From contig NZ_JAMFMB010000021.1 in assembly GCF_023502395.1 (NCBI RefSeq), positions 1-64,000 on the forward strand: DNA of 64,000 bases. The letters are read 5' to 3'. The notes below the pieces were generated by a model. It had not been told where the DNA came from, searched no databases, and saw only the letters and a list, made by a program, of their open reading frames with translations. Each line of letters opens with the position of its first letter. Within the stretch, counting starts at the first letter, position 1. Of this stretch, positions 1 through 64,000 are shown piece by piece. This stretch comes from Ruegeria spongiae. Lineage in GTDB: Bacteria > Pseudomonadota > Alphaproteobacteria > Rhodobacterales > Rhodobacteraceae. The position numbers and the translations under genes are program-made.

Positions 1-62
1 ATAGCGACTTTGCGTGTAGGGGTCTTGGTGTAAGATTTTTTGCGCTCCCAAGAGCGACCTTG

Positions 63-671
63 TCAAGGTGTCAGCAGGCGGCGGTAGAGTGTTTCCATGA
101 AATCCGGAGCGGTGGCGAATGGGTCTTCGTCGCCCAGCACCGCCCGGACCTGAACGTCGAAATCGGCGTAGTGCTGGGTCAGCGACCAGATCGAGAAGAT
201 CAGGTGATAGGGGTGGACCGGGGCGATGCGGCCTTGATCCATCCAGTCTTGCAGAACCGACACCTTTTCATCGACAAGTGATTTCAGTTCTTGCGTCAGC
301 GCGGCATGGATACGGGGCGCGCCTTGCACGATCTCATTGGCAAACAACCGACTTTCTCGGGGATAGTCGCGGCTCATCTGCAATTTGCGCTGCACATAGC
401 CCATCAGTTCCTGCAGCGGGTCGCCCTCGGCCTGCAACTCGCGCAGCGGATCGAGCCATGTGTCGAGCAACTGTTCGAGCAGGGCGTTGTGCATCGCTTC
501 CTTGGAGGGAAAGTAATAGAGCAGGTTTGGCTTGCTCAGCCCGGCCTCACTGGCGATCTGATCGACGGTCGCACCGCGAAACCCATGTGCCGAAAACACA
601 TCCAGCGCCGCTTCGAGAATGGCGGCGCGGTTTTTCTTCTGAATGCGAGTGGGAGAGCGATCCGCAGGCAT
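63..671 (-). CDS. rutR: RutR-like TetR-family regulator
   Basis: A 202-residue TetR-type repressor. The N-terminal helix-turn-helix spans about residues 15-62 (TVDQIASEAGLSKPNLLYYF) and the rest is the ligand-binding domain, including a HxLIFSIWSLTQHYADF stretch typical of the RutR (YcdC) group. RutR senses uracil/thymine and controls pyrimidine degradation. The gene is divergent from the amidohydrolase/dihydropyrimidinase operon, and a perfect RutR-box lies between them at 772-789, which strongly supports the call. The start is the ATG at 671; the ribosome site (GAGGAAA) is somewhat far upstream, so a slightly different start is possible. Confidence 0.85.
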   Translation of the reverse strand: MPADRSPTRIQKKNRAAILEAALDVFSAHGFRGATVDQIASEAGLSKPNLLYYFPSKEAMHNALLEQLLDTWLDPLRELQAEGDPLQELMGYVQRKLQMSRDYPRESRLFANEIVQGAPRIHAALTQELKSLVDEKVSVLQDWMDQGRIAPVHPYHLIFSIWSLTQHYADFDVQVRAVLGDEDPFATAPDFMETLYRRLLTP

Positions 672-771
672 GGGCGTGTCTGTTTTTTCCTCAATACTTC
701 CGGATTTTCATATGGACCGGGATGAAGGTGATGCAATTTCTTGACTGATGCTGTCCCCGTGATAGCGTGAC

Positions 772-789
772 TTTGACCAGTTGGTCAAA
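772..789. promoter_or_regulatory. RutR-box operator palindrome
   Basis: TTTGACCAGTTGGTCAAA is a perfect inverted repeat of 8-base arms around a 2-base centre. It contains TTGACCA-N2-TGGTCAA, which equals the published E. coli RutR-box. It lies about 100 bases from the rutR start and 47 bases from the amidohydrolase start, so it can control both divergent transcripts. Confidence 0.85.
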
Positions 790-835
790 TCAGGAAAAGA
801 CCAGCGAGCCAAATCGCGAGCAACAGGGGAAAGAC

Positions 836-2086
836 ATGGCAGCTCCGGCGCAGAATCTCAGGATCAATGGGGACCGGCTGTGGGACAGCCTGATGGAGAT
901 GGCCAGGATCGGGCCCGGCGTGGCCGGTGGCAACAACCGCCAGACCCTCACCGACGAGGATGGCGAGGGCCGCGCCCTGTTTCAGGACTGGTGCGTGGCG
1001 GCGGGCTGTTCGATGGGGCTCGATCAGATGGGCAACATGTTCGCCCGGCGCGAGGGCACCGATCCCGACGCGCTGCCGGTCTATGTGGGCTCGCATCTGG
1101 ATACCCAGCCTACGGGTGGGAAATATGATGGGGTGCTGGGCGTTCTGGGCGGGCTGGAGATCATCCGCACGCTCAACGATCTGGGCATCAAGACCAGACA
1201 TCCCATTGTGGCGACAAACTGGACCAACGAAGAGGGCACGCGCTTTGCGCCCGCGATGCTGTCCTCGGGCGTATTCGCCGGAATGCACACGCAGGGCTGG
1301 GCCTATGCGCGCGAAGATGCCGAGGGGAAGACCTTCGGCGACGAGTTGCAGCGCATCGGCTGGCGCGGCGAGGAAGAGGTCGGCGCCCGCAAGATGCACG
1401 CGTTTTTCGAGCTGCATATCGAACAGGGCCCGATTTTGGAGGCCGAGGGCAAGGATATCGGTGTGGTCACCCATGGTCAGGGGCTGAGCTGGACGCAAAT
1501 CACGGTGACTGGCAAGGATGCTCATACCGGATCAACCCCCATGCCCATGCGCAAGAATGCCGGGCTGGCAATGGCACGGATATTGGAGAAGGTGGATGAG
1601 ATTGCGCTGAGCCATGCGCCTCACGCGGTGGGCGCGGCGGGGCATATCGACGTCTATCCCAACTCGCGCAACGTGATCCCGGGCAAGGTGGTGTTCACGG
1701 TCGATCTGCGATCGCCCGATCTGGCGGTGATCACGGACATGGAGAACCGGTTGCGCGTCGCCGCCGAGGATATCGTGAACGAAATGGGCCTGAGCGTGGA
1801 GTTCGAAAAGGTTGGCGGGTTTGATCCGGTGAGTTTCGACGTGGAATGTGTTGCAGCGGTACGCGATGCGGCCGAGCGGTTGGGCTATTCGCATACCGAC
1901 ATCATCTCGGGCGCGGGGCATGATGCTTGCTGGATCAACCGGGTGGCGCCCACGGCGATGGTGATGTGCCCTTGCGTGGACGGGCTTTCGCATAATGAAG
2001 CTGAGGAGATTTCCAGGGACTGGGCGGCGGCTGGCACGGATGTGCTGTTCCATGCGGTCGTTGAGACGGCGGAGATCGTGGAATAG
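836..2086 (+). CDS. Zn-dependent amidohydrolase (beta-ureidopropionase / N-carbamoyl amino acid hydrolase)
   Basis: A 416-residue M20-type hydrolase that removes the carbamoyl group from N-carbamoyl-beta-alanine or related N-carbamoyl amino acids, the last step of reductive pyrimidine degradation. Expected metal ligands are visible: H88 and D99 in GSHLDTQPTGGKYDG, the EEGTRF acid pair (about 132-133), H194 in ELHIEQGP and H386 in GLSHNEAE. A GKDAHTGSTPM dimerisation-domain motif is also present. The ATG at 836 is chosen because AGGGGAAAG precedes it. The frame stays open to 767 but that would run through the operator. It is followed by dihydropyrimidinase. The exact substrate, beta-ureidopropionate or another carbamoyl compound, cannot be told from sequence. 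Confidence 0.85.
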   Translation: MAAPAQNLRINGDRLWDSLMEMARIGPGVAGGNNRQTLTDEDGEGRALFQDWCVAAGCSMGLDQMGNMFARREGTDPDALPVYVGSHLDTQPTGGKYDGVLGVLGGLEIIRTLNDLGIKTRHPIVATNWTNEEGTRFAPAMLSSGVFAGMHTQGWAYAREDAEGKTFGDELQRIGWRGEEEVGARKMHAFFELHIEQGPILEAEGKDIGVVTHGQGLSWTQITVTGKDAHTGSTPMPMRKNAGLAMARILEKVDEIALSHAPHAVGAAGHIDVYPNSRNVIPGKVVFTVDLRSPDLAVITDMENRLRVAAEDIVNEMGLSVEFEKVGGFDPVSFDVECVAAVRDAAERLGYSHTDIISGAGHDACWINRVAPTAMVMCPCVDGLSHNEAEEISRDWAAAGTDVLFHAVVETAEIVE

Positions 2087-2147
2087 GGGGCGCTGCCCCC
2101 GTCGCCCCAGGGGCGACTCCCCCGAGGTATTTTTGAACAGAAGAAGA
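2086..2147 (+). repeat. Hairpin-plus-tail dispersed intergenic repeat, copy 1
   Basis: It starts in the last base of the preceding stop codon. GGGGGC-GCT-GCCCCC (2086-2100) forms a 6-bp stem. GTCGCCCC-A-GGGGCGAC (2101-2117) forms a second, near-perfect palindrome. A tail reading CGAGGTATTTTTGAACAG and AAGAAG follows. A second copy sits in inverted orientation at 59908-59951 with the same GCT loop and tail. It may also act as a weak terminator/attenuator between the amidohydrolase and dihydropyrimidinase genes. Confidence 0.7.
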
Positions 2148-2179
2148 CAGAGGCGCGTGCTGCCCACAGGGAGAAGAAA

Positions 2180-3634
2180 ATGTCGACTGTGATCAAGAAC
2201 GGAACCATCGTGACCGCAGATCTGACCTATAAGGCGGATGTGAAGGTTGAAGGTGGGGTGATTGCCGAGATCGGGCCGGATCTGCGCGGGGATCAGGAGT
2301 TGGACGCCACGGGCTGTTATGTGATGCCGGGCGGGATCGATCCGCATACTCATCTGGAGATGCCCTTCATGGGCACCTATTCCAGCGATGATTTCGAAAG
2401 CGGTACCCGGGCGGCTCTGGCTGGGGGCACCACGATGGTGGTGGATTTTGCACTGCCCAATCCGGGCGAGAGTCTGCTGGATGCGCTCAAACGCTGGGAC
2501 AACAAATCGACACGGGCAAATTGCGACTATTCGTTCCACATGGCGGTGACCTGGTGGGGCGAGCAGGTCTTTGAAGACATCAAGACGGTGATTGAAACCC
2601 GCGGCATCAACACCTTCAAGCACTTCATGGCCTATAAAGGCGCGCTGATGGTCAATGATGACGAGCTGTATTCCAGCTTCCAGCGGCTGGCGGAACTGGG
2701 TGGCATCGCCATGGTGCATGCCGAGAACGGCGATGTGGTGGCAGAGCTTTCCGCCAAGCTGCTGGCCGAGGGCAATACCGGACCCGAGGCGCATGCCTAT
2801 TCCCGCCCGCCGCAGGTCGAGGGCGAGGCCACCAATCGCGCCATCATGATCGCCGATATGGCCGGTGTGCCGCTTTATGTGGTGCATACCTCCTGCGAAG
2901 ATAGCCACGAAGCGATCCGGCGGGCACGGATGCAGGGCAAGCGGGTCTGGGGCGAGCCTCTGATCCAGCATCTGACACTGGATGAGAGCGAGTATTTCCA
3001 CCACGACTGGGACCATGCGGCACGCCGGGTGATGAGCCCGCCGTTCCGCAACAAGCAGCATCAGGACAGCCTGTGGAACGGGCTGCATTCCGGCTCGCTC
3101 AGCGTGGTGGCCACGGATCACTGCGCCTTCACCACCGAGCAGAAACGCTTTGGCGTGGGTGATTTCACCAAGATTCCAAATGGCACCGGGGGCCTTGAGG
3201 ACCGGATGCCGATGCTCTGGACCCACGGGGTCAATACCGGGCGGTTGACGATGAACGAGTTTGTGGCTGTCACCTCAACAAACATCGCCAAGATATTGAA
3301 TTGTTATCCGAAAAAGGGGTCGGTTCTGGTGGGTGGAGACGCCGATCTGGTGGTCTGGGACCCCGAAAAAGCCAAGGTGATCACGGCCGATACGCAGCAA
3401 TCCTCGATCGATTACAACGTATTCGAGGGCAAAGAGGTGCGTGGCCTGCCGCGCTTTACCCTGACGCGCGGGCAAGTTGCGGTGCATGACGGCGAGATCC
3501 GCACGCAGGAAGGGCATGGAGACTTCGTGGCCCGTGAGGCCAACACCCATGTGAACCGGGCGCTCTCTACCTGGAAAGAGCTGACCGCACCACGTCCGGT
3601 GGAGCGGACAGGGATACCGGCAACCGGCGTATGA
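2180..3634 (+). CDS. hydA: Dihydropyrimidinase (D-hydantoinase)
   Basis: A 484-residue cyclic amidohydrolase that opens dihydrouracil/dihydrothymine (or hydantoin) rings to N-carbamoyl-beta-amino acids, the substrates of the neighbouring hydrolase. Binuclear zinc-site motifs are present: DPHTHLE near residue 57, the carbamylated lysine in FKHFMAYKGAL near 150, HAEN near 183, VVHTS near 237 and ATDHCAF near 314. Full length for the family. The start is preceded by GGGAGAAG. Sequence does not separate dihydropyrimidinase from hydantoinase; the RutR context favours pyrimidines. Confidence 0.93.
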   Translation: MSTVIKNGTIVTADLTYKADVKVEGGVIAEIGPDLRGDQELDATGCYVMPGGIDPHTHLEMPFMGTYSSDDFESGTRAALAGGTTMVVDFALPNPGESLLDALKRWDNKSTRANCDYSFHMAVTWWGEQVFEDIKTVIETRGINTFKHFMAYKGALMVNDDELYSSFQRLAELGGIAMVHAENGDVVAELSAKLLAEGNTGPEAHAYSRPPQVEGEATNRAIMIADMAGVPLYVVHTSCEDSHEAIRRARMQGKRVWGEPLIQHLTLDESEYFHHDWDHAARRVMSPPFRNKQHQDSLWNGLHSGSLSVVATDHCAFTTEQKRFGVGDFTKIPNGTGGLEDRMPMLWTHGVNTGRLTMNEFVAVTSTNIAKILNCYPKKGSVLVGGDADLVVWDPEKAKVITADTQQSSIDYNVFEGKEVRGLPRFTLTRGQVAVHDGEIRTQEGHGDFVAREANTHVNRALSTWKELTAPRPVERTGIPATGV

Positions 3635-3648
3635 GCAAGGCAGATTGA

Positions 3649-4440
3649 ATGACTGAACACCCCGGCGCCGATGTCGTTATCGAAGCGCAAAACCTCGATC
3701 TGACCTTTGAAACCAATGATGGACCGGTGCACGCGCTCAAGGATGTGAGCCTGACCATCGACAAAGGCGAGTTTGTCAGTTTCATCGGGCCTTCGGGCTG
3801 CGGTAAGACCACCTTTCTGCGCTGTATCGCGGCGCTGGAGCAGCCCACGGGCGGCAGCCTGAGTGTCAATGGCATGACCCCGGATGAGGCACGGCGCAAC
3901 CGGGCCTATGGTTACGTATTTCAGGCGGCGGGGCTTTATCCTTGGCGCACGATAGCGCGCAACATAAAACTGCCGCTTGAGATCATGGGCTATTCCAGAT
4001 CCGAGCAGGAAGAGCGCGTCAACAATGTCTTGCAACTGGTTGATCTTGAAGGTTTTGGCGGCAAATATCCCTGGCAGCTTTCAGGCGGGATGCAGCAGCG
4101 CGCCAGCATTGCGCGGGCGCTGGCCTTTGATGCCGATATCCTGCTGATGGACGAACCCTTCGGCGCGCTGGACGAGATTGTGCGCGACCATTTGAACGAG
4201 CAGCTTCTGGCGCTCTGGGCGCGGACCGAGAAAACCATCGGCTTTGTGACCCACTCGATCCCCGAGGCGGTGTATCTGTCGACCAAGATCGTGGTGATGA
4301 GTCCGCGTCCGGGCCGGATCACCGATGTGATCGACAGCCCGCTACCGAAAGAACGCCCGCTGGATATCCGCGATACGCCGGAGTTCATCGAAGTGGCGCA
4401 TCGGGTGCGTGAGGGGTTGCGAGCGGGGCATTCCGAATGA
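3649..4440 (+). CDS. ABC transporter ATP-binding protein, NitT/TauT/NMT1 type (putative pyrimidine uptake)
   Basis: A 263-residue ATPase of an importer. Walker A GPSGCGKTT is near residues 45-53, the Q-loop is in YVFQAAGLYPWRT, the signature is LSGGMQQR, Walker B is ILLMDEPF and the switch histidine is in VTHSI. The YPWRT stretch after the Q-loop is typical of the nitrate/taurine/HMP-type importers (SsuB/TauB/ThiZ). It follows hydA by 14 bases and overlaps the next permease by ATGA, so all are one operon. Substrate inferred from context: pyrimidines, their reduced forms, or hydantoins. Confidence 0.88.
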   Translation: MTEHPGADVVIEAQNLDLTFETNDGPVHALKDVSLTIDKGEFVSFIGPSGCGKTTFLRCIAALEQPTGGSLSVNGMTPDEARRNRAYGYVFQAAGLYPWRTIARNIKLPLEIMGYSRSEQEERVNNVLQLVDLEGFGGKYPWQLSGGMQQRASIARALAFDADILLMDEPFGALDEIVRDHLNEQLLALWARTEKTIGFVTHSIPEAVYLSTKIVVMSPRPGRITDVIDSPLPKERPLDIRDTPEFIEVAHRVREGLRAGHSE

Positions 4441-5351
4441 AGCAGGTGCTGGCCGTCCTCACCGTTGTCGCCGTGATCATTGCCTTCTGGTACGCCGCCA
4501 GCGTGCCGATGAATATCCGGGGCGTGCTGGTCGAAGCCGAACGGGCCGGTGAGGTCGTTGACCCGCCGAAAGCGGCGGATCGGCGTCAGATTGATGAGTT
4601 TGAACTGATCCTCGACAACCCCTTTGCCATTGACGACACATGGGAACAGGAGCGGCCGCGTCTGCCTGCCCCGCATCAGGTGGCAGAAGAACTGTGGGAC
4701 ACCACGGTCGAGAAAAAGATCACCTCGAAACGTTCGCTGGTCTATCACGCTTGGGTGACGTTGAGTGCGACCTTGCTGGGGTTTGCCTTCGGCACCGGTC
4801 TGGGCATTCTGCTGGCCGTGGGCATCGTGCATTCCAAGGTGATGGATATGTCGGTGATGCCCTGGGCGATTGTCAGCCAGACCATCCCGATCATCGCATT
4901 GGCGCCGATGATCATCGTGGTGCTCTATTCGGTGGGCGTGCAGGGGATCATTCCCAAGGCGGTGATCTCGGCTTATTTGAGCTTCTTTCCGGTGGTTGTC
5001 GGCATGGTCAAAGGGTTGCGCAGCCCCGATATGATGCAGCTTGATTTGCTCAGGACCTATGGGGCCAGCAAGGCGCAGGGGTTCTGGAAGCTGCGGCTGC
5101 CGGCCTCGATGCCGTATCTTTTTGCTTCGCTCAAGATCGGGATTGCCGCCTCGCTGGTGGGTGCCATCGTGGGCGAGTTGCCGACCGGCGCGGTGGCCGG
5201 TCTGGGCGCTCGGTTGCTGGCTGGCAGTTACTATGGGCAGACGGTGCAGATCTGGTCGGCGCTGTTTGGGGCGGCGATCCTGGCGGCCTGTCTGGTCGGG
5301 CTGCTTGGGTTGATTGAGCGGGCGGTTCTGAAACGGATGGGGATGGCATGA
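4437..5351 (+). CDS. ABC transporter permease 1 (NitT/TauT type)
   Basis: A 304-residue inner-membrane permease. One N-terminal membrane span is followed by an unusually long hydrophilic segment (about residues 25-100) before the core permease spans. The cytoplasmic coupling motif EAA is recognisable as LLRTYGASKAQGFWKLRLPA (about 203-222). It starts inside the stop of the ATPase gene (ATGA) and its own stop overlaps permease 2 in the same way, indicating translational coupling. The long N-terminal loop is a visible difference from permease 2; its role is unknown. Confidence 0.87.
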   Translation: MKQVLAVLTVVAVIIAFWYAASVPMNIRGVLVEAERAGEVVDPPKAADRRQIDEFELILDNPFAIDDTWEQERPRLPAPHQVAEELWDTTVEKKITSKRSLVYHAWVTLSATLLGFAFGTGLGILLAVGIVHSKVMDMSVMPWAIVSQTIPIIALAPMIIVVLYSVGVQGIIPKAVISAYLSFFPVVVGMVKGLRSPDMMQLDLLRTYGASKAQGFWKLRLPASMPYLFASLKIGIAASLVGAIVGELPTGAVAGLGARLLAGSYYGQTVQIWSALFGAAILAACLVGLLGLIERAVLKRMGMA

Positions 5352-6193
5352 TGTTGATCCTCGCCGCGATGCTGCTCTGGGCGTTTGGCTGGTGGCTGAA
5401 CCTGCGGCTGGCCGAGGGGTCGTATGCGCATACCCGGGCCATTCAGGTGACAGTGCCGCTGATCTTCGGGCTGACCATTCTGGTGGTCTGGGAATTGCTG
5501 GTGCGCGGGTTGCAGGTGCCGCTGGTCATCCTGCCGCCGCCGACGATGATTGCAGGGCGGTTTGCGAGCAGTACCAGCATCCTCTGGGCGGATTTCGTAC
5601 AGACTTTCGTCAAGGGCGCGCTCAGCGGCTACGTGATGGGCTGCTGCGCCGCTTTTGTGATGGCGATTGCGGTGGATCGGTCAACCTTCCTGCGGATGGG
5701 GTTGCTGCCGGTGGGCAATTTCGTGGCGGCGCTTCCCATCGTTGGAACCGCGCCCATTCTGGTGATGTGGTTCGGATTCGACTGGCAGTCGAAGGCGGCG
5801 GTTGTGGTGGTCATGGTGTTCTTTCCCATGCTGGTCAACACGGTGGCCGGGTTGCGAGAGACCACCGCCATGCAGCGCGATCTGATGGAGACATATGCGG
5901 CAAGTTACTGGCAGAGCTTCTTCAAGCTGCGCCTGCCTGCCGCCATGCCGTTCATCTTCAACGGGCTCAAGATCTCGACCACGCTGGCGTTGATCGGGGC
6001 GATCGTGGCAGAGTTCTTTGGCTCGCCGACCGTGGGCATGGGGTTCCGTATCTCGACCAGCGTAGGGCAATTGGCGCTGGATATGGTCTGGGCCGAAATT
6101 GTGGTGGCCGCATTGGCCGGGACGTTGTTTTATGGGGCAGTGGCGATGATCGAGAAGGTGGTGACCTTCTGGCATCCGTCGCAGCGTGGGTAG
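5348..6193 (+). CDS. ABC transporter permease 2 (NitT/TauT type)
   Basis: A 281-residue partner of the preceding permease, with several hydrophobic spans and the coupling motif METYAASYWQSFFKLRLPAA (about 178-197). The ATGA overlap with permease 1 fits a heterodimeric channel made from two coupled genes. Same operon as the binding protein that follows about 60 bases downstream. Confidence 0.87.
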   Translation: MMLILAAMLLWAFGWWLNLRLAEGSYAHTRAIQVTVPLIFGLTILVVWELLVRGLQVPLVILPPPTMIAGRFASSTSILWADFVQTFVKGALSGYVMGCCAAFVMAIAVDRSTFLRMGLLPVGNFVAALPIVGTAPILVMWFGFDWQSKAAVVVVMVFFPMLVNTVAGLRETTAMQRDLMETYAASYWQSFFKLRLPAAMPFIFNGLKISTTLALIGAIVAEFFGSPTVGMGFRISTSVGQLALDMVWAEIVVAALAGTLFYGAVAMIEKVVTFWHPSQRG

Positions 6194-6254
6194 TCGGGGA
6201 AATGAATACGACCTCGGAAATGGGGCGAAAGAGTTCAACAAGGAGAAGAAGAGA

Positions 6255-7241
6255 ATGAAAAAGCTACTGAGTGGGGCCGCGCTGGCATTGTCACTGGCCG
6301 CCAGCCCGCTGCTGGCAGCCGATGAGGTGAAGCTGCAACTGCAATGGGTGACCCAAGCACAATTCGCTGGCTATTACGTGGCGCTTGACAAGGGGTTCTA
6401 CGAGGAAGAGGGGCTGGATGTGACGATCCTGCCCGGTGGCCCCGATATTGCCCCGCCGCAGGTCCTGGCTGGTGGCGGCGCAGATGCGATGCTGAACTGG
6501 ATGCCGTCGGCGCTGGCCGCACGGGAAAAGGGCCTGCCGGTGGTCAATATCGCGCAGCCTTTCAAGACCTCTGGCCTGATGCTGACCTGCTGGAAGGATA
6601 CCGGCATCACCGGTCCGCAGGATTTCAAGGGCAAGACCATCGGCGTCTGGTTCTTCGGCAATGAATACCCGTTCCTGAGCTGGATGAGCCAGGAAGGCAT
6701 CCCCACCGATGGCGGCGACGATGGTGTCACCGTTCTCAAACAGGGCTTCAACGTGGACCCGCTGTTGCAGCGGCAGGCCGATTGCATCTCGACCATGACC
6801 TATAACGAATACGGTCAGGTGCTGGATGCGGGCGTCGCCGAGGATGAGCTGGTGACCTTCAAATACGAAGACATGGGCGTCGCCACGCTGGAGGACGGCA
6901 TCTATGTGCTGGAAGAAAACCTCGCTGATCCGGCATTTGCCGACAAAATGGCGCGGTTTGTAAAGGCGTCGATGAAGGGCTGGAAATATGCCGAAGAGCA
7001 TCCCGAGGAAGCCGCAGGCATCGTGCTGGACAATGACGCTACCGGTGCCCAGACCGAGGCGCATCAGGTGCGCATGATGGGCGAGATCGCCAAGCTGACT
7101 GCGGGCAGCAATGGTGCGCTGGATCCGGCGGATTTCGACCGCACGGTGAACACGCTTCTGGCCGGTGGCTCTGACCCGGTGATTACCAAGGCGCCGGAAG
7201 GGGCCTGGACCCATGACATCACCGACAAGGCGCTGAACTGA
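6255..7241 (+). CDS. ABC substrate-binding protein, NMT1/THI5-like
   Basis: A 328-residue periplasmic binding protein. The signal peptide is clear: MKK, a hydrophobic stretch, then a cleavage site near ASPLLAADE. The mature part begins with the NMT1/SsuA-like VKLQLQWVTQAQFAGYYVA and continues with KGFYEEEGLDVTILPGG. The ATG at 6255 is chosen over an upstream frame start because AAGGAG sits 11 bases before it and it opens directly into the signal peptide. Relatives bind aromatic or pyrimidine precursors such as HMP. In this operon a pyrimidine or a reduced pyrimidine is the likely ligand (inference). Confidence 0.87.
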   Translation: MKKLLSGAALALSLAASPLLAADEVKLQLQWVTQAQFAGYYVALDKGFYEEEGLDVTILPGGPDIAPPQVLAGGGADAMLNWMPSALAAREKGLPVVNIAQPFKTSGLMLTCWKDTGITGPQDFKGKTIGVWFFGNEYPFLSWMSQEGIPTDGGDDGVTVLKQGFNVDPLLQRQADCISTMTYNEYGQVLDAGVAEDELVTFKYEDMGVATLEDGIYVLEENLADPAFADKMARFVKASMKGWKYAEEHPEEAAGIVLDNDATGAQTEAHQVRMMGEIAKLTAGSNGALDPADFDRTVNTLLAGGSDPVITKAPEGAWTHDITDKALN

Positions 7242-7263
7242 CGCGATCCTGAAAGAGATGAAG

Positions 7264-7294
7264 CGGGGCCGTTTCGGCCCCGTTTTTTGTTTTT
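7264..7294 (+). terminator. Rho-independent terminator of the pyrimidine operon
   Basis: CGGGGCCG-TTT-CGGCCCCG is a perfect 8-bp stem with a 3-base loop, followed by TTTTTTGTTTTTG. It lies 22 bases after the binding-protein stop codon. Confidence 0.93.
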
Positions 7295-7349
7295 GTCCGG
7301 CAAGGGCTTTGCTACATGTCGCGTGGAACGCGTTTCAGAAAAGGGTCCC

Positions 7350-8117
7350 ATGTCCGCCTCCCGACTTGAGTTTGCAGAAACCATCGCGCGGAAGGCGGGG
7401 CAACTTGCTGTGGACCTGCGCCAGCATCCCGATGGGCTGGTCATCGACACCAAAGGCCCGCAGGATTTTGTCACCGCCGCCGATCTTGCTGTCGAAACGC
7501 TGATCCGTGCGGCAATTGCCGCCAAATATCCCGATGACGCGGTGCTGGGCGAAGAGGGCGGTCTGACCGGAGACGCCGCCGCCTGCTGGATCATCGACCC
7601 GATTGACGGCACGGCGAACTACATGCGGGGACTGCCGGACTGGGCGATCTCGGTGGGGTATTTTGACGGGTCGGAGCTGACCCACGGGGTGATATTCGCC
7701 CCGGATCTTGGGGCATTGGCCAGCGCGCGCAACGGTCAGCCCGCGCTACTGAACGGCGCGCAGATCAGCGTCTCGGACCGCTTTGATCTTGATCAGAGCA
7801 TGGTTGTTCTGGGCTATTCCCGGCGGGTTGGTCTGAACGATCATCTGGACCGGATTGGCCGTCTGCTTGAATCGGGATGCGAATATCGCAGGCAAGGGGC
7901 GGCGACCATCGGGTTGATGTCCGTGGCCACCGGGCGGGTCGAGGCCTATTACGAACCCTCTCTGAACGTCTGGGACGCCGCCGCCGGGCTTATGATTGTT
8001 CGCGCGGCAGGCGGAAAATTTGCCGCCCCGGCCTTTCCCGATTTCCTGAATGCCCCCGGCGAGGTGATGGCGGCCAATCGCAACATGGACAGTCTTGCCG
8101 CCCTCTGCCGGAATTGA
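7350..8117 (+). CDS. Inositol monophosphatase family protein
   Basis: A 255-residue Mg2+/Li+-dependent sugar- or nucleotide-phosphate phosphatase (IMPase/CysQ/FBPase superfamily). Diagnostic motifs are GEEGG (about 67-71), the metal-binding DPIDGTANY (about 83-91) and the C-terminal WDAAAG. The ATG at 7350 follows AAAAGGG; longer frame starts would lie in the preceding terminator region. It has its own transcription unit after the terminator. The substrate (inositol phosphate, PAP or another sugar phosphate) cannot be decided from sequence. Confidence 0.87.
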   Translation: MSASRLEFAETIARKAGQLAVDLRQHPDGLVIDTKGPQDFVTAADLAVETLIRAAIAAKYPDDAVLGEEGGLTGDAAACWIIDPIDGTANYMRGLPDWAISVGYFDGSELTHGVIFAPDLGALASARNGQPALLNGAQISVSDRFDLDQSMVVLGYSRRVGLNDHLDRIGRLLESGCEYRRQGAATIGLMSVATGRVEAYYEPSLNVWDAAAGLMIVRAAGGKFAAPAFPDFLNAPGEVMAANRNMDSLAALCRN

Positions 8118-8258
8118 GACCTCTACCTGCCCATTCTGCCCTTTGGCGCAGAGAAGGGGTGGCGAACCGCGTAAGGCTCAGGCACATATGGGCGCGACCA
8201 ATGCCTCGGCCCGGCGGGCAGGGGTATTGTTTCGCACACGATCAAGGAGAGCACAGCC

Positions 8259-8456
8259 ATGAGCGGCGATTACAACATGTCGATGCGCAAATTCCTCAAG
8301 CAGGTCGGCGTGACCAGCCAGCAGGCCATCGAAGACGGGCTGCGCAAGGCGGGCACGCCCGCGGGCGGCGCGTTCGAGGTCAAGATGGTGCTGACCGTTG
8401 ACGGGCTCGAGGTGGAACATGTCGTCACCGGCACCATCAAGGATGGCGACGCATGA
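8259..8456 (+). CDS. DUF6494-type small protein
   Basis: A 65-residue soluble protein with the characteristic NMSMRKFLKQVGVTSQQAIE start and a beta-rich C-terminal half (VKMVLTVDGLEVEHVVTGTI). AAGGAG precedes the ATG by a usual distance. Its stop overlaps the start of mrp (ATGA), so the two are translationally coupled. I associate this family with Fe-S carrier genes by that pairing. No function is known to me. Confidence 0.75.
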   Translation: MSGDYNMSMRKFLKQVGVTSQQAIEDGLRKAGTPAGGAFEVKMVLTVDGLEVEHVVTGTIKDGDA

Positions 8457-9514
8457 GCATTCGCGACGCGGTACTGGCGAACCTCAAGCAGATCACCGAC
8501 CCGGTCTCGGGCCAGGACATCGTCAGTGCGGGCATCGTGCGGGCGTTGAATGTCGAGGGCGACACCGTGCGCTTTGTGATGGAGATCGACCCGAAGCTGG
8601 CCGAACAGATGGAGGCGGTGCGCACCGTGGCCGAACGTGCGGCGCGGGCGGTGGACGGGGTGGAAAATGTCTCGGCCATGCTGACGGCGCATGCCGAAAA
8701 AGCACCGCCAGAGTTGAAGCCGAAACCCAAGCCCTCACAGACCGGCCCGCAGCCGGTGGCGGGTGTGGACCGGATTATCGCCATTGCCAGCGGCAAGGGC
8801 GGGGTCGGCAAATCCACCGTCTCGGCCAACCTGGCCTGTGCTCTGGCCGCTGAGGGGCGGCGTGTGGGTCTGCTGGATGCCGATGTCTATGGCCCGTCGC
8901 AGCCGCGCATGCTGGGGGTGTCGGGCCGTCCGGCCAGCCCCGATGGCAAGACCATCCTGCCGCTGCGCAATCACGGCGTGACCATGATGTCGATGGGGCT
9001 GATGACCAATGAGGATCAGGCGGTGGTCTGGCGCGGCCCGATGCTGATGGGGGCCTTGCAGCAGATGATGGGGCAGGTGCAGTGGGGCGCGCTTGACGTG
9101 CTGATCGTCGATTTGCCGCCAGGCACCGGCGACGTGCAACTGACGCTCAGCCAGAAATTCGCGGTGGACGGGGCCATTGTGGTCTCTACCCCGCAGGACG
9201 TGGCGCTGATCGATGCCCGCAAGGGGATCGACATGTTCCGCCAGCTCAAGACGCCGATCCTCGGCATGATCGAGAACATGTCCACTCATATCTGCTCCAA
9301 TTGCGGTCATGAGGAGCATGTGTTCGGCCATGGTGGTGTCGTGGCAGAGGCGGAGGCGCTGAATGTGCCGCTGTTGGGAGAGATTCCGCTGCATCTCGAT
9401 ATCCGGGTCGCCGCCGACGATGGTGCGCCGATCGTGGTCAGCAAGCCCGACAGCCCGCAGGCCGAAGCGTTTCGCAAGATTGCCCGTGACCTGATCGCCA
9501 AGGGACAGGCTTGA
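8453..9514 (+). CDS. mrp: Mrp/ApbC-type Fe-S cluster carrier ATPase
   Basis: A 353-residue ParA/MinD-like ATPase that carries and delivers Fe-S clusters. An N-terminal MIP18/DUF59-like domain (about 1-75) is joined by a proline/lysine linker to the nucleotide-binding domain with the deviant P-loop GKGGVGKST (114-122). The C-terminal CSNCG motif in a THICSNCGHEEH context is the conserved CxxC that binds the bridging cluster. The start overlaps the DUF6494 gene. A GC-rich hairpin (9528-9548) follows the gene. Confidence 0.92.
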   Translation: MSIRDAVLANLKQITDPVSGQDIVSAGIVRALNVEGDTVRFVMEIDPKLAEQMEAVRTVAERAARAVDGVENVSAMLTAHAEKAPPELKPKPKPSQTGPQPVAGVDRIIAIASGKGGVGKSTVSANLACALAAEGRRVGLLDADVYGPSQPRMLGVSGRPASPDGKTILPLRNHGVTMMSMGLMTNEDQAVVWRGPMLMGALQQMMGQVQWGALDVLIVDLPPGTGDVQLTLSQKFAVDGAIVVSTPQDVALIDARKGIDMFRQLKTPILGMIENMSTHICSNCGHEEHVFGHGGVVAEAEALNVPLLGEIPLHLDIRVAADDGAPIVVSKPDSPQAEAFRKIARDLIAKGQA

Positions 9515-9527
9515 GCGATCACAACAG

Positions 9528-9548
9528 GGCCGCGCAGGACACGCGGCC
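9528..9548 (+). terminator. Stem-loop after mrp (weak terminator candidate)
   Basis: GGCCGCG-CAGGACA-CGCGGCC gives a 7-bp GC stem between the convergent mrp and alpha/beta hydrolase genes. There is no T-run on either strand, so termination is only a possibility. Confidence 0.4.
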
Positions 9549-9578
9549 TGGTTGCACAGGCTCTGAGAGGGCTGCTGC

Positions 9579-10421
9579 TTACTGGCTCAGAAAATCTCGT
9601 ATAGCGGAAGAATACGCCTCCGGGTCCTGCAGGTTCGCGAAATGGCTCACGTCTTGCAGGGTCAGCAACGTGGCCCCCGGGATGGTGTCTGCTATCTTTT
9701 GGGCGTGATCCGACAAGATGGCCTCGTCATGCGCGCTTTGAACCACAAGCGTGGGCACGCTCACATCCGCCAGTGCCTCGAACCCGCCCGGCTTCTCGGT
9801 CCCCCACATCTCCACGACATCCGCGAGAAACGCATCGAACCCATCCGGAGTGGGTGACATGGCGGCATAATCTGCCGCCATCATGCCGACATAAGCGCCA
9901 AAAAGCTCATTGGATTCGACCGTTGGGTCGATCCCGTCCAGTGTCACATTTCCCGCATGGGCAAAATGGCTGGCCAGACGGTCCGGCGCTGAGGTCGAGA
10001 TTGCATATCCGATATTGGCACCATCGGACCAGCCCACCAGATGCACCTTGTCGACGCCTAACGTGTCGAGCAAAGCAAGATAGTCCTGTGCCAGAAGATC
10101 ATAGGAATAGGCGCTGCCGTCATTCGAGGACCGTCCGTGACCGCGCGTATCGGCGACGATAACGCGGTGATCCGTGGCCAGATCCGCGACCTGATCCGCC
10201 CAGATGTCACCATGCGCCAGCCCGCCATGGATCATCAGCACTGGTGTTCCCTCTGCTGCGCCATAAAGCGCGTAATACATATCGATCCCGTTCACCTGTG
10301 CCGTGCCGGACTTGACGGCTTCGGGCATCGACGGCGCGGGCGGAAGGGTCAGCCATTTGTCGTCTGCGCAGGCCGCACCTGCTGACAACACGAAGCTCAT
10401 GAGGGTCAGTATCTTGAACAT
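9579..10421 (-). CDS. Secreted alpha/beta hydrolase
   Basis: A 280-residue alpha/beta-fold hydrolase with an N-terminal signal peptide (MFKILTLMSFVLSAGAACA). The oxyanion HGG region is MIHGGLAHG, the catalytic lid pattern is DTRGHGRSS and the nucleophile elbow is GWSDGA, where aspartate rather than serine sits at the usual nucleophile position. The late acid lies in VVQSAHDEAI and the histidine in DVSHFANL. The Asp nucleophile (G-W-S-D-G) is unusual for esterases and worth noting. The start at 10421 is chosen for the signal peptide and GGAAAGGAC upstream. Confidence 0.75.
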   Translation of the reverse strand: MFKILTLMSFVLSAGAACADDKWLTLPPAPSMPEAVKSGTAQVNGIDMYYALYGAAEGTPVLMIHGGLAHGDIWADQVADLATDHRVIVADTRGHGRSSNDGSAYSYDLLAQDYLALLDTLGVDKVHLVGWSDGANIGYAISTSAPDRLASHFAHAGNVTLDGIDPTVESNELFGAYVGMMAADYAAMSPTPDGFDAFLADVVEMWGTEKPGGFEALADVSVPTLVVQSAHDEAILSDHAQKIADTIPGATLLTLQDVSHFANLQDPEAYSSAIRDFLSQ

Positions 10422-10500
10422 CCCGGACCTGTCCTTTCCAACATGGTTGGATGCAAGTTTAGATGATCTGACTGGAAATCGCTCGGAAAATGCCAAGACG

Positions 10501-11913
10501 TTAGTTGAGGTCTTCAATCAAGCGGCCGTATTTGCGGGTCTGGGCGATGACGTCGCCGAAGGTTTTGAACCCGCGCGCCGTCAGCATCGGCAGCATCGCC
10601 ACCAGAACTTCTGCCGTGGCCTGCGCATCGCCCAAGGCGGTGTGCCGAAGGTTCTCGGGGATGGTCACGCCGAGACGGTCACATAGAGCGTCCAGAGTAT
10701 GGGTTTCGCTGGCCCCGAACAGCACCGCCGACAGCAGCACGGTATCCAGAATGGGATGATCCCATGTCACCCCCATCGTCTGGGCATCGCGGCGCAGAAA
10801 CGCCATGTCGAAGGGCGCGTTATGGGCCACGATCACCGCATCGCGGGTGAAATGGTGAAACTGCCGCCCGGCCTTGGCGATATCCGGCGCGCCGTAGACC
10901 ATCGCATCCGTCACCCGGTGCACACGGGTCGAGGCGGGTGGAATGGGCCTGCCGGGATCGACCAATGTGTCAAAGACCTCGCCTCTGACGAGCCGTCCGC
11001 GCAAGACACGCACCGCCCCGATCTGCACCACCGCGTCCTTGTGCGGCAGCAGGCCGGTGGTCTCGGTGTCGAAGACGACAAAACAAAGCTCCTCCAGACT
11101 GCGCGCCTCGATGGCCTGGTCGCCAGGCATCTCAAGCAATTCGAAATCGTAAACCAGCGGACGGGCCTCGTCCGGGGCGATCTGGGCCACGCTGTCGTCG
11201 AAGATCAGCAGGTACCCGGCTGTCGCGCCCAGCGGCCGCAGGCGCGTGGCATAGCTTTGCCTGCCATCCACGCTGGTGATCTGGGCGCTGACATCCTGCC
11301 CGGTCGTGTTCAGACGGGTATGGGCGGCCTCGACCTCGTCGCGGTTGAGATAGTCAAAGAGCAAGGCGTTCAGGCGCGGTGGCGCGGTCTGTGCCAGCAC
11401 CTCTGCGGCCTGTCCGTCATAGAGCACAATCTGATGGGCAGGGCTGACCAGAACCATCGCGACCGGGATGTCTGTCAGCAGTGCGGTCAGGCGGTCTTTT
11501 TCGGCCGTCAGCCGCGCCGTTTCAGACGCGACGGCCTGGGCGGTCGCCAGGGTCTGTTCGGACACCCGCCCCGCAAGCCCGGCAGCGGCGGGCGCCAGAT
11601 CGCCCAGATAGCGCGCGGCGTCGGTGTCGATCTCCAGATCAAGCGCCGCCGCCTCGCGGGCACGCAGAGACGCGGCGAGCCGTTCGATCGGCTTGGCGAC
11701 GTTTTCGTCAAACAGCAGCCAGACACCGGCGATCAGCGCCATCAGGCCGAACCCGATGATCAGCCCCGAAAAGACGAAAGCCTGCGGCACACCCGAGGCA
11801 GGTGCCCGCGCCGACCCCAGATAAAGCGCCACGCCGGTCAGGCCCAACCCGCCCACTGCCAGCAGGCAGAAGAACAGAAAGACGCGCAAACGCAGGCTGA
11901 GACCGCGCAGCAT
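10501..11913 (-). CDS. Membrane-anchored signal-sensor-like 3'-5' exonuclease (DEDDh)
   Basis: A 470-residue protein with two N-terminal membrane spans (about 10-33 and 46-68), a HAMP-like/coiled segment (about 70-145), a PAS-like region (about 145-245) and a C-terminal DnaQ-like exonuclease domain (about 275-450). All DEDDh residues are visible: D282 and E284 in FDTETTG, D369 in HNAPFDMAFL, H424 and D429 in HTALGDAQAT. The architecture resembles a sensor kinase whose kinase part is replaced by an exonuclease. The start is the ATG at 11913, overlapping the stop of the upstream gene (TAATG). It ends a minus-strand block with the DUF294 and symporter genes. Confidence 0.85.
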   Translation of the reverse strand: MLRGLSLRLRVFLFFCLLAVGGLGLTGVALYLGSARAPASGVPQAFVFSGLIIGFGLMALIAGVWLLFDENVAKPIERLAASLRAREAAALDLEIDTDAARYLGDLAPAAAGLAGRVSEQTLATAQAVASETARLTAEKDRLTALLTDIPVAMVLVSPAHQIVLYDGQAAEVLAQTAPPRLNALLFDYLNRDEVEAAHTRLNTTGQDVSAQITSVDGRQSYATRLRPLGATAGYLLIFDDSVAQIAPDEARPLVYDFELLEMPGDQAIEARSLEELCFVVFDTETTGLLPHKDAVVQIGAVRVLRGRLVRGEVFDTLVDPGRPIPPASTRVHRVTDAMVYGAPDIAKAGRQFHHFTRDAVIVAHNAPFDMAFLRRDAQTMGVTWDHPILDTVLLSAVLFGASETHTLDALCDRLGVTIPENLRHTALGDAQATAEVLVAMLPMLTARGFKTFGDVIAQTRKYGRLIEDLN

Positions 11914-12434
11914 TACGCATCCCCGCACAGCGCCCGGATTACCGCGTCGCCGTCATCGGTGGCGACCCAGTCGGCATCCAGCACCGTGCCGTCGTCTCCG
12001 AATTCTGCGCCATCCACCAGATTGGCGCGCCGAGATCCGGCGCAATCCACCAGCACCGGCAATTTCGACACCGCAGCCCAGCGGCCAAAGAAATAGAGAT
12101 CGGCCAAACGTTGGTCAGGCAGGGTCGGGTTGGTCCGGACCGAGGCGCGATCCAGCGCCGCGAACCGGTCGACATATGGCGCGACATAGGTCCAGGGCCG
12201 GTAGATCGCGCGGCTGTCCACGGTCTCGATCACCTCGACATCCTCGGGCAGTGCGGCGGCGGTGCGGGTGTACCAGCTGTATTCGCTGGAAATGGTGACC
12301 GCGATCATCGCAAGACCGGCCCCGACCGGGGCCAGCCATTTGGGCAGCCGCCCGGCAAGCATTCGGTTCAGCAGCATCACCAGACCCGCCGTGGCGATCC
12401 CTGCAAACACCGTAGCGATCAGTTCCAGAAACAT
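11913..12434 (-). CDS. Hypothetical membrane protein between DUF294 and exonuclease genes
   Basis: A 173-residue protein with two N-terminal hydrophobic spans (about 2-22 and 34-50) and a hydrophilic remainder with the motif VDSRAIYRPWTYVAPYVDRF and a late VLVDCAGSRRANLVDG. I do not recognise the family. Its stop overlaps the exonuclease start (TAATG) and it begins 33 bases after the DUF294 gene, so it is very likely co-expressed with both. Confidence 0.75.
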   Translation of the reverse strand: MFLELIATVFAGIATAGLVMLLNRMLAGRLPKWLAPVGAGLAMIAVTISSEYSWYTRTAAALPEDVEVIETVDSRAIYRPWTYVAPYVDRFAALDRASVRTNPTLPDQRLADLYFFGRWAAVSKLPVLVDCAGSRRANLVDGAEFGDDGTVLDADWVATDDGDAVIRALCGDA

Positions 12435-12467
12435 CTCTTTCCTCCCATGCGGGTCTGTTGCTGCGCC

Positions 12468-14291
12468 TTAGCCCAGCATGCCCTTACCGTGCCCGATAGC
12501 CGATTGCATTGTCTTTACCACGACAAAGGCGTCGCGCAGATGGCTCCGCTCGAAATCCGACAGGCTGCCCGGCGCCATGAAGTTATCCGGTGTGAGGCCT
12601 GCCTTGACCTGTGCGGCCTGATGTTCCAGCCGCGCATCGGCGATCAGATCATAGGCGTCGCGCAGATCGCGTGCGCCGGACGGGCTGAGCGCGCCGCTGC
12701 GTTCGGCACCGTCCAGACGGGCGAGGGTGTTCACAGGCGTCAGTTGCGCGCGCAAGGCATAAAGCCGACCCAGATCGACCACCGGCACGACGCCATTATG
12801 TTTCATGTCCACCCTATCGCGATGCTCGCCCGAGCGGATGGTGGCCAGACCGCGAAACAGGCCCAGCGGCACGCTATGCTTGAGCGCGTTGGATATCATG
12901 TGGGCCACAAAGATCGAATTGGCGCTGGCGGCTTTCAGTGTCTCGGTCTGGATATTGCGGAACAGATCGAAATCTCCGCCGATGGGGCGCAGGTCGAACA
13001 TGACGCTGGCCAGCATCTGCGCCTCGGGGTTGGGTTTGGCGATCCAGCTTGCGAAATAGTCGCGCCACACCCGCACCGGCTGGCACCAGCGTGGGTTCGT
13101 TGCCATCATCTCACCGGGGCAATAGACATAGCCGCAGGTGTTGAGACCATCGCAGACGATCTTCGCCAGCGCCGCGAAATATGCCATATCCGCCTCGGTC
13201 ACGCTGTCATCCAGCATCAGGCAATTGTCCTGATCGCTGACCCCGGTCTGCTCCTGCCGCCCTTGTGAGCCGCAGGCCAGCCACAGATAAGGCAGCGGCG
13301 GCGGTCCGAGTTTTGCTTCGGCCAGCGCCAGCAAACGCCGGGTTGCGGTGTCGGCAATGTCGGTGATCAGGCGGGTCACCACATCATGGCGGTTGCCACC
13401 CGCCACCAGCTGCACCAGCAGGCGGGGGATCTCGGCGGTGACCTGTGCCATGTCCTGCGCTGTTTCGGAGCGGGCCAGCGCCGCCACAAGTTCTGCCGAA
13501 CTCACCGCCTGAAAACGGGTCAGGTCGGTTTGGGTGACGATGCCCTCCAGACGCCCGGCCTCGGTGATCGGGACATGGCCGATGCGATGTTCCATCATCA
13601 TATGCAACACGTCCGAACCGATGGCAGAGGGCGGCAGGGTCATTGGCGCGGCGGTCATGACATCGCCCACGGGGGTGGTGCCGGGCAGGGCTTCTCCCAC
13701 CACCTTGCCGGACAGGTCGCGGATCGTGACGATCCCGCGCAACAGCCCGTCCTGAACCACGCAGAGCGACGAGATGCGCCGGTCGCGCATCATCTTTGCC
13801 GCCTGCTGCACCGGCATATCGGGCGCGCAGACTGCCGGATCACGGGCCATCAGCGTTTCGACCGGGCTGGTGGCGAGGTCGTTTTGCGCCACACGAGTCT
13901 GGCGCGCGCGGTTGAAGAACCGCGCAACCCCGGCATGGTCGCGCTGCAGGGTTGCGATCAGCGTTGCGGGCAGTATCAGAAGGGTGGTCCGCCCGGTGGC
14001 CGTCGCGCTTGTCGCGGCCTTGCCGTCGCGCAGCAATCCGCGCTCGCCGAAACTGTTGCGCAGTCCCAGATGCGAGACCACTGCGCCATTCTCATCGACC
14101 ACCTCGACCGATCCTTCATGGATCACGAAAAGGCCGGGCAGAGTGTCGCCGAACCGATAGATCGTCTCTTGCGCCGCACAAAGGCGCGTTTCGGCCTGCG
14201 CGGCGATGTCGCTCAGCGTCTCAGGTTGCAGCGCGTCATAGGGATGCACCGATCTGAGGAAGCGAATGATCTGATCTTGGTTAAGGGACAT
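12468..14291 (-). CDS. cNMP-binding / CBS-pair / DUF294 nucleotidyltransferase-like protein
   Basis: A 607-residue cytoplasmic protein. A cyclic-nucleotide-binding-like domain (about 10-125) contains GLFVIHEGSVEVVDENG and SFGERGLL. Two CBS repeats follow (about 143-260; MARDP, VVQDGLLRGIVTIRDL, VMTAAP, GIVTQTDL). A nucleotidyltransferase core has GSQGRQE at 341-347 and DQDN at 353-356, then the DUF294 C-terminal domain. This GlnD-like core and two sensor domains suggest a regulatory enzyme. It sits just downstream of the DUF4212/sodium symporter pair, a pairing I know from other proteobacteria; the biochemical role is not established. Confidence 0.88.
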   Translation of the reverse strand: MSLNQDQIIRFLRSVHPYDALQPETLSDIAAQAETRLCAAQETIYRFGDTLPGLFVIHEGSVEVVDENGAVVSHLGLRNSFGERGLLRDGKAATSATATGRTTLLILPATLIATLQRDHAGVARFFNRARQTRVAQNDLATSPVETLMARDPAVCAPDMPVQQAAKMMRDRRISSLCVVQDGLLRGIVTIRDLSGKVVGEALPGTTPVGDVMTAAPMTLPPSAIGSDVLHMMMEHRIGHVPITEAGRLEGIVTQTDLTRFQAVSSAELVAALARSETAQDMAQVTAEIPRLLVQLVAGGNRHDVVTRLITDIADTATRRLLALAEAKLGPPPLPYLWLACGSQGRQEQTGVSDQDNCLMLDDSVTEADMAYFAALAKIVCDGLNTCGYVYCPGEMMATNPRWCQPVRVWRDYFASWIAKPNPEAQMLASVMFDLRPIGGDFDLFRNIQTETLKAASANSIFVAHMISNALKHSVPLGLFRGLATIRSGEHRDRVDMKHNGVVPVVDLGRLYALRAQLTPVNTLARLDGAERSGALSPSGARDLRDAYDLIADARLEHQAAQVKAGLTPDNFMAPGSLSDFERSHLRDAFVVVKTMQSAIGHGKGMLG

Positions 14292-14313
14292 GAGGCAATG
14301 CCTTGGAATTCTG

Positions 14314-14348
14314 AAAAAAAGTCCCGCCGGGCCAAGGCCAGACGGGAC
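14314..14348 (-). terminator. Terminator/attenuator after the symporter gene
   Basis: Read on the minus strand, GTCCCG ... CGGGAC with an inner GGCC-TT-GGCC is followed by TTTTTTT. A further GC stem (GGGCGGGCC / GGCCCGCCC, 14360-14395) lies immediately before it. It stands between the symporter stop (14402) and the DUF294 start (14291), so the downstream regulatory genes would be transcribed less than the symporter or from another promoter. Confidence 0.8.
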
Positions 14349-14401
14349 CAGTCTAATGCGGGCGGGCCGTTACAGGGAGGGTAAAGGGCCCGCCCGGCAT
14401 A

Positions 14402-16192
14402 TCAGTGATCCGCCGTCGCGGCCGCTGCCCCACGGGGGATGCGCACGCTTTCGACCAGATCCTTGATCTCTTGCGGGGTCTCCTTGGTCATGCCGGCAAC
14501 CACATAGGCCACGCCGAAGTTGACCATGGCACCGATGGCACCGAAGGAGGTCGACTTGATCGGACCCAGCAGCGGATCGGCATCGGTGAAGGAGTTGGTG
14601 CCCGGAATGAACAGCCAGCCCTTGTGCAGGAAGATGTAGACCAGCGTCACGGTCAGACCCGCAAGCATACCCGCAACTGCACCGACATTGTTGATCTTCT
14701 TCGAGAAGATACCCATCATCAGCGCCGGGAAGATCGAGGCAGCCGCCAGACCAAAGGCCAGGGCAACCGTCTGTGCCGCAAAGCCTGGAGGGTTGAGACC
14801 CAGATAGGTTGCCACCACGATGGCCACGGCCATTGCGATCCGCGCCGCCAGAAGCTCACCTTTTTCGCTGATTGCCGGGTTGATAGAACCCTTGATCAGG
14901 TCGTGGGACACCGCCGACGAGATCGCCAGCAGCAAACCGGCAGCAGTGGACAGAGCAGCCGCCAGACCACCAGCCGCGACCAGACCGATCACCCAACCCG
15001 GCAGGTTGGCGATCTCGGGGTTGGCCAGAACCAGGATGTCGCGGTTGAACTTGGTCAACTCGTTGCCGACCCAGCCCTTTTCAGCGGCCAGTTCCTGCAT
15101 CTTTTCCGACTTGTCGTTGTAGTACTGGATCTTGCCGTCGCCGTTCTTGTCTTCCCAGTCCAGCAGACCGGTTTTCTGCCACGTGGCCATCCAGTCATAG
15201 CGCGCATCATTGTCGATCTGCTCGACCTTCACGGCGCCACCGTCGATGCCACCATTGGGCCACATCATGTCGGTGATGTTCAGACGCGCCATGGCACCCA
15301 CAGCCGGGGCCGTCAGATAGAGCAGCGCAATGAACACCAGCGCCCAGCCAGCCGACCAGCGGGCATCGGACACTTTCGGCACGGTGAAGAAGCGCATGAT
15401 CACATGCGGCAGTCCAGCGGTACCGATCATCAGCGACAGGGTGAACAGCACCATGTTCAGTGTGTTCGAGTGGTGTGCGGTGTATTCCGCGAATCCCAAC
15501 TCGGAGACAATCGCATCCAGCTTGGTCAGCAGCGGCTCGGTGGTGCCAGCGGCGTCGCCAAACAGGCCAAGCGCCGGAACCGGATTGCCAGTCAGCTGCA
15601 GCGAGATGAAGATCGCCGGGATCGTGTAGGCGGTGATCAGCACGCAATATTGTGCCACCTGCGTATAGGTCACGCCTTTCATGCCGCCAAAGACCGCATA
15701 AGCGAACACCACGCCCGCGCCGATCAGCAGACCGGTGGTGTTGCTGACTTCGAGGAAGCGACCAAAGGCCACGCCGACACCGGTCATCTGACCGATCACA
15801 TAAGTGACCGAGGCCACGATCAGGCAGATCACGGCCACCACGCGCGCGGTCGGGCTGTAGAACCGGTCGCCGATGAACTCGGAGACGGTGAACTTGCCGA
15901 ACTTGCGCAGATAGGGCGCCAGCAGCAGGGCCAGCAGAACATAGCCGCCGGTCCAGCCCATCAGGAAGGACGAGTTGTCATAGCCGGTAAAGGCAATCAG
16001 ACCCGCCATCGAGATGAAGCTGGCCGCCGACATCCAGTCCGCCGCCGTGGCCATCCCGTTGGTGACCGGGTGCACGCCGCGCCCGGCGGCATAAAATTCA
16101 GATGTGGACCCCGCACGGGCCCAGATCGCGATGCCGATATAGACCGCGAAAGACGCGCCTACAAACAGCAGGTTGATGGTAAACTGATCCAT
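14402..16192 (-). CDS. Sodium:solute symporter large subunit (VC_2705/ActP-like)
   Basis: A 596-residue multi-span SSS-family transporter of the type that works with a DUF4212 small subunit (TIGR03648-like). Family features include GRGVHPVTNGMATAADWMSA (38-57), many membrane spans, and GLAAALSTAAGLLLAISSA (409-427). An extramembrane loop at about 303-398 carries an EF-hand-like sequence DKNGDGKIQYYN at 348-359. The gene follows the DUF4212 gene by 5 bases, its ribosome site lying in that gene's end. Acetate or another short organic acid is the likely substrate because acs is nearby; ActP proper is the alternative name. Confidence 0.88.
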   Translation of the reverse strand: MDQFTINLLFVGASFAVYIGIAIWARAGSTSEFYAAGRGVHPVTNGMATAADWMSAASFISMAGLIAFTGYDNSSFLMGWTGGYVLLALLLAPYLRKFGKFTVSEFIGDRFYSPTARVVAVICLIVASVTYVIGQMTGVGVAFGRFLEVSNTTGLLIGAGVVFAYAVFGGMKGVTYTQVAQYCVLITAYTIPAIFISLQLTGNPVPALGLFGDAAGTTEPLLTKLDAIVSELGFAEYTAHHSNTLNMVLFTLSLMIGTAGLPHVIMRFFTVPKVSDARWSAGWALVFIALLYLTAPAVGAMARLNITDMMWPNGGIDGGAVKVEQIDNDARYDWMATWQKTGLLDWEDKNGDGKIQYYNDKSEKMQELAAEKGWVGNELTKFNRDILVLANPEIANLPGWVIGLVAAGGLAAALSTAAGLLLAISSAVSHDLIKGSINPAISEKGELLAARIAMAVAIVVATYLGLNPPGFAAQTVALAFGLAAASIFPALMMGIFSKKINNVGAVAGMLAGLTVTLVYIFLHKGWLFIPGTNSFTDADPLLGPIKSTSFGAIGAMVNFGVAYVVAGMTKETPQEIKDLVESVRIPRGAAAATADH

Positions 16193-16197
16193 GACGC

Positions 16198-16482
16198 TTA
16201 CTCCTCATCCACGCCATATTCGGCGTCGAGTTTGTTCATCCGCCAGGCGTAGAAAAAGATCAGGCCCAGAAAGACCAGGATCGAGCCTTGCTGCGCGAAC
16301 CAGAAGCCCAGATCGGTGCCGCCGACGCTGATGCCCGAGAGCATCGGGCGCAGCAGAATGCCGAAACCGAACGAGACAAGAGCCCAGATCACCAGGCTCA
16401 CAAGAATGATCCGCACATTCGCCTGCCAATAGCCTTTGTCAGCCTCGGCAACTTGCGCGGAGTTTGTGGTTTGATCCGCCAT
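16198..16482 (-). CDS. DUF4212 sodium symporter small subunit
   Basis: A 94-residue protein with two membrane spans (about 23-45 and 61-81) and the family motif YWQANVRIILVSLVIWALVS (TIGR03647-like). It partners the large symporter subunit that follows 5 bases later. The ATG at 16482 is preced by AGGAGGACC and is preferred over a longer frame reaching 16557. First gene of this unit, so a promoter should lie in 16490-16650. Confidence 0.88.
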   Translation of the reverse strand: MADQTTNSAQVAEADKGYWQANVRIILVSLVIWALVSFGFGILLRPMLSGISVGGTDLGFWFAQQGSILVFLGLIFFYAWRMNKLDAEYGVDEE

Positions 16483-16654
16483 CGCGGGTCCTCCTTGCTT
16501 CCTCCTGATTTGCCCGGGGATCGGGCAAACCTCCTCCGTTTGCCTGCGCCGCTTCACTGGCTACAGGCATGACGTCACCGGTCCGCCAAAGCGGTCAGTC
16601 CGGATCTTTCATCAGGGGGTGGGGCAGGGGTTGACCCGGCCCCGGTCTTCTCGC

Positions 16655-17337
16655 CTAGCGCATCGCCCCCTTGACGATGGTGGCAAGGCCGCGGGCGATC
16701 TCGTCGATCTCGCCCATGGCGTTAATTCTCTCCAATACGTCCCGGCTGTCGTAATAGGTGATCAGCGGGGCTGTCTGGGTGTGATAGGCGCGCAACCGGC
16801 TGGCGACCGTTTCGGCGTTGTCATCGGCGCGGCGCTTGAACTCGGTATGGCCACAATTGTCGCATTTGCCGTCGGTTTGCGGGGTCTTGAACGTGTCGTG
16901 ATAGCCCTCACCACAGCCGCCGCAGGTGTAGCGGCCCGAGATCCGGGTCACCATCGCGTCGTCGTTCACCTCAAGGCTGATGGCGGCGCTGACCTTCTGG
17001 TTGTTTTTGTCCAGCAGCGTATCGAGCGCCCTGGCCTGCGCATCGGTGCGCGGGAACCCGTCAAGGATCACGCCACCGGCGCAATCAGGTTCCGCCAGAC
17101 GATCGCCCAGGATGGCGATGACGATCTCGTCGCTGACCAGGCCGCCGGCCTCCATGACCTCTTTGGCCTGCTTGCCAGCCTCGGTTCCGGCGGCGACAGC
17201 GGCGCGCAGCAGATCACCGGTCGACAGCTGGATCAGCCCGAACTGCTCTTCCAGCTTGCGGGCCTGCGTACCCTTGCCCGCGCCCGGAGGCCCGAGCAGG
17301 ATCAGAACGGCGGGGGTGGTGAGAACCTGGGTCTCCA

Positions 17338-17338
<1 letters not shown>
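16655..17338 (-). CDS. adk: Adenylate kinase with zinc-type LID
   Basis: A 227-residue kinase converting AMP + ATP to two ADP. The P-loop is GPPGAGKGT (about 16-24). NMP-binding LSTGDLLRAAV is near 38-48 and DGFPRT near 93-98. The LID holds two CxxC pairs, C139/C142 and C159/C162, which normally bind a structural zinc. Its ATG overlaps the acs stop (TGATG), so it is translated right after acetyl-CoA synthetase, which releases AMP. A second, ribosomal-protein-linked adk is usual in this group but is not in the window. Confidence 0.93.
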
Positions 17339-19302
<1,964 letters not shown>

Positions 19303-19770
19303 CTGAGGCTCCTCCCAATGACTGTTTTCGTTGATCGCATTTTTCACCCAATATGCAGGGGATTGTCGATCATGTTCCTTCCTTGCCGAAAGTATAGGCG
19401 AGTTTGAAAATATTAAAATAAAGTCATGAAAATTAACGATTTGTCTGTAAAGAATTTTTACTGATCGGTGATCAAGTGTAAATGAATTGAAAACAATGTC
19501 CGCAAGGCCTCTGAAATGATAAGAAAATTGCTGTCAACATCGGCACGGGTCCACTGCGTGCCTTTGGGTGCGCATTGGCGTGATTCTGGTGTTGCCGTGC
19601 AGAAATCGGGCGATACGAGTCGGAAGTGCGGGGGATGGGGGCTTGTAAATGGCCCTGCTCGACCAGTTCCGAGTCGCGCATATCCCGGGCCTTGGCAGCG
19701 GCGCGATGTCGACCTAGTCTGCCCTCAAAGACATGTCCGCTGCAGCAGTGGACCGACCGGGAGGGAACTG
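19303..19770. promoter_or_regulatory. Divergent intergenic region between acs and the TRAP binding-protein gene
   Basis: A 468-base stretch with no convincing gene. The acs-proximal part (about 19380-19490) is very AT-rich for this genome and contains TATACT on the minus strand (19391-19396), a possible acs -10 element. An imperfect dyad TGATC-GGT-GATCA lies at 19462-19474. The rest (19500-19760) holds an open frame joined to the TRAP gene, but it lacks coding character and the signal peptide only starts at 19771. Confidence 0.55.
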
Positions 19771-20787
19771 ATGAAAACCTGTCTGACCGCAGCCGCTTGC
19801 ACGGCGCTGGGGCTTGTCCTTGCGACACAATCCGCGGCAACCGAATGGAACGCCTCGGTCTGGGGCAAGCGCCGCGCCTTTACCGAACATGTAGAAAAGC
19901 TGGCTGAACTGGTCAGCGAAAAAACGGGTGGCGAATTCACCATCAACGTCAGCTATGGCGGCTTGTCGAAACCGCGCGAGAATCTGGACGGGATCGAAAT
20001 CGGCGCCTTCGAGATGGCGCAGTTCTGTGCCGGCTACCACCGCGACAAGAACCGCGCGATCACGGTTCTGGAACTGCCCTTCCTCGGTGTGAACACGTTG
20101 GAGGAAGAGGTGGCGGTCAGCCACGCGATCTATGATCATCCGGCGGTGCTGGGCGAGATGGCGAAATGGAATGCGCGGATCATCATGACTTCACCCATGC
20201 CGCAATACAATCTGGTGGGCACCGGCACTCCGCCCGATGCGTTGGTTGATTTCGACGGGATGCGCGTGCGCGCCACCGGCGGTCTGGGGCAGGCCTTCGA
20301 GGCGGTGGGCGGCGTGCCGACCTCGGTCGCGGCGACCGAAGCTTATGGCGCGATGCAGTCGGGTGTTGTCGACACGGTCGCCTTTGCCCAGCATGCGCAT
20401 CTGAGCTTCGGCACCATCAACGAGGCTGACTGGTGGACCGAGAACCTCAATCCCGGCACGGTGAATTGTCCGGTCGTGGTCAATATCGAGGCCTACGAGG
20501 CACTGCCGCCGGAACATCGCGACGTGCTGAACAGTTCGATCGACGAGGCGATCGCGCATTACCTTGTCAACTATGGCGAACTTCTTGAAACTTGGGACAG
20601 CGTTCTGAAAGAAAAGGGCGTGACAAAGGCGAAGGTTCCTGACGAAGTCATCGCCGAGTTCAAGGCCAAGGCCGCCGATCCGATCCGCGAGCAGTGGATT
20701 TCCGATATGAGCGCGCAGGGCCTACCGGCGCAGGATCTTTATGACCTGGTGCAGTTCACTCTGAACGCCAAGCGCGGCGGCAACTGA
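19771..20787 (+). CDS. Orphan TRAP transporter solute-binding protein (DctP family)
   Basis: A 338-residue periplasmic receptor of a TRAP transporter for organic acids. The signal peptide is MKTCLTAAACTALGLVLATQ with cleavage near SAATEW. Typical DctP features include GAFEMAQFCAGYH, GMRVRATGGLGQAFEAVGG (with the ligand-binding arginine), AMQSGVVDTV and PPEHRDVL. The ATG at 19771 follows GGGAGGGA. No DctQ/DctM membrane partner is adjacent: the next gene is a minus-strand exonuclease. It therefore either uses a permease encoded elsewhere or is a stray component. Confidence 0.85.
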   Translation: MKTCLTAAACTALGLVLATQSAATEWNASVWGKRRAFTEHVEKLAELVSEKTGGEFTINVSYGGLSKPRENLDGIEIGAFEMAQFCAGYHRDKNRAITVLELPFLGVNTLEEEVAVSHAIYDHPAVLGEMAKWNARIIMTSPMPQYNLVGTGTPPDALVDFDGMRVRATGGLGQAFEAVGGVPTSVAATEAYGAMQSGVVDTVAFAQHAHLSFGTINEADWWTENLNPGTVNCPVVVNIEAYEALPPEHRDVLNSSIDEAIAHYLVNYGELLETWDSVLKEKGVTKAKVPDEVIAEFKAKAADPIREQWISDMSAQGLPAQDLYDLVQFTLNAKRGGN

Positions 20788-20802
20788 GTTCAGCACCACC
20801 GA

Positions 20803-21387
20803 TCAGAGCGGCAGCGACAGTTGGAACGGCGCAAGCACCGCAGACGCCTTGCCTGGTGTATCGGCCAGGCGTTGCTCGGCCCGCAAGACCACCTGAGCCG
20901 CTGCGCGCGCATCCTCTTCGGCGTCGTGATGTCGGAAGTCCAGGTCGAGCACTGTTTTCAGATTGCCCAGCCCGTGCCCGCCATTGCCCTTCAACTCGGG
21001 CCACGCCACACGGGCGATGGAGACGCTGTTGTTCCAGGACAGTCGGGCACGCGGCAACCCATGTGCCCGGCAGGCGGCGGCGATGGCGTGTTCATCGAAC
21101 CGGCTGTGCTGGACCAGCGGATGACGTGCGAGCAGGGGCAGTAGATCGGGCCAAACACCCGCGAATGTCGGTGCCCCCCGCACTGTGTCCGGGCCGATGC
21201 CGTGCAACTCGATGTTGAAGGGGGCAAAAGGCATCTGCGGGTCGATCAGGGTCGACCAGGTCTGAATGCTGTGATCGGCGCGCACGCAGGCCAGGCCGAT
21301 CTGGCAGATGCTGGCGCTGTCACCGCAGGCGGTTTCCACATCCAGCGCGATGAAGCGGAACGCGCCGCCGGGCAGGGGCACCGTCAC
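20803..21387 (-). CDS. DEDDh 3'-5' exonuclease (DnaQ-like), small
   Basis: A 194-residue RNase T/DnaQ-type exonuclease. The acidic residues are D and E in ALDVETACGD (about 14-16), D in HSRFDEHAI (about 98) and H/D in FRHHDAEEDARAA (about 154-159). The start is the GTG at 21387, which overlaps the stop of the TetR gene (GTGA). The frame continues upstream to 21486 but only inside that gene. The pairing with a TetR regulator is unusual; the substrate is unknown. Confidence 0.8.
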   Translation of the reverse strand: MTVPLPGGAFRFIALDVETACGDSASICQIGLACVRADHSIQTWSTLIDPQMPFAPFNIELHGIGPDTVRGAPTFAGVWPDLLPLLARHPLVQHSRFDEHAIAAACRAHGLPRARLSWNNSVSIARVAWPELKGNGGHGLGNLKTVLDLDFRHHDAEEDARAAAQVVLRAEQRLADTPGKASAVLAPFQLSLPL

Positions 21388-21992
21388 CGCGACACTCCGC
21401 GCAGGCGCGCCTTGAGCGAGGCCAAAAGCGTGTCTGTGTAGCAACGCAGGATAGCGACGTCGTCGGTCAGCCGCGAATATGACCACAACCCCTGCGCTGA
21501 AATCATCGTGTAGCGGGCCAGATCGTCCAGATCGGCGGCGCTCAGGGGGCCGTCCGCCCCGTTCTCATGGGCGAGCGCCTTGCGAAACCCGGTCACGAGC
21601 CGCATGCAATGCGCCTCCAGCTTTTTGCGGGTGGCTTTTTCGGTGGGGTCGATCTGGGTCAGCGTGTTGCCCACAAGGCAGCCGATGCCGACCCCGTCCA
21701 TTGACTCGAACCCGGTCAGCAGATTGTCGAAATAGGCGCGGATGGCGTCGATCCCGGCATCCTCGGCCTCGACCGGAGCGAAAACGGGCGTCACGACGCT
21801 GTCCTGATAGCGGTCCAGACAGGCATGAAACAGCTCCTGCTTGCCGGAAAAATCACTATAGATTCCGCCCCGGCTGACCCCGGTTTCCCGCACCAGATCG
21901 CCCATGGAAACAGCATGATAGCCGATCCTCCAGAAGGTTTTCATGGCATTGTCCACAAGGGCCGCGCGGGAATGTGATCGGGTTCTGGGCAT
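21384..21992 (-). CDS. TetR-family regulator next to haloalkane dehalogenase
   Basis: A 202-residue repressor with an N-terminal helix-turn-helix (about 8-55: [19 protein letters not shown] ... [18 protein letters not shown]). The ATG at 21992 is preceded by AAGAGGAAAC and opens with [12 protein letters not shown]. It is divergent from the dehalogenase gene, and an 18-base palindrome at 22006-22023 lies directly in the promoter interval, so autorepression and control of the dehalogenase are likely (inference). The stop is coupled to the exonuclease start. Confidence 0.87.
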
Positions 21993-22005
21993 GTTTCCTC
22001 TTGTT

Positions 22006-22023
22006 TTGGAATGGTCGTTCCAA
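22006..22023. promoter_or_regulatory. TetR-type operator palindrome
   Basis: TTGGAATGGTCGTTCCAA has 6-base perfect arms TTGGAA/TTCCAA with a partly symmetric 6-base centre. It lies 14 bases from the regulator start and 43 bases from the dehalogenase start, the usual position of a TetR operator. Confidence 0.75.
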
Positions 22024-22065
22024 TACCTTTCCGCCGACTCAAGCGCAAGGGCCGAGGGGCAGATC

Positions 22066-22944
22066 ATGACTACGGGTTTTCGTGACAAAAAGAAATTCGC
22101 GACCGTCCACGGCAAACGGATGGCTTATATCGAAGAGGGTGAGGGCGACCCGATCGTGTTTCTGCATGGCAACCCCACCTCGTCCTACCTGTGGCGCAAC
22201 ATCCTGCCGCATCTGGCTGGCAAGGGCCGTCTGATCGCGCCCGACCTGATCGGAATGGGTGATTCCGGCAAGCTGGATGACAGCGGCCCTGATCGCTACA
22301 CCTATGTGGAGCACCGCAAATACTTGTTCGCCCTGCTTGACCAGCTGGACGTGCGCGAAAACGTGACGCTTGTGCTGCATGACTGGGGGTCCGGGCTGGG
22401 GTTTCACTGGGCTCATACGCAGCCGGAGGCCATAAAAGGCATCTCCTTCATGGAGGCCATCGTCGCGCCGGTACCGGGATGGGACAGTTTTCCCGCAGAG
22501 GCCCGCGAGATATTTCAAGCCCTGCGCTCACCCGCCGGGGACGAAATGGTGCTGGAGAAGAACCTGTTTGTCGAAGCGATCCTGCCCGGCTCGATCCTGC
22601 GCGATCTGAGTGACGCGGAAATGGCCGAATACCGCCGCCCCTTTGCCGCTTCCGGCGAGGGCCGGCGCCCGACGCTGACCTGGCCACGCCAGATTCCCAT
22701 CGCGGGTGACCCTGCGGATGTGACCGCGATCGTCTCGGATTACTCCGCCTGGCTGGCACAGACGCCGATCCCGAAACTGTTCGTCAATGCCGAGCCCGGC
22801 GCGCTGATCGCAGGGCCGGTCCGTGATTACGTGCGGGCCTGGCCAAACCTGTCCGAGGTGACCGTGGCGGGCAGCCATTTCATTCAGGAAGATTCACCCG
22901 ATCAGATCGGCGAAGCCATTCGGGACTGGCACGCGGCGCTCTGA
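22066..22944 (+). CDS. dhaA: Haloalkane dehalogenase, HLD-II (DhaA-like)
   Basis: A 292-residue alpha/beta hydrolase that swaps halide for hydroxyl on haloalkanes. The catalytic pentad is visible: nucleophile D106 and halide-binding W107 in LHDWGSG, E130 in SFMEAI, H271 in [11 protein letters not shown], and halide-stabilising N36 in [13 protein letters not shown]106 and E130 fall at the same numbers as in Rhodococcus DhaA, which supports subfamily II. The ATG at 22066 is chosen because it opens MTTGFRDKK; the longer frame crosses the operator. Divergent from a TetR regulator. Confidence 0.92.
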
Positions 22945-22955
22945 TCTGTATGGGA

Positions 22956-22984
22956 TGTGCGACCGGGAGGGCGTCGGTCACACA
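22956..22984 (+). terminator. Stem-loop after the dehalogenase gene
   Basis: TGTGCGACCG pairs with CGGTCACACA (one mismatch) around a 9-base loop, 12 bases after the dehalogenase stop. There is no T-run, so it is only a possible terminator. Confidence 0.4.
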
Positions 22985-23069
22985 AGCGACAAAACTTTTC
23001 TCGCGTTATTTTTTGCGATATGTTCATCAGCGGGCGGGGCGTATAGTGTCGCCGTGATTAAGGCTTGGA

Positions 23070-24116
23070 ATGGATGCGCGCGCGATGGGTGGGAACAAGA
23101 TTCGCAACATGGAAGAATTTGCCGCGCTCAGCGGCATCTCGCGCCCGACGGTTTCGAAATACTTCAATGATCCCGGCAGTGTCCGTGCCTCGACACGGGC
23201 GCGGATCGAGGCCGCGCTGGAAGAGCACGACTATCGCCCCAACATCTATGCGGTCAACCAGAACCGCCGCCTGACCAAGAATATCGGCATTGTGGTGCCG
23301 TATCTGGCCGATCCGTTCTTTGCCGAAATTGCCCGAAAGATCGAGCTTCGCTGTATCGAGGCGGGCCTGTCTCCGATCCTGTTCAGCGCCCATGGCGAAA
23401 AGGACCTGGAGGTCGACATTCTGGACAGTCTGCGCTCGATGAAGCCGGCTGGTGTGCTTCTGGCGCCGCTCGGGCGTATTTCCGATCGAGGCGTGATCGA
23501 GAAATTCTGCCGCGATGTGCCAACGATCCTGTTCGATAGCAATCTGGACGGAATTGGCGAAGCCTTTGTGGGATCAGATAATTTCAGCTTTGTGTCGCAA
23601 AGCGTGGAATATCTGACACGCACCGGAAACCCGCCGATCCTGTTCGAGATGGTCCGCCCGGCCAACCCGAACGCGAACAAACGCCGCAAGGCCTATGTGT
23701 CGATGATGGAGCGGTTGGGATTTGACCCGCAGATCTTTCAGGCCGAGGGGGATGGCTGGGGATTCGAGGAAATCGGATACAAGGAGGGGCTGCGGTTTCT
23801 GGATCAGAAACCGGGTCGGACCGATACTGTGCTGTGCAGCAACGACCGGCTTGCGATCGGGTTTCTGTCGGCCTGTTTCGAACGCGGCATACCAGTAGGG
23901 CGCGGCGAAACCTGCACCTTGCGCGTGGCGGCACATGACGATCATCCGTTTTCTCGCTTCACCTGCCCATCGCTGACAACCGTGGCCCACGATTATGATC
24001 AGGTCTCCAACAAGGTCATTGAGATGTTGTTTCAACTGATCGAAAGCGGCGGGCATTTCGAGAACAGGTCAGAGCACCTCTACCCGGCGAAGCTCGTTCT
24101 GCGGTCTTCGGCCTGA
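23070..24116 (+). CDS. LacI-family regulator of the polyol operon
   Basis: A 348-residue regulator. The DNA-binding helix-turn-helix is at about 13-45 (NMEEFAALSGISRPTVSKYF) and is followed by the hinge-like YRPNIYAVNQNRRLTKNIG, which starts the periplasmic-binding-protein-like sensor domain. It is upstream of and co-directional with the sorbitol/mannitol operon, and a perfect palindrome lies between them at 24128-24141. The start is uncertain: ATG at 23070, 23085 or 23109, none with a strong ribosome site. The effector is probably a sugar alcohol (inference). Confidence 0.87.
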   Translation: MDARAMGGNKIRNMEEFAALSGISRPTVSKYFNDPGSVRASTRARIEAALEEHDYRPNIYAVNQNRRLTKNIGIVVPYLADPFFAEIARKIELRCIEAGLSPILFSAHGEKDLEVDILDSLRSMKPAGVLLAPLGRISDRGVIEKFCRDVPTILFDSNLDGIGEAFVGSDNFSFVSQSVEYLTRTGNPPILFEMVRPANPNANKRRKAYVSMMERLGFDPQIFQAEGDGWGFEEIGYKEGLRFLDQKPGRTDTVLCSNDRLAIGFLSACFERGIPVGRGETCTLRVAAHDDHPFSRFTCPSLTTVAHDYDQVSNKVIEMLFQLIESGGHFENRSEHLYPAKLVLRSSA

Positions 24117-24127
24117 TCGGATAAAAG

Positions 24128-24178
24128 TTTACGCGCGTAAAGTTTTTGTTGACTTGCCTCCCGATCAGGACGTAGGGT
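24128..24178 (+). promoter_or_regulatory. Palindromic operator and candidate promoter of the smo operon
   Basis: TTTACGCGCGTAAA (24128-24141) is a perfect 14-base palindrome with the central CG expected of LacI-family sites. Seven bases later comes TTGACT (24149-24154) and, after 18 bases, TAGGGT (24173-24178), a plausible but weak -35/-10 pair. The transcript would start about 30 bases before the binding-protein ATG. Confidence 0.7.
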
Positions 24179-24210
24179 CATACCCAACATCCAACACAGG
24201 GAGGAACAGG

Positions 24211-25515
24211 ATGTATCTCAAGGCATCAATGGGTGCGGCGACTGCCATGGCGCTTGTCATGGGCTCGGGAGCTATTGCCGACACCATCACCATCGCGACC
24301 GTCAACAACGGCGACATGATCCGCATGCAGGGTTACACGGACGATTTCACGGCCAAGACCGGCCATGAGGTTGAATGGGTCACGCTGGAAGAGAACGTGC
24401 TGCGTCAGCGGGTCACGACCGATATCAGCACCAAGGGCGGCGCATTCGACATCATGACCATCGGCATGTATGAAACGCCGATCTGGGGTGCCAATGGCTG
24501 GCTGGTCCCGCTTGACGGTCTGTCCGAGGACTACGACGTCGACGACATCCTGCCCGCGATGCGCGCCGGGCTGAGCCATGACGGCACGCTCTATGCCGCG
24601 CCGTTTTATGGCGAAAGCTCGATGGTGATGTATCGCAAGGACCTGATGGAAAAGGCCGGGCTGGAAATGCCCGAGGCCCCGACCTGGGAATTCATCCGCG
24701 AAGCCGCGGCGGCAATGACCGATCGCGACGCCGAGATCAACGGCATCTGCCTGCGTGGCAAGGCCGGCTGGGGTGAGGGCGGTGCCTTTATCACCGTCAC
24801 CGGAAACTCGTTTGGCGCCCGCTGGTTCGACGAGGACTGGAATGCGCAGTTCGATCAGCCTGAATGGGCTGACGCGCTGAACTTCTTTGTTGGGATGATG
24901 TCGGAATCCGGTCCTCCGGGCTATGCGACCAACGGGTTCAACGAAAACCTGTCGCTGTTCCAGCAAGGCAAATGCGGCATGTGGATCGACGCAACCGTTG
25001 CGGCATCCTTCGTGACCAATCCTGACGATTCAACCGTGGCCGATCAGGTGGGCTTCGCTCTGGCGCCAAATACCGGTCTGGGCAAAAACGCCAACTGGCT
25101 CTGGGCCTGGGCGCTGGCCATTCCGGCCGGGTCGCAGAAACTGGAGGCGGCGCAAGCGTTCCTCGAATGGGCGACATCGAAAGACTATATCGAACTGGTC
25201 GCTGAAAACGAAGGCTGGGCCAATGTGCCTCCGGGTGCGCGGACATCGCTTTATGCGAACCCCGATTATCAGGCCGTGCCGTTTGCCAAGATGACGCTCG
25301 ACTCGATCAATGCGGCTGACCCGCAGAATCCGACCGTCAAACCGGTGCCCTATGTCGGTGTCCAGTTTGTCGCCATCCCCGAGTTCGCCGGAATCGCAAC
25401 CGAGGTCAGCCAGGAATTCTCGGCTGTCTATGCCGGGCAGCAGAGTGTCGACGAAGCGCTGGCCAAGGCCCAGGCGCTGACCAACGACGCCATGGAAGCC
25501 GCCGGGTACCGCTAA
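24211..25515 (+). CDS. smoE: Sorbitol/mannitol ABC transporter substrate-binding protein
   Basis: A 434-residue periplasmic sugar-alcohol receptor of the extracellular solute-binding family 1. The signal peptide covers about residues 1-22 (MYLKASMGAATAMALVMG, cleavage near GAIADT). The start is clear: GGGAGG precedes the ATG at 24211. Order and content of the following genes match the Rhodobacter sphaeroides polyol operon (smoEFGK, smoS, mtlK), which supports the substrate call. A strong stem-loop follows (25540-25566). Confidence 0.88.
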   Translation: MYLKASMGAATAMALVMGSGAIADTITIATVNNGDMIRMQGYTDDFTAKTGHEVEWVTLEENVLRQRVTTDISTKGGAFDIMTIGMYETPIWGANGWLVPLDGLSEDYDVDDILPAMRAGLSHDGTLYAAPFYGESSMVMYRKDLMEKAGLEMPEAPTWEFIREAAAAMTDRDAEINGICLRGKAGWGEGGAFITVTGNSFGARWFDEDWNAQFDQPEWADALNFFVGMMSESGPPGYATNGFNENLSLFQQGKCGMWIDATVAASFVTNPDDSTVADQVGFALAPNTGLGKNANWLWAWALAIPAGSQKLEAAQAFLEWATSKDYIELVAENEGWANVPPGARTSLYANPDYQAVPFAKMTLDSINAADPQNPTVKPVPYVGVQFVAIPEFAGIATEVSQEFSAVYAGQQSVDEALAKAQALTNDAMEAAGYR

Positions 25516-25539
25516 GGCGACCGGTCGCGCCAAAAACAC

Positions 25540-25566
25540 GCAGAGGGCGCCATGCCCGCCCTCTGC
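25540..25566 (+). terminator. Intra-operon stem-loop between smoE and smoF
   Basis: GCAGAGGGC and GCCCTCTGC form a perfect 9-bp stem around a 9-base loop, 24 bases after the binding-protein stop. No T-run follows. Such loops after binding-protein genes commonly protect the upstream mRNA and lower downstream expression. Confidence 0.6.
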
Positions 25567-25640
25567 TCCCCCATCCCTTCATATTCACTGTAAGATTCGC
25601 CCGAGGCGGTCCCCTGACCGTCAACAGAGGAGGTGTTTCC

Positions 25641-26519
25641 ATGGCTACGCAGCATTCCAGATCAGCCGCCCGCCTAATGATGGCCCCTGCGGTTGTCCTG
25701 CTACTCGGCTGGATGTTGATCCCACTTTCAATGACCCTGTTCTTTTCCTTCAAGAAATACCTTCCGCTGCGCGGCGACTCGATGGCCAACGGCCTCGAAT
25801 GGGTCGGGTTCGCAAACTACACGCGGTTCGTCGGCTCCAGTGCGTTCTGGCCAAGTGTTCAGGCCACGCTGACCATCGTTGGCGGCGTTCTGATCATCAC
25901 GGTGGTTCTGGGCGTCCTGCTTGCGCTGCTGCTCAATCAGCCGATGTGGGGGCAGGGTGTGGTCCGAATTCTGGTCATTGCCCCGTTCTTTGTCATGCCG
26001 ACCGTGTCCGCGCTGGTCTGGAAGAACATGTTCATGGACCCGACCAACGGATTGCTGGCCTATTTGTGGAAGTTTTTCGGAACCGAGCCGATTGCATGGC
26101 TCAGCCAGGCCTCGCTGCCGTCGCTGATCATGATCGTGTCCTGGCAATGGCTGCCCTTTGCAACGCTGATCCTGCTGACCGCGATCCAGTCGCTGGACGG
26201 CGAGCAGCTTGAAGCGGCGGAAATGGATGGCGCGCCTTCGATCAAACGCTTCTGGTTCATCGTCCTGCCGCATCTGAGCCGCGCGATCACCATCGTGATC
26301 CTGATCCAGACCATCTTTCTGCTGGCGATCTTTGCCGAGATCTTTGTCACCACCGGTGGCGCTTTCGGAACCAAGACGCTGTCTTATCTGATCTTCCAGC
26401 GGGTGCTGGAAAGCCAGAATGTCGGGCTCGGATCGGCAGGCGGTGTCTACGCAATCATTCTCGCCAATATCGTTGCCATCTTCCTGATGCGCATCGTCGG
26501 CAAGAACCTGGACGCGTGA
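25641..26519 (+). CDS. smoF: Polyol ABC transporter permease SmoF-like
   Basis: A 292-residue MalF-type permease with about six membrane spans. The coupling motif is EAAEMDGAPSIKRFWFIVLP (about 192-211). GAGGAGG precedes the ATG. It is followed 10 bases later by the second permease. Together they form the channel for sorbitol/mannitol uptake. Confidence 0.88.
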   Translation: MATQHSRSAARLMMAPAVVLLLGWMLIPLSMTLFFSFKKYLPLRGDSMANGLEWVGFANYTRFVGSSAFWPSVQATLTIVGGVLIITVVLGVLLALLLNQPMWGQGVVRILVIAPFFVMPTVSALVWKNMFMDPTNGLLAYLWKFFGTEPIAWLSQASLPSLIMIVSWQWLPFATLILLTAIQSLDGEQLEAAEMDGAPSIKRFWFIVLPHLSRAITIVILIQTIFLLAIFAEIFVTTGGAFGTKTLSYLIFQRVLESQNVGLGSAGGVYAIILANIVAIFLMRIVGKNLDA

Positions 26520-26529
26520 GGAGGACCCC

Positions 26530-27360
26530 ATGGCACGCTCTGTTACGCAAAACCGCAAGATCATCAATACCGCCGCCGCCTGGGCAGTCGGATTGCTGAT
26601 CTTCTTCCCGATCCTCTGGACCATCCTCACCAGCTTCAAGACCGAAGCGCAGGCCATTTCCGACCCGCCAGTATTCCTGGCCTTTGACTGGACGCTGGAA
26701 AATTACGGCGTGGTCATGGAGCGGTCGAACTACATGCGGTTCCTGTGGAATTCGATCGTCATCGCGGGCGGCTCGACCATCCTGGGGATCATCATCGCGG
26801 TACCTGCCGCCTGGTCGATGGCTTTTGTGCCCTCAAAACGCACCAAGGACATCCTGCTCTGGATGCTGTCGACCAAGATGCTTCCGGCGGTTGGTGTGCT
26901 CTACCCGATCTACCTGCTGTTCATCAAACTGGGGCTTCTGGATACCAAGTTCGGTCTGACCATCGTGCTGATGCTGATCAACCTGCCGATCATTGTCTGG
27001 ATGCTTTACACCTACTTCAAGGAAATCCCCGGCGAGATTCTGGAAGCGGCGCGGATGGACGGGGCCAGCCTGAAGGACGAGGTGCTTTATGTGCTGACCC
27101 CCATGGCCATACCCGGCATCGCCTCAACGTTGTTGCTCAATGTCATTCTGGCCTGGAACGAAGCCTTCTGGACGCTGAACCTGACCGCGGCCAAGGCGGC
27201 CCCGCTTACGGCCTTCATCGCCAGCTACTCCAGCCCCGAAGGCTTGTTTTATGCCAAGCTCAGCGCGGCCTCGACCATGGCGATTGCGCCAATCCTCATC
27301 CTTGGCTGGTTCAGCCAGAAACAACTTGTCAGCGGCCTGACCTTCGGCGCCGTCAAATAA
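26530..27360 (+). CDS. smoG: Polyol ABC transporter permease SmoG-like
   Basis: A 276-residue MalG-type permease with about six spans and the coupling motif EAARMDGASLKDEVLYVLTP (about 173-192). A GTGAGGAGGACCCC ribosome site overlaps the end of smoF. The ATPase gene follows after 12 bases. Confidence 0.88.
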   Translation: MARSVTQNRKIINTAAAWAVGLLIFFPILWTILTSFKTEAQAISDPPVFLAFDWTLENYGVVMERSNYMRFLWNSIVIAGGSTILGIIIAVPAAWSMAFVPSKRTKDILLWMLSTKMLPAVGVLYPIYLLFIKLGLLDTKFGLTIVLMLINLPIIVWMLYTYFKEIPGEILEAARMDGASLKDEVLYVLTPMAIPGIASTLLLNVILAWNEAFWTLNLTAAKAAPLTAFIASYSSPEGLFYAKLSAASTMAIAPILILGWFSQKQLVSGLTFGAVK

Positions 27361-27372
27361 GGAAACTGACCA

Positions 27373-28377
27373 ATGGGACAAATTCAACTGAACCAGGTGA
27401 CCAAAAGCTTCGGCGACGTCCAGGTCATTCCGCCACTGGATCTGACCATCGAAGACGGAGAGTTCACGGTCTTTGTCGGGCCTTCGGGCTGCGGTAAATC
27501 CACCCTTCTGCGTCTGATCGCGGGGTTGGAGGACATCACCTCCGGGCACATCGCCATCGACGGCACAGACGCCACCGATGTGCCGCCTGCCAAGCGTGGT
27601 CTGGCCATGGTGTTCCAGTCCTACGCGCTTTATCCGCATATGTCGGTGCGCAAGAACATCGCCTTTCCGATGCGCATGGCCGGGATTGATCAGGCCGAGC
27701 AGAACCGGCGGATCGACGCCGCCGCCAAGGCGTTGAACCTGACCGACTATCTGGACCGGCGTCCGGGTCAGTTGTCGGGCGGGCAGCGCCAGCGGGTCGC
27801 CATCGGACGGGCCATCGTGCGCGAACCTGCGGCGTTCCTGTTTGACGAGCCGCTGTCCAATCTGGACGCCGCCCTGCGGGTCGGCATGCGGCTGGAAATC
27901 AGCGAGATGCATGAACGGCTCAAGACCACGATGATCTACGTGACCCATGATCAGGTCGAGGCGATGACCATGGCCGACAAGATCGTCGTGCTGCGCGCCG
28001 GGATCGTCGAACAGGTGGGCAGCCCGCTTGAGCTTTACCAACGGCCCGGCAACACCTTTGTCGCCGGGTTCATCGGCTCGCCCAAGATGAACCTGATCGA
28101 GGGCCCGGAGGCGGCCAAGCACGATGCGGCGACCATCGGCATCCGGCCCGAGCATATCGATATCTCGGAAACGGAAGGCACCTGGCAGGGCACCGTGGGT
28201 GTGTCCGAACATCTGGGCTCCGACACGTTCTTTCACATCCAGAGCGGGCTGAGCGCTGAGCCGCTGACGGTTCGCGCCGGTGGCGAGCGCAAGTTGAAAT
28301 ACGGGACCGAAGTGTTCCTGACCCCGCAAATCGAACACCTGCATCGGTTCGACCAGCACGGGCTCAGGATCGCATGA
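27373..28377 (+). CDS. smoK: Polyol ABC transporter ATP-binding protein SmoK-like
   Basis: A 334-residue MalK/UgpC-type ATPase. Walker [10 protein letters not shown] is near 36-44, the Q-loop is in [12 protein letters not shown], the signature is [17 protein letters not shown], Walker B/D-loop is [13 protein letters not shown] and the switch is [12 protein letters not shown]-terminal TOBE/regulatory domain (about 235-334) includes IGIRPEHI. Its stop overlaps the dehydrogenase start (ATGA). Confidence 0.92.
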
Positions 28378-29141
28378 AACGGCTGGACGGCAAAACGGCC
28401 TTGATCACCGGCGCGGCCCGAGGCATCGGGCGCGCCTTCGCCGAGGCCTATCTTGCCGAGGGTGCCAGGGTGGCGATTGCTGATATAGACATCGCCCGCG
28501 CCCGCGAAACCGCCGGTGAGATTGGTGCGATTGCGGTCCATATGGATGTAGCCGATCAGGCCAGCATCGAGGCGGGTGTGGACACGACCATCGCCGAACT
28601 GGGCCATATCGACATCCTGATCAACAATGCCGCCGTGTTCACCGCCGCGCCGATCACCGAGATCACGCGCGCGGATTACACCCGCACCTTCGACATCAAT
28701 GTCGCGGGCACGCTCTTCACGCTGCAGGCGGTCGCCAGGCATATGATCGCGCGCGGGCAGGGCGGCAAGATCATCAACATGGCCTCGCAGGCGGGACGGC
28801 GGGGTGAGCCTCTGGTGGCCGTCTACTGTGCCACCAAGGCCGCTGTGATCAGCCTGACGCAATCGGCGGGGCTCAACCTCATCGACCATGGGATCAACGT
28901 GAACGCCATCGCGCCCGGTGTGGTCGATGGCGAGCATTGGGACGGCGTGGATGCGTTCTTTGCCCGGCATGAGGGCAAGGCACCGGGGCAGAAGAAGCGC
29001 GAGGTCGCTCGGGCCGTGCCTTATGGCCGGATGGGCGTGGCCGAAGATCTAACCGGCATGGCGGTGTTTCTGGCCAGTTCCGAGGCCGACTACATCGTCA
29101 GCCAGTGTTTCAACGTGGATGGCGGGCAATGGATGAACTGA
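28374..29141 (+). CDS. smoS: Sorbitol dehydrogenase (SDR family, L-iditol 2-dehydrogenase)
   Basis: A 255-residue NAD-dependent short-chain dehydrogenase converting sorbitol to fructose. The Rossmann motif is [11 protein letters not shown] (about 12-22). NNAA is present, and the catalytic Y-x3-K is in [10 protein letters not shown] with the serine in [11 protein letters not shown]. The C-terminal NVDGGQWMN matches the Rhodobacter SmoS ending I remember. It is coupled to both neighbours: ATGA with smoK and TGATG with mtlK. Confidence 0.93.
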
Positions 29142-30631
29142 TGAAAGATACGTCTCCCGTACCCGGGCTGAGCCTGGCAACGCTTGCTGGCATGCCGGAC
29201 CATATCGACAGACCGCGCTATGACCGGCGCGACCTCAGCCCCGGCATCGTCCATATCGGGCTTGGCAATTTCCACCGTGCCCATCAGGCGTGGTTTCTGC
29301 ACCGGTTGATGCAACGGGGCGAGGCGCTGGATTGGGCGATCCTCGGTGCGGGCGTGCGGCCCTATGATGCGGCGATGCGAGAGAAGCTGCGCGCGCAGGA
29401 TTGCCTGACGACCCTCATCGAATTGGCCCCCGATAGCCGCGCTGCTGAAATCATCGGCCCGATGATCGACTATCTGCCCATAGAAGACGGGCACGGCGCG
29501 CTTATCCGGGCCATGGCCGATCCCGCGATCCGGATCGTTTCCCTCACGGTGACCGAAGGCGGCTATTTCATCGACGGCGCCACTGGCGGATTCGACGTCA
29601 ATCATCCCGAGATTCAACATGACGCGGCCAATCCGGGCGCACCCAAAACAGCCTTTGGCGCGATGATTGCCGCGCTTGAGATGCGCCGCGCTGCGAACGT
29701 TCCGCCTTTCACCGCGATGAGTTGCGACAATCTGCAAGGCAATGGCCGCATCTTGCGAAACCTGGTCGTCGGGCTTGCCCGATTGAGCGATCCCGAGTTG
29801 GCCCGCTGGATCGACACCGAAGGCGCGTTTCCAAACTCGATGGTCGATTGCATCGTGCCCGCCACCGGTCCCGGCGAGTTGGCGCTCGCACGCGAAATGG
29901 GCGTCGCGGATGCGGTGCCGGTGCCCCATGAGAACTTTCGCCAATGGGTGATCGAAGACAGCTTTGTAATGGGTCGCCCCGATTGGAACACAGCGGGCGC
30001 CACCTTCTCCGAGGACGTGCATCCCTATGAGATGATGAAGATCCGGGTGTTGAACGCCGGACATCAGGTGGTCGCAAATGCGGGCGTGCTGCTGGGTGTC
30101 GAGACCATCGCGGACTGCCTGTCCCATCCGCTGATCAAGGCGCTGTTCCGCAAGGTGGAACGCACAGAGATCGCGCCTTATGCCGCCCCGGTTCCGGGTA
30201 TGACCCCAGAGGCTTATGTCGATCTGGTCGAACACCGTTTCGCCAATCCAGCGATTCGCGACACCACCAGGCGGGTGGCATTCGACGGCTCTTCGCGACA
30301 TCCCGGTTTTGTCTTACCGATCCTGCGCGATGCGCTTGCCGCAAGTGGCCCCATCGACGGGCTGATGCTGGTCGAGGCGCTCTGGGCGCGGATGTGCGCG
30401 GGTACCTGCGAGGATGGAACGGTGATCGAACCGAACGACCCCGCATGGGATCATCTGGTGCCGATCGCAATCCGCGCCAAGGACAGCCCGCAGGTCTGGC
30501 TGCAAGAGACCGGGCTTTATGGCGCGCTCGCAACGGATGCGCGGGTGGTGCGGGCCTTTGAACACTGGCTCACGCTCATTTGGCGGGACGGTGTGCCCGT
30601 GGCGCTAGAATCCTATATTGGGTCCCCCTAG
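29141..30631 (+). CDS. mtlK: Mannitol 2-dehydrogenase
   Basis: A 496-residue long-chain polyol dehydrogenase oxidising mannitol to fructose. The NAD-binding motif is GIVHIGLGNFHRAHQ near residue 36. The catalytic region is MMKIRVLNAGHQ, with the lysine, asparagine and histidine of the family. The start is set at the ATG overlapping the smoS stop (TGATG); an in-frame ATG at 29129 is an alternative. It is the last gene of the operon. The fructokinase/xylulokinase genes that follow in some relatives are absent here. Confidence 0.9.
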   Translation: MKDTSPVPGLSLATLAGMPDHIDRPRYDRRDLSPGIVHIGLGNFHRAHQAWFLHRLMQRGEALDWAILGAGVRPYDAAMREKLRAQDCLTTLIELAPDSRAAEIIGPMIDYLPIEDGHGALIRAMADPAIRIVSLTVTEGGYFIDGATGGFDVNHPEIQHDAANPGAPKTAFGAMIAALEMRRAANVPPFTAMSCDNLQGNGRILRNLVVGLARLSDPELARWIDTEGAFPNSMVDCIVPATGPGELALAREMGVADAVPVPHENFRQWVIEDSFVMGRPDWNTAGATFSEDVHPYEMMKIRVLNAGHQVVANAGVLLGVETIADCLSHPLIKALFRKVERTEIAPYAAPVPGMTPEAYVDLVEHRFANPAIRDTTRRVAFDGSSRHPGFVLPILRDALAASGPIDGLMLVEALWARMCAGTCEDGTVIEPNDPAWDHLVPIAIRAKDSPQVWLQETGLYGALATDARVVRAFEHWLTLIWRDGVPVALESYIGSP

Positions 30632-30636
30632 GGACC
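30621..30636. terminator. Short hairpin at the mtlK stop
   Basis: GGTCCC-CCTA-GGGACC is a perfect 6-bp hairpin embracing the mtlK stop codon, between convergent mtlK and the MFS gene. There is no T-run, so function is uncertain. Confidence 0.35.
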
Positions 30637-30649
30637 ATGAACACATGCG

Positions 30650-31855
30650 TCATTCGTTCACGGCGCTTTGAGTCCAGAGCCGCCGTGCGGCAAGCAGGCT
30701 GAGCGCGCAAATGCCACCAAGCGCGAAAAAACTCGGGGCAGGGCCGAAGCGGGCCAGCAACCAGCCGGTCAGCGGATAGGCCAGCAGCCAGCAGGCATGC
30801 GACAGGGTGAACTGGGCGGCAAACAGCGCCGGGCGGTCCTCGGGCGGGGCAGAGCGGCGCAGCAGGCGGCCCACCGGTGTCATCACCCCCGAATACCCAA
30901 TCCCGATCACGACCCACCCGGCAAGCAGACTGCCCGCCGTCAGACCGGCAAGGGCTGCGATGCTTCCCAGCCCAAGACAGGTTGCGACCGAAAGCAGGGT
31001 ACTGCCCATCATGACAGATCGGTCGGGGCGGTGTTCCAATAGCTGTGGCAGAATCAGTGCCGCCGCCATCGAACCCGCGCCGAAACTTCCCAGCGCCAGC
31101 GCCACCATCGTCTCGCTCAGACCCAGTGTGCTGCGGATCAGGACCACGGTGTTGACCAGAACCATACCGCTCACCATCGCCGCCGACAGGCTCAGCGCCA
31201 ACAGCCCGCGCAGGTGCGGCAGGCTCAGGTAGAGGCGGATGCCGCGCGTGGTGCGGTCCCAGATGCCCCGCCGGATGGCCGGTTTCGGCGAGGGCAGGAC
31301 CAGCGCCCCGATCAACAGCGCCGAGGCGATGAAGCCGACCGTCGTGCCCCAGAACAGCGTGTCGAAACTTACCAGCATCAGCAGTGCTGCTGCCAGGGCC
31401 GGGCTGGCGAGGTTTTCCAGATCATAGGCCAGCCGCGACAGCGACAGCGCGTTGGTATAGTCGCGCTCATCGGGCAGAACGTCCGGGATCGTGGCCTGAA
31501 ACGCGGGTGAAAACCCGGCCGAGGCCGCCTGCAGCACAAAGATCAGCGCATAAATCTGCCAGATCGCGTCGACAAATGGCAGACACAGGGCCGCCGCCGC
31601 CCGCACCAGATCCAGCGCAATCAGCATCTTGCGCCGGTCCAGTTGCTCGGCAAAAGCGGCCGCAATCGGTGCCAGCCCCACATAGGCCAGCATCTTGATG
31701 GTCAGCGCCGTGCCCAGCACCACCCCCGCCTGCGCCCCGGCCAGATCAAAGGCCAGAAGGCTCAGCGCAACGGTGGCAAGACCGGTGCCCAGCAGCGCAA
31801 CCACCTGCGCGGCAAAGAGATTTCGATAGGTCCGGTGGCGCAGAACGCTCAGCAT
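30650..31855 (-). CDS. MFS transporter (enterobactin-exporter-like group)
   Basis: A 401-residue major facilitator with about 12 membrane spans. Motif-like loops include EQLDRRKMLIALDL (loop 2-3) and DVLPDERDYTNALSLSRLAY, which recalls the EntS/drug-efflux group. GGAGCTCTGAC precedes the ATG. It is convergent with the polyol operon and divergent from a small hypothetical gene. Substrate unknown; efflux of a small hydrophobic compound is likely by family. Confidence 0.8.
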   Translation of the reverse strand: MLSVLRHRTYRNLFAAQVVALLGTGLATVALSLLAFDLAGAQAGVVLGTALTIKMLAYVGLAPIAAAFAEQLDRRKMLIALDLVRAAAALCLPFVDAIWQIYALIFVLQAASAGFSPAFQATIPDVLPDERDYTNALSLSRLAYDLENLASPALAAALLMLVSFDTLFWGTTVGFIASALLIGALVLPSPKPAIRRGIWDRTTRGIRLYLSLPHLRGLLALSLSAAMVSGMVLVNTVVLIRSTLGLSETMVALALGSFGAGSMAAALILPQLLEHRPDRSVMMGSTLLSVATCLGLGSIAALAGLTAGSLLAGWVVIGIGYSGVMTPVGRLLRRSAPPEDRPALFAAQFTLSHACWLLAYPLTGWLLARFGPAPSFFALGGICALSLLAARRLWTQSAVNE

Positions 31856-31980
31856 GTCAGAGCTCCGTCAGGGGAAAGTCGTCATGATCGCGTCGGGTCA
31901 TGGCGCAGCCTTATCCGGTCGGTTGCCTATGTCAAACAGGCGCGATCACATGCGGGTCATTGGCTCAAATCCCGGACACA

Positions 31981-32370
31981 ATGGCGCGATACGGTATTTT
32001 CGAACAAAAACGGTTTCCCTATGTCATCAGAATGGAACCGGACTTCAAAATCGAATGGGACGGACCGCGCTCGCGCTACCACGAAACACGCGTACGAGAG
32101 CAGGTTTCCCAGCGGGCGCAGTTTCTTGGCGATCCGTCCTTCCCGCGCGGCTGCAGCTATCTGCGTGTTCCGCTGGTGCCACAGAAACATGATGGTCCGG
32201 GCATCGACTGCCATTGGGACGAGGACCGCCATGTGCTGGTCTGCTTTATGGATCTGGAAGACGGCCCGCTGCCGGAAGAGCTTGAAGCCTTTGTCAGCCC
32301 GAGCGACGAGAGGCCCGAAGAGGTTTCGGCCACGGTTTTTACTCTCGACCGGCCAAGGCGTTTGAATTGA
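31981..32370 (+). CDS. Hypothetical protein, about 129 residues
   Basis: A soluble protein of unknown function with several charged and aromatic residues (EPDFKIEWDGPRSRYHETR, HWDEDRHVLVCFMDLEDG). No signal peptide or membrane span is seen. The start is uncertain: no clear ribosome site precedes the ATG at 31981, and a second ATG at 32032 is possible. The first codons resemble the tail of the dispersed repeat (GGTATTTTxGAACA). It is convergent with the LOG-family gene. Confidence 0.5.
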   Translation: MARYGIFEQKRFPYVIRMEPDFKIEWDGPRSRYHETRVREQVSQRAQFLGDPSFPRGCSYLRVPLVPQKHDGPGIDCHWDEDRHVLVCFMDLEDGPLPEELEAFVSPSDERPEEVSATVFTLDRPRRLN

Positions 32371-32394
32371 ACCCGAGAGGTCGGCCTTCTGGAA

Positions 32395-32946
32395 TCACCC
32401 AAAAGCCTGCCGCAATGCCTCCATCGCCTCGTCCGGGTCAGTGACCCAGGTCAGGAACGCGCCAAGCGACGGGTCGGCGAAGCCCTGCTCGATCGTGCGG
32501 TCTACCAGCGCGCGCAGCGGATCCCAGTAGCCTTCGATATTCATCACCAGGATCGGCTTGTCATGCAGGCCCAACTGCTGCCATGTCAGCGCCTCGAACA
32601 GCTCGTCCAGCGATCCCGGCCCGCCCGGCAGAACCACAACCGCGTCGGCGTTCATGATCATTACCTTCTTGCGCTCATGCATGGTCTCGGTGACCACATA
32701 GGTGGTCAGGTCGGATTTTCCGACCTCGCGCCGCACCAGATGCTCGGGGATGACACCGAACGTGTCGCCGCCGGCAGACTGAGCCGCGCGCGCGACCTCT
32801 CCCATCAGGCCCACATCACCGGCACCATAGACCAGCCGCCAGCCCTCGCGCGCCAGCAATGTGCCGAAGCTGCGGGCGGTCTGCATATAGGCAGGCATTG
32901 CTCCGGACCGTGATCCGCAATACACACAGACGGATTTATTGTTCAT
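32395..32946 (-). CDS. LOG-family phosphoribohydrolase (TIGR00730)
   Basis: A 183-residue Rossmann-fold enzyme of the LOG/YvdD family, which cleaves N6-modified AMP to base and ribose phosphate. VCVYCGSRSG (about 6-15), GAGDVGLMGEVA (41-52, usually GGG) and the catalytic PGGPGSLDELFE (107-118) are seen. The start is the ATG at 32946. The open frame extends to 33627 but the extra part is antisense to the LysM gene and not coding. Confidence 0.87.
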   Translation of the reverse strand: MNNKSVCVYCGSRSGAMPAYMQTARSFGTLLAREGWRLVYGAGDVGLMGEVARAAQSAGGDTFGVIPEHLVRREVGKSDLTTYVVTETMHERKKVMIMNADAVVVLPGGPGSLDELFEALTWQQLGLHDKPILVMNIEGYWDPLRALVDRTIEQGFADPSLGAFLTWVTDPDEAMEALRQAFG

Positions 32947-33075
32947 GGTCGGGCCTTTCGCTGGCAGAATGAGACGATACTGCCTGATAACGGGGCGCGA
33001 GGGCGGGCTCAACATCATGCGCGCATTTCCTGTCGGCGGCGACAGGAACCGGATGGCAAAGACGGAAGGACCGAC

Positions 33076-34452
33076 ATGGCCGAAAATGCTGGCGACAAAG
33101 GATCGGGCAAAGCGACCTGGATCATTGTTGCGGGTGGCGTCGCGGTTGCGGGCGCGGCGGCGATCTATTTTCTGTCTCCGCCGGATCAACCCGCACCGGA
33201 CCCGGCTGTCATTGCCGAGACGGCAACCGGCGCGGTGGCAGAGGATGCTCCGATTGCAACCGCACCCGCCGAGACGGACGCACCCGATACGGACAGCACT
33301 GCCGAGAACGCGCCGGAGGGGCCTGCCAGCCCGGATGATGCTGACATCTCTGCCGATCCTGCCAGTGACGCAGAAAGCGCCGAAGCACCGGTCGCCGTGC
33401 CCGATGATCTCGACGCGCCTGAGCTTGATCTGATCCGGGTCGCCCCGGACGGAGCGACCATTCTGGCCGGGCGCGGGACACCCGGCAGCAAGGTTAAGGT
33501 GCTGGTGGACGGGGATGAGGTGCATGCCTTCGAGGTCGACCAGAGCGGGCAGTTTGCGGCCTTTTTCCCGATTGTTCCGGGGAACGCGCCCCGGACCCTG
33601 ACCTTGCAGACAGAACAGGGCGATCAAAGCACCCTGTCGGACGATTTCCTGATCGCTGCGTCACCCGAGGCAGCGCCCGAGCAGGTGGCCAGCGCCGACC
33701 CGCCCACCGGGCAAGACGCCGAAGGTGATACCGCCGCGCCGCCTGCGCAGACCACTGAGCCCACCGGGACAACCGATGCGCCGTCGCAGACCACCGAGAG
33801 TGCCGATGCCGCCTCCACAGGTGAGGAACGGACAACACCAGAGGCTTCCGGCCCCGAGGCGGAGACCGGCAGTGACGAGACTGTTTCGGCGGAGGTTGCG
33901 CCAGCAGAGGCGCCTGCCATCCTGCGTTCCGGCGAAGAGGGTGTCGAACTGGTGCAATCGCCCCAGCAACAGGACGCCACAGCACCTAGCCTGCAACTGG
34001 ACACGATCGGCTACACCAATCAGGGTCAGGTCGAGCTGACCGGTCGCGCCGCGCCCGGGGCCACGGTGCGGGCCTATCTGGACAATCGTGCGCTGCGGGA
34101 CCTGAGTGTTGGCGAGGATGGCCGCTGGCGTGGCGAGATCGCCGGGATCGACCCCGGCACCTACACGCTGCGCCTCGATGCGCTGGGCAAAGGCGGCAAA
34201 GTGATCGACCGGCTGGAAACCCCGTTCCGGCGGGAAGCGCCCGAACTTCTGGTCGCCTCGGATACTGATGTCGCGACCCAGACCGCAACCATACGCGCCG
34301 TCACCGTCCAGCAGGGCGACACGCTCTGGGCGATATCGCGCGATCGCTATGGCGACGGGGTGTTCTATGTGAAAGTGTTCGACGCGAACCGGGACAGCAT
34401 CCGGAACCCGGATCTGATCTATCCGGGGCAAATCTTCAACCTGCCGGAGTGA
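33076..34452 (+). CDS. Membrane-anchored LysM protein with Ig-like repeats
   Basis: A 458-residue protein. One membrane span near the N-terminus (about 13-33) has a short cytoplasmic head, so the bulk is periplasmic. A long acidic Ala/Pro/Thr/Asp-rich linker is interrupted by two Ig-like beta domains (about 115-195 and 310-390, each with a GxxxPGxxVxxxxDG-like turn). A C-terminal LysM domain (about 410-458: VTVQQGDTLWAISRDRYGDG ... NPDLIYPGQIFNLP) should bind peptidoglycan. The ATG follows GGAAGGACCGAC. A cell-wall-linking role is inferred. Confidence 0.82.
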   Translation: MAENAGDKGSGKATWIIVAGGVAVAGAAAIYFLSPPDQPAPDPAVIAETATGAVAEDAPIATAPAETDAPDTDSTAENAPEGPASPDDADISADPASDAESAEAPVAVPDDLDAPELDLIRVAPDGATILAGRGTPGSKVKVLVDGDEVHAFEVDQSGQFAAFFPIVPGNAPRTLTLQTEQGDQSTLSDDFLIAASPEAAPEQVASADPPTGQDAEGDTAAPPAQTTEPTGTTDAPSQTTESADAASTGEERTTPEASGPEAETGSDETVSAEVAPAEAPAILRSGEEGVELVQSPQQQDATAPSLQLDTIGYTNQGQVELTGRAAPGATVRAYLDNRALRDLSVGEDGRWRGEIAGIDPGTYTLRLDALGKGGKVIDRLETPFRREAPELLVASDTDVATQTATIRAVTVQQGDTLWAISRDRYGDGVFYVKVFDANRDSIRNPDLIYPGQIFNLPE

Positions 34453-34476
34453 TCTCTGGTCCCAGCAGAGCCAGCC

Positions 34477-36303
34477 ATGAAGCCAGCAAGCGCGACCCAG
34501 ACCAAACAGGACATCACCGAGACGGAGCGCCGCTCGGGCTGGCGCACGATCCGCAAGGTGACGCCCTATCTCTGGCCCGAAGACGAGCCCTGGGTCAAAC
34601 GTCGGGTGGTCTGGGCCATGGCGGCGCTGGTATTTGCCAAACTGATCGCGGTTTACACGCCAATCCTCTACCGCAACGCGGTGGACACTCTGGCCGGGGA
34701 TACGCAATCGCAACTGCTGCTGGGCGCGGTGGGGCTGACCGTGGCCTATGGCGTGGCGCGGATGATGACCGTGGGGTTCCAGCAATTGCGCGATGCGCTG
34801 TTTGCCCCGGTGGGCCAACGCGCGCTGAGGGCATTGGCGCTGGAGACGTTCCAGCATATTCACCGCCTGTCGATGCGCTACCACATCACCCGCAAGACCG
34901 GCGGGCTCAGCCGGATCATCGAGCGCGGCGTCAAGGGCGTGGACTTCCTGCTGCGCTTTCTGCTGTTTTCCATCGGTCCGCTGATCCTGGAACTGGTGCT
35001 GGTCGCCATCATCCTGATGTGGCTTTTCGATGTCTGGTATCTGGTCGTCGTTGCCGTCACCATTGGCTTCTACATCTGGTTCACCTTTGCGGTGACCGAA
35101 TGGCGGGTGAAGCTGCGCCGCGAGATGAACGAGCAGGACACCGAGGCCAACCAGCGGGCCATCGACAGCCTGCTGAATTTCGAAACCGTCAAGTATTTCT
35201 CCGCCGAGGAGCGCGAAGCGCTGCGCTATGACCAGTCGATGGGGGCCTATGCGCAAGCCGCTCTCAAGACCGCCTATTCGCTGGCCTTCCTGAATTTCGG
35301 GCAATCCCTGCTGATCACCTGCGGGCTGGTGGGCGTGATGGTGATGGCAGCACTTGGCGTACAAAGCGGCCAACTGACCGTGGGCGATTTCGTGATGGTC
35401 AACGCCTATATGATCCAGATCACCGTGCCGCTCAATTTCCTCGGCACGGTCTATCGTGAGATCCGCCAGTCGCTGGTGGATATGGGCGAGATGTTCGAGC
35501 TGCTGGAACAACCCGCCGAGGTCAGCGACAAGCAGGGCGCCCCCGCGCTTGCAGTGAATGGAGGCGAGATCAGGCTGGAGGATGTGCATTTCGGCTATGA
35601 GGCCGATCGCGAGATCCTCAAAGGCGTCTCGCTTGCGGTGCGTGCCGGACAGACCGTTGCCATAGTCGGTGCCACCGGGTCGGGCAAATCGACCATCGGG
35701 CGGCTGCTGTTCCGGTTCTATGACGTCACGGCGGGCGCGCTGAAGATCGACGGTCAGGATGTGCGCGACGTGACACAACAAAGCCTGCATGAAAATATCG
35801 GCGTGGTGCCGCAGGATACGGTGCTGTTCAACGACACGATCCGCTACAACATCGCCTATGGCCGCGCCGATGCCACCCAGGACGAGGTCGAGGATGCCGC
35901 GCGCGCGGCACAGATCCATGACTTCATCGCGCAACTTCCCGAAGGCTATGAGACCAAAGTGGGCGAACGCGGGCTGAAACTGTCGGGCGGTGAGAAACAG
36001 CGTGTGGGGATCGCCCGCACATTGCTGAAAAACCCGCCCATCCTGTTGCTGGATGAAGCGACCAGCGCGCTCGACACCGAGACCGAGCAGGAGATCAAGG
36101 ATGCGCTGGCCCGCGCCGGTGAGGGGCGCACGGTGATCACCATCGCGCACCGCCTCAGCACCATAGCCGAGGCCGACCGGATCGTGGTTCTGGACGCGGG
36201 AAAGATTGCCGAGCAGGGCACCCATGATGAACTGCTCAGCCACGACGGGCGCTACGCGCAGCTCTGGTCGCGCCAGCAAAGGGACAGCGACGAGGCAGCC
36301 TGA
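34477..36303 (+). CDS. atm1: Atm1/HMT-type ABC exporter (fused membrane and ATPase)
   Basis: A 608-residue half-transporter. The membrane domain (about 45-335) has six spans and the Atm1-like RYHITRKTGGLSRIIERGVKG and NFETVKYFSAEERE motifs. The ATPase domain has Walker A VGATGSGKST near 404-413, the signature KLSGGEKQR, Walker B ILLLDEATSALD and the H-loop ITIAHRLST. Bacterial members export glutathione-linked sulfur or metal conjugates. It follows the LysM gene by 24 bases. Confidence 0.88.
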   Translation: MKPASATQTKQDITETERRSGWRTIRKVTPYLWPEDEPWVKRRVVWAMAALVFAKLIAVYTPILYRNAVDTLAGDTQSQLLLGAVGLTVAYGVARMMTVGFQQLRDALFAPVGQRALRALALETFQHIHRLSMRYHITRKTGGLSRIIERGVKGVDFLLRFLLFSIGPLILELVLVAIILMWLFDVWYLVVVAVTIGFYIWFTFAVTEWRVKLRREMNEQDTEANQRAIDSLLNFETVKYFSAEEREALRYDQSMGAYAQAALKTAYSLAFLNFGQSLLITCGLVGVMVMAALGVQSGQLTVGDFVMVNAYMIQITVPLNFLGTVYREIRQSLVDMGEMFELLEQPAEVSDKQGAPALAVNGGEIRLEDVHFGYEADREILKGVSLAVRAGQTVAIVGATGSGKSTIGRLLFRFYDVTAGALKIDGQDVRDVTQQSLHENIGVVPQDTVLFNDTIRYNIAYGRADATQDEVEDAARAAQIHDFIAQLPEGYETKVGERGLKLSGGEKQRVGIARTLLKNPPILLLDEATSALDTETEQEIKDALARAGEGRTVITIAHRLSTIAEADRIVVLDAGKIAEQGTHDELLSHDGRYAQLWSRQQRDSDEAA

Positions 36304-36410
36304 CATCGGCCGCGTGCGCCGAGTTTCCGCAGGCATTGCGGTTGTATTCCGTCGCATCCGCAGTCTAGATGCGGGTGGAACATACCACTTTGACCAACAG
36401 GACCTCCGCG

Positions 36411-36737
36411 ATGAAAAAACTTCCTCTTCTGGGCGCGATCGCTCTGCTGATTGCAGCCCAGACACCTGCCTATGCCGATGATCTGGAATTCATGCTGGCC
36501 AACGAAAGCAGCGCCGATCTGGTCGAGTTCAACATTTCCAGCGCATCATCAGATGACTGGGAGGAAAACCTGCTTGAGGGCGGATACCTCGCGCCCGGAT
36601 ATGAGTCCGGCGTGCTGATCGCCGACGGGCTCAGCACCTGCATCTACGACCTGCGCGGTGTCTTTGCCGATGGCTCCGAGGTCGAGGATTTCAACCTCAA
36701 TCTCTGCGATCTGGGCGGGTATACGTTCACCGATTGA
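36411..36737 (+). CDS. Small secreted protein, unknown family
   Basis: A 108-residue protein with a clear signal peptide (MKKLPLLGAIALLIAAQTPAYA, cleaved before DD). The mature part is acidic, with SSASSDDWEENLL and a pair of cysteines (STCIYDLRG and LNLCDLGGY) that could form a disulfide. I recognise the pattern as a recurrent small alphaproteobacterial secreted protein but know no function. AGGACC precedes the ATG at 36411. A strong terminator follows. Confidence 0.75.
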   Translation: MKKLPLLGAIALLIAAQTPAYADDLEFMLANESSADLVEFNISSASSDDWEENLLEGGYLAPGYESGVLIADGLSTCIYDLRGVFADGSEVEDFNLNLCDLGGYTFTD

Positions 36738-36770
36738 TCGTCGACCCTGTCACTGAATACCACCCGGACG

Positions 36771-36802
36771 GCTGCGCCAGATAATGGCGCAGCCTTTTTT
36801 TG
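36771..36802 (+). terminator. Rho-independent terminator
   Basis: GGCTGCGCC-(7)-GGCGCAGCC is a perfect 9-bp stem followed by seven T residues, 33 bases after the small secreted protein gene. Confidence 0.93.
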
Positions 36803-36905
36803 CGGCCATGCCCTCTCGTCGACGGGGCGGGGACAGGTTTGAGCGGCACCGATTGCATGTTAGACTGGGTGGAGTTTCGTTTCGGCAATTTGACGAGGTT
36901 CGATC

Positions 36906-37313
36906 ATGTTACCTGTTCTGCGGAATGCTTTGTCCGCATCGGTGTTCGGTGTTGGCATCTTTTTTGCCACCGTTGCCTTTGCCGGTGATCCCATCATCGG
37001 CACATGGAAGACGGAACCGGACCGAAAGGATTTGATTTCCCATATCCAGATCACCGCCTGCGGCGACAAGTTCTGCGGCAAGATCCTCAGCGCCTATGAC
37101 AAATCCGGCAAAGAAGTGCAGACCAAGAATATCGGCAAGAGGTTGTTCTGGGACGTGGCCAGCGAGGGCGGCGGCAAATATGGCGGCGGAGAATTCTGGG
37201 TGCCGCTGGTCAATGTCGAGGCGGTTCCCACCATGGTGCTGGACGGCGATCAGCTGAAGGTCAAGGGATGCAGCCACCATGTCTGCGGACATCAGACCTG
37301 GTCCCGGCTTTGA
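36906..37313 (+). CDS. DUF2147-like secreted protein
   Basis: A 135-residue exported protein. A signal peptide (about 1-26, cleaved near VAFAGD) is followed by DPIIGTWKTEPD, HIQITACGDKFCGKIL and LFWDVASEGGGKYGGGEFWVP, which match the lipocalin-like DUF2147 family. Two cysteine pairs (ACGDKFC and GCSHHVC) may form disulfides. Function unknown. GAGG lies upstream of the ATG. Confidence 0.8.
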   Translation: MLPVLRNALSASVFGVGIFFATVAFAGDPIIGTWKTEPDRKDLISHIQITACGDKFCGKILSAYDKSGKEVQTKNIGKRLFWDVASEGGGKYGGGEFWVPLVNVEAVPTMVLDGDQLKVKGCSHHVCGHQTWSRL

Positions 37314-37452
37314 TCGTTCGGTCAGGCAGGAACGGGCTAGCCAGGAGTTCAGCAACAGGGCCGCTTGGGTTTTATCCTGAATGGCAATGGTGGCGGATGT
37401 TCGCTTTTTTGCGGGACGAAGCGGACTTTCGCTGTGCATGCATCAACGACAG

Positions 37453-38007
37453 CTATCGGTCGTCGCACAACGCTACTCGAATGTCTTCGATCAAAGAACT
37501 GATGTTCAACGGATGCTCCGTTTGGACCTCAACCAGATTGCCTACACCTAGCGGAAACCGGTGTGACCATGTTGCCATCCGCTGAGCAAGTTCGTCGGCG
37601 TCACTTTGTGAATCCAAATGGCCCGGATGTCTTGTTCTGGCAAGAAATCTCTTGAGAGCGACTTTTGGAGAGCACTGACAGACAACTTCGACAATTCGCT
37701 CGTATTCTTGGTCCAGCCAATCCGATGGTGTTCCACTCTCGTCGCTGTCGCCCAGGGAGCGCCAATGTGATACGAGGACAACTGATTCTGATCGCATAGC
37801 CGCATCTTTGAAAGCATGATCGCTTTGTCTACTAAGCTGCTTCCGGTGATCATGAGAACGAACTTCGAAGCACTCATAAAGCTTCTCAAGGAAATCGTCT
37901 TTGTCGTGAAGATCAAAACCTAAATGCTTTGCTATCTCGCGGGCAATTGTCGTTTTGCCACTCGCAGGAAGCCCCGTTACAATCACGCCAATTTTCATAG
38001 ACCGCAT
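37453..38007 (-). CDS. P-loop kinase-like protein (low-GC islet)
   Basis: About 184 residues with Walker A GLPASGKTTIA near the N-terminus, followed by HDKDDFLEKLYE, where the aspartates resemble a kinase substrate/Mg2+ site, and late arginines in RFLARTRHPGH. This fits the adenylylsulfate/zeta-toxin/chloramphenicol-phosphotransferase-like kinase fold. The substrate is unknown. GC content is clearly lower than the flanks, suggesting recent transfer. The ATG at 38007 has AGGGGA close upstream; 37998 (MKIGVIV) or 38025 are alternatives. No antitoxin-like partner gene is visible beside it. Confidence 0.6.
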   Translation of the reverse strand: MRSMKIGVIVTGLPASGKTTIAREIAKHLGFDLHDKDDFLEKLYECFEVRSHDHRKQLSRQSDHAFKDAAMRSESVVLVSHWRSLGDSDESGTPSDWLDQEYERIVEVVCQCSPKVALKRFLARTRHPGHLDSQSDADELAQRMATWSHRFPLGVGNLVEVQTEHPLNISSLIEDIRVALCDDR

Positions 38008-38273
38008 AATTCCCCTGAATTCCACATGACTTAAAATCTACCAGAAGCCGCATCTCCGATCGACCAAAGACCTGTCCGCAGTATTCATATCTAGAAATTG
38101 ACGTTCGTGCGCCGCGCAACATCCGGTAAATTGGGCTTAAAACGGACTTTGATCCTTCATCGAATGCTGCCGCTTCTTAATCAAAAACAGGCCGACAACA
38201 CCTAAGGTCGATGCCCGGCCGGGTTCGGTTCGGGCGCCCGCCGCTACAAAGGCAGGCACCCCGGGGGTGAACC

Positions 38274-41200
38274 TTATTCCGCCGCCTTGACGGGCGGAGT
38301 GCCGGGGGGGACCGGCGAGTCCGAAGGCTCGGGGGATTTGAACTCCGAGACGGCGGCGCTCGACTTGTCGGGCGCCCCCCAGATGATCTCGGTCGCGCTC
38401 AGGTCCTTGGCCGAACGGAACAGGCGCATGTCGCGCGCGATCCTGCTGGACCGTCCCGCAGTCAGACGCGCCAGCAGGCGACCCAGCCAGACCGCGTAGG
38501 TTTCGATCCAGACCCGCAGCGCCAGGAACGAGGGGGTCAGGATCAGCGTCAGCACCGTGGCGATGCCAAGACCGAACACCACCGCCGTCGCCAGCTGTTT
38601 CCACCACAGCGCGGTGGGGCTGTCGATGGAATAGCCGCCATCGATGAAATTCAGGCTCAGCCCGAACATCATCGGCGTTAGCCCCGCCATGGTGGTGATC
38701 GTGGTCAGCAGCACCGGACGGATCCGCGCCTCGGCAGTGCGCACGATCGCCTCGATTCGGGGCATGTAGCGGCTGTATTCCTGATAGGTGTCAATCAGCA
38801 CGATGTTGTTGTTCACCACGATGCCTGCCAGCGCCACGATGCCGGTGCCGGTCATGATGATCGAGAACGGCTGGTTCATTACCATCATCCCGATCAGCAC
38901 GCCGGTGGTCGACAGCACCACAGCCAGCAGCACCAGAACCGAATTGTAAAAGCTGTTGAACTGCGCCAGCAGGATGATGAACATCAGCCCCAGCGCCCCC
39001 ATGAACGCGTTGACAAGGAACGCGCCGGATTCCTCCTGCTCCTCCTGATCGCCGGTCCAGAGCCACTCAATCGCGCCGGGCAGGGGATCGGTGTCCAGCC
39101 ATTTGGTCAATTCGGCAATACGTTCGTTGGGATTGACCGGTGCGGTCTTGGCGTCACCGTCGTCGAAAGCTGCTTGCAGCGCCGTATCGGACGCAGCTCC
39201 GAGCAGACTGAACACCGTGTAGCGCGACCCGTTCGGCGCAGTCACCACAGGCCCGGTTGCCTCAGACCCTTCGGGCACTTCCTTTACCATTGCCAGCGTC
39301 TGTTCGACACCATCCACATCAGGGCGCGTGACCTTGATCAGCCCCGGTTCGACATCCGCCTTGACGTCAAAGTACCGTTTCTGATCGACCCGGTTGATCG
39401 AGGCCAGTTTCGGCACCGGTTTACGGCTCACGAAATTGCTGAGCGGGACCAGACCGTCCGGCGTACGCACCTTGATCGCGTCGAGCGTGCTCAGCACCCG
39501 TTCTTCCTCGGGCAGGCGCACGCGGATCTCGATTTCCTCGTCGCTGCCCTCGGGGCGCATCTCGCCCAGAAGCACGCCACGCGTGACCAGTTGCACCATG
39601 GCACCGACGGTTGCCACGTCAGCGCCAAAGCGACCGGCATTGGCGACATCCACGTCGATCTGCCAGTCGATGCCGGGCAGGGGCAGGCTGTCTTCGACCT
39701 TGATCAGGCCCGGTGTTGCCTCGAACTGTTTCCGGGCGGTTTCCGCTGCCAGCGTCAATTCGTCCCAATCGTCGCCGCGCAGACGCAGATGCACCGGCTT
39801 GCCCTGACCGGGGCCCTGTTCCAGCGCCGAGACCTCGGCGATGATGCCGGGCAGCTTGACCAGTTCGGCATTCAGCTGATCGAGGACGAAATTGCCGTCA
39901 TATTCCGGCGCGATTTCTTCTTTTTCAAAGCCCAGAAGATTTGTGACCGGACCCCAGAACCACCCGGTGATCGGTTCTGAATTGGTGGGGCGGTCCTCCC
40001 ACGGGATGATTTCGAACTGGACCTGACCAATGGTGTCGGCAGGCGATCGGCCGCCGCCCGGCCCGCCGGTGTTCAGGCCGCCTTCGCCTGCAAAGGAGAA
40101 GACGTTGATCACCGCCGGGTGCGCCTTGATGATCTCTTCGACCTCACGCACCATCTCGTCTTTTTCATGCAGCGAGATGTTGCCGCGCGCACGCACATAG
40201 GTGGTGGCCTGTTCCGGTTCGCTTTCGACGAAGAATTCGACGCCGCGGTTGTTGCCCATGAAGGTAAACACGGTCATCACGACGCAGAAACCGACCACGG
40301 CAATCGACACGACGGGCATGATCGGATTGCCCGCGATGAACTGGATCACCCGGCCAAAGGCGGTATGTTCGCCTGCGCGTTCCACATGGGTACTCTCGTG
40401 GACACGCTGGACCGCTCCCATGGTGACAGACGCCGAGAAAGCCCCAAGGACAAACACAAAGAACCCAAGGATCAAACTACCCGTGCCGGTATCACCGCTG
40501 CGCAGCAGAATCATCGCGCCCGTGAACACAAGGTAGAGAGCAACAGGAACAAGGGCTGCCCGCAGCCAGAACGGGGCGCTGGCGCGCAACCAATCCGAGA
40601 TGCGGCCAAGGACGCGGCTCATCCGGCCCGAGACGCCGCCCATCACCGGCAGATAGATCAGCGCCACCACCAGCGAGGCCGAGAGCACGAAGATCAGCGT
40701 CACCGGCAGCATGCCCATGAACTCGCCCGGCACACCGGGCCAGAACAGCATCGGCAGGAAGGCGCAAAGCGTTGTGGCTGTGGACGAGACGATGGGCCAG
40801 AACATCCGTTGCGCTGCCTCGACATAGGCGTGCATCGGGCCGATGCCGTCCCGGATACGCTTGTCTGCATATTCCACCACAACGATGGCCCCATCGACCA
40901 GCATCCCCACGGCCAAAATCAGGCCGAACATGACGATGTTGGAAATGCTGATCCCCATGATCGCCAGCAGCACGAAACACAGCAGGAACGAGGTCGGGAT
41001 CGCAAAGCCCACCAGCAGCGCGGCGCGGCTGCCAAGCGCCGCCAGCACCACGATCATCACCAGCGCAATGGCGGTCAGCACCGACCCTTCGAGCTGGCGG
41101 ACCATCGAATTGACCACCCGGCTCTGGTCGTTCGAGGTGCCGACCTCGACGGCGGCCTGCAATTCCTTGGGCCAGCTTTTCTGCGATTCTGCGACGGTGG

Positions 41201-42098
41201 CTTTGACCAGATCGACCGTGTCGATCAGGTTGTACCCCTTGCGCTTGACCACCTGCAGCGCGACGGTGCTCTGCCCGTCGAAACGGGCCGTGCCCTCGCG
41301 GTCTTCGAACGTGTAGTTGATCTGCGCCAGCTCGCCCAGCGTCACAACGCGGTCGCCGTTCACCTTGACCGGCAGGCCATAGACATCCTGCGCCGTGGTG
41401 AAGGATGACGGGATCTTGACCGAGAATGCGCCCTGCGCGCTATCGATCTCACCCGCCGCGATCAGCTGGTTGTTGTTCTGAACGACCGTGATCAGTTCCG
41501 CGGCTGTGACGTTGTAGGCTTCCAGCCGCAGCGGGTCGATGATGACCTCGAGCAGCTCGTCGCGATTGCCTGCGATCCCGGCCTCCAGAACCGCATCAAG
41601 CGCTTCTATGTCGTCCTGCAGGTCCTTGGCGATGCGCGCCATCGTTCGCTCGGGGACCGGACCGGACAGGTTGACGATCACGATGGGAAATTCGGAAAAG
41701 TTCAGTTCGGTCAGCGTGTATTGTTCGGCGCCGGTCGGAAACTCGGCCTGTGCGGTGTTCATCGCGTCGCGCACATCGGCGGTGATCGCGGTCTTGTCCC
41801 AGCCGAACGCGAACTCCAGCGCCACGCCGGCATAGCCTTCGGCGGCGGTCGAGGTCATTTCCTTGAGCCCGTCCAGATCGGCCAGTTCGGTCTCCATCGG
41901 CTTGACCAGCAGGTTCTCGCTGTCTTCCGCCGAAATTCCGGGGAAGTTGACCGAGACGAACAGCGCCGGGATCTCGATATCCGGCTCGCCTTCCTTGGGC
42001 AGGCTCACATAGGCGTAGCCGCCGATGACCAGCGACAGCGCGATAAAGGCCAGAACCATCCGGGCGCGAGAGGCGGCCCAGTCGACGATGCCCGTCAT
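38274..42098 (-). CDS. RND efflux transporter permease, oversized
   Basis: A 1274-residue inner-membrane pump, about 200 residues longer than AcrB. The start is ARMVLAFIALSLVIGGYAYVSLPKE. Periplasmic porter domains, charged residues in GMLVDGAIVVVEY (about 405) and a second half with GIVALAGIVVNNNIVLIDTY are seen. Extra hydrophobic segments lie around residues 505-570, between the two halves. The last about 60 residues are a hydrophilic, proline-rich tail. Its ATG overlaps the stop of the adaptor gene (ATGA). The substrate cannot be inferred; no outer-membrane channel gene is adjacent. Confidence 0.9.
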   Translation of the reverse strand: MTGIVDWAASRARMVLAFIALSLVIGGYAYVSLPKEGEPDIEIPALFVSVNFPGISAEDSENLLVKPMETELADLDGLKEMTSTAAEGYAGVALEFAFGWDKTAITADVRDAMNTAQAEFPTGAEQYTLTELNFSEFPIVIVNLSGPVPERTMARIAKDLQDDIEALDAVLEAGIAGNRDELLEVIIDPLRLEAYNVTAAELITVVQNNNQLIAAGEIDSAQGAFSVKIPSSFTTAQDVYGLPVKVNGDRVVTLGELAQINYTFEDREGTARFDGQSTVALQVVKRKGYNLIDTVDLVKATVAESQKSWPKELQAAVEVGTSNDQSRVVNSMVRQLEGSVLTAIALVMIVVLAALGSRAALLVGFAIPTSFLLCFVLLAIMGISISNIVMFGLILAVGMLVDGAIVVVEYADKRIRDGIGPMHAYVEAAQRMFWPIVSSTATTLCAFLPMLFWPGVPGEFMGMLPVTLIFVLSASLVVALIYLPVMGGVSGRMSRVLGRISDWLRASAPFWLRAALVPVALYLVFTGAMILLRSGDTGTGSLILGFFVFVLGAFSASVTMGAVQRVHESTHVERAGEHTAFGRVIQFIAGNPIMPVVSIAVVGFCVVMTVFTFMGNNRGVEFFVESEPEQATTYVRARGNISLHEKDEMVREVEEIIKAHPAVINVFSFAGEGGLNTGGPGGGRSPADTIGQVQFEIIPWEDRPTNSEPITGWFWGPVTNLLGFEKEEIAPEYDGNFVLDQLNAELVKLPGIIAEVSALEQGPGQGKPVHLRLRGDDWDELTLAAETARKQFEATPGLIKVEDSLPLPGIDWQIDVDVANAGRFGADVATVGAMVQLVTRGVLLGEMRPEGSDEEIEIRVRLPEEERVLSTLDAIKVRTPDGLVPLSNFVSRKPVPKLASINRVDQKRYFDVKADVEPGLIKVTRPDVDGVEQTLAMVKEVPEGSEATGPVVTAPNGSRYTVFSLLGAASDTALQAAFDDGDAKTAPVNPNERIAELTKWLDTDPLPGAIEWLWTGDQEEQEESGAFLVNAFMGALGLMFIILLAQFNSFYNSVLVLLAVVLSTTGVLIGMMVMNQPFSIIMTGTGIVALAGIVVNNNIVLIDTYQEYSRYMPRIEAIVRTAEARIRPVLLTTITTMAGLTPMMFGLSLNFIDGGYSIDSPTALWWKQLATAVVFGLGIATVLTLILTPSFLALRVWIETYAVWLGRLLARLTAGRSSRIARDMRLFRSAKDLSATEIIWGAPDKSSAAVSEFKSPEPSDSPVPPGTPPVKAAE

Positions 42099-43339
42099 TG
42101 CGCGGCCTCCCGATAGGTCGGCGCCACCTCGACACCAGCGGTGACGAATTCCTGGCCGACCACGATGACATTCACCGTTTCCGGCAGACCTGCCAGCCAG
42201 ACGCCCTTGGCGTCATCGCGCAGCAACTCGACCGCGACGAAATCCACCACGTTGCCATCGCCCACGACACGCACGCCCAGCTCGCCCTGATTGTTCAGCG
42301 TCAGCGAGGATTGCGGCAACAGATGCGCCTTGGCCCCTTCGGCGGAGATCGCGATCGTTGCGGTCTGACCGTCGCGGATTTTCAGATCGGGGTTGGGGAC
42401 CGAGATTTCCACTTCGAAGGTGCGGGTCGTTTCATCCGCCGAACGGCTGAGAAAGGTCACTTGCCCCGCCACCTGAAGACCGGCCGCCAACTGCGCGCCA
42501 GCTTCTGCGCCCAGTTGCACCCGGTTGACCTCGGTCTCGGGGACGTATCCAACCAGCTTGATCGGATCAAGCTGGATCACCGTCGCGCAGAGCGATCCGG
42601 GCTGCATCAGGCTGCCCAGCTCTGCCGCGTCACTTTCCAGCAGCCCGTCGAAGGGGGCGGTGATGGTGATGCGGTCAAGCTCTCGTTCTGCTGCGGCCAC
42701 TGCGGCGGTCGCGGCTTCGATCCCGGCGCGGGTGGCTTCCAGACCGGATTCGGCGGTCTTGATCCCGGCCTCGGCGGTGCGCACACCCGCCTCGGTCGAA
42801 ACACGGCGCGTTTCCGAGCCATAGCCACCCTCGGACAGGCGTTGGGCTGCGTTATTGTTGATCAGCGCCTCTTCCAGACGGGCCTTGGCCTCGTCCAGCC
42901 GCGCCTGCGATTCGGGCACCCGGCTTTTTGCTTCGCTCCGACGGGCGCGGGCTTCCAGCAGATCGGCCTGGCGGGTGCCCACATCCAACTGGCACAGCAG
43001 GTCGCCGGCCTTGACGAACGCGCCCTTGCGCAGCGGCTCGGACACCACGGTCGAGGTGGTCTCGGCCAGCACCGCAACCTCGCGGATCGCTTTGGTCTGG
43101 CCGCGCAGAACCACCGCACTGTCGAGTTCACGGGCGGTCGATTGCAGCGCGACCACACCGATCAGGCCGGCCGTGTCATCCTTGGGCGTCGCGTCGGTGG
43201 ATTCGGCTTGGGCGGACTCGGCGGTGGTCTGGGCGGCGGCGTCCCCTTTGGCGAAGGCCAGAAACGCGTCACGTTCAAACACCAAAAGATAAAGCGCAAT
43301 TGTCACCAGAACTGCGGTGACTATGGGGATCAGACGCAT
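42095..43339 (-). CDS. RND efflux periplasmic adaptor (membrane fusion protein)
   Basis: A 414-residue adaptor with one N-terminal membrane span (about 4-20), a lipoyl-like half motif VVSEPLRKGAFVKAGDLLCQLD, a long alpha-hairpin (about 120-220, many A/E/R heptads) and the beta-barrel region ITAPFDGLLESDAAELGSL. It links the RND pump to an outer-membrane channel. Translationally coupled to the pump gene. An 18-base palindrome lies about 100 bases upstream. Confidence 0.9.
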   Translation of the reverse strand: MRLIPIVTAVLVTIALYLLVFERDAFLAFAKGDAAAQTTAESAQAESTDATPKDDTAGLIGVVALQSTARELDSAVVLRGQTKAIREVAVLAETTSTVVSEPLRKGAFVKAGDLLCQLDVGTRQADLLEARARRSEAKSRVPESQARLDEAKARLEEALINNNAAQRLSEGGYGSETRRVSTEAGVRTAEAGIKTAESGLEATRAGIEAATAAVAAAERELDRITITAPFDGLLESDAAELGSLMQPGSLCATVIQLDPIKLVGYVPETEVNRVQLGAEAGAQLAAGLQVAGQVTFLSRSADETTRTFEVEISVPNPDLKIRDGQTATIAISAEGAKAHLLPQSSLTLNNQGELGVRVVGDGNVVDFVAVELLRDDAKGVWLAGLPETVNVIVVGQEFVTAGVEVAPTYREAAQ

Positions 43340-43438
43340 CTTTTGCCTCTTTCAAATTCTTCACGGCGCAGCAGGGGTGGTCCAGTCAGACCTGCACTGC
43401 GACTTGTGACATGGTGTCTCGTTTCCATGTTGTCTACG

Positions 43439-43456
43439 CTAAACTGACCAGTTCAG
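43439..43456. promoter_or_regulatory. Palindromic operator candidate upstream of the RND operon
   Basis: CTAAACTGACCAGTTCAG reads as 8-base arms around AC with one mismatch per arm; the inner AACTG-AC-CAGTT is perfect. It lies between the divergent RND adaptor (43339) and YfgM-like (43582) genes. The spacing and symmetry fit a TetR-family operator, but no TetR gene is adjacent. Confidence 0.6.
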
Positions 43457-43581
43457 ATTATTTTTTTTCGCCGCGCTGTGCAAGCGCTGGCTGTTCGCGC
43501 AGCTTACGGCCCTTGGCTTGCCCGGTGGGGCACGCTATGACAACCGCCAGAAAACGCATTGGGGCCGGACCGGGGACAGGC

Positions 43582-44253
43582 ATGAGCGACACCGACAGTT
43601 TCATTGATGAAGTGACCGAAGAGGTCCGCCGCGACCGCATGTTCCTGCTGCTCAAGCGCTGGGGCTGGGTCGGCGCGCTGGCCGTTGTCGCGATAGTCGG
43701 CGGTGCGGCCTATAACGAATATTCCAAGGCGCAGGTACGATCGCAGGCCGAACAGTTGGGCGACGGTATCATCGCTGCGCTGAACGAGAACGACACGGCG
43801 GCGCGGGCCGGCAAGCTTGCGCAGATCGATGCCTCTTCCAGCGGCGGTGATGCGATTCTCAAGATGCTGACCGCCTCGGCGCAGGCCGGATCGGAGCAGA
43901 ACGATGCCGCGGTGCAAAGCCTTGACGCCATTGCCGCAAATGGCGATCTGCCGCGTATCTACCGCGATATCGCCGGTTTCAAGGCGCTGACGCTGCAGAG
44001 CGAAACCCTGGCAGTCGAAGACCTGCGGCAACGGTTCGAGGCGCTGGCCCAGCCCGGCGCGCCGCTGCGTCTGCTGGCCGAGGAGCAACTGGCGCTGATC
44101 GATATCGCCCAGGGTGAGGCCGAAGCGGCGCTCACCCGGCTTCAGGCCCTTATTCAGGACGCCGAGGCGAGCACGGACTTGCAACAGCGCGCCGCACAGT
44201 TGATTGTCGCGCTGGGCGGAACACCGGAACAGGCGCCCGGTCAACGGGGTTGA
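43582..44253 (+). CDS. YfgM-like tetratricopeptide membrane protein
   Basis: A 223-residue protein with a short cytoplasmic head (MSDTDSFIDEVTEEVRRDR), one membrane span (about 30-46) and a periplasmic helical part rich in alanine, as in TPR-21/YfgM proteins. YfgM associates with SecYEG and periplasmic chaperones in E. coli. The following genes are bamB and der, the same order as yfgM-bamB-der in E. coli. GGGGACAGGC precedes the ATG. The next frame overlaps the end of this gene. Confidence 0.85.
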   Translation: MSDTDSFIDEVTEEVRRDRMFLLLKRWGWVGALAVVAIVGGAAYNEYSKAQVRSQAEQLGDGIIAALNENDTAARAGKLAQIDASSSGGDAILKMLTASAQAGSEQNDAAVQSLDAIAANGDLPRIYRDIAGFKALTLQSETLAVEDLRQRFEALAQPGAPLRLLAEEQLALIDIAQGEAEAALTRLQALIQDAEASTDLQQRAAQLIVALGGTPEQAPGQRG

Positions 44254-44276
44254 TCCGGTTCCCGAGGGGACCGGCT

Positions 44277-45620
44277 ATGGGTAACGAACAGGCAGGATCG
44301 GGCATGGCAATACTCTCACTCTCGCGCAGCGGACTGGCCGCGTTTGGCGCCCTGCTGCTGCTAAGCGCCTGTCAGGAGCCCGATCAGATTCTGCCCGGCA
44401 AGCGCGAAACCCTGCGCGGCGCGGAGGTCGGGCAGGGCGAGGTGTCGGCCTCGAAACCGATCCGATTGCCGGCACAGAAGACCAATGCCGCCTGGCCGCA
44501 GAGTTTCGGCACGCCGGCCTATCGCACCGATAACCCCGCCTTGCGGGCGACACCGCAGCACATCTGGACCACCCCGATTGGCGCGGGCGACAGCCGCCGC
44601 CAGCGCATCACCGCTGATCCGGTGGTTGGCGGCGGGCTGATCTATACGCTGGACGCTGCGGCTCAGGTAACTGCCGTGTCGCCAAATGGCGGTGTTGTCT
44701 GGACCCGCAATCTGGTTCCTGCGGGCGAAGGTGACGGTCAGGCGACCGGTGGCGGCATGGCCTTTGACAAGGGTACGCTTTATGTCTCTTCCGGGTTTGG
44801 CCGCCTCAGCGCGCTTGATGCCACATCGGGCGCGGTGCGCTGGCAGCAGCGGCTGAACGCGACCGGCAGCGGCACACCGACCGTGCGCGACGGGCTGCTT
44901 TATCTGGTTGCCGGGGACGAGACCGGCTGGGCCATCAATACCAAGGACGGGCGCATCGCCTGGCAGGTTGAGGGCACGCCCAGCATCGGCAACGTCCTGG
45001 GCGCACCGGCCCCGGCGCTGACCTCGGATCTGGTGATCTTTGCCTTCGCCTCGGGCGATATCATCGCAAGTTTCCGCAAAGGCGGGTTGCGCCGGTGGAG
45101 CGCCTCGGTCTCGGGCCAGCGCAAGGGCCGTGCCGTGGCCCGCATCGCAGATGTGACCGGCGGGCCGGTCGTGGTGGGCAGCCGCGTCTATGTCGGCAAC
45201 CATTCGGGCCGCACCGTATCGCTGGAAACCCAACTGGGCGAGCGGCAATGGACCGCGGATGAGGGCGCGATCTCGCCGGTCTGGCCGGCGGGCGACAGCA
45301 TCTTCCAGATCAGCGATCGCGGTCAGCTCATGCGTCTCAGCACCAGCGACGGATCGGTCATCTGGGCGCGGGACCTGCCGGGCTTCCTGCGGGACAAGCC
45401 GCGCAAGCGCGGTGAGGTGGTCGCCAATTACGGGCCGGTCCTGGCGGGCGGGCGCCTTGTGGTCGCTTCCAATGACGGTTTCCTGCGCTTCTTCCGCCCC
45501 GAGGATGGCACGCTTTTGAACCAGGTCGAGGTGCCCGGTGGCGCCACCACCGGGCCTGTCGTGGCGGGTGGCACGCTGTATGTTGTCAGCGCCAAAGGTG
45601 ATCTACACGCTTTCCGTTGA
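44277..45620 (+). CDS. bamB: BamB-like outer-membrane assembly lipoprotein (PQQ-type beta-propeller)
   Basis: A 447-residue lipoprotein: the hydrophobic stretch ends in the lipobox LLLLSAC, so the mature protein starts at the cysteine (about residue 32). The body has repeated propeller blades (GGGLIYTLDAAAQVTAV, KGTLYVSSGFGRLSALDATSG, GGTLYVVSAKGDLHAF). BamB is part of the BAM complex that inserts outer-membrane proteins. GAGGGGACC precedes the ATG at 44277; the ATG at 44304 is possible and gives a shorter signal peptide. Gene order YfgM-BamB-Der supports the name. Confidence 0.87.
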   Translation: MGNEQAGSGMAILSLSRSGLAAFGALLLLSACQEPDQILPGKRETLRGAEVGQGEVSASKPIRLPAQKTNAAWPQSFGTPAYRTDNPALRATPQHIWTTPIGAGDSRRQRITADPVVGGGLIYTLDAAAQVTAVSPNGGVVWTRNLVPAGEGDGQATGGGMAFDKGTLYVSSGFGRLSALDATSGAVRWQQRLNATGSGTPTVRDGLLYLVAGDETGWAINTKDGRIAWQVEGTPSIGNVLGAPAPALTSDLVIFAFASGDIIASFRKGGLRRWSASVSGQRKGRAVARIADVTGGPVVVGSRVYVGNHSGRTVSLETQLGERQWTADEGAISPVWPAGDSIFQISDRGQLMRLSTSDGSVIWARDLPGFLRDKPRKRGEVVANYGPVLAGGRLVVASNDGFLRFFRPEDGTLLNQVEVPGGATTGPVVAGGTLYVVSAKGDLHAFR

Positions 45621-45669
45621 CGCAAACATGCGCTAAAGGGCGCACCTTGAGTCTTGAAAGTGAAGCCCG

Positions 45670-47127
45670 ATGTCTTTGACCCTCGCCATCGTGGGGCGCC
45701 CCAATGTGGGCAAATCCACGCTTTTCAATCGCCTTGTCGGCAAACGGCTGGCGTTGGTCGATGACCAGCCCGGCGTGACCCGCGACCTGCGCGAGGGCGA
45801 GGGACGGTTGGGTGACCTGCGTTTCACTGTCGTTGACACCGCTGGTCTGGAAGAGGCCACCGATGACAGCCTGCAGGGCCGGATGCGCCGCTTGACCGAA
45901 CGCGCGGTGGATATGGCCGATGTGTGTCTGTTCATGATCGATGCCCGCGCGGGCGTAACTCCCACGGACGAGCTTTTTGCCGAAATCCTGCGCAAACGCT
46001 CCGACCATGTGATCCTGGCCGCCAACAAGGCCGAAGGGTCCGCCGCCGATGCTGGCGTGATCGAGGCCTATGCGCTGGGTCTGGGCGAGCCGGTGCGGCT
46101 GAGCGCCGAGCACGGCGAGGGGCTGAACGATCTCTATTCGCAACTGATGCCGGTGGCCGACCGGATGGCCGAAGAGGCCGAGCGGATCGCGCCCGAAACC
46201 GATGTGGATCTGGACGAGGATGAGGCCGCCGAAGAGGGGGCCGCGCCCGCAATCACCGCCGCCAAACCATTGCAAGTTGCCGTTGTTGGCCGCCCCAATG
46301 CCGGAAAATCCACGCTGATCAACAAGATACTGGGCGAAGAGCGTTTGCTGACCGGCCCCGAGGCCGGGATCACGCGCGATGCGATCTCGTTGCGGATCGA
46401 CTGGAAAGGCACGCCGATGCGGGTCTTTGACACCGCCGGGATGCGCAAGAAGGCCAAGGTTCAGGAGAAGCTGGAAAAGCTCTCGGTCAGCGACGGCTTG
46501 CGCGCGGTCAAGTTCGCTGAGGTTGTCGTGGTGCTGCTGGATGCCGCGATCCCCTTCGAACAGCAGGACCTGCGCATCGCCGATCTGGCCGAACGTGAAG
46601 GCCGCGCCGTGGTGGTTGCCGTCAACAAATGGGATATCGAGGACAGCAAGCAGGAAAAACTGCGCGACCTGAAAGAGGCGTTCAACCGGCTGTTGCCGCA
46701 ATTGCGCGGTGCGCCGCTGATTACCGTTTCAGCCAAGACGGGCCGGGGGCTTGACCGGCTGCATGACGCGATCCTGCGGGCTCATGACGTGTGGAACCGC
46801 CGGGTGACCACGGCGGCGTTGAACCGCTGGCTGACCGCGATGCTGGAGCAGCACCCGCCGCCAGCACCTGCCGGACGTCGGATCAAGCTGCGCTACATGA
46901 CCCAGGCCAAGACCCGCCCGCCGGGATTCGTGGTGATGTGCAGCCAGCCCGACAAGATGCCCGAGAGCTATACCCGCTATCTGGTCAACGGCCTGCGCGA
47001 GGATTTCGACATGCCCGGAACGCCGATCCGGCTGACGATGCGCGGGCAGGGCGACAAGAACCCCTATAAGGGCAAGAAGAAGGCAGGGCCGTCGAAGCTG
47101 CGCAAACATCTCAAAGGGCGCGCGTAA
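45670..47127 (+). CDS. der: Ribosome assembly GTPase Der (EngA)
   Basis: A 485-residue tandem-GTPase needed for 50S subunit maturation. The first G domain has GRPNVGKST (8-16), DTAGLEE and ANKAEG; the second has GRPNAGKST (about 204-212), DTAGMRKK and NKWD. A KH-like C-terminal domain follows, and the tail is lysine-rich ([18 protein letters not shown]). An acidic linker ([11 protein letters not shown]) joins the G domains. Confidence 0.95.
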
Positions 47128-47288
47128 CCACGCCAATTTGCTGCATTTTTCATCTCAAGGCGTGACAAGCCCCGGAAAGGGACGTTATGCATGGCGAGAG
47201 AGTGTCATTTTGATTGCATCCTGACGTTGAGCAGGGTGCTATCCGAAGTCGTGCAACAACCAGACCAAACGCGCAGGAGACGGGCGGA

Positions 47289-48275
47289 ATGGATCTACGG
47301 GCTTATACGCGCCAATACGCCATCCAGGACAACCTGCTGGCATCGCTCAGCTATTTCGGTACGTTTGCGGCCTATTTCACATCGCTTTATCTGGCGATCC
47401 GCTATGTGGATACCTGGCTGATCATGCTGCCCGCCGGTGTGGTTTTTGCCTTTGCGGCGGTCCGGCTCTATGTCCTGCAGCATGATTGTGGCCACCATTC
47501 CCTGTTCAAGACCCGCCAGCAGAACGAATGGGCGGGCCATGGCCTGTCGCCTTTCACCTTCGCGCCGTTCGAAGTGATGAAACAGAACCACAACCTGCAC
47601 CATTCCGGGATCGGCAATCTGGAACATCGCGAAACCGGCGAGATCAACACGATGACCCTGCGCGAATGGAACGCGGCGGACTGGAAAACGCGGCTGGTCT
47701 ACCGGCTTTATCGCAATCCGTTCATCCTGGTGCCGGTCGGGGCCGCCTTCACCTATTTCATCCGCTATCGCTGGCCCAAAAACACGCGGCGCTTCGGGTG
47801 GAGGGGTGTGGCACTGCACAACCTGTCCATCGTGCTGATGCTGGGCCTGCTCTATGGCGTGGCCGGGATGACCGGAATATGGGTCTGGCTGGCCTTTTCG
47901 TTTCTCGGCGGCATGCTGGGCGTGTTCCTTGTCTATCTGCAGCACAATTTCGAGGATACCTACTGGGACCGCCGCCCCGATCTCGATCCGCAGATCGCCG
48001 CGCTGCAGGGTTCTTCAGCGCTGGATTTCGGCTGGTGGTTCGACATGGCGGTCGCCTGCATTACGTTGCACGACATCCACCATTTCAACGCGCGTATCCC
48101 GTCTTACCGGCTGCGCGCCTGTCACTACAACCTGCCGCCCGAATACGCTCCGCGCCGGATCAAGTTCCCCGAGGCTCTGGCGGCGCTCAACCTGAAGCTC
48201 TGGGATGAAGACCGCAAAAGGCTGGTCCCCTTCCCGAAACCCTCGCACCGCACGGATGTGCCGCAAGCCGGCTGA
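47289..48275 (+). CDS. Fatty acid desaturase, membrane type
   Basis: A 328-residue di-iron membrane desaturase. The three histidine boxes are intact: HDCGHH at 65-70, HNLHH at 101-105 and HDIHH at 261-265, separated by hydrophobic spans. CAGGAGACGG precedes the ATG at 47289; longer frames lack coding character. The positional specificity (omega-6/delta type or a carotenoid/terpenoid-like desaturase) cannot be told by eye. Confidence 0.87.
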   Translation: MDLRAYTRQYAIQDNLLASLSYFGTFAAYFTSLYLAIRYVDTWLIMLPAGVVFAFAAVRLYVLQHDCGHHSLFKTRQQNEWAGHGLSPFTFAPFEVMKQNHNLHHSGIGNLEHRETGEINTMTLREWNAADWKTRLVYRLYRNPFILVPVGAAFTYFIRYRWPKNTRRFGWRGVALHNLSIVLMLGLLYGVAGMTGIWVWLAFSFLGGMLGVFLVYLQHNFEDTYWDRRPDLDPQIAALQGSSALDFGWWFDMAVACITLHDIHHFNARIPSYRLRACHYNLPPEYAPRRIKFPEALAALNLKLWDEDRKRLVPFPKPSHRTDVPQAG

Positions 48276-48369
48276 GCGCACCCGCCAGTTGGACGGGCCT
48301 TGTATCAGCAATCGGTCAGCGGCCCTTGGAAGCAGGGCGGGCGGCCTCAACGAAACGAAGGACAAATGA

Positions 48370-49056
48370 ATGACCAAACTCTCGGACCTCAGCGGCGTTG
48401 GTGTCGCGCTTGAAAAGGCGATGGGCAGCATCGGCATCAAGACCCCTGCGGATCTGGCCAAAGCACGGCCCGAACAGCTGATTGCGCTGCCCCGGGTGGG
48501 CAAAGTGCGGGCGGCAAAAATGATCGCTGCGGCCAAGGCCGCCGTGTCAGCGCCGGGCACGACCCGCACCAGACAGGCCGCCGCTGCCAAGCCGAGGACC
48601 CGGTCAACGCCAAGAAAAGCCCCTGACAGGAGAGCGGCGGCACCGAAACCCGCCGCTGCGAAACCTGCTGCAGCAAAGCCAGCTGCTGCGAAACCTGCCG
48701 CCGCCAAACCGGCGGCTGCCAAGGCGTCCGCAGCCAAGGTGACGGCGACCAAACCTGTCGCAAGCAAACCCGCCGCCGCGCCAAGCCCGTCGAAACCTGC
48801 AGGTGAAAAACCCAAAGCCGACGCGGATGCCGCCAAGAAGGCCAAGAAAGCCAAGGCCAAGGCCAAAGCGGAGAAGGCCGCGAAGAAGGCCAAAGCGCTG
48901 GAGGTCGAGTTCAAGAAGGCCAAGGAAAAGGCCAAGGCGAAGGCCAAGAAGGAAAAAGCCAAGGACGCAAAGGCCAAGGCGAAAGCCAAAGAGGCGAAGG
49001 CCAAAGCCAAAGACGGCAAGAAAAAGGGCAAAGGCAAGAAAAAGGCGAAGAAGTAA
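48370..49056 (+). CDS. Histone-H1-like HhH protein with KPAAA repeats
   Basis: A 228-residue, extremely basic protein. Residues 1-58 form paired helix-hairpin-helix motifs (LSGVGVALEKAMGSIGIKT and LPRVGKVRAAKMIAAAK), a DNA-binding fold. Residues 93-117 are five exact KPAAA repeats. The rest is Lys/Ala-rich and probably helical (about 150-228: KAKAKAKEAKAK-type), like eukaryotic H1 tails and bacterial AlgP/HctB-like proteins. It should bind DNA or RNA non-specifically (inference). AAGGAC precedes the ATG. A perfect 11-bp hairpin overlaps the stop codon. Confidence 0.85.
   Translation: MTKLSDLSGVGVALEKAMGSIGIKTPADLAKARPEQLIALPRVGKVRAAKMIAAAKAAVSAPGTTRTRQAAAAKPRTRSTPRKAPDRRAAAPKPAAAKPAAAKPAAAKPAAAKPAAAKASAAKVTATKPVASKPAAAPSPSKPAGEKPKADADAAKKAKKAKAKAKAEKAAKKAKALEVEFKKAKEKAKAKAKKEKAKDAKAKAKAKEAKAKAKDGKKKGKGKKKAKK
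48646..48720 (+). repeat. Five tandem 15-base units encoding KPAAA
   Basis: Five consecutive 15-base units each encode Lys-Pro-Ala-Ala-Ala. Codons vary between units (for example gct/gcc/gca for alanine), so the protein repeat is kept while DNA identity has decayed. Such arrays can change copy number by slippage or recombination. Confidence 0.85.
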
Positions 49057-49071
49057 CCCGTCTTCGCCTTT
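49041..49071. terminator. Bidirectional terminator between the HhH gene and serS
   Basis: AAAGGCGAAGA and TCTTCGCCTTT form a perfect 11-bp stem with a 9-base loop spanning the HhH stop codon. On the minus strand the stem runs into CTTTTTC, giving a T-run for serS. The two genes converge here. Confidence 0.85.
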
Positions 49072-49086
49072 CAGAGCCGAGAAGCT

Positions 49087-50379
49087 TTAGCTTAGCCGAC
49101 CATCCAGTCCCAGCGTGGTCTTGCCGCCCAGATAGGGTGCAAGAACGTTGGGCAGGGTGACGGTGCCATCCTCGTTCTGACCGTTCTCCAGCACTGCGAT
49201 CAGGCAGCGGCCTACGGCCAGACCCGAACCGTTCAGCGTGTGCACGAATGCCGGTTTGCCGCCCGCTTCGGGGCGGAACCGCGCATTCATCCGCCGCGCC
49301 TGGAAGTCGCCAGTGGTCGAGACGCTGGAGATCTCGCGATAGGCATCCTGCCCCGGCAGCCAGGCTTCGATATCAAAGGTCCGGCGCGCGCCGAATCCCA
49401 TGTCGCCGGTACACAGCAAAACGGTGCGATAGGGGATACCCAGCGCCTCCAGCAGTCCTTCGGCACAGCGCAGCATGCTTTTCTGCTCGTCGTCGCTGGC
49501 GTCGGGGTGGGTGACCGAGACCATCTCGACCTTCTCGAACTGGTGCTGGCGCAGCATGCCGGCGGTGTCCTTGCCCGCGCTGCCCGCCTCGGAGCGGAAG
49601 CAGACCGTGTGGGCGGTCATGCGGATCGGCAGATCAGCCTCGTCCAGAATGTCACCGGCGACCGAATAGGTCAGCGTCACCTCGGATGTCGGGATCAACC
49701 ACCAGCCATTGGTTGTCTGATAGCTGTCCTCGCCGAATTTCGGCAGCTTATCGGTGCCATACATCGCCTCGTCACGCACCAGAACCGGGGTCTGCATTTC
49801 AGTCAGCTCGTTCTTGTCGACATGGGTGTCGATCATGAATTGCGCCAAGGCCCGGTGTATGCGAGCCACACCTTTCGACAGGTTCACGAACCGGCTGCCG
49901 CTGGTCTTGGCGGCGGTCTCGAAATCCATCCCCGCCGCCACGGCAGGGATTTCGTAATGCTCCTTGGGTGCAAATTCGAAAGACGCAGGGGTGCCCCAGC
50001 GGGTCACCTCGACATTGTCATCCTCACTCGCGCCATCGGGCACGTCATCGGCGGGCATATTGGCGATCCGGGCCAGCATGTCGGTCAGCTTGGCGTCCAA
50101 CTCCTTGGCCTCGCCCTGCATCGCCGCCACTTCGGCCTTCTTGTCCGCAACCAGCGCCCGCAGCCGCTGAAACTCGTCCTCGTCACCACGACCCTTGGCC
50201 GCACCCACCTCTTTGGAGGCCTTGTTCTGTTCGGCCTGTGCCGTCTCGGCGGCCAGGATCTTGGCCCGGCGCGCCTCATCAACAGCCAGCAGTTCCGACG
50301 ACATCGGCGCATCCCCCCGCCGCGCCAGAGCGGCGTCGAAAGCGGCTGGATTTTCGCGAATAGCGCGGATGTCATGCAT
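49087..50379 (-). CDS. serS: Seryl-tRNA synthetase
   Basis: A 430-residue class II aminoacyl-tRNA synthetase charging tRNA-Ser. The N-terminal coiled-coil arm (about 30-105, rich in E/K/A) is followed by the catalytic core: motif 2 with [27 protein letters not shown] and motif 3 with [19 protein letters not shown]. The start at 50379 ([11 protein letters not shown]) is the family start; the frame extends upstream without support. Confidence 0.95.
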
Positions 50380-50413
50380 GGGGAACTCCCGAAGGCTGAA
50401 TCGTTTCGATGCC

Positions 50414-51637
50414 TTATGCCGATTTCTGGTCGGATTTGTAACCTTTGAATGCGAGGAATTTCTCCCATCTGGCAAGTGCTTCCTCCGCTGATCTGATACG
50501 CTTGCTCCAGTGTTTTGGTCGCTTCAACATCACGGGAATCTGTACCGAAGGGTCCCCATAAGATTGTTCGAGTTGCTCTTGTGTTATCAGCGCAGTCGAC
50601 AGGTCACAGTTTTGAAAAAACGCGCCTTCGAGAGTGGATTCCTCGAAGTCCACGTGCCCTCGGAAATCGCAGCTGTCAAATTTCGCCATTCCAAGTTGAA
50701 GTTTAGTGAGCTTCGCATCACCGAAAGAACTACCGTGAAACCTACAACCAGAAAAGTCGCATAATTGGGTAAAAGCACCCGAAAAATCACATATTCTCAG
50801 ATCGAATTTTGACAAGTTCAAGCCGACAATCACCTGATTCTTGAAGCTGCTTGAACGCAGATCAAGATAGTTGCGGCTATCTTGATTGCGATAGGGGACA
50901 GCGAGATCAGATATAGTCTCTAGCGCGGTTCGAACATCAGCTCTTGGGAAACTCAGCCGTTCGAATTTTTCGACGAATTCCGGGCTGGCATCTACGTTTA
51001 CAGGTGAGTGCTTAGTTCCAGAATTTTCGCGTACATAGACAATCAGCGCTCTCAACACCTGCTGCAGTTCAGAAGGAGTTTCGTCAGCGATCCGAGACAA
51101 CGCCAAGATAGAACCCACGCGAACCTCTAAGTTTGGAACTGAAACCTGTTCGCCCTCTACTGTTATGGTTTTGTCGGTTCCCAGGCCTTCGATTGATTTG
51201 GAGAACCTGTCTGTGATTTGCCCCTTCTCCTGAACTTCGGTTTGCCGTCTGCTGAAATTCACACGCACCAGTGTGAGCGGGAAGGCGACCACTGCGGCAG
51301 TAGTCGCTGTGAGCGCTGCCAATTTGGCGAGAGAGAACCGCCAATCCCAGATCTCCAGCCGTTCCGTTGGCAAAGCCCTGTGAACCACATCCCAGATTAA
51401 AGTTGCCAGTCCGAAACATAACATCCCGAGAATGACTGTCCAGAAGGCCGCGCCAACGAGAAACACGAAGGTGTTTAGTTTAGATAACCCGAGTTCGGAC
51501 TTTGTTCGTTCAAGAGGGGCCGAGACATTTGAACTGAATTCAGGCGTAACCACCCAAAGCAGCACATAAATCGATACCAACATACCCAGTGCGACCCAGA
51601 CAATAGTGTGCGTAGTTAAAAAGATTGAAGCTTCCAT
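50414..51637 (-). CDS. Membrane protein with pentapeptide repeats (low-GC islet)
   Basis: About 407 residues. Three hydrophobic spans (about 2-30, 57-86 and 100-122) are followed by a soluble region with [20 protein letters not shown]. The C-terminal part (about 285-370) has pentapeptide-like [26 protein letters not shown] and [14 protein letters not shown] repeats expected to form a right-handed beta-helix. Base composition is far lower in GC than serS and yajC, with AT-ending codons, so it is probably acquired. Function unknown. The start at 51637 ([10 protein letters not shown]) is the best fit to the first span; longer starts up to 51745 are open. Confidence 0.7.
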
Positions 51638-51882
51638 AGACTGCTCTAAAGTTTTGTTTGGGCGATCATGTGTCACTTTCGTGCTGAGGCCAAGCCGGTC
51701 TTCAGGACGATCTATTGCGATGCGTTGTTTCAATCGAAACGGCATGTCTGCACAGTTTGATCATGTTGGGAGAAACTTTCGTATCCGCGCCCCTCCACGC
51801 CGCTTGAACCTTTTTGCGCTAACGCATAGGTTCCCGCAAAATTCGCGGGGTGTGCCCGCCTGTCTGAACAAAGGAACATCCC

Positions 51883-52167
51883 ATGGACGGTGGCGCTATT
51901 GCCCAGTTTCTCCCTCTCATTCTGATCTTCGCGATCATGTATTTCCTGCTGATCCGCCCGCAGCAGAAGAAGGTCAAGGAACATCAGGCGATGGTCAACG
52001 CATTGCGTCGCGGCGATCAGGTGGTCACCCAAGGTGGGCTGATCGGCAAGGTGGCCAAGGTCAAGGATGACGGTGAACTTGAGGTCGAGATTGCTGATGG
52101 CGTCAAGGTCCGGGTTGTGCAGGCGACCATCTCGCAGGTGCTGAACAAGACCGAACCTGCGAAGTAA
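51883..52167 (+). CDS. yajC: Sec translocase accessory protein YajC
   Basis: A 94-residue inner-membrane protein with one span (about 7-25, FLPLILIFAIMYFLLIRPQQ) followed by the YajC core KKVKEHQAMVNALRRGDQVVTQGGLIGKV. It works with SecDF. AAAGGAAC precedes the ATG. secD follows after 33 bases. Confidence 0.95.
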   Translation: MDGGAIAQFLPLILIFAIMYFLLIRPQQKKVKEHQAMVNALRRGDQVVTQGGLIGKVAKVKDDGELEVEIADGVKVRVVQATISQVLNKTEPAK

Positions 52168-52200
52168 GAACGCCTGACAACCCATTATAAAGGCAGGGTA

Positions 52201-53862
52201 ATGCTGCAAATCGACACCTGGAAACGGGTCCTGATCTGGCTGGTTGTTGTGGCTGGCCTGCTGATGGCCCTGCCGAATGCGTTCTACACCCGTGTGGAAC
52301 AATCCAACGACGCCCGTGCCGCAATCGAACTTGGTAATGATACCCCGCAGATGCAGGTCAAAGCGGCGCAATGGCCGTCCTGGCTGCCCTCAGGGCTGGT
52401 CAACCTCGGCCTCGATCTGCGCGGCGGCGCGCATCTGCTGGCCGAGGTTCAGGTCGAGGATGTATACGCCGCTCGCATGGATGCCATGTGGCCGGAAATC
52501 CGCGATGCGCTGCGCGACGAGCGTTCGACGATCGGCACGATCCGCCGTCAGGACAGCGCACCGGGCGAGATTCGCGTCCGCATCAGCCAGCCCGAGGGTA
52601 TGACCCGCGCGCTGCAGGTGGTGCGCGAGCTTGCAACGCCAATCCAGACCCTTGCTGGCCCCACCGGCACCGATATTGAGGTCTCTGCCCAAGGTAGCGA
52701 CATCGTCGTGACCCTGAGCGAGGCCGAGAAGCTGGCCTCGGACGATCGCACCGTGCGCCAGGCGCTTGAGATCATTCGCCGCCGGATCGACGAGGTCGGC
52801 ACCCGTGAGCCCACCATCCAGCGACAGGGTGCCAAGCGTATCCTGATTCAGGTACCGGGCATCGGCAGCGCCTCGGAGCTGAAAGAGATCATCGGCACCA
52901 CCGCGCAACTGACCTTCAACCCGGTGGTTTCGCGGACAGGCGACGCCGAGTCCCGTGTCGGCCCGGGCGAAAAACTTGTCCCTTCGCTTGACGAGGCCGG
53001 CACGTTCTACATCATCGAATCCGCCCCCGTGGTCACCGGTGAGGAACTGGTCGACGCCCAGCCTGCCTTTGACCAGAATGGCCGCCCGGCAGTGAATTTC
53101 CGCTTCAACACCACCGGCGCGCGCAAATTCGGCGACTACACGCTGGAAAATGTCGGCGCGCCCTTCGCTATCGTGCTGGATGACGAGGTGATCTCGGCCC
53201 CGGTGATCCAGAGCCATATTCCCGGCGGTTCGGGCATCATCACGGGCAATTTCACGGTCGAGGAAAGCACCAATCTGGCGGTGCTGCTCAGGGCAGGGGC
53301 TTTGCCTGCCGGGCTGGAATTCCTCGAAGAGCGCACCATCGGGCCTGAATTGGGTCAGGACAGTATCGACGCGGGCAAGGTGGCGACCATGGTGGCCTTT
53401 GCCGCGGTGCTGGTCTTCATGGCGCTCAGCTACGGTCTGTTTGGCCTGTTTGCCAATGTGGCGCTGATCATCAATATCGGGCTGATCTTTGGGCTCTTGT
53501 CGCTGATCGGGGCGACGCTGACGCTGCCGGGTATTGCCGGGATCGTGCTGACGGTGGGTATGGCGGTGGACGCCAACGTGCTGATCTTCGAGCGGATCCG
53601 CGAAGAACTCAAAACCGCCAAAGGACCGGCGCGTGCCATCGAACTGGGCTATGAAAAGGCGCTCAGCGCCATTCTTGACGCCAACATCACCACCTTCATC
53701 ACGGCGGTGATCCTGTTTGCCATGGGCTCCGGCCCGGTGCGCGGCTTTGCAATCACGCTTGGCTTAGGCATTCTGACCTCGGTTTTCACCGCCATATTTG
53801 TCACGCGACTATTGGTGGTGATCTGGTTCGAACGCCGCCGTCCCAAAATGATCGAGGTGTGA
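52201..53862 (+). CDS. secD: Protein translocase subunit SecD
   Basis: A 553-residue inner-membrane protein that uses the proton gradient to help pull proteins across the membrane. The first span is followed by a large periplasmic part including GLDLRGGAHLLAEV, and the C-terminal half has five spans with GMAVDANVLIFERIREEL and LDANITTFITAVILF. secF follows after a single base. Confidence 0.95.
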   Translation: MLQIDTWKRVLIWLVVVAGLLMALPNAFYTRVEQSNDARAAIELGNDTPQMQVKAAQWPSWLPSGLVNLGLDLRGGAHLLAEVQVEDVYAARMDAMWPEIRDALRDERSTIGTIRRQDSAPGEIRVRISQPEGMTRALQVVRELATPIQTLAGPTGTDIEVSAQGSDIVVTLSEAEKLASDDRTVRQALEIIRRRIDEVGTREPTIQRQGAKRILIQVPGIGSASELKEIIGTTAQLTFNPVVSRTGDAESRVGPGEKLVPSLDEAGTFYIIESAPVVTGEELVDAQPAFDQNGRPAVNFRFNTTGARKFGDYTLENVGAPFAIVLDDEVISAPVIQSHIPGGSGIITGNFTVEESTNLAVLLRAGALPAGLEFLEERTIGPELGQDSIDAGKVATMVAFAAVLVFMALSYGLFGLFANVALIINIGLIFGLLSLIGATLTLPGIAGIVLTVGMAVDANVLIFERIREELKTAKGPARAIELGYEKALSAILDANITTFITAVILFAMGSGPVRGFAITLGLGILTSVFTAIFVTRLLVVIWFERRRPKMIEV

Positions 53863-53863
53863 T

Positions 53864-54832
53864 ATGCGACTGAAACTTGTCCCCCAGAACACCTCGTTCG
53901 ATTTCTTCAGCCGCTGGAAACTGTGGCTGGGCATCTCGGCCTTCATGATGGCGCTGGCGGCGGGGTCGTTCCTGTATCAGGGTCTGAATTACGGCATCGA
54001 TTTCCGGGGTGGCACCACCATTCGGACCGAAAGCGCGCAGGTGGTGGATGTAGGCGTCTATCGCGGCGCGCTGGACCCGCTTGAGCTGGGCGATATCACC
54101 ATCACCGAGATCTTCGATCCGACCTTCGGCCCCGATCAGAACGTCGCCATGCTGCGTATTCAGGCGCAGGAGGGCGAAGAGGCCGCAACCGCCTCCATGG
54201 TTGTCGAGGTCGAAGCCGCGCTGAAGGGTGCGGTGCCCGATATCCAGTTTGTCTCGGTCGAATCGGTTGGCCCCAAGGTCTCGGGAGAGCTGATCCAGAC
54301 GGCGGTGATTGCCGTTGTGCTCGCGATCGGGGCGGTGCTTGTCTATATCTGGCTGCGGTTCGAGTGGCAGTTCGCGTTGGGTGCGGTGGCCGCCTTGGTG
54401 CATGACGTCATCCTGACCATCGGGGTGTTTTCCGAGCTGCAGATTCGATTCGATCTGGCGATTATCGCGGCGCTTCTGACCATCGTCGGCTATTCGCTGA
54501 ACGATACGGTGGTGGTCTTTGACCGGGTGCGCGAGAACCTGCGGAAATACAAGAAGACCCCGCTCAAGGACGTGCTGAACATCTCGATCAACGAAACGCT
54601 GAGCCGGACGGTGATGACCTCGGTCACCACGCTGCTGGCGCTGATCTCGCTTTATGTGCTGGGCGGCGACGTGATCCGGGGCTTTGTCTTTGCGATGATC
54701 TGGGGCGTCATCGTGGGTACTTATTCTTCGGTCTTCGTGGCGTCGGCGATCCTGCTTTATCTGGGCGTCAAGCGCGACTGGACCAAGCCGTCCAATACTG
54801 CCGGAAACCAATACGCCAATATCGATGCCTGA
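53864..54832 (+). CDS. secF: Protein translocase subunit SecF
   Basis: A 322-residue partner of SecD with six spans. Family motifs are YGIDFRGGTTI (about 45-55), VGYSLNDTVVVFDRVRENLR and LSRTVMTSVTTLLALISLY. The stop is close to a perfect 10-bp inverted repeat (54837-54875). Confidence 0.95.
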   Translation: MRLKLVPQNTSFDFFSRWKLWLGISAFMMALAAGSFLYQGLNYGIDFRGGTTIRTESAQVVDVGVYRGALDPLELGDITITEIFDPTFGPDQNVAMLRIQAQEGEEAATASMVVEVEAALKGAVPDIQFVSVESVGPKVSGELIQTAVIAVVLAIGAVLVYIWLRFEWQFALGAVAALVHDVILTIGVFSELQIRFDLAIIAALLTIVGYSLNDTVVVFDRVRENLRKYKKTPLKDVLNISINETLSRTVMTSVTTLLALISLYVLGGDVIRGFVFAMIWGVIVGTYSSVFVASAILLYLGVKRDWTKPSNTAGNQYANIDA

Positions 54833-54836
54833 TCCC

Positions 54837-54875
54837 CGGTCACCCGTTTGCCAAAAAGGCCGGACCGGGTGACCG
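54837..54875 (+). promoter_or_regulatory. Hairpin enclosing the TSUP start codon
   Basis: CGGTCACCCG (54837-54846) and CGGGTGACCG (54866-54875) form a perfect 10-bp stem with a 19-base loop. The presumed GTG start of the next gene (54869-54871) lies inside the right arm. It could end secDF transcription or hide the start codon. Confidence 0.6.
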
Positions 54876-55618
54876 AACATCTGCTGTCACTGGGCAGCAC
54901 CGACCTGCTGGTGCTGTTCGGTGCTGCTCTGTTGGCGGGCTGTACCAGGGGCTTTACCGGCTTTGGCACCGCAATGGTCTATCTGCCCCTGGCGGGCATG
55001 GTTCTGGACCCGGTTTCAGCCATCACGACACTGATCATGATGGATATTCTGGGGCCGGTGCCGATGCTTCCCAAGGTCCTGCCGCATGCTCATCGCGCAG
55101 ACCTGACGCGGCTGCTGGTGGGGACGGCGCTTGCCGCCCCGCTGGGTCTGGCCGCGCTGTTTGTGATGAACCCCGATCTGTTCCGCGTGCTGGTCTCGTC
55201 GGTGTCGTTGCTGATGCTGGCGGGGCTGCTGCTGGGCTGGCGTTATAGCGGGGCACTGGGGCCGCGTGCGGTGTTTGGTACCGGGTTGGTCGCGGGTTTT
55301 CTGGGCGGCGCGGTGGGCATGCCCGGCCCTCCGGTGATCTTTGTTTATATGGCCAGCCCGCATCCGGCGCAGGTGATCCGGGCCAACACCACGCTGTTCC
55401 TGCTGGGCTATGACATTCTGCTGGTTGCGTTTCTTGCGCTGGCCAGCCGCCTCGACCCGGCCATCGCGCTGACCGGGTTGCTGCTGACCGTTCCGAATAT
55501 GCTTGGCAACCTCGCGGGCAGCGCGCTATTTGTGCCGGACCGCGAAAAGCTCTACCGCTCCGCCGCTTATGCGCTGATCTTCGGCGTTGCACTGGCGGGA
55601 TTGCCCATCTGGACCTGA
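54869..55618 (+). CDS. TSUP (TauE/SafE) family membrane permease
   Basis: A 249-residue protein with about eight spans in two related halves. The TSUP signatures are GCTRGFTGFGTAM near the start and GFLGGAVGMPGPPVIFVYM in the second half. Members export sulfite or organosulfur/C2 compounds. The GTG at 54869 is chosen (V-T-E-H-L); a TTG at 54848 is possible. It sits between secF and the Mth938 gene, an unusual interruption of that order. Confidence 0.82.
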   Translation: MTEHLLSLGSTDLLVLFGAALLAGCTRGFTGFGTAMVYLPLAGMVLDPVSAITTLIMMDILGPVPMLPKVLPHAHRADLTRLLVGTALAAPLGLAALFVMNPDLFRVLVSSVSLLMLAGLLLGWRYSGALGPRAVFGTGLVAGFLGGAVGMPGPPVIFVYMASPHPAQVIRANTTLFLLGYDILLVAFLALASRLDPAIALTGLLLTVPNMLGNLAGSALFVPDREKLYRSAAYALIFGVALAGLPIWT

Positions 55619-55621
55619 CCC

Positions 55622-55975
55622 ATGCGCCTGAACGAGATCGCCTTTACCGATGCCCAACCCGTCGACGGCTATGGCCCCGGGTTTTTCCGCATCGCTGGTC
55701 AGGTCCTTTACGGCCCCATCCTGACCGGCGCATCCGGCACCGCCGTTTGGGGCGGCTATGACGATGCCGCGCCGCTGCTGGCGCTGGCAGGTCAGGTCGA
55801 CGTGCTGTTCATCGGTACCGGGGGCGAGATGGCGCATCTGCCCGACGAATTGCGCGGCGCATTGGAAAAGGCAGGGATCGGGGTCGAGAACATGTCCTCT
55901 CCCGCAGCCTGCCGCACCTACAACGTCCTGCTTTCCGAAGGCCGCCGTGTCGCGCTGGCCGCCCTGCCGGTGTGA
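55622..55975 (+). CDS. Mth938-like domain protein (DUF498)
   Basis: A 117-residue soluble protein of the Mth938/NDUFAF3 family with IDxYGPGxFRIxG-like GYGPGFFRIAGQVLYGPIL (about 16-34) and LFIGTGGEMAHLP. Eukaryotic NDUFAF3 helps assemble complex I; the bacterial role is unclear. The start follows the TSUP stop by 3 bases. Confidence 0.85.
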   Translation: MRLNEIAFTDAQPVDGYGPGFFRIAGQVLYGPILTGASGTAVWGGYDDAAPLLALAGQVDVLFIGTGGEMAHLPDELRGALEKAGIGVENMSSPAACRTYNVLLSEGRRVALAALPV

Positions 55976-56016
55976 CCCGGTCCGCTCTTCATCTGGCCGA
56001 TAACATTCCGGGGAGG

Positions 56017-56036
56017 GTGAGGGGCTGGCCCCTCAC
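56017..56036. terminator. Stem-loop between the Mth938 gene and ccmA
   Basis: GTGAGGGGC-TG-GCCCCTCAC is a perfect 9-bp stem with a 2-base loop in the 146-base gap before ccmA. There is no T-run. It may be a terminator or a REP-like element. Confidence 0.5.
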
Positions 56037-56121
56037 GCCTGCCACTTGCCACAGACGCGACACTCCGTCCCTGCGCGACTCCGGCCTTTTGCCTACCCCA
56101 GCAATCGGTTAAGCGGGTTTC

Positions 56122-56736
56122 ATGACTCTGACCGTCACAGACCTTGCCATCGCCCGTGGGGGCGTCCCCGTGCTTGAAGGGCTGGGATTTGCCCTTGAGC
56201 CCGGGCAGGCGCTGGTGGTGCGTGGCCCGAACGGGATCGGTAAGACAACGCTGTTGCGCGCCATCGCCGGGTTGCAGCCGCCGTTGTCAGGCCGGATCGA
56301 AGGGGCCGAGGACCGGATCGCCTATGCGGGCCATTCCGACGGCATCAAGCCAACCCTGAGTGTCACCGAGAACCTGACTTTCTGGGCCGCCGTCTTTGGT
56401 GCGCGCGGTATTGAGGGCGCGCTGGATGCTTACGATCTGCACGAGCTTGCCGACCGGCATGCCGGAAATCTTTCAGCCGGACAAAAACGCCGTCTGGGCC
56501 TTGCCCGTCTGCTGGTCACCGGGCGTCCGGTCTGGGTGCTGGACGAGCCCACCGTTTCGCTCGACAAAGAGGCCGTTGGAAAATTCGCCGATGCCGTGCG
56601 GGCGCATCTGGGGCAGGGCGGATCGGCGCTGATTGCCACCCATATTGATCTGGGGCTCGATGCCACGACGCTGGAGGTCGGCCCGTTCCGCGCGCTGCCC
56701 AAACCAGTGGATGATTTCGACGGAGATTTCCTGTGA
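56122..56736 (+). CDS. ccmA: Heme exporter ATP-binding protein CcmA
   Basis: A 204-residue ATPase of the CcmABCD complex in cytochrome c maturation. Walker A is GPNGIGKTT (about 35-43), the signature is [14 protein letters not shown] and Walker B is [12 protein letters not shown]. Its stop overlaps the ccmB start. Confidence 0.93.
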
Positions 56737-57389
56737 TCGCGCTGTTGCTGCGCGATCTGAAACTGGCCATGCGGGCCGGGGGTGGCTTTGGCCTGGGGCT
56801 GGTGTTCTTCCTGATCGTGACAACGCTGGTGCCCTTTGCGGTCGGTCCGCAATCCGACCTGCTGGCCAGCATCGCGCCGGGTGTGCTGTGGCTGGGGGCG
56901 CTTCTGGCCTGTCTGCTGTCGCTCGACCGGCTGCTGGCGCTGGATTGGGAGGATGGCACGCTCGACCTTCTGGCCACCGCGCCCTTGCCGCTGGAGGCCG
57001 TGGTGTCGGTCAAGGCGCTGGCCCATTGGATCACCACCGGCCTGCCGCTGGTGCTGGCCGCTCCGGTCTTTGGCGTGCTGCTCAACCTGCCTGCGCCCGG
57101 GTTCTTCTGGCTTGTGGCCTCGCTGGCGGTGGGCACGCCCGCGCTCAGTGTTGTGGGCACGTTTGGGGCGGCGCTGACCGTGGGGCTGAAGCGCGGCGGG
57201 CTGCTCCTGTCGCTCTTGGTGCTGCCGCTTTATGTGCCGACGCTGATCTTCGGGGCCGAAGTTGCGCGGCGCGGCGCGCAAGGGATGGAGACCGGCACGC
57301 CGCTCTTGATGCTGGCGGGGATCACGCTGGCGACCATTGCGCTCTTGCCCTTTGCCAGCGCGGCGGTGCTGCGCGTGAACCTGCGATGA
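56733..57389 (+). CDS. ccmB: Heme exporter membrane protein CcmB
   Basis: A 218-residue protein with six hydrophobic spans, starting [36 protein letters not shown] and [20 protein letters not shown] match the CcmB family. Coupled to ccmA by ATGA-type overlap. Confidence 0.93.
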
Positions 57390-57434
57390 TTTGTGCCAAT
57401 TGAGAATGCCCGCGAGTCGGGCTAGATAACCCCC

Positions 57435-58208
57435 ATGTCGATAGCCACCAAAGCCAACGCGATCTGGCAATATGCCAACCCCAAGAAGTTTCTGGCCACC
57501 ACCGAGCGGGTGCTGCCCTTTTTCTGGATATCCGCCGCGATCTGTCTCGCGGTCGGGCTGGTCTGGGGGTTCTTCTTCACGCCCGATGATTTCCGGCAGG
57601 GATCGACGGTCAAGATCATCTACCTGCATGTGCCCTCGGCGCTGATGGCGATCAATTGCTGGCTGATGATGCTGGTCACCTCGCTGGTCTGGCTGGTGCG
57701 TCGCCACCATGTCAGCGCGCTGGCGGCCCGTGCCGCAGCGCCAATCGGTGTGGTGATGACGCTGATCGCGCTGATCACGGGGGCGATCTGGGGCCAGCCC
57801 ATGTGGGGCACCTGGTGGGCCTGGGACCCGCGCCTGACCTCGTTTCTGATCCTGTTCCTGTTCTATCTGGGCTATATCGCGCTCTGGGAGGCGATCGAGG
57901 ACCCCGATACCGCCGCCGACCTGACCTCGGTCCTGTGTCTGGTGGGCAGTGTCTTTGCCATCCTTAGCCGCTATGCGGTGAATTTCTGGAACCAGGGGTT
58001 GCATCAGGGCGCTTCGGTCATGCGGGCAGGGGCGGTGACCGGCACCGATACCACCGAAAAGGTTTCGAACGTGTTCTTCTACCCGTTGTTTTTGTGCATC
58101 ATAGGCTTTGTGCTGCTGTTCATTGCGCTGGTGCTCTACCGCACCGGGACCGAGATTCGCGCCCGCCGCATCCGCGCGTTGCTGGCACGGGAAAGGGCAG
58201 GCGCATGA
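57435..58208 (+). CDS. ccmC: Heme exporter protein CcmC
   Basis: A 257-residue heme-handling membrane protein that loads heme onto CcmE. The tryptophan-rich WGQPMWGTWWAWDPRLTS motif is present (about 117-134), with histidines before and after it (YLHVPSA and NQGLHQGAS). Stop overlaps ccmD. Confidence 0.94.
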   Translation: MSIATKANAIWQYANPKKFLATTERVLPFFWISAAICLAVGLVWGFFFTPDDFRQGSTVKIIYLHVPSALMAINCWLMMLVTSLVWLVRRHHVSALAARAAAPIGVVMTLIALITGAIWGQPMWGTWWAWDPRLTSFLILFLFYLGYIALWEAIEDPDTAADLTSVLCLVGSVFAILSRYAVNFWNQGLHQGASVMRAGAVTGTDTTEKVSNVFFYPLFLCIIGFVLLFIALVLYRTGTEIRARRIRALLARERAGA

Positions 58209-58363
58209 TGCCGGATCTGGGCAAATACACCGAGGCTGTGCTGTCCTCCTACGCGCTGTCACTGCTGTTGCTGGGGCTGCTGGTCGTGCTGAGCCTGTGG
58301 CGCGGGCGCAAGGTAAGGTCCGAGATGGAACAGACCGAACTAAGGATATCGCGCGATGGCTAA
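58205..58363 (+). CDS. ccmD: Heme exporter small subunit CcmD
   Basis: A 52-residue protein with one membrane span (about 14-34, SSYALSLLLLGLLVVLSLWR), starting in the ccmC stop (ATGATG). The C-terminal half is charged. It is recognised mainly by position and the YxxY/LW-like CcmD pattern. Overlaps the ccmG start by 8 bases. Confidence 0.85.
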   Translation: MMPDLGKYTEAVLSSYALSLLLLGLLVVLSLWRGRKVRSEMEQTELRISRDG

Positions 58364-58904
58364 GATCTCACCACTGATGATCGCGCCACCGCTGATCTTC
58401 GGAGCCTTTGTTCTGCTCGCCGCAGTCGGCATGTTTCGCGACGACAAGGATGCGCTGCCCTCGGCCCGCGCCGGTCAGCCCGCACCGCCGGTGGTGATGG
58501 AACCCTTTGGCGACAAGCCCGGTTTCGACGACGCGACCCTGCGCGATGGCGAGGTCAAGCTGGTGAATTACTGGGCCAGCTGGTGCGCGCCTTGCCGGGT
58601 CGAGCACCCCAATCTGGATGCACTCGCGAGACAGGGCATCCCGGTCTATGGCGTGAACTACAAGGATCAGCCGCAGAACGCTGCCGGTTTTCTCGACGAG
58701 CTGGGCGATCCCTATACCGCTTTGGGCCGCGATCCGCAGGGGCGCATGGCGCTGGACTGGGGCGTCTATGGCGTGCCCGAGACCTATGTGGTCGATGGCG
58801 ATGGCACGATCCTGCTGCGCTTTGCCGGGCCGGTCACCCAGCGCGCCTACAAGGAACGGATCGAGCCGGTCTTGTCCGAGGCCCGCGCGCGCGCTGACAA
58901 CTGA
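58356..58904 (+). CDS. ccmG: Thiol:disulfide interchange protein CcmG (DsbE/HelX)
   Basis: A 182-residue membrane-anchored thioredoxin-like protein. One N-terminal span (about 6-25) is followed by a periplasmic domain with the active site WASWCAPCRVEHP, which keeps apocytochrome c cysteines reduced. GVPETYVVDGDG and a cis-proline region are present. Last gene of the ccm cluster in this window; ccmE, F, H and I are not here. Confidence 0.93.
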   Translation: MAKISPLMIAPPLIFGAFVLLAAVGMFRDDKDALPSARAGQPAPPVVMEPFGDKPGFDDATLRDGEVKLVNYWASWCAPCRVEHPNLDALARQGIPVYGVNYKDQPQNAAGFLDELGDPYTALGRDPQGRMALDWGVYGVPETYVVDGDGTILLRFAGPVTQRAYKERIEPVLSEARARADN

Positions 58905-59774
58905 TCAGGCTTTCGGCTGCCGGGCCAGTTGCACCGCAAGGATGCCAGCGGTGATGATCAGCACGCCGATCAGATCCTGCAGGGTCAGCCGCTCGCTCAG
59001 CAGCAGCGCGGCGATGCCCACCCCAAAGACCGGATTGAGAAAGTGGAAGGTTGCCGCCCGCACCGCCCCGATCCGGTCGAGCAGCCGGAACCAGATATAG
59101 GTCGCGGTCAGGCCGGGAATCAGGGTGGTGTAGACAAAGGCGATGGCCAGCGGCCAGCTTGGGCTGATCCGAATGGTCTCGAACAGCGGTGCGGCCACAA
59201 ACAGGATCGCCGAGCCCACCAGCATCTGCAGCCCCACCACCATCATGAAATTCCCGCCCGTGGTCGCATTGCGCACCGACAGCGTGGCCAGCGTCAGCGC
59301 CACTGCACCGATCCCGCAGAGCATCACGCCAAACAGATCAACCCCGGCACCAATCCGCGCGCCCATGATCAGCGCCACTCCAACCAGCCCCGCCAGTAGG
59401 CCCAATACGCCCATCCAGCTCAGCCGCTGCCCCAGTAGAAGCCAATTCGCCAGCGCCACCAACAGCGGCATGGTTGAAGCGATGATGGCCGCCACCGAGG
59501 CCTGAACCGTCTGCATCGCATAGAAGTTCAGCCCCAGATACAGCGCGTTCTGGCAGATGCCGAAGATAATGGTCGCCCGCCATTGTGCCCGCGTCAGGTG
59601 CCAGCTCTGACCCATTGCCCGCGCGATCCAGATCCCCAGAAGACCCGAGATCAGGAACCGCAGCGCCAGTGAGAACAGCGGCGAGGCATCCGCCACGATG
59701 ATTCGCGCCGAGGTGAATGCCGAGGACCACATCAGGGCAAAGGCCAGGCCCATGATCGCTGCTCGGATGTCCAC
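58905..59774 (-). CDS. EamA/DMT-family transporter
   Basis: A 289-residue protein with about ten spans in two EamA repeats (LAFALMWSSAFTSARIIV near the start; VYTTLIPGLTATYIWFRLLDR in the second). Such proteins export metabolites or drugs. The GTG at 59774 has AAAGGG upstream; an ATG at 59753 is the alternative. Convergent with ccmG, stop to stop with no gap. Confidence 0.82.
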   Translation of the reverse strand: MDIRAAIMGLAFALMWSSAFTSARIIVADASPLFSLALRFLISGLLGIWIARAMGQSWHLTRAQWRATIIFGICQNALYLGLNFYAMQTVQASVAAIIASTMPLLVALANWLLLGQRLSWMGVLGLLAGLVGVALIMGARIGAGVDLFGVMLCGIGAVALTLATLSVRNATTGGNFMMVVGLQMLVGSAILFVAAPLFETIRISPSWPLAIAFVYTTLIPGLTATYIWFRLLDRIGAVRAATFHFLNPVFGVGIAALLLSERLTLQDLIGVLIITAGILAVQLARQPKA

Positions 59775-59907
59775 GTATCCAGCCCTTTCGGAAAGTTCAG
59801 CTCTGCAGGCTCACATCCGGCGACCGCCCGCGAGGGTCAGACGACCTTCAACCCGCGCGCGCGGTTTTCATGCCCCAACCAAACCGGCAAACGGCGCCAA
59901 TGACAAC

Positions 59908-59951
59908 TTCTTCTGTTCAGAAATACCTCGGAGCGCGAGGCAGCGCCTCGC
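59908..59951 (-). repeat. Hairpin-plus-tail dispersed repeat, copy 2
   Basis: Read on the minus strand: GCGAGGC-GCT-GCCTCGC, then CTCCGAGGTATTTCTGAACA and GAAGAAG. It shares the GCT loop and the tail with copy 1 (2086-2147) but the stem bases differ in a pairing-compatible way; the second palindrome of copy 1 is absent. It lies between the DMT gene and acnA. Confidence 0.7.
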
Positions 59952-59960
59952 AGATAAACA

Positions 59961-59978
59961 GGCGCCCAGAAGGGCGCC
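59961..59978 (-). terminator. Hairpin after acnA
   Basis: GGCGCCC and GGGCGCC (7 bp, loop of 4) lie 23 bases after the acnA stop. On the minus strand TGTTTA follows, a weak T-tract. A plausible acnA terminator. Confidence 0.65.
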
Positions 59979-60001
59979 CGTCAATCCTGTTTCAGGCTGG
60001 C

Positions 60002-62692
60002 TTAGCTGGCTTTTGCCAGATTGCGCAGCACGTAATGCAGCACGCCGCCATGTTCGATGTATTCGATCTCGGGCGCGGTATCGATCCGGCATTTCAGCGT
60101 GATCGTCTTTTCGCTGCCGTCACCATAGGTGATGGAGCAGGGAACCTCCTGCAGCGGCTCGATTGTGTCCAGCCCGTGTATCGAGACGGTCTCGTCGCCC
60201 TTCAGGCCCAGCGATTTGCGGGTATCGCCGCCGGTGAACTCGAACGGAATAACCCCCATGCCCACAAGATTCGAGCGGTGGATACGCTCGAAGCTTTCGG
60301 CGATCACGGCCTTGACGCCCAAGAGCGCGGTGCCTTTTGCGGCCCAGTCGCGGCTGGAGCCTGCGCCATATTGCTCGCCGCCAAACACCACCAGCGGCGT
60401 GCCCTGATCCTGATAGGCCATCGCCGCATCGTAGATCGAGGTCTGCGCGCCATCGGGGCCTTTGGTATAGCCGCCCTCGACGCCATCCAGCATCTCGTTC
60501 TTGATGCGGATATTGGCAAAGGTGCCGCGCATCATGATCTCGTGGTTGCCACGGCGCGAGCCGTAGGAGTTGAACTCGCGCGGCTGCACCTGACGGTCGA
60601 TCAGATAGCTGCCCGCCGGGGTCGTGGTCGCAAACGAACCCGCAGGCGAGATGTGGTCGGTGGTGACCATGTCGCCCAGGATCAACAGCACCTTGGCGCC
60701 GTCGATATTGCTGATCGTACCCGGCTCGGTTCCCATGCCCTGGAAATAGGGCGGGTTCTGGATATAGGTCGAGGTCGGCGGCCAGTCATAGGTCTCGGCA
60801 TCGGTGGTCTCGACACCCTGCCACTTTTCATCGCCTTTGAAGACATCGGCATATTTCGACAGGAACGCCTCGCGGGTTACTGTCTGCTGGACCAGATCGG
60901 CGATTTCCTTTTGCGTTGGCCAGATGTCTTTCATGTAGACATCATTGCCGTCCTTGTCGGTGCCGATCGGCTCGGATGTCAGGTCGATATCCATGGTCCC
61001 GGCCAGCGCATAGACAACGACCAGCGGCGGTGAGGCCAGATAGTTGGCGCGCACATCCGGGCTGATCCGACCCTCAAAATTGCGGTTGCCCGAAAGTACA
61101 GCGGTTGCGACCAGATCGCCCTCGGCAATCGCCTCGGACAGTTCCGCCTGAATCGGGCCGGAATTGCCGATGCAGGTAGTACAGCCATAGCCCACGAGGT
61201 TGAATCCGACCTTGTCCAGATCCTCCTGCAGACCAGCGGCCTCAAGATAGGCGGAGACGACCTGCGAGCCCGGTGCCAGCGAAGTCTTGACCCAGGGCTT
61301 GCGGTCCAGACCCAGAGCGGCCGCCTTGCGGGCCACCAGACCGGCGCCGATCATCACATAAGGGTTCGAGGTGTTGGTGCACGACGTGATCGAGGCGATC
61401 ACCACCTTGCCCGAATCCATGCTGTAGTCTTCACCCTTGACGGCAACTTCCTTGCCCATGGGGCGCTTGAAGGTTTCCGCCATCTCTTTGGTGAAAGCCG
61501 CTTTGGCGTCGGTCAGCGCGACGTAATCCTGCGGGCGTTTCGGACCCGAGATCGCGGGCACGATGGTGCCCATGTCGAGGCTGAGCGTGTCGGTGTAGAT
61601 CGGGGCGTAATCCGCATCCCGCCAGAATCCGTTTTCCCTGGCATAGGCCTCGACCAGCGCGATCCGGTCTTCTTCGCGACCGGTGTTGCGCAGGTAGCGG
61701 ATGGTTTCGCCATCGATCGGGAAAAAGCCGCAGGTCGCGCCGTATTCGGGGGCCATGTTGGCGATGGTCGCCCGGTCTGCCAGCGGCAGATGGTCCAGAC
61801 CCGTGCCATAGAATTCGACGAATTTGCCAACCACGCCCTTGGCGCGCAGCATCTCGACCACTTTCAGGACCAGATCGGTACCGGTGGTGCCTTCGACCAT
61901 CTCTCCGGTCAGCTCAAAGCCGATGACCTCGGGGATCAGCATCGAGATCGGCTGGCCCAGCATCGCGGCCTCAGCCTCGATCCCGCCAACGCCCCAGCCC
62001 AGAACAGCCGCACCATTGACCATGGTGGTGTGGCTGTCGGTGCCCACCAGCGTGTCGGGATAGGCCACTTCTTCGCCATTCTGGTCACTGTCGGTCCACA
62101 CGGTCTGCGCCAGATATTCCAGGTTCACCTGGTGGCAGATGCCGGTTCCCGGAGGCACAACGCGGAAGTTGTTAAAGGCCGACTGGCCCCATTTCAGGAA
62201 CTGGTAACGCTCCATGTTGCGCTCGTATTCGCGATCCACATTCATCTGGAAGGCGCGCGGGTTGCCGAACTCGTCGATCATGACCGAGTGGTCGATGACC
62301 AGATCGACCGGGTTCAGCGGGTTGATCTTCTGGGCGTCGCCGCCCAGTCCCACGATGCCGTCACGCATGGCGGCCAGATCGACCACGGCGGGAACGCCGG
62401 TGAAGTCCTGCATCAGCACGCGGGCCGGGCGATAGGCGATCTCGCGCGGGTTCTTACCGCCCTTGGCGCCCCATTCGGCAAACGCCTTGATATCGTCGAC
62501 CGAGACCGAGAACCCGTCATCCTCGAAACGCAGCATGTTTTCCAGCACCACTTTCAGCGCGGCAGGAAGGCGAGAGAAATCGCCCAGACCGGCCTCTTGC
62601 GCGGCGGGGATCGAATAATAGGAAATGGTCTTGCCATTCACGCTCAGGCTGCGGCGTGTCTTGGCGGTGTCCTGTCCAACTTTGATGGGCAT
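60002..62692 (-). CDS. acnA: Aconitate hydratase A
   Basis: An 896-residue TCA-cycle enzyme that interconverts citrate and isocitrate with a 4Fe-4S cluster. The cluster cysteines are in ITSCTNTSNP and GYGCTTCIGNSGP. Other family motifs are VVPPGTGICHQVNLEYL, GTDSHTTM and GGEQYGAGSSRDWAAKG near the C-terminus. Full length for AcnA. GGGAGG lies before the ATG. Divergent from the DUF1223 gene. Confidence 0.96.
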   Translation of the reverse strand: MPIKVGQDTAKTRRSLSVNGKTISYYSIPAAQEAGLGDFSRLPAALKVVLENMLRFEDDGFSVSVDDIKAFAEWGAKGGKNPREIAYRPARVLMQDFTGVPAVVDLAAMRDGIVGLGGDAQKINPLNPVDLVIDHSVMIDEFGNPRAFQMNVDREYERNMERYQFLKWGQSAFNNFRVVPPGTGICHQVNLEYLAQTVWTDSDQNGEEVAYPDTLVGTDSHTTMVNGAAVLGWGVGGIEAEAAMLGQPISMLIPEVIGFELTGEMVEGTTGTDLVLKVVEMLRAKGVVGKFVEFYGTGLDHLPLADRATIANMAPEYGATCGFFPIDGETIRYLRNTGREEDRIALVEAYARENGFWRDADYAPIYTDTLSLDMGTIVPAISGPKRPQDYVALTDAKAAFTKEMAETFKRPMGKEVAVKGEDYSMDSGKVVIASITSCTNTSNPYVMIGAGLVARKAAALGLDRKPWVKTSLAPGSQVVSAYLEAAGLQEDLDKVGFNLVGYGCTTCIGNSGPIQAELSEAIAEGDLVATAVLSGNRNFEGRISPDVRANYLASPPLVVVYALAGTMDIDLTSEPIGTDKDGNDVYMKDIWPTQKEIADLVQQTVTREAFLSKYADVFKGDEKWQGVETTDAETYDWPPTSTYIQNPPYFQGMGTEPGTISNIDGAKVLLILGDMVTTDHISPAGSFATTTPAGSYLIDRQVQPREFNSYGSRRGNHEIMMRGTFANIRIKNEMLDGVEGGYTKGPDGAQTSIYDAAMAYQDQGTPLVVFGGEQYGAGSSRDWAAKGTALLGVKAVIAESFERIHRSNLVGMGVIPFEFTGGDTRKSLGLKGDETVSIHGLDTIEPLQEVPCSITYGDGSEKTITLKCRIDTAPEIEYIEHGGVLHYVLRNLAKAS

Positions 62693-62923
62693 CTGATGGC
62701 CTCCCTCTCAAATGTGGTGGATTGCGGGATTCGCTGAGGCGTATCTGCATCACGGGGGGCTGCACTTCAAGGCTCAACAGGCCAAGTGCGGCAATTTTTG
62801 TATACCATCGCACACAATTTTGCCCAAACAGCGCCTCTACTCACCAAAATTTCAAGAAACCTTGATTCGTCAAACCGGGCGCCGATGGGTAGACCAAAGA
62901 CAGCAATAGCCGAAAGTCGTGTC

Positions 62924-63637
62924 ATGAAAACCCGCAGAAAAACCCGCAGCTTCTCCCTTGCCCTCCTGCTTGCCAGTCTCGCCGCGCCTGTTGCCGCCGG
63001 GGACAACCCCGTGGTGGTCGAGCTCTATACCTCGCAGGGATGCTCATCCTGTCCGCCAGCGGATGCGATGATGCATGAGTTGGCGGCGCGAAACGATGTG
63101 ATCGGGCTGGCGCTGCATGTGGACTACTGGGATTATATCGGCTGGAAAGATGAATATGCCGATCCCGCCCACACCAAGCGCCAGCAGGGCTATGCGCGCA
63201 GCGGCGGGCGCACCATGATCTACACGCCGCAGATGATCGTGGCCGGGCAGGGGGATGTTGTCGGAGCGCGTGAACGGGAACTGATGGCGCTGATCGATTC
63301 CCATCTGGCCGCGCCCGACAGCGCGCTGGTCACGGCCACGCGCAGCGGCGATGCGCTGTCGATCTCGGTCGAACCCTATGAGCGCGCGGTGCGCGGCGAC
63401 TATGTGGTGCAACTGGTCCGCTATACACCGATGAAGCACGCCTCGATCAAGCGGGGTGAGTTGGCCGGGCATGAGCTGGACTATGCCAATGTGGTCGAAA
63501 GCTGGGATCAGGTCGGGCAATGGGATGGTGCCGCACCGGCAGAACTGACCACAGCGCTGGAGGGCGATCTGCCGGCGGTGGTGCTGGTTCAGGTGGCCGG
63601 GCATGGCCCGATCGTGGCGGCGGCGCGGGTGGAATAG
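62924..63637 (+). CDS. DUF1223 secreted thioredoxin-like protein
   Basis: A 237-residue exported protein. The signal peptide (about 1-25, KTRRKTRSFSLALLLASLAA, cleaved near VAAGD) is followed by VVELYTSQGCSSCPPAD, where the CxxC resembles a thioredoxin active site, and HVDYWDYIGWKDEYADPAH, a DUF1223 hallmark. Function unknown. The ATG at 62924 has only a weak ribosome site (CGAAAG), but it opens the signal peptide. Confidence 0.87.
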   Translation: MKTRRKTRSFSLALLLASLAAPVAAGDNPVVVELYTSQGCSSCPPADAMMHELAARNDVIGLALHVDYWDYIGWKDEYADPAHTKRQQGYARSGGRTMIYTPQMIVAGQGDVVGARERELMALIDSHLAAPDSALVTATRSGDALSISVEPYERAVRGDYVVQLVRYTPMKHASIKRGELAGHELDYANVVESWDQVGQWDGAAPAELTTALEGDLPAVVLVQVAGHGPIVAAARVE

Positions 63638-63641
63638 CGCC

Positions 63642-64000
63642 TCAGACGTCCTGCACGCCCAGCCCGTACCAGGGTTTCCAGCGGCGATGAATCCAGAACC
63701 ATTGACCCATATGCTGGCGCACCTGCACCTCCAGATCGTCATTGATTTGTTGGGTCATGGTCTTGGGGTCGCTATGCGCGATGGGGTCATTCAGCACGAT
63801 CTCGAAATCGACGCCATTGGGTTGGCGGATCGCATAGCAGGGGATCATCGCCGCATTGTATTTCATCGCCAGTTCGGCGTTCAGGATCGAGGTGACCGCG
63901 GGTTTGCCGAAAAACATCAGCTCTTCGCCGCCATGGGCGTGCAGGTCCGATACGATGGCGATGATGCCGCCCTGTTTCAGCGAGCGCACCATCTCCATCA
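63642..64000 (-). CDS. Lipid A biosynthesis acyltransferase-like protein, C-terminal part (cut by window end)
   Basis: About 119 residues of the C-terminal half, continuing past the window's right edge. HGGEELMFFGKPAVTSILNAELAMKYNAA and QHMGQWFWIHRRWKPW match the LpxL/HtrB family, which adds secondary acyl chains to lipid A. The catalytic HX4D/E region would lie in the missing upstream part. Stop is 4 bases after that of the convergent DUF1223 gene. Confidence 0.85.
   Translation of the reverse strand, partial: MEMVRSLKQGGIIAIVSDLHAHGGEELMFFGKPAVTSILNAELAMKYNAAMIPCYAIRQPNGVDFEIVLNDPIAHSDPKTMTQQINDDLEVQVRQHMGQWFWIHRRWKPWYGLGVQDV

Follow-up and report, generated by a model that had tools for sequence, protein, structure and literature searches.

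A putative membrane-anchored DEDDh exonuclease in a symporter operon of Ruegeria spongiae and the predicted dead kinase body of its relatives

What does a complete nuclease do in a membrane sensor at the position where a kinase is expected? The question is raised by a gene in the window, the stretch of 64,000 nucleotides of Ruegeria spongiae (Rhodobacteraceae; contig NZ_JAMFMB010000021.1, positions 1 to 64,000) that was analysed here. An earlier note, made from the letters alone, had tied this exonuclease to a sensor-like membrane part, a DUF294 protein and a symporter, and the open reading frames, the domains and their order confirm that arrangement (Table 1).

Results and Discussion

Layout of the exonuclease and its operon

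The exonuclease frame stands in a program-made list of open reading frames at 10501-11928 on the minus strand. Its gene and that of the small membrane protein share a TAATG overlap at 11915-11911, a coupling noticed earlier, and this overlap fixes the start codon and length given in Table 1; residues are numbered along the 475-aa ORF counted from GTG 11928. The AF2 model (mean pLDDT 84.6) comprises two helices (12-45 and 47-94), followed by the coil, the PAS-like alpha/beta domain and the nuclease. Hydrophobic 19-residue windows above 1.6 (Kyte-Doolittle) occur solely in the two helices (starts 4-22 and 46-57), in line with the two membrane spans proposed before, which are thereby predicted from model and hydropathy alike. 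Of the proposed HAMP/coil and PAS-like part, the coil and the PAS-like domain are found in the model, and the HAMP is not borne out, with no Pfam match in the window exonuclease and matches in 4/57 distant members. PAS has no Pfam match in the window protein itself either, and the call therefore rests on AF2 and on relatives, among them the long form L052 (PAS_4, E 1.6e-9). Together, helices, coil and PAS make the protein a putative exonuclease built on a sensor-histidine-kinase chassis.

Table 1. Features of the exonuclease locus in the window (positions of the window; residues of the 475-aa ORF)
Feature	Coordinates	Strand	Basis or remark
Membrane exonuclease gene	10501..11913	-	Start ATG 11913, 470 aa
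Two N-terminal helices, residues 12-94	11647..11895	-	Predicted membrane spans and stalk; AF2, hydropathy
Linker helix/coil, residues 111-152	11473..11598	-	AF2
PAS-like domain, residues 157-243	11200..11460	-	AF2; PAS Pfam matches in aligned relatives
Junction, about residues 247-256; site of the DHp+CA pseudokinase body (~200 residues) in relatives	11161..11190	-	Alignments
DEDDh exonuclease domain, residues 282-450; catalytic D287, E289, D374, H429, D434	10579..11085	-	Pfam, AF2/Foldseek, alignment
Small membrane protein, 173 aa	11913..12434	-	Relative in 109/111 family loci
cNMP-CBS-CBS-DUF294-DUF294_C protein, 607 aa	12468..14291	-	Pfam
DUF294 nucleotidyltransferase (NTase) domain, GSxGRxE...DxD motif	13023..13433	-	Pfam; motif in 109/110 family members
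Sodium:solute symporter large subunit, TIGR03648	14402..16192	-	NCBIfam E 1.1e-245
Symporter small subunit, DUF4212/TIGR03647	16198..16557	-	Pfam, NCBIfam
Operon adenylate kinase adk (genome has two)	16655..17341	-	Pfam
Acetyl-CoA synthetase acs, 4-base overlap with adk	17338..19347	-	Pfam

The nuclease is complete, as had been claimed: RNase_T matches residues 284-442 (Pfam, E 7.3e-34), the best Foldseek matches of the model are PolC/DnaQ exonucleases, and all five residues D-E-D-H-D are kept in 128/129 aligned rows including the window, the single miss being a gap; the catalytic residues are also invariant in A2. By these five residues the window protein is a predicted DEDDh 3'-5' exonuclease.

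The small membrane protein has no Pfam match at E 1 and no NCBIfam match at E 0.1, and of the two spans ascribed to it one is clear in hydropathy and the second weak. The cNMP, CBS and nucleotidyltransferase-like domains read in the preceding protein correspond to one cNMP domain, two CBS domains, DUF294 and DUF294_C, and by this domain set and the NTase motif it is a putative COG2905-type cNMP/CBS/DUF294 protein. The two-subunit sodium symporter is likewise found, both subunits exceeding the curated cut-offs (816.2 vs 320.75 bits for TIGR03648, 111.5 vs 26.05 bits for TIGR03647). Within the window's family the exonuclease occurs in 137/295 genomes. Among 29 family loci fetched for operon content, DUF4212, SSS, DUF294 and the small membrane protein are each present in all 29, acs in 28 and adk in 26, and DUF294 lies within the fetched stretch of 110/111 family loci; the gene set is kept beyond close relatives, so that the first refuting condition of the earlier note, a neighbourhood confined to these, does not hold. 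The downstream alpha/beta hydrolase, with a relative in 0/29 family loci, was rejected as an operon member. Fusions of the nuclease to CBS-DUF294, single ORFs of the type RNase_T-CBS-CBS-DUF294-DUF294_C, occur in nine genomes from the class to which the window belongs (6/6 ORFs by Pfam, and three further genomes by a custom HMM).

Cyclic-nucleotide domains carry a phosphate-binding Arg motif. Read by regular expression, that position of the cNMP domain is R or K in 26/99 readable rows of 109, and K in the window. Because the Arg is not conserved, the DUF294 protein was rejected as a cAMP-binding CNB effector and a firm claim of cAMP sensing was dropped.

This layout bears on two readings of the nuclease. 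The DnaQ-like domain would suit a DNA-repair or salvage enzyme merely travelling in the operon, a reading that we consider most improbable given the membrane/PAS chassis, the fusion to DUF294 and the linkage to symporter genes, and given that the P. putida mutant, in the available part of the report, is slow on pyruvate and is unaffected by added DNA (PMC9927547). Degradation of a small nucleotide signal or of nanoRNA (pGpG/pApA type), which resembles the messenger degradation of the earlier note, would fit a DEDDh fold in a signalling context; it is nevertheless very unlikely, since the best matches are exonuclease domains of PolC, DnaQ and DinG and no cyclic-dinucleotide enzyme was seen among the eight operon-region proteins scanned, and the messenger claim is not supported.

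A dead kinase body in relatives

That the nuclease sits where a kinase is expected proved literally right, as in many relatives the exonuclease is longer and carries a DHp+CA histidine-kinase body between PAS and nuclease. L052, a long form modelled by AF2 at a mean pLDDT of 87.8, has a PAS domain, a DHp hairpin, a CA-like domain and the nuclease. Foldseek matches of this model include sensor kinases (WalK model, E 4e-15; 4i5s, 3.6e-12), DivL (2.4e-7) and PolC/DnaQ; for those to histidine kinases the rmsd is large and the query TM-score low, at 0.15-0.22. VIA-align rows for the long form covered the nuclease alone (residues 478-674), and the kinase part therefore rests on Foldseek and AF2 topology. 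With the register set by alignment, none of 72 full forms in a first set and none of 72 in a second set (six of them repeated from the first) has His at the H-box position, which is Asp/Glu in 58/72 and 56/72, and the N-box Asn of HATPase is found in 4/72 and 1/72. Pfam searches of 57 named members gave three HisKA matches, the best with E 1.1e-4, and at E 0.01 no match to HATPase_c. Given the scarce kinase-domain matches and the H-box without His, the idea that the fused family has a functional kinase was rejected. As modelled, the long form is instead a DivL-like pseudo-histidine kinase, with a predicted histidine-kinase fold and no phospho-accepting His. At the window junction the alignment leaves three DHp residues and no CA residue, so the window exonuclease was rejected both as a sensor histidine kinase (DHp and HATPase absent) and as a DivL-like pseudo-histidine kinase (DHp/CA absent in alignment and AF2).

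The receiver gene and the state of DHp

Where the DHp is intact, 52/54 family loci have the gene of a stand-alone receiver (REC) immediately upstream. The count is 0/10 where the DHp is eroded and 0/47 where the body is deleted, a group to which the window belongs. Intactness means the cut-off of 56 residues, chosen after the table of DHp counts was seen. Outside the family, 17/18 intact-DHp loci have it. In 20 loci fetched later and scored with the same cut-offs, REC is upstream in 14/15 intact and 0/5 eroded cases, two of the eroded ones lying outside the window's family with four DHp residues left. The detection line for REC was 20 bits, so that L332, at 16.2 bits, counts as a miss. Of 63 named full forms whose upstream sequence was long enough, 50 have REC there and 13 do not; in the first set of full forms, 3/72 have none. 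The receivers keep Asp57 and Lys109 in 68/69. Single loci show variants. In L299 the receiver forms the end of a frame of 996 residues. L247 was scored as lacking an upstream REC, and its receiver follows directly downstream. L245, whose frame is broken, has REC upstream and is no exception to the pattern.

Counted as independent losses with DHp leading, there are three pairs on starred branches (on average 2.8 concordant, 0 opposite), and with REC leading five pairs (2.5 concordant, 2.5 without DHp change); the sign test is not significant, neither trait order being able to reach 0.05. The gene linkage suggests that the receiver may bind the pseudokinase DHp. The linkage could instead be a relic of gene fusion that no longer signals, the nuclease being tuned by PAS/membrane or DUF294 alone, and the erosion or loss of the body in several lineages that retain the operon speaks for this. 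The reading is quite unlikely, however, because several phyla have kept both the dead body and a phosphorylatable receiver, and the receiver is missing wherever the DHp is not intact.

Linkage to symporter-fused kinases

Outside the window's family, a symporter-fused histidine kinase (SSS-HK) is a frequent neighbour of the exonuclease/DUF294 pair. Requiring the kinase part as well as the symporter part, we found one nearby in 29/80 named loci and in 14/19 and 7/15 other loci; 9/80 named loci have none of DUF294, SSS-HK, SSS and acs in the available stretch. Within the family the SSS-HK is near-universal (88/100 genomes) compared with the exonuclease (137/295), and is therefore no dedicated partner there. 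An orthologue is present in the window's genome, unlinked to the exonuclease operon, and no receiver was found among frames of at least 100 aa in the surrounding 14.4 kb. A dedicated SSS-HK in this genome was accordingly rejected.

Proposed role

In relatives of this membrane sensor from a putative acetate-uptake operon, a dead kinase is accompanied by the gene of a kinase's usual partner, which points to a direct connection from nutrient sensing to a nuclease. We give about an even chance to a module that signals monocarboxylates of the acetate/pyruvate class and would have as its output a membrane-bound exonuclease with predicted 3'-5' activity. In the ancestral form, a symporter-fused, CrbS-like kinase would phosphorylate the stand-alone receiver, which would dock on the pseudokinase DHp and alter nuclease activity. 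In the window's lineage the receiver/pseudokinase input would have been lost, leaving control of the nuclease to membrane/PAS signals and to the DUF294 protein. The CBS domains of the latter may sense an AMP/ATP balance disturbed by Acs and the operon adenylate kinase. The likeliest target would be RNA of carbon-uptake or central-carbon genes, with expression re-set as acetate/pyruvate flux changes. The nuclease domain itself most resembles DNA exonucleases, a point against this reading. In P. putida, the impaired growth of the pp_0353 deletion on pyruvate speaks for the module, and the absence of a phenotype of that deletion on acetate, and of any for the pp_0354 deletion, speaks against it (PMC9927547).

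More specifically, and only tentatively, somewhat short of even, this may be a two-component pathway with an exonuclease effector, running from SSS-kinase to receiver to dead kinase to attached nuclease and sharing its target with DUF294, sometimes on the same polypeptide; the window would be a streamlined end state in which receiver and pseudokinase were lost together.

The same DUF294 partnership could also be read as a writer and an eraser. DUF294 would attach nucleotides to an RNA end or to a protein such as the symporter, the receiver or Acs, the exonuclease would trim them, and sensor inputs would set the balance. Single-ORF fusions and the near-invariant NTase (109/110) and DEDDh (128/129) motifs agree with this, yet DEDDh enzymes are not known to remove nucleotides from protein, and we regard the idea as unlikely. 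As far as the available parts of the papers go, DUF294_C has been grouped with the C-terminal domains of GlnD/GlnE (PMC3710099) and nucleotidylation was predicted for Pflu5625 (PMC5715377), but the P. putida deletions differ in phenotype, that of pp_0353 growing more slowly on pyruvate with no acetate phenotype and that of pp_0354 (DUF294) being without phenotype (PMC9927547).

Two-component systems mostly end in transcription. If the favoured module is real, a nuclease-bearing dead kinase kept with a receiver would be a direct post-transcriptional or nucleotidyl-editing output of nutrient sensing, and the little-characterised DUF294/COG2905 family would gain both a partner and a role in the use of acetate and pyruvate that can be tested. 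Intact, eroded and deleted bodies form a natural series for comparison.

Comparison with known systems

The exonuclease/DUF294 pairing itself is already described, contrary to the view that the system was new. P. putida has the exonuclease/CBS-NTase pair pp_0353/pp_0354 under MxtR/ErdR, and homologues in P. aeruginosa adjoin actP-yjcH; the available part of that report mentions no membrane-PAS or pseudokinase form, found added DNA to make no difference to the mutant, and offers a role in mRNA decay as speculation (PMC9927547). MxtR/ErdR is the same system as CrbS/CrbR. PA3232 and PA3233 are presumably the homologues of the pair in P. aeruginosa PAO1. They fall in the PA3232-PA3235 cluster, as far as the available text describes it (PMC9765439). 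All these loci, like the window, combine an RNase_T exonuclease and a CBS/NTase protein with the large and small subunits of an SSS symporter of the acetate type, ActP/YjcH in the former and TIGR03648/TIGR03647 in the window. By its exonuclease, DUF294 and SSS neighbourhood, the window locus is a putative unit of the CrbS/R acetate regulon, of the pp_0353/pp_0354 type. As the earlier note held, no described mechanism was found in the literature searched, and, judged by titles and abstract openings, no paper joining receiver, pseudokinase and exonuclease was found.

The DnaQ, PolC and DinG exonuclease domains share fold and all catalytic residues with the window exonuclease and are without its membrane sensor chassis and operon. 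CrbS and RpuS sense acetate/pyruvate. CrbS, RpuS and CbrA are SLC5-STAC kinases, and symporter-fused kinases are also what neighbours the long form in loci beyond the window's family. The published partners of the SLC5-STAC kinases, within the available text, are a LuxR-type DNA-binding regulator (PMC9100948) and, for CbrA, the DNA-binding CbrB (PMC13022988), whereas the neighbour of the long form is a receiver without output domain. DivL of Caulobacter and the kinase-like NifL, both Foldseek matches of the long form, share its histidine-kinase fold. DivL lacks the phospho-accepting His and binds a stand-alone receiver. Both differ from the long form in its covalently attached exonuclease output, and the window protein is without the kinase body. 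What is new here is this body, DHp and CA, in the exonucleases of relatives, dead and tied to an upstream receiver gene.

Operon organization and the window form of the exonuclease

Throughout, family and class refer to the taxonomic groups of the window's genome as given by the genome database. RNase_T was the sole Pfam family above cut-off in the window exonuclease, and in its AF2 model (35-sequence alignment, mean pLDDT 84.6) a pair of long helices at the N-terminus is followed by a coil, a PAS-like domain and a DnaQ-like nuclease, with PolC and DnaQ as top Foldseek matches. Two strongly hydrophobic stretches lie within the N-terminal helices, and the catalytic residues are intact in 128 of 129 aligned rows, the remaining row being a gap. 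Model, hydrophobicity and alignment thus agree with the earlier note, which had described a sensor-like exonuclease with two membrane helices, a PAS-like part and a complete nuclease.

Along the operon, from acs (acetyl-CoA synthetase) to the exonuclease, the intergenic gaps are -4, 97, 5, 110, 33 and -1 bases, acs and adk (adenylate kinase) overlapping by 4 bases, and the proposed coupling of the exonuclease to the small membrane protein is present as a TAATG junction. The latter protein shows strong hydrophobicity in its first span only and has a relative in 109 of 111 family loci, independent of receiver presence. The operon adk, present in 26 of 29 family loci, probably serves to recycle the AMP produced by Acs, and since another adk stands elsewhere in the window's genome, it looks dedicated to this AMP. 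The TTG start of the downstream hydrolase overlaps the end of the exonuclease gene, and a later ATG, followed by a signal-peptide-like sequence, is the likelier start; no such gene turned up in the other family loci examined.

Features of the exonuclease operon and of a related locus
Feature	Coordinates	Strand	Sequence	Remark
acs, adk, DUF4212, SSS symporter (TIGR03648), DUF294 protein (cNMP-CBS-CBS-DUF294-DUF294_C), small membrane protein, exonuclease		minus	window	gene order as transcribed
Second adenylate kinase	16655-17341	minus	window	between acs and symporter
Small membrane protein	11913-12434	minus	window	173 aa, without family match
TAATG junction	11915-11911	minus	window	small membrane protein/exonuclease
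Alpha/beta hydrolase	9579-10517		window	directly downstream of exonuclease
Receiver	6600-6926		L056	before long exonuclease

A pseudokinase body in the long-form relatives

The order-level sample comprised 61 genomes, all of the window's family, of which 36 carry the exonuclease family, 21 in a window-like and 15 in a longer form, whose N-part and nuclease are held apart by about 200 extra residues. In the AF2 model of one long form (L052, 684 aa, mean pLDDT 87.8, pTM 0.75) this insert is a DHp hairpin plus a CA-like alpha/beta domain. Foldseek returned WalK, LOV-HK, NifL, ThkA-TrrA, DivL and further kinase structures, at query TM-scores of 0.15-0.22 and rmsd above 10 A, owing to the length of the model and its different domain arrangement. 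The idea that the nuclease occupies the place expected for a kinase is borne out by these relatives, which hold a DHp and CA body there. The kinase is predicted to be dead: histidine was found at the H-box position in 0 of 72 full forms of a first set and 0 of 72 of a second (6 shared), and the position is mostly Asp or Glu (58/72 and 56/72), which may mimic a charged state.

Of 398 genomes in the phylum sample, 45 had frames of at least 630 residues with E-values of 1.2e-43 or lower, and 37 of the 45 do not belong to the window's family. A named-genome contig scan was represented by the best 80 of 470 matches (the 80 named loci), among which the carriers of long forms include Halomonas, Vreelandella, Billgrantia, Marinobacterium, Ectothiorhodospira, Rhodobacter capsulatus DSM 1710, Rhodovulum, Gemmobacter, Paracoccus, Ramlibacter, Hydrogenophaga, Azoarcus, a Pseudomonas sp. 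and MAGs labelled Magnetococcales, Desulfuromonadales, Acidobacteriota, Nitrospirota and Caldilineaceae. Within the window's class, four exonucleases of 438-483 aa beside DUF294 (L028, L030, L036, L038) have an N-terminal membrane/PAS-like part without the kinase body, possibly additional independent losses; L029, in the same listing, retains it.

Receiver linkage and the state of the DHp

Most long forms have a stand-alone receiver (REC) directly upstream, with a 4-base start/stop overlap in seven loci (L120, L122, L125, L131, L132, L133, L144). We scored 111 family loci, namely the window, 30 order-sample loci and 80 of 137 exonuclease-bearing family genomes (the remaining frames of at least 600 residues plus 20 short ones). 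Intact DHp came with REC in 52 and without it in two (L197, L217), and REC was lacking in 10/10 loci with eroded DHp and 47/47 with the body deleted, counts which are not prevalences because loci were chosen by frame length. Outside the family, REC was present in 17 of 18 loci, all with intact DHp (exception L118). Intact was separated from eroded at 56 of 62 reference positions (nearest values 51 and 56), a line set after inspecting the DHp table. At this fixed line, 20 later loci (five leftover long family loci of the order-level sample and 15 outside loci partly seen beforehand) had REC in 2/2 intact and 0/3 eroded family cases and in 12/13 intact and 0/2 eroded outside cases. L329 and L331 (genomes G394 and G300, outside the family) encode 635-aa forms with CA retained, only 4 DHp residues and no receiver upstream; they are a further joint absence of DHp and receiver and would offer a clean test of which part the receiver needs. 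Among the best 80 of 470 named loci, full forms had REC in 50, none in 13 and a cut upstream stretch in 3, and the others had REC in 0 of 12 with upstream sequence (2 more were cut); L245, counted among these 12, is a full form whose frame is broken, and it does have REC. The L056 receiver is unlike its neighbours' receivers yet in the same place, perhaps a replacement.

On a quick tree of 129 rows, with kinase columns and the 20 later-fetched loci left out, DHp changed at least six times, REC nine and CA three times. Three pairs on starred branches differed in DHp, REC following in the same direction in 2.8 on average and in the opposite in 0; five differed in REC, 2.5 of them without DHp change. 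Since the receiver can be absent while DHp is still intact, and eroded DHp together with a receiver was seen in none of the scored loci, an order of receiver loss, DHp erosion and body deletion would suit the data, the pair tests being too small for significance.

Beyond the family, a frequent neighbour of the exonuclease is a symporter-fused histidine kinase (SSS-HK), called as a frame matching both transporter and kinase parts of the reference L128 protein: 14 of 19 long-form loci of earlier sets (including L144, a distant member of the window's family), 7 of 15 later outside loci and 29 of the best 80 of 470 named loci. Pfam on four SSS-HKs gave HisKA and HATPase_c in all four and SSF weakly in two. 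An orthologue (45% identity to the L128 protein) lies unlinked in the window's genome, one of 88 out of 100 family genomes with such a gene; the kinase-to-receiver step is therefore suggested by linkage in other groups, and in the window's family the kinase is no specific sign of it.

Association with DUF294 proteins

A class search with our own HMMs kept 30 DUF294 loci (L022-L051, the window's included), five fused to a DEDDh exonuclease, 19 with one inside the 1.5 kb flank and six without, some of the latter lying at contig ends. Fusions occur in nine genomes, three by our own HMMs and six checked by Pfam, which found RNase_T, two CBS, DUF294 and DUF294_C in 6/6 ORFs. These single-ORF fusions are the strongest sign that exonuclease and DUF294 protein would work together, also in the window. 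The link with DUF294 is not universal, since in the stretch examined the best 80 of 470 named loci had DUF294 in 61, SSS in 38 and acs in 10, and nine showed none of these nor SSS-HK, five of which carry a Desulfuromonadales, Desulfuromonas or Deltaproteobacteria label (L258, L284, L288, L302, L315).

Nuclease and nucleotidyltransferase motifs are both intact, and one could picture the DUF294 nucleotidyltransferase adding nucleotides that the exonuclease trims, which we consider unlikely. Sequence and structure prediction also show a sensor chassis, a dead kinase, receiver linkage and DUF294 fusion. We give about even weight for and against a nutrient-signalling module with an exonuclease output, ancestrally receiver-gated, in which the receiver would dock on the pseudokinase, docking would gate the nuclease, RNA would be the target and the CBS domains would sense adenylates.

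Comparison with described systems

According to PMC9927547, P. putida pp_0354 (CBS-NTase) and pp_0353 (exonuclease) form an operon, with homologues beside actP-yjcH in PAO1; the pp_0353 mutant is slow on pyruvate and not on acetate, the pp_0354 mutant has no phenotype, and mRNA decay is put forward as speculation. Other papers describe Pflu5625, a cAMP/CBS/NTase protein of the CrbS/R regulon, also without phenotype (PMC5715377), PA3232-PA3235 as up on propionate (PMC9765439), and PP_0354 and PA3234 among regulated genes (PMC8402216, PMC5436829). No mention of a pseudokinase or receiver together with the exonuclease was found in the cited passages, and the word "exonuclease" is absent from PMC13022988 and PMC9100948. 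Of the system that the earlier note put forward as a candidate for an undescribed one, the exonuclease/DUF294 pair is thus already known from publication, and the sensor, pseudokinase and receiver layer appears to be new within the open papers searched.
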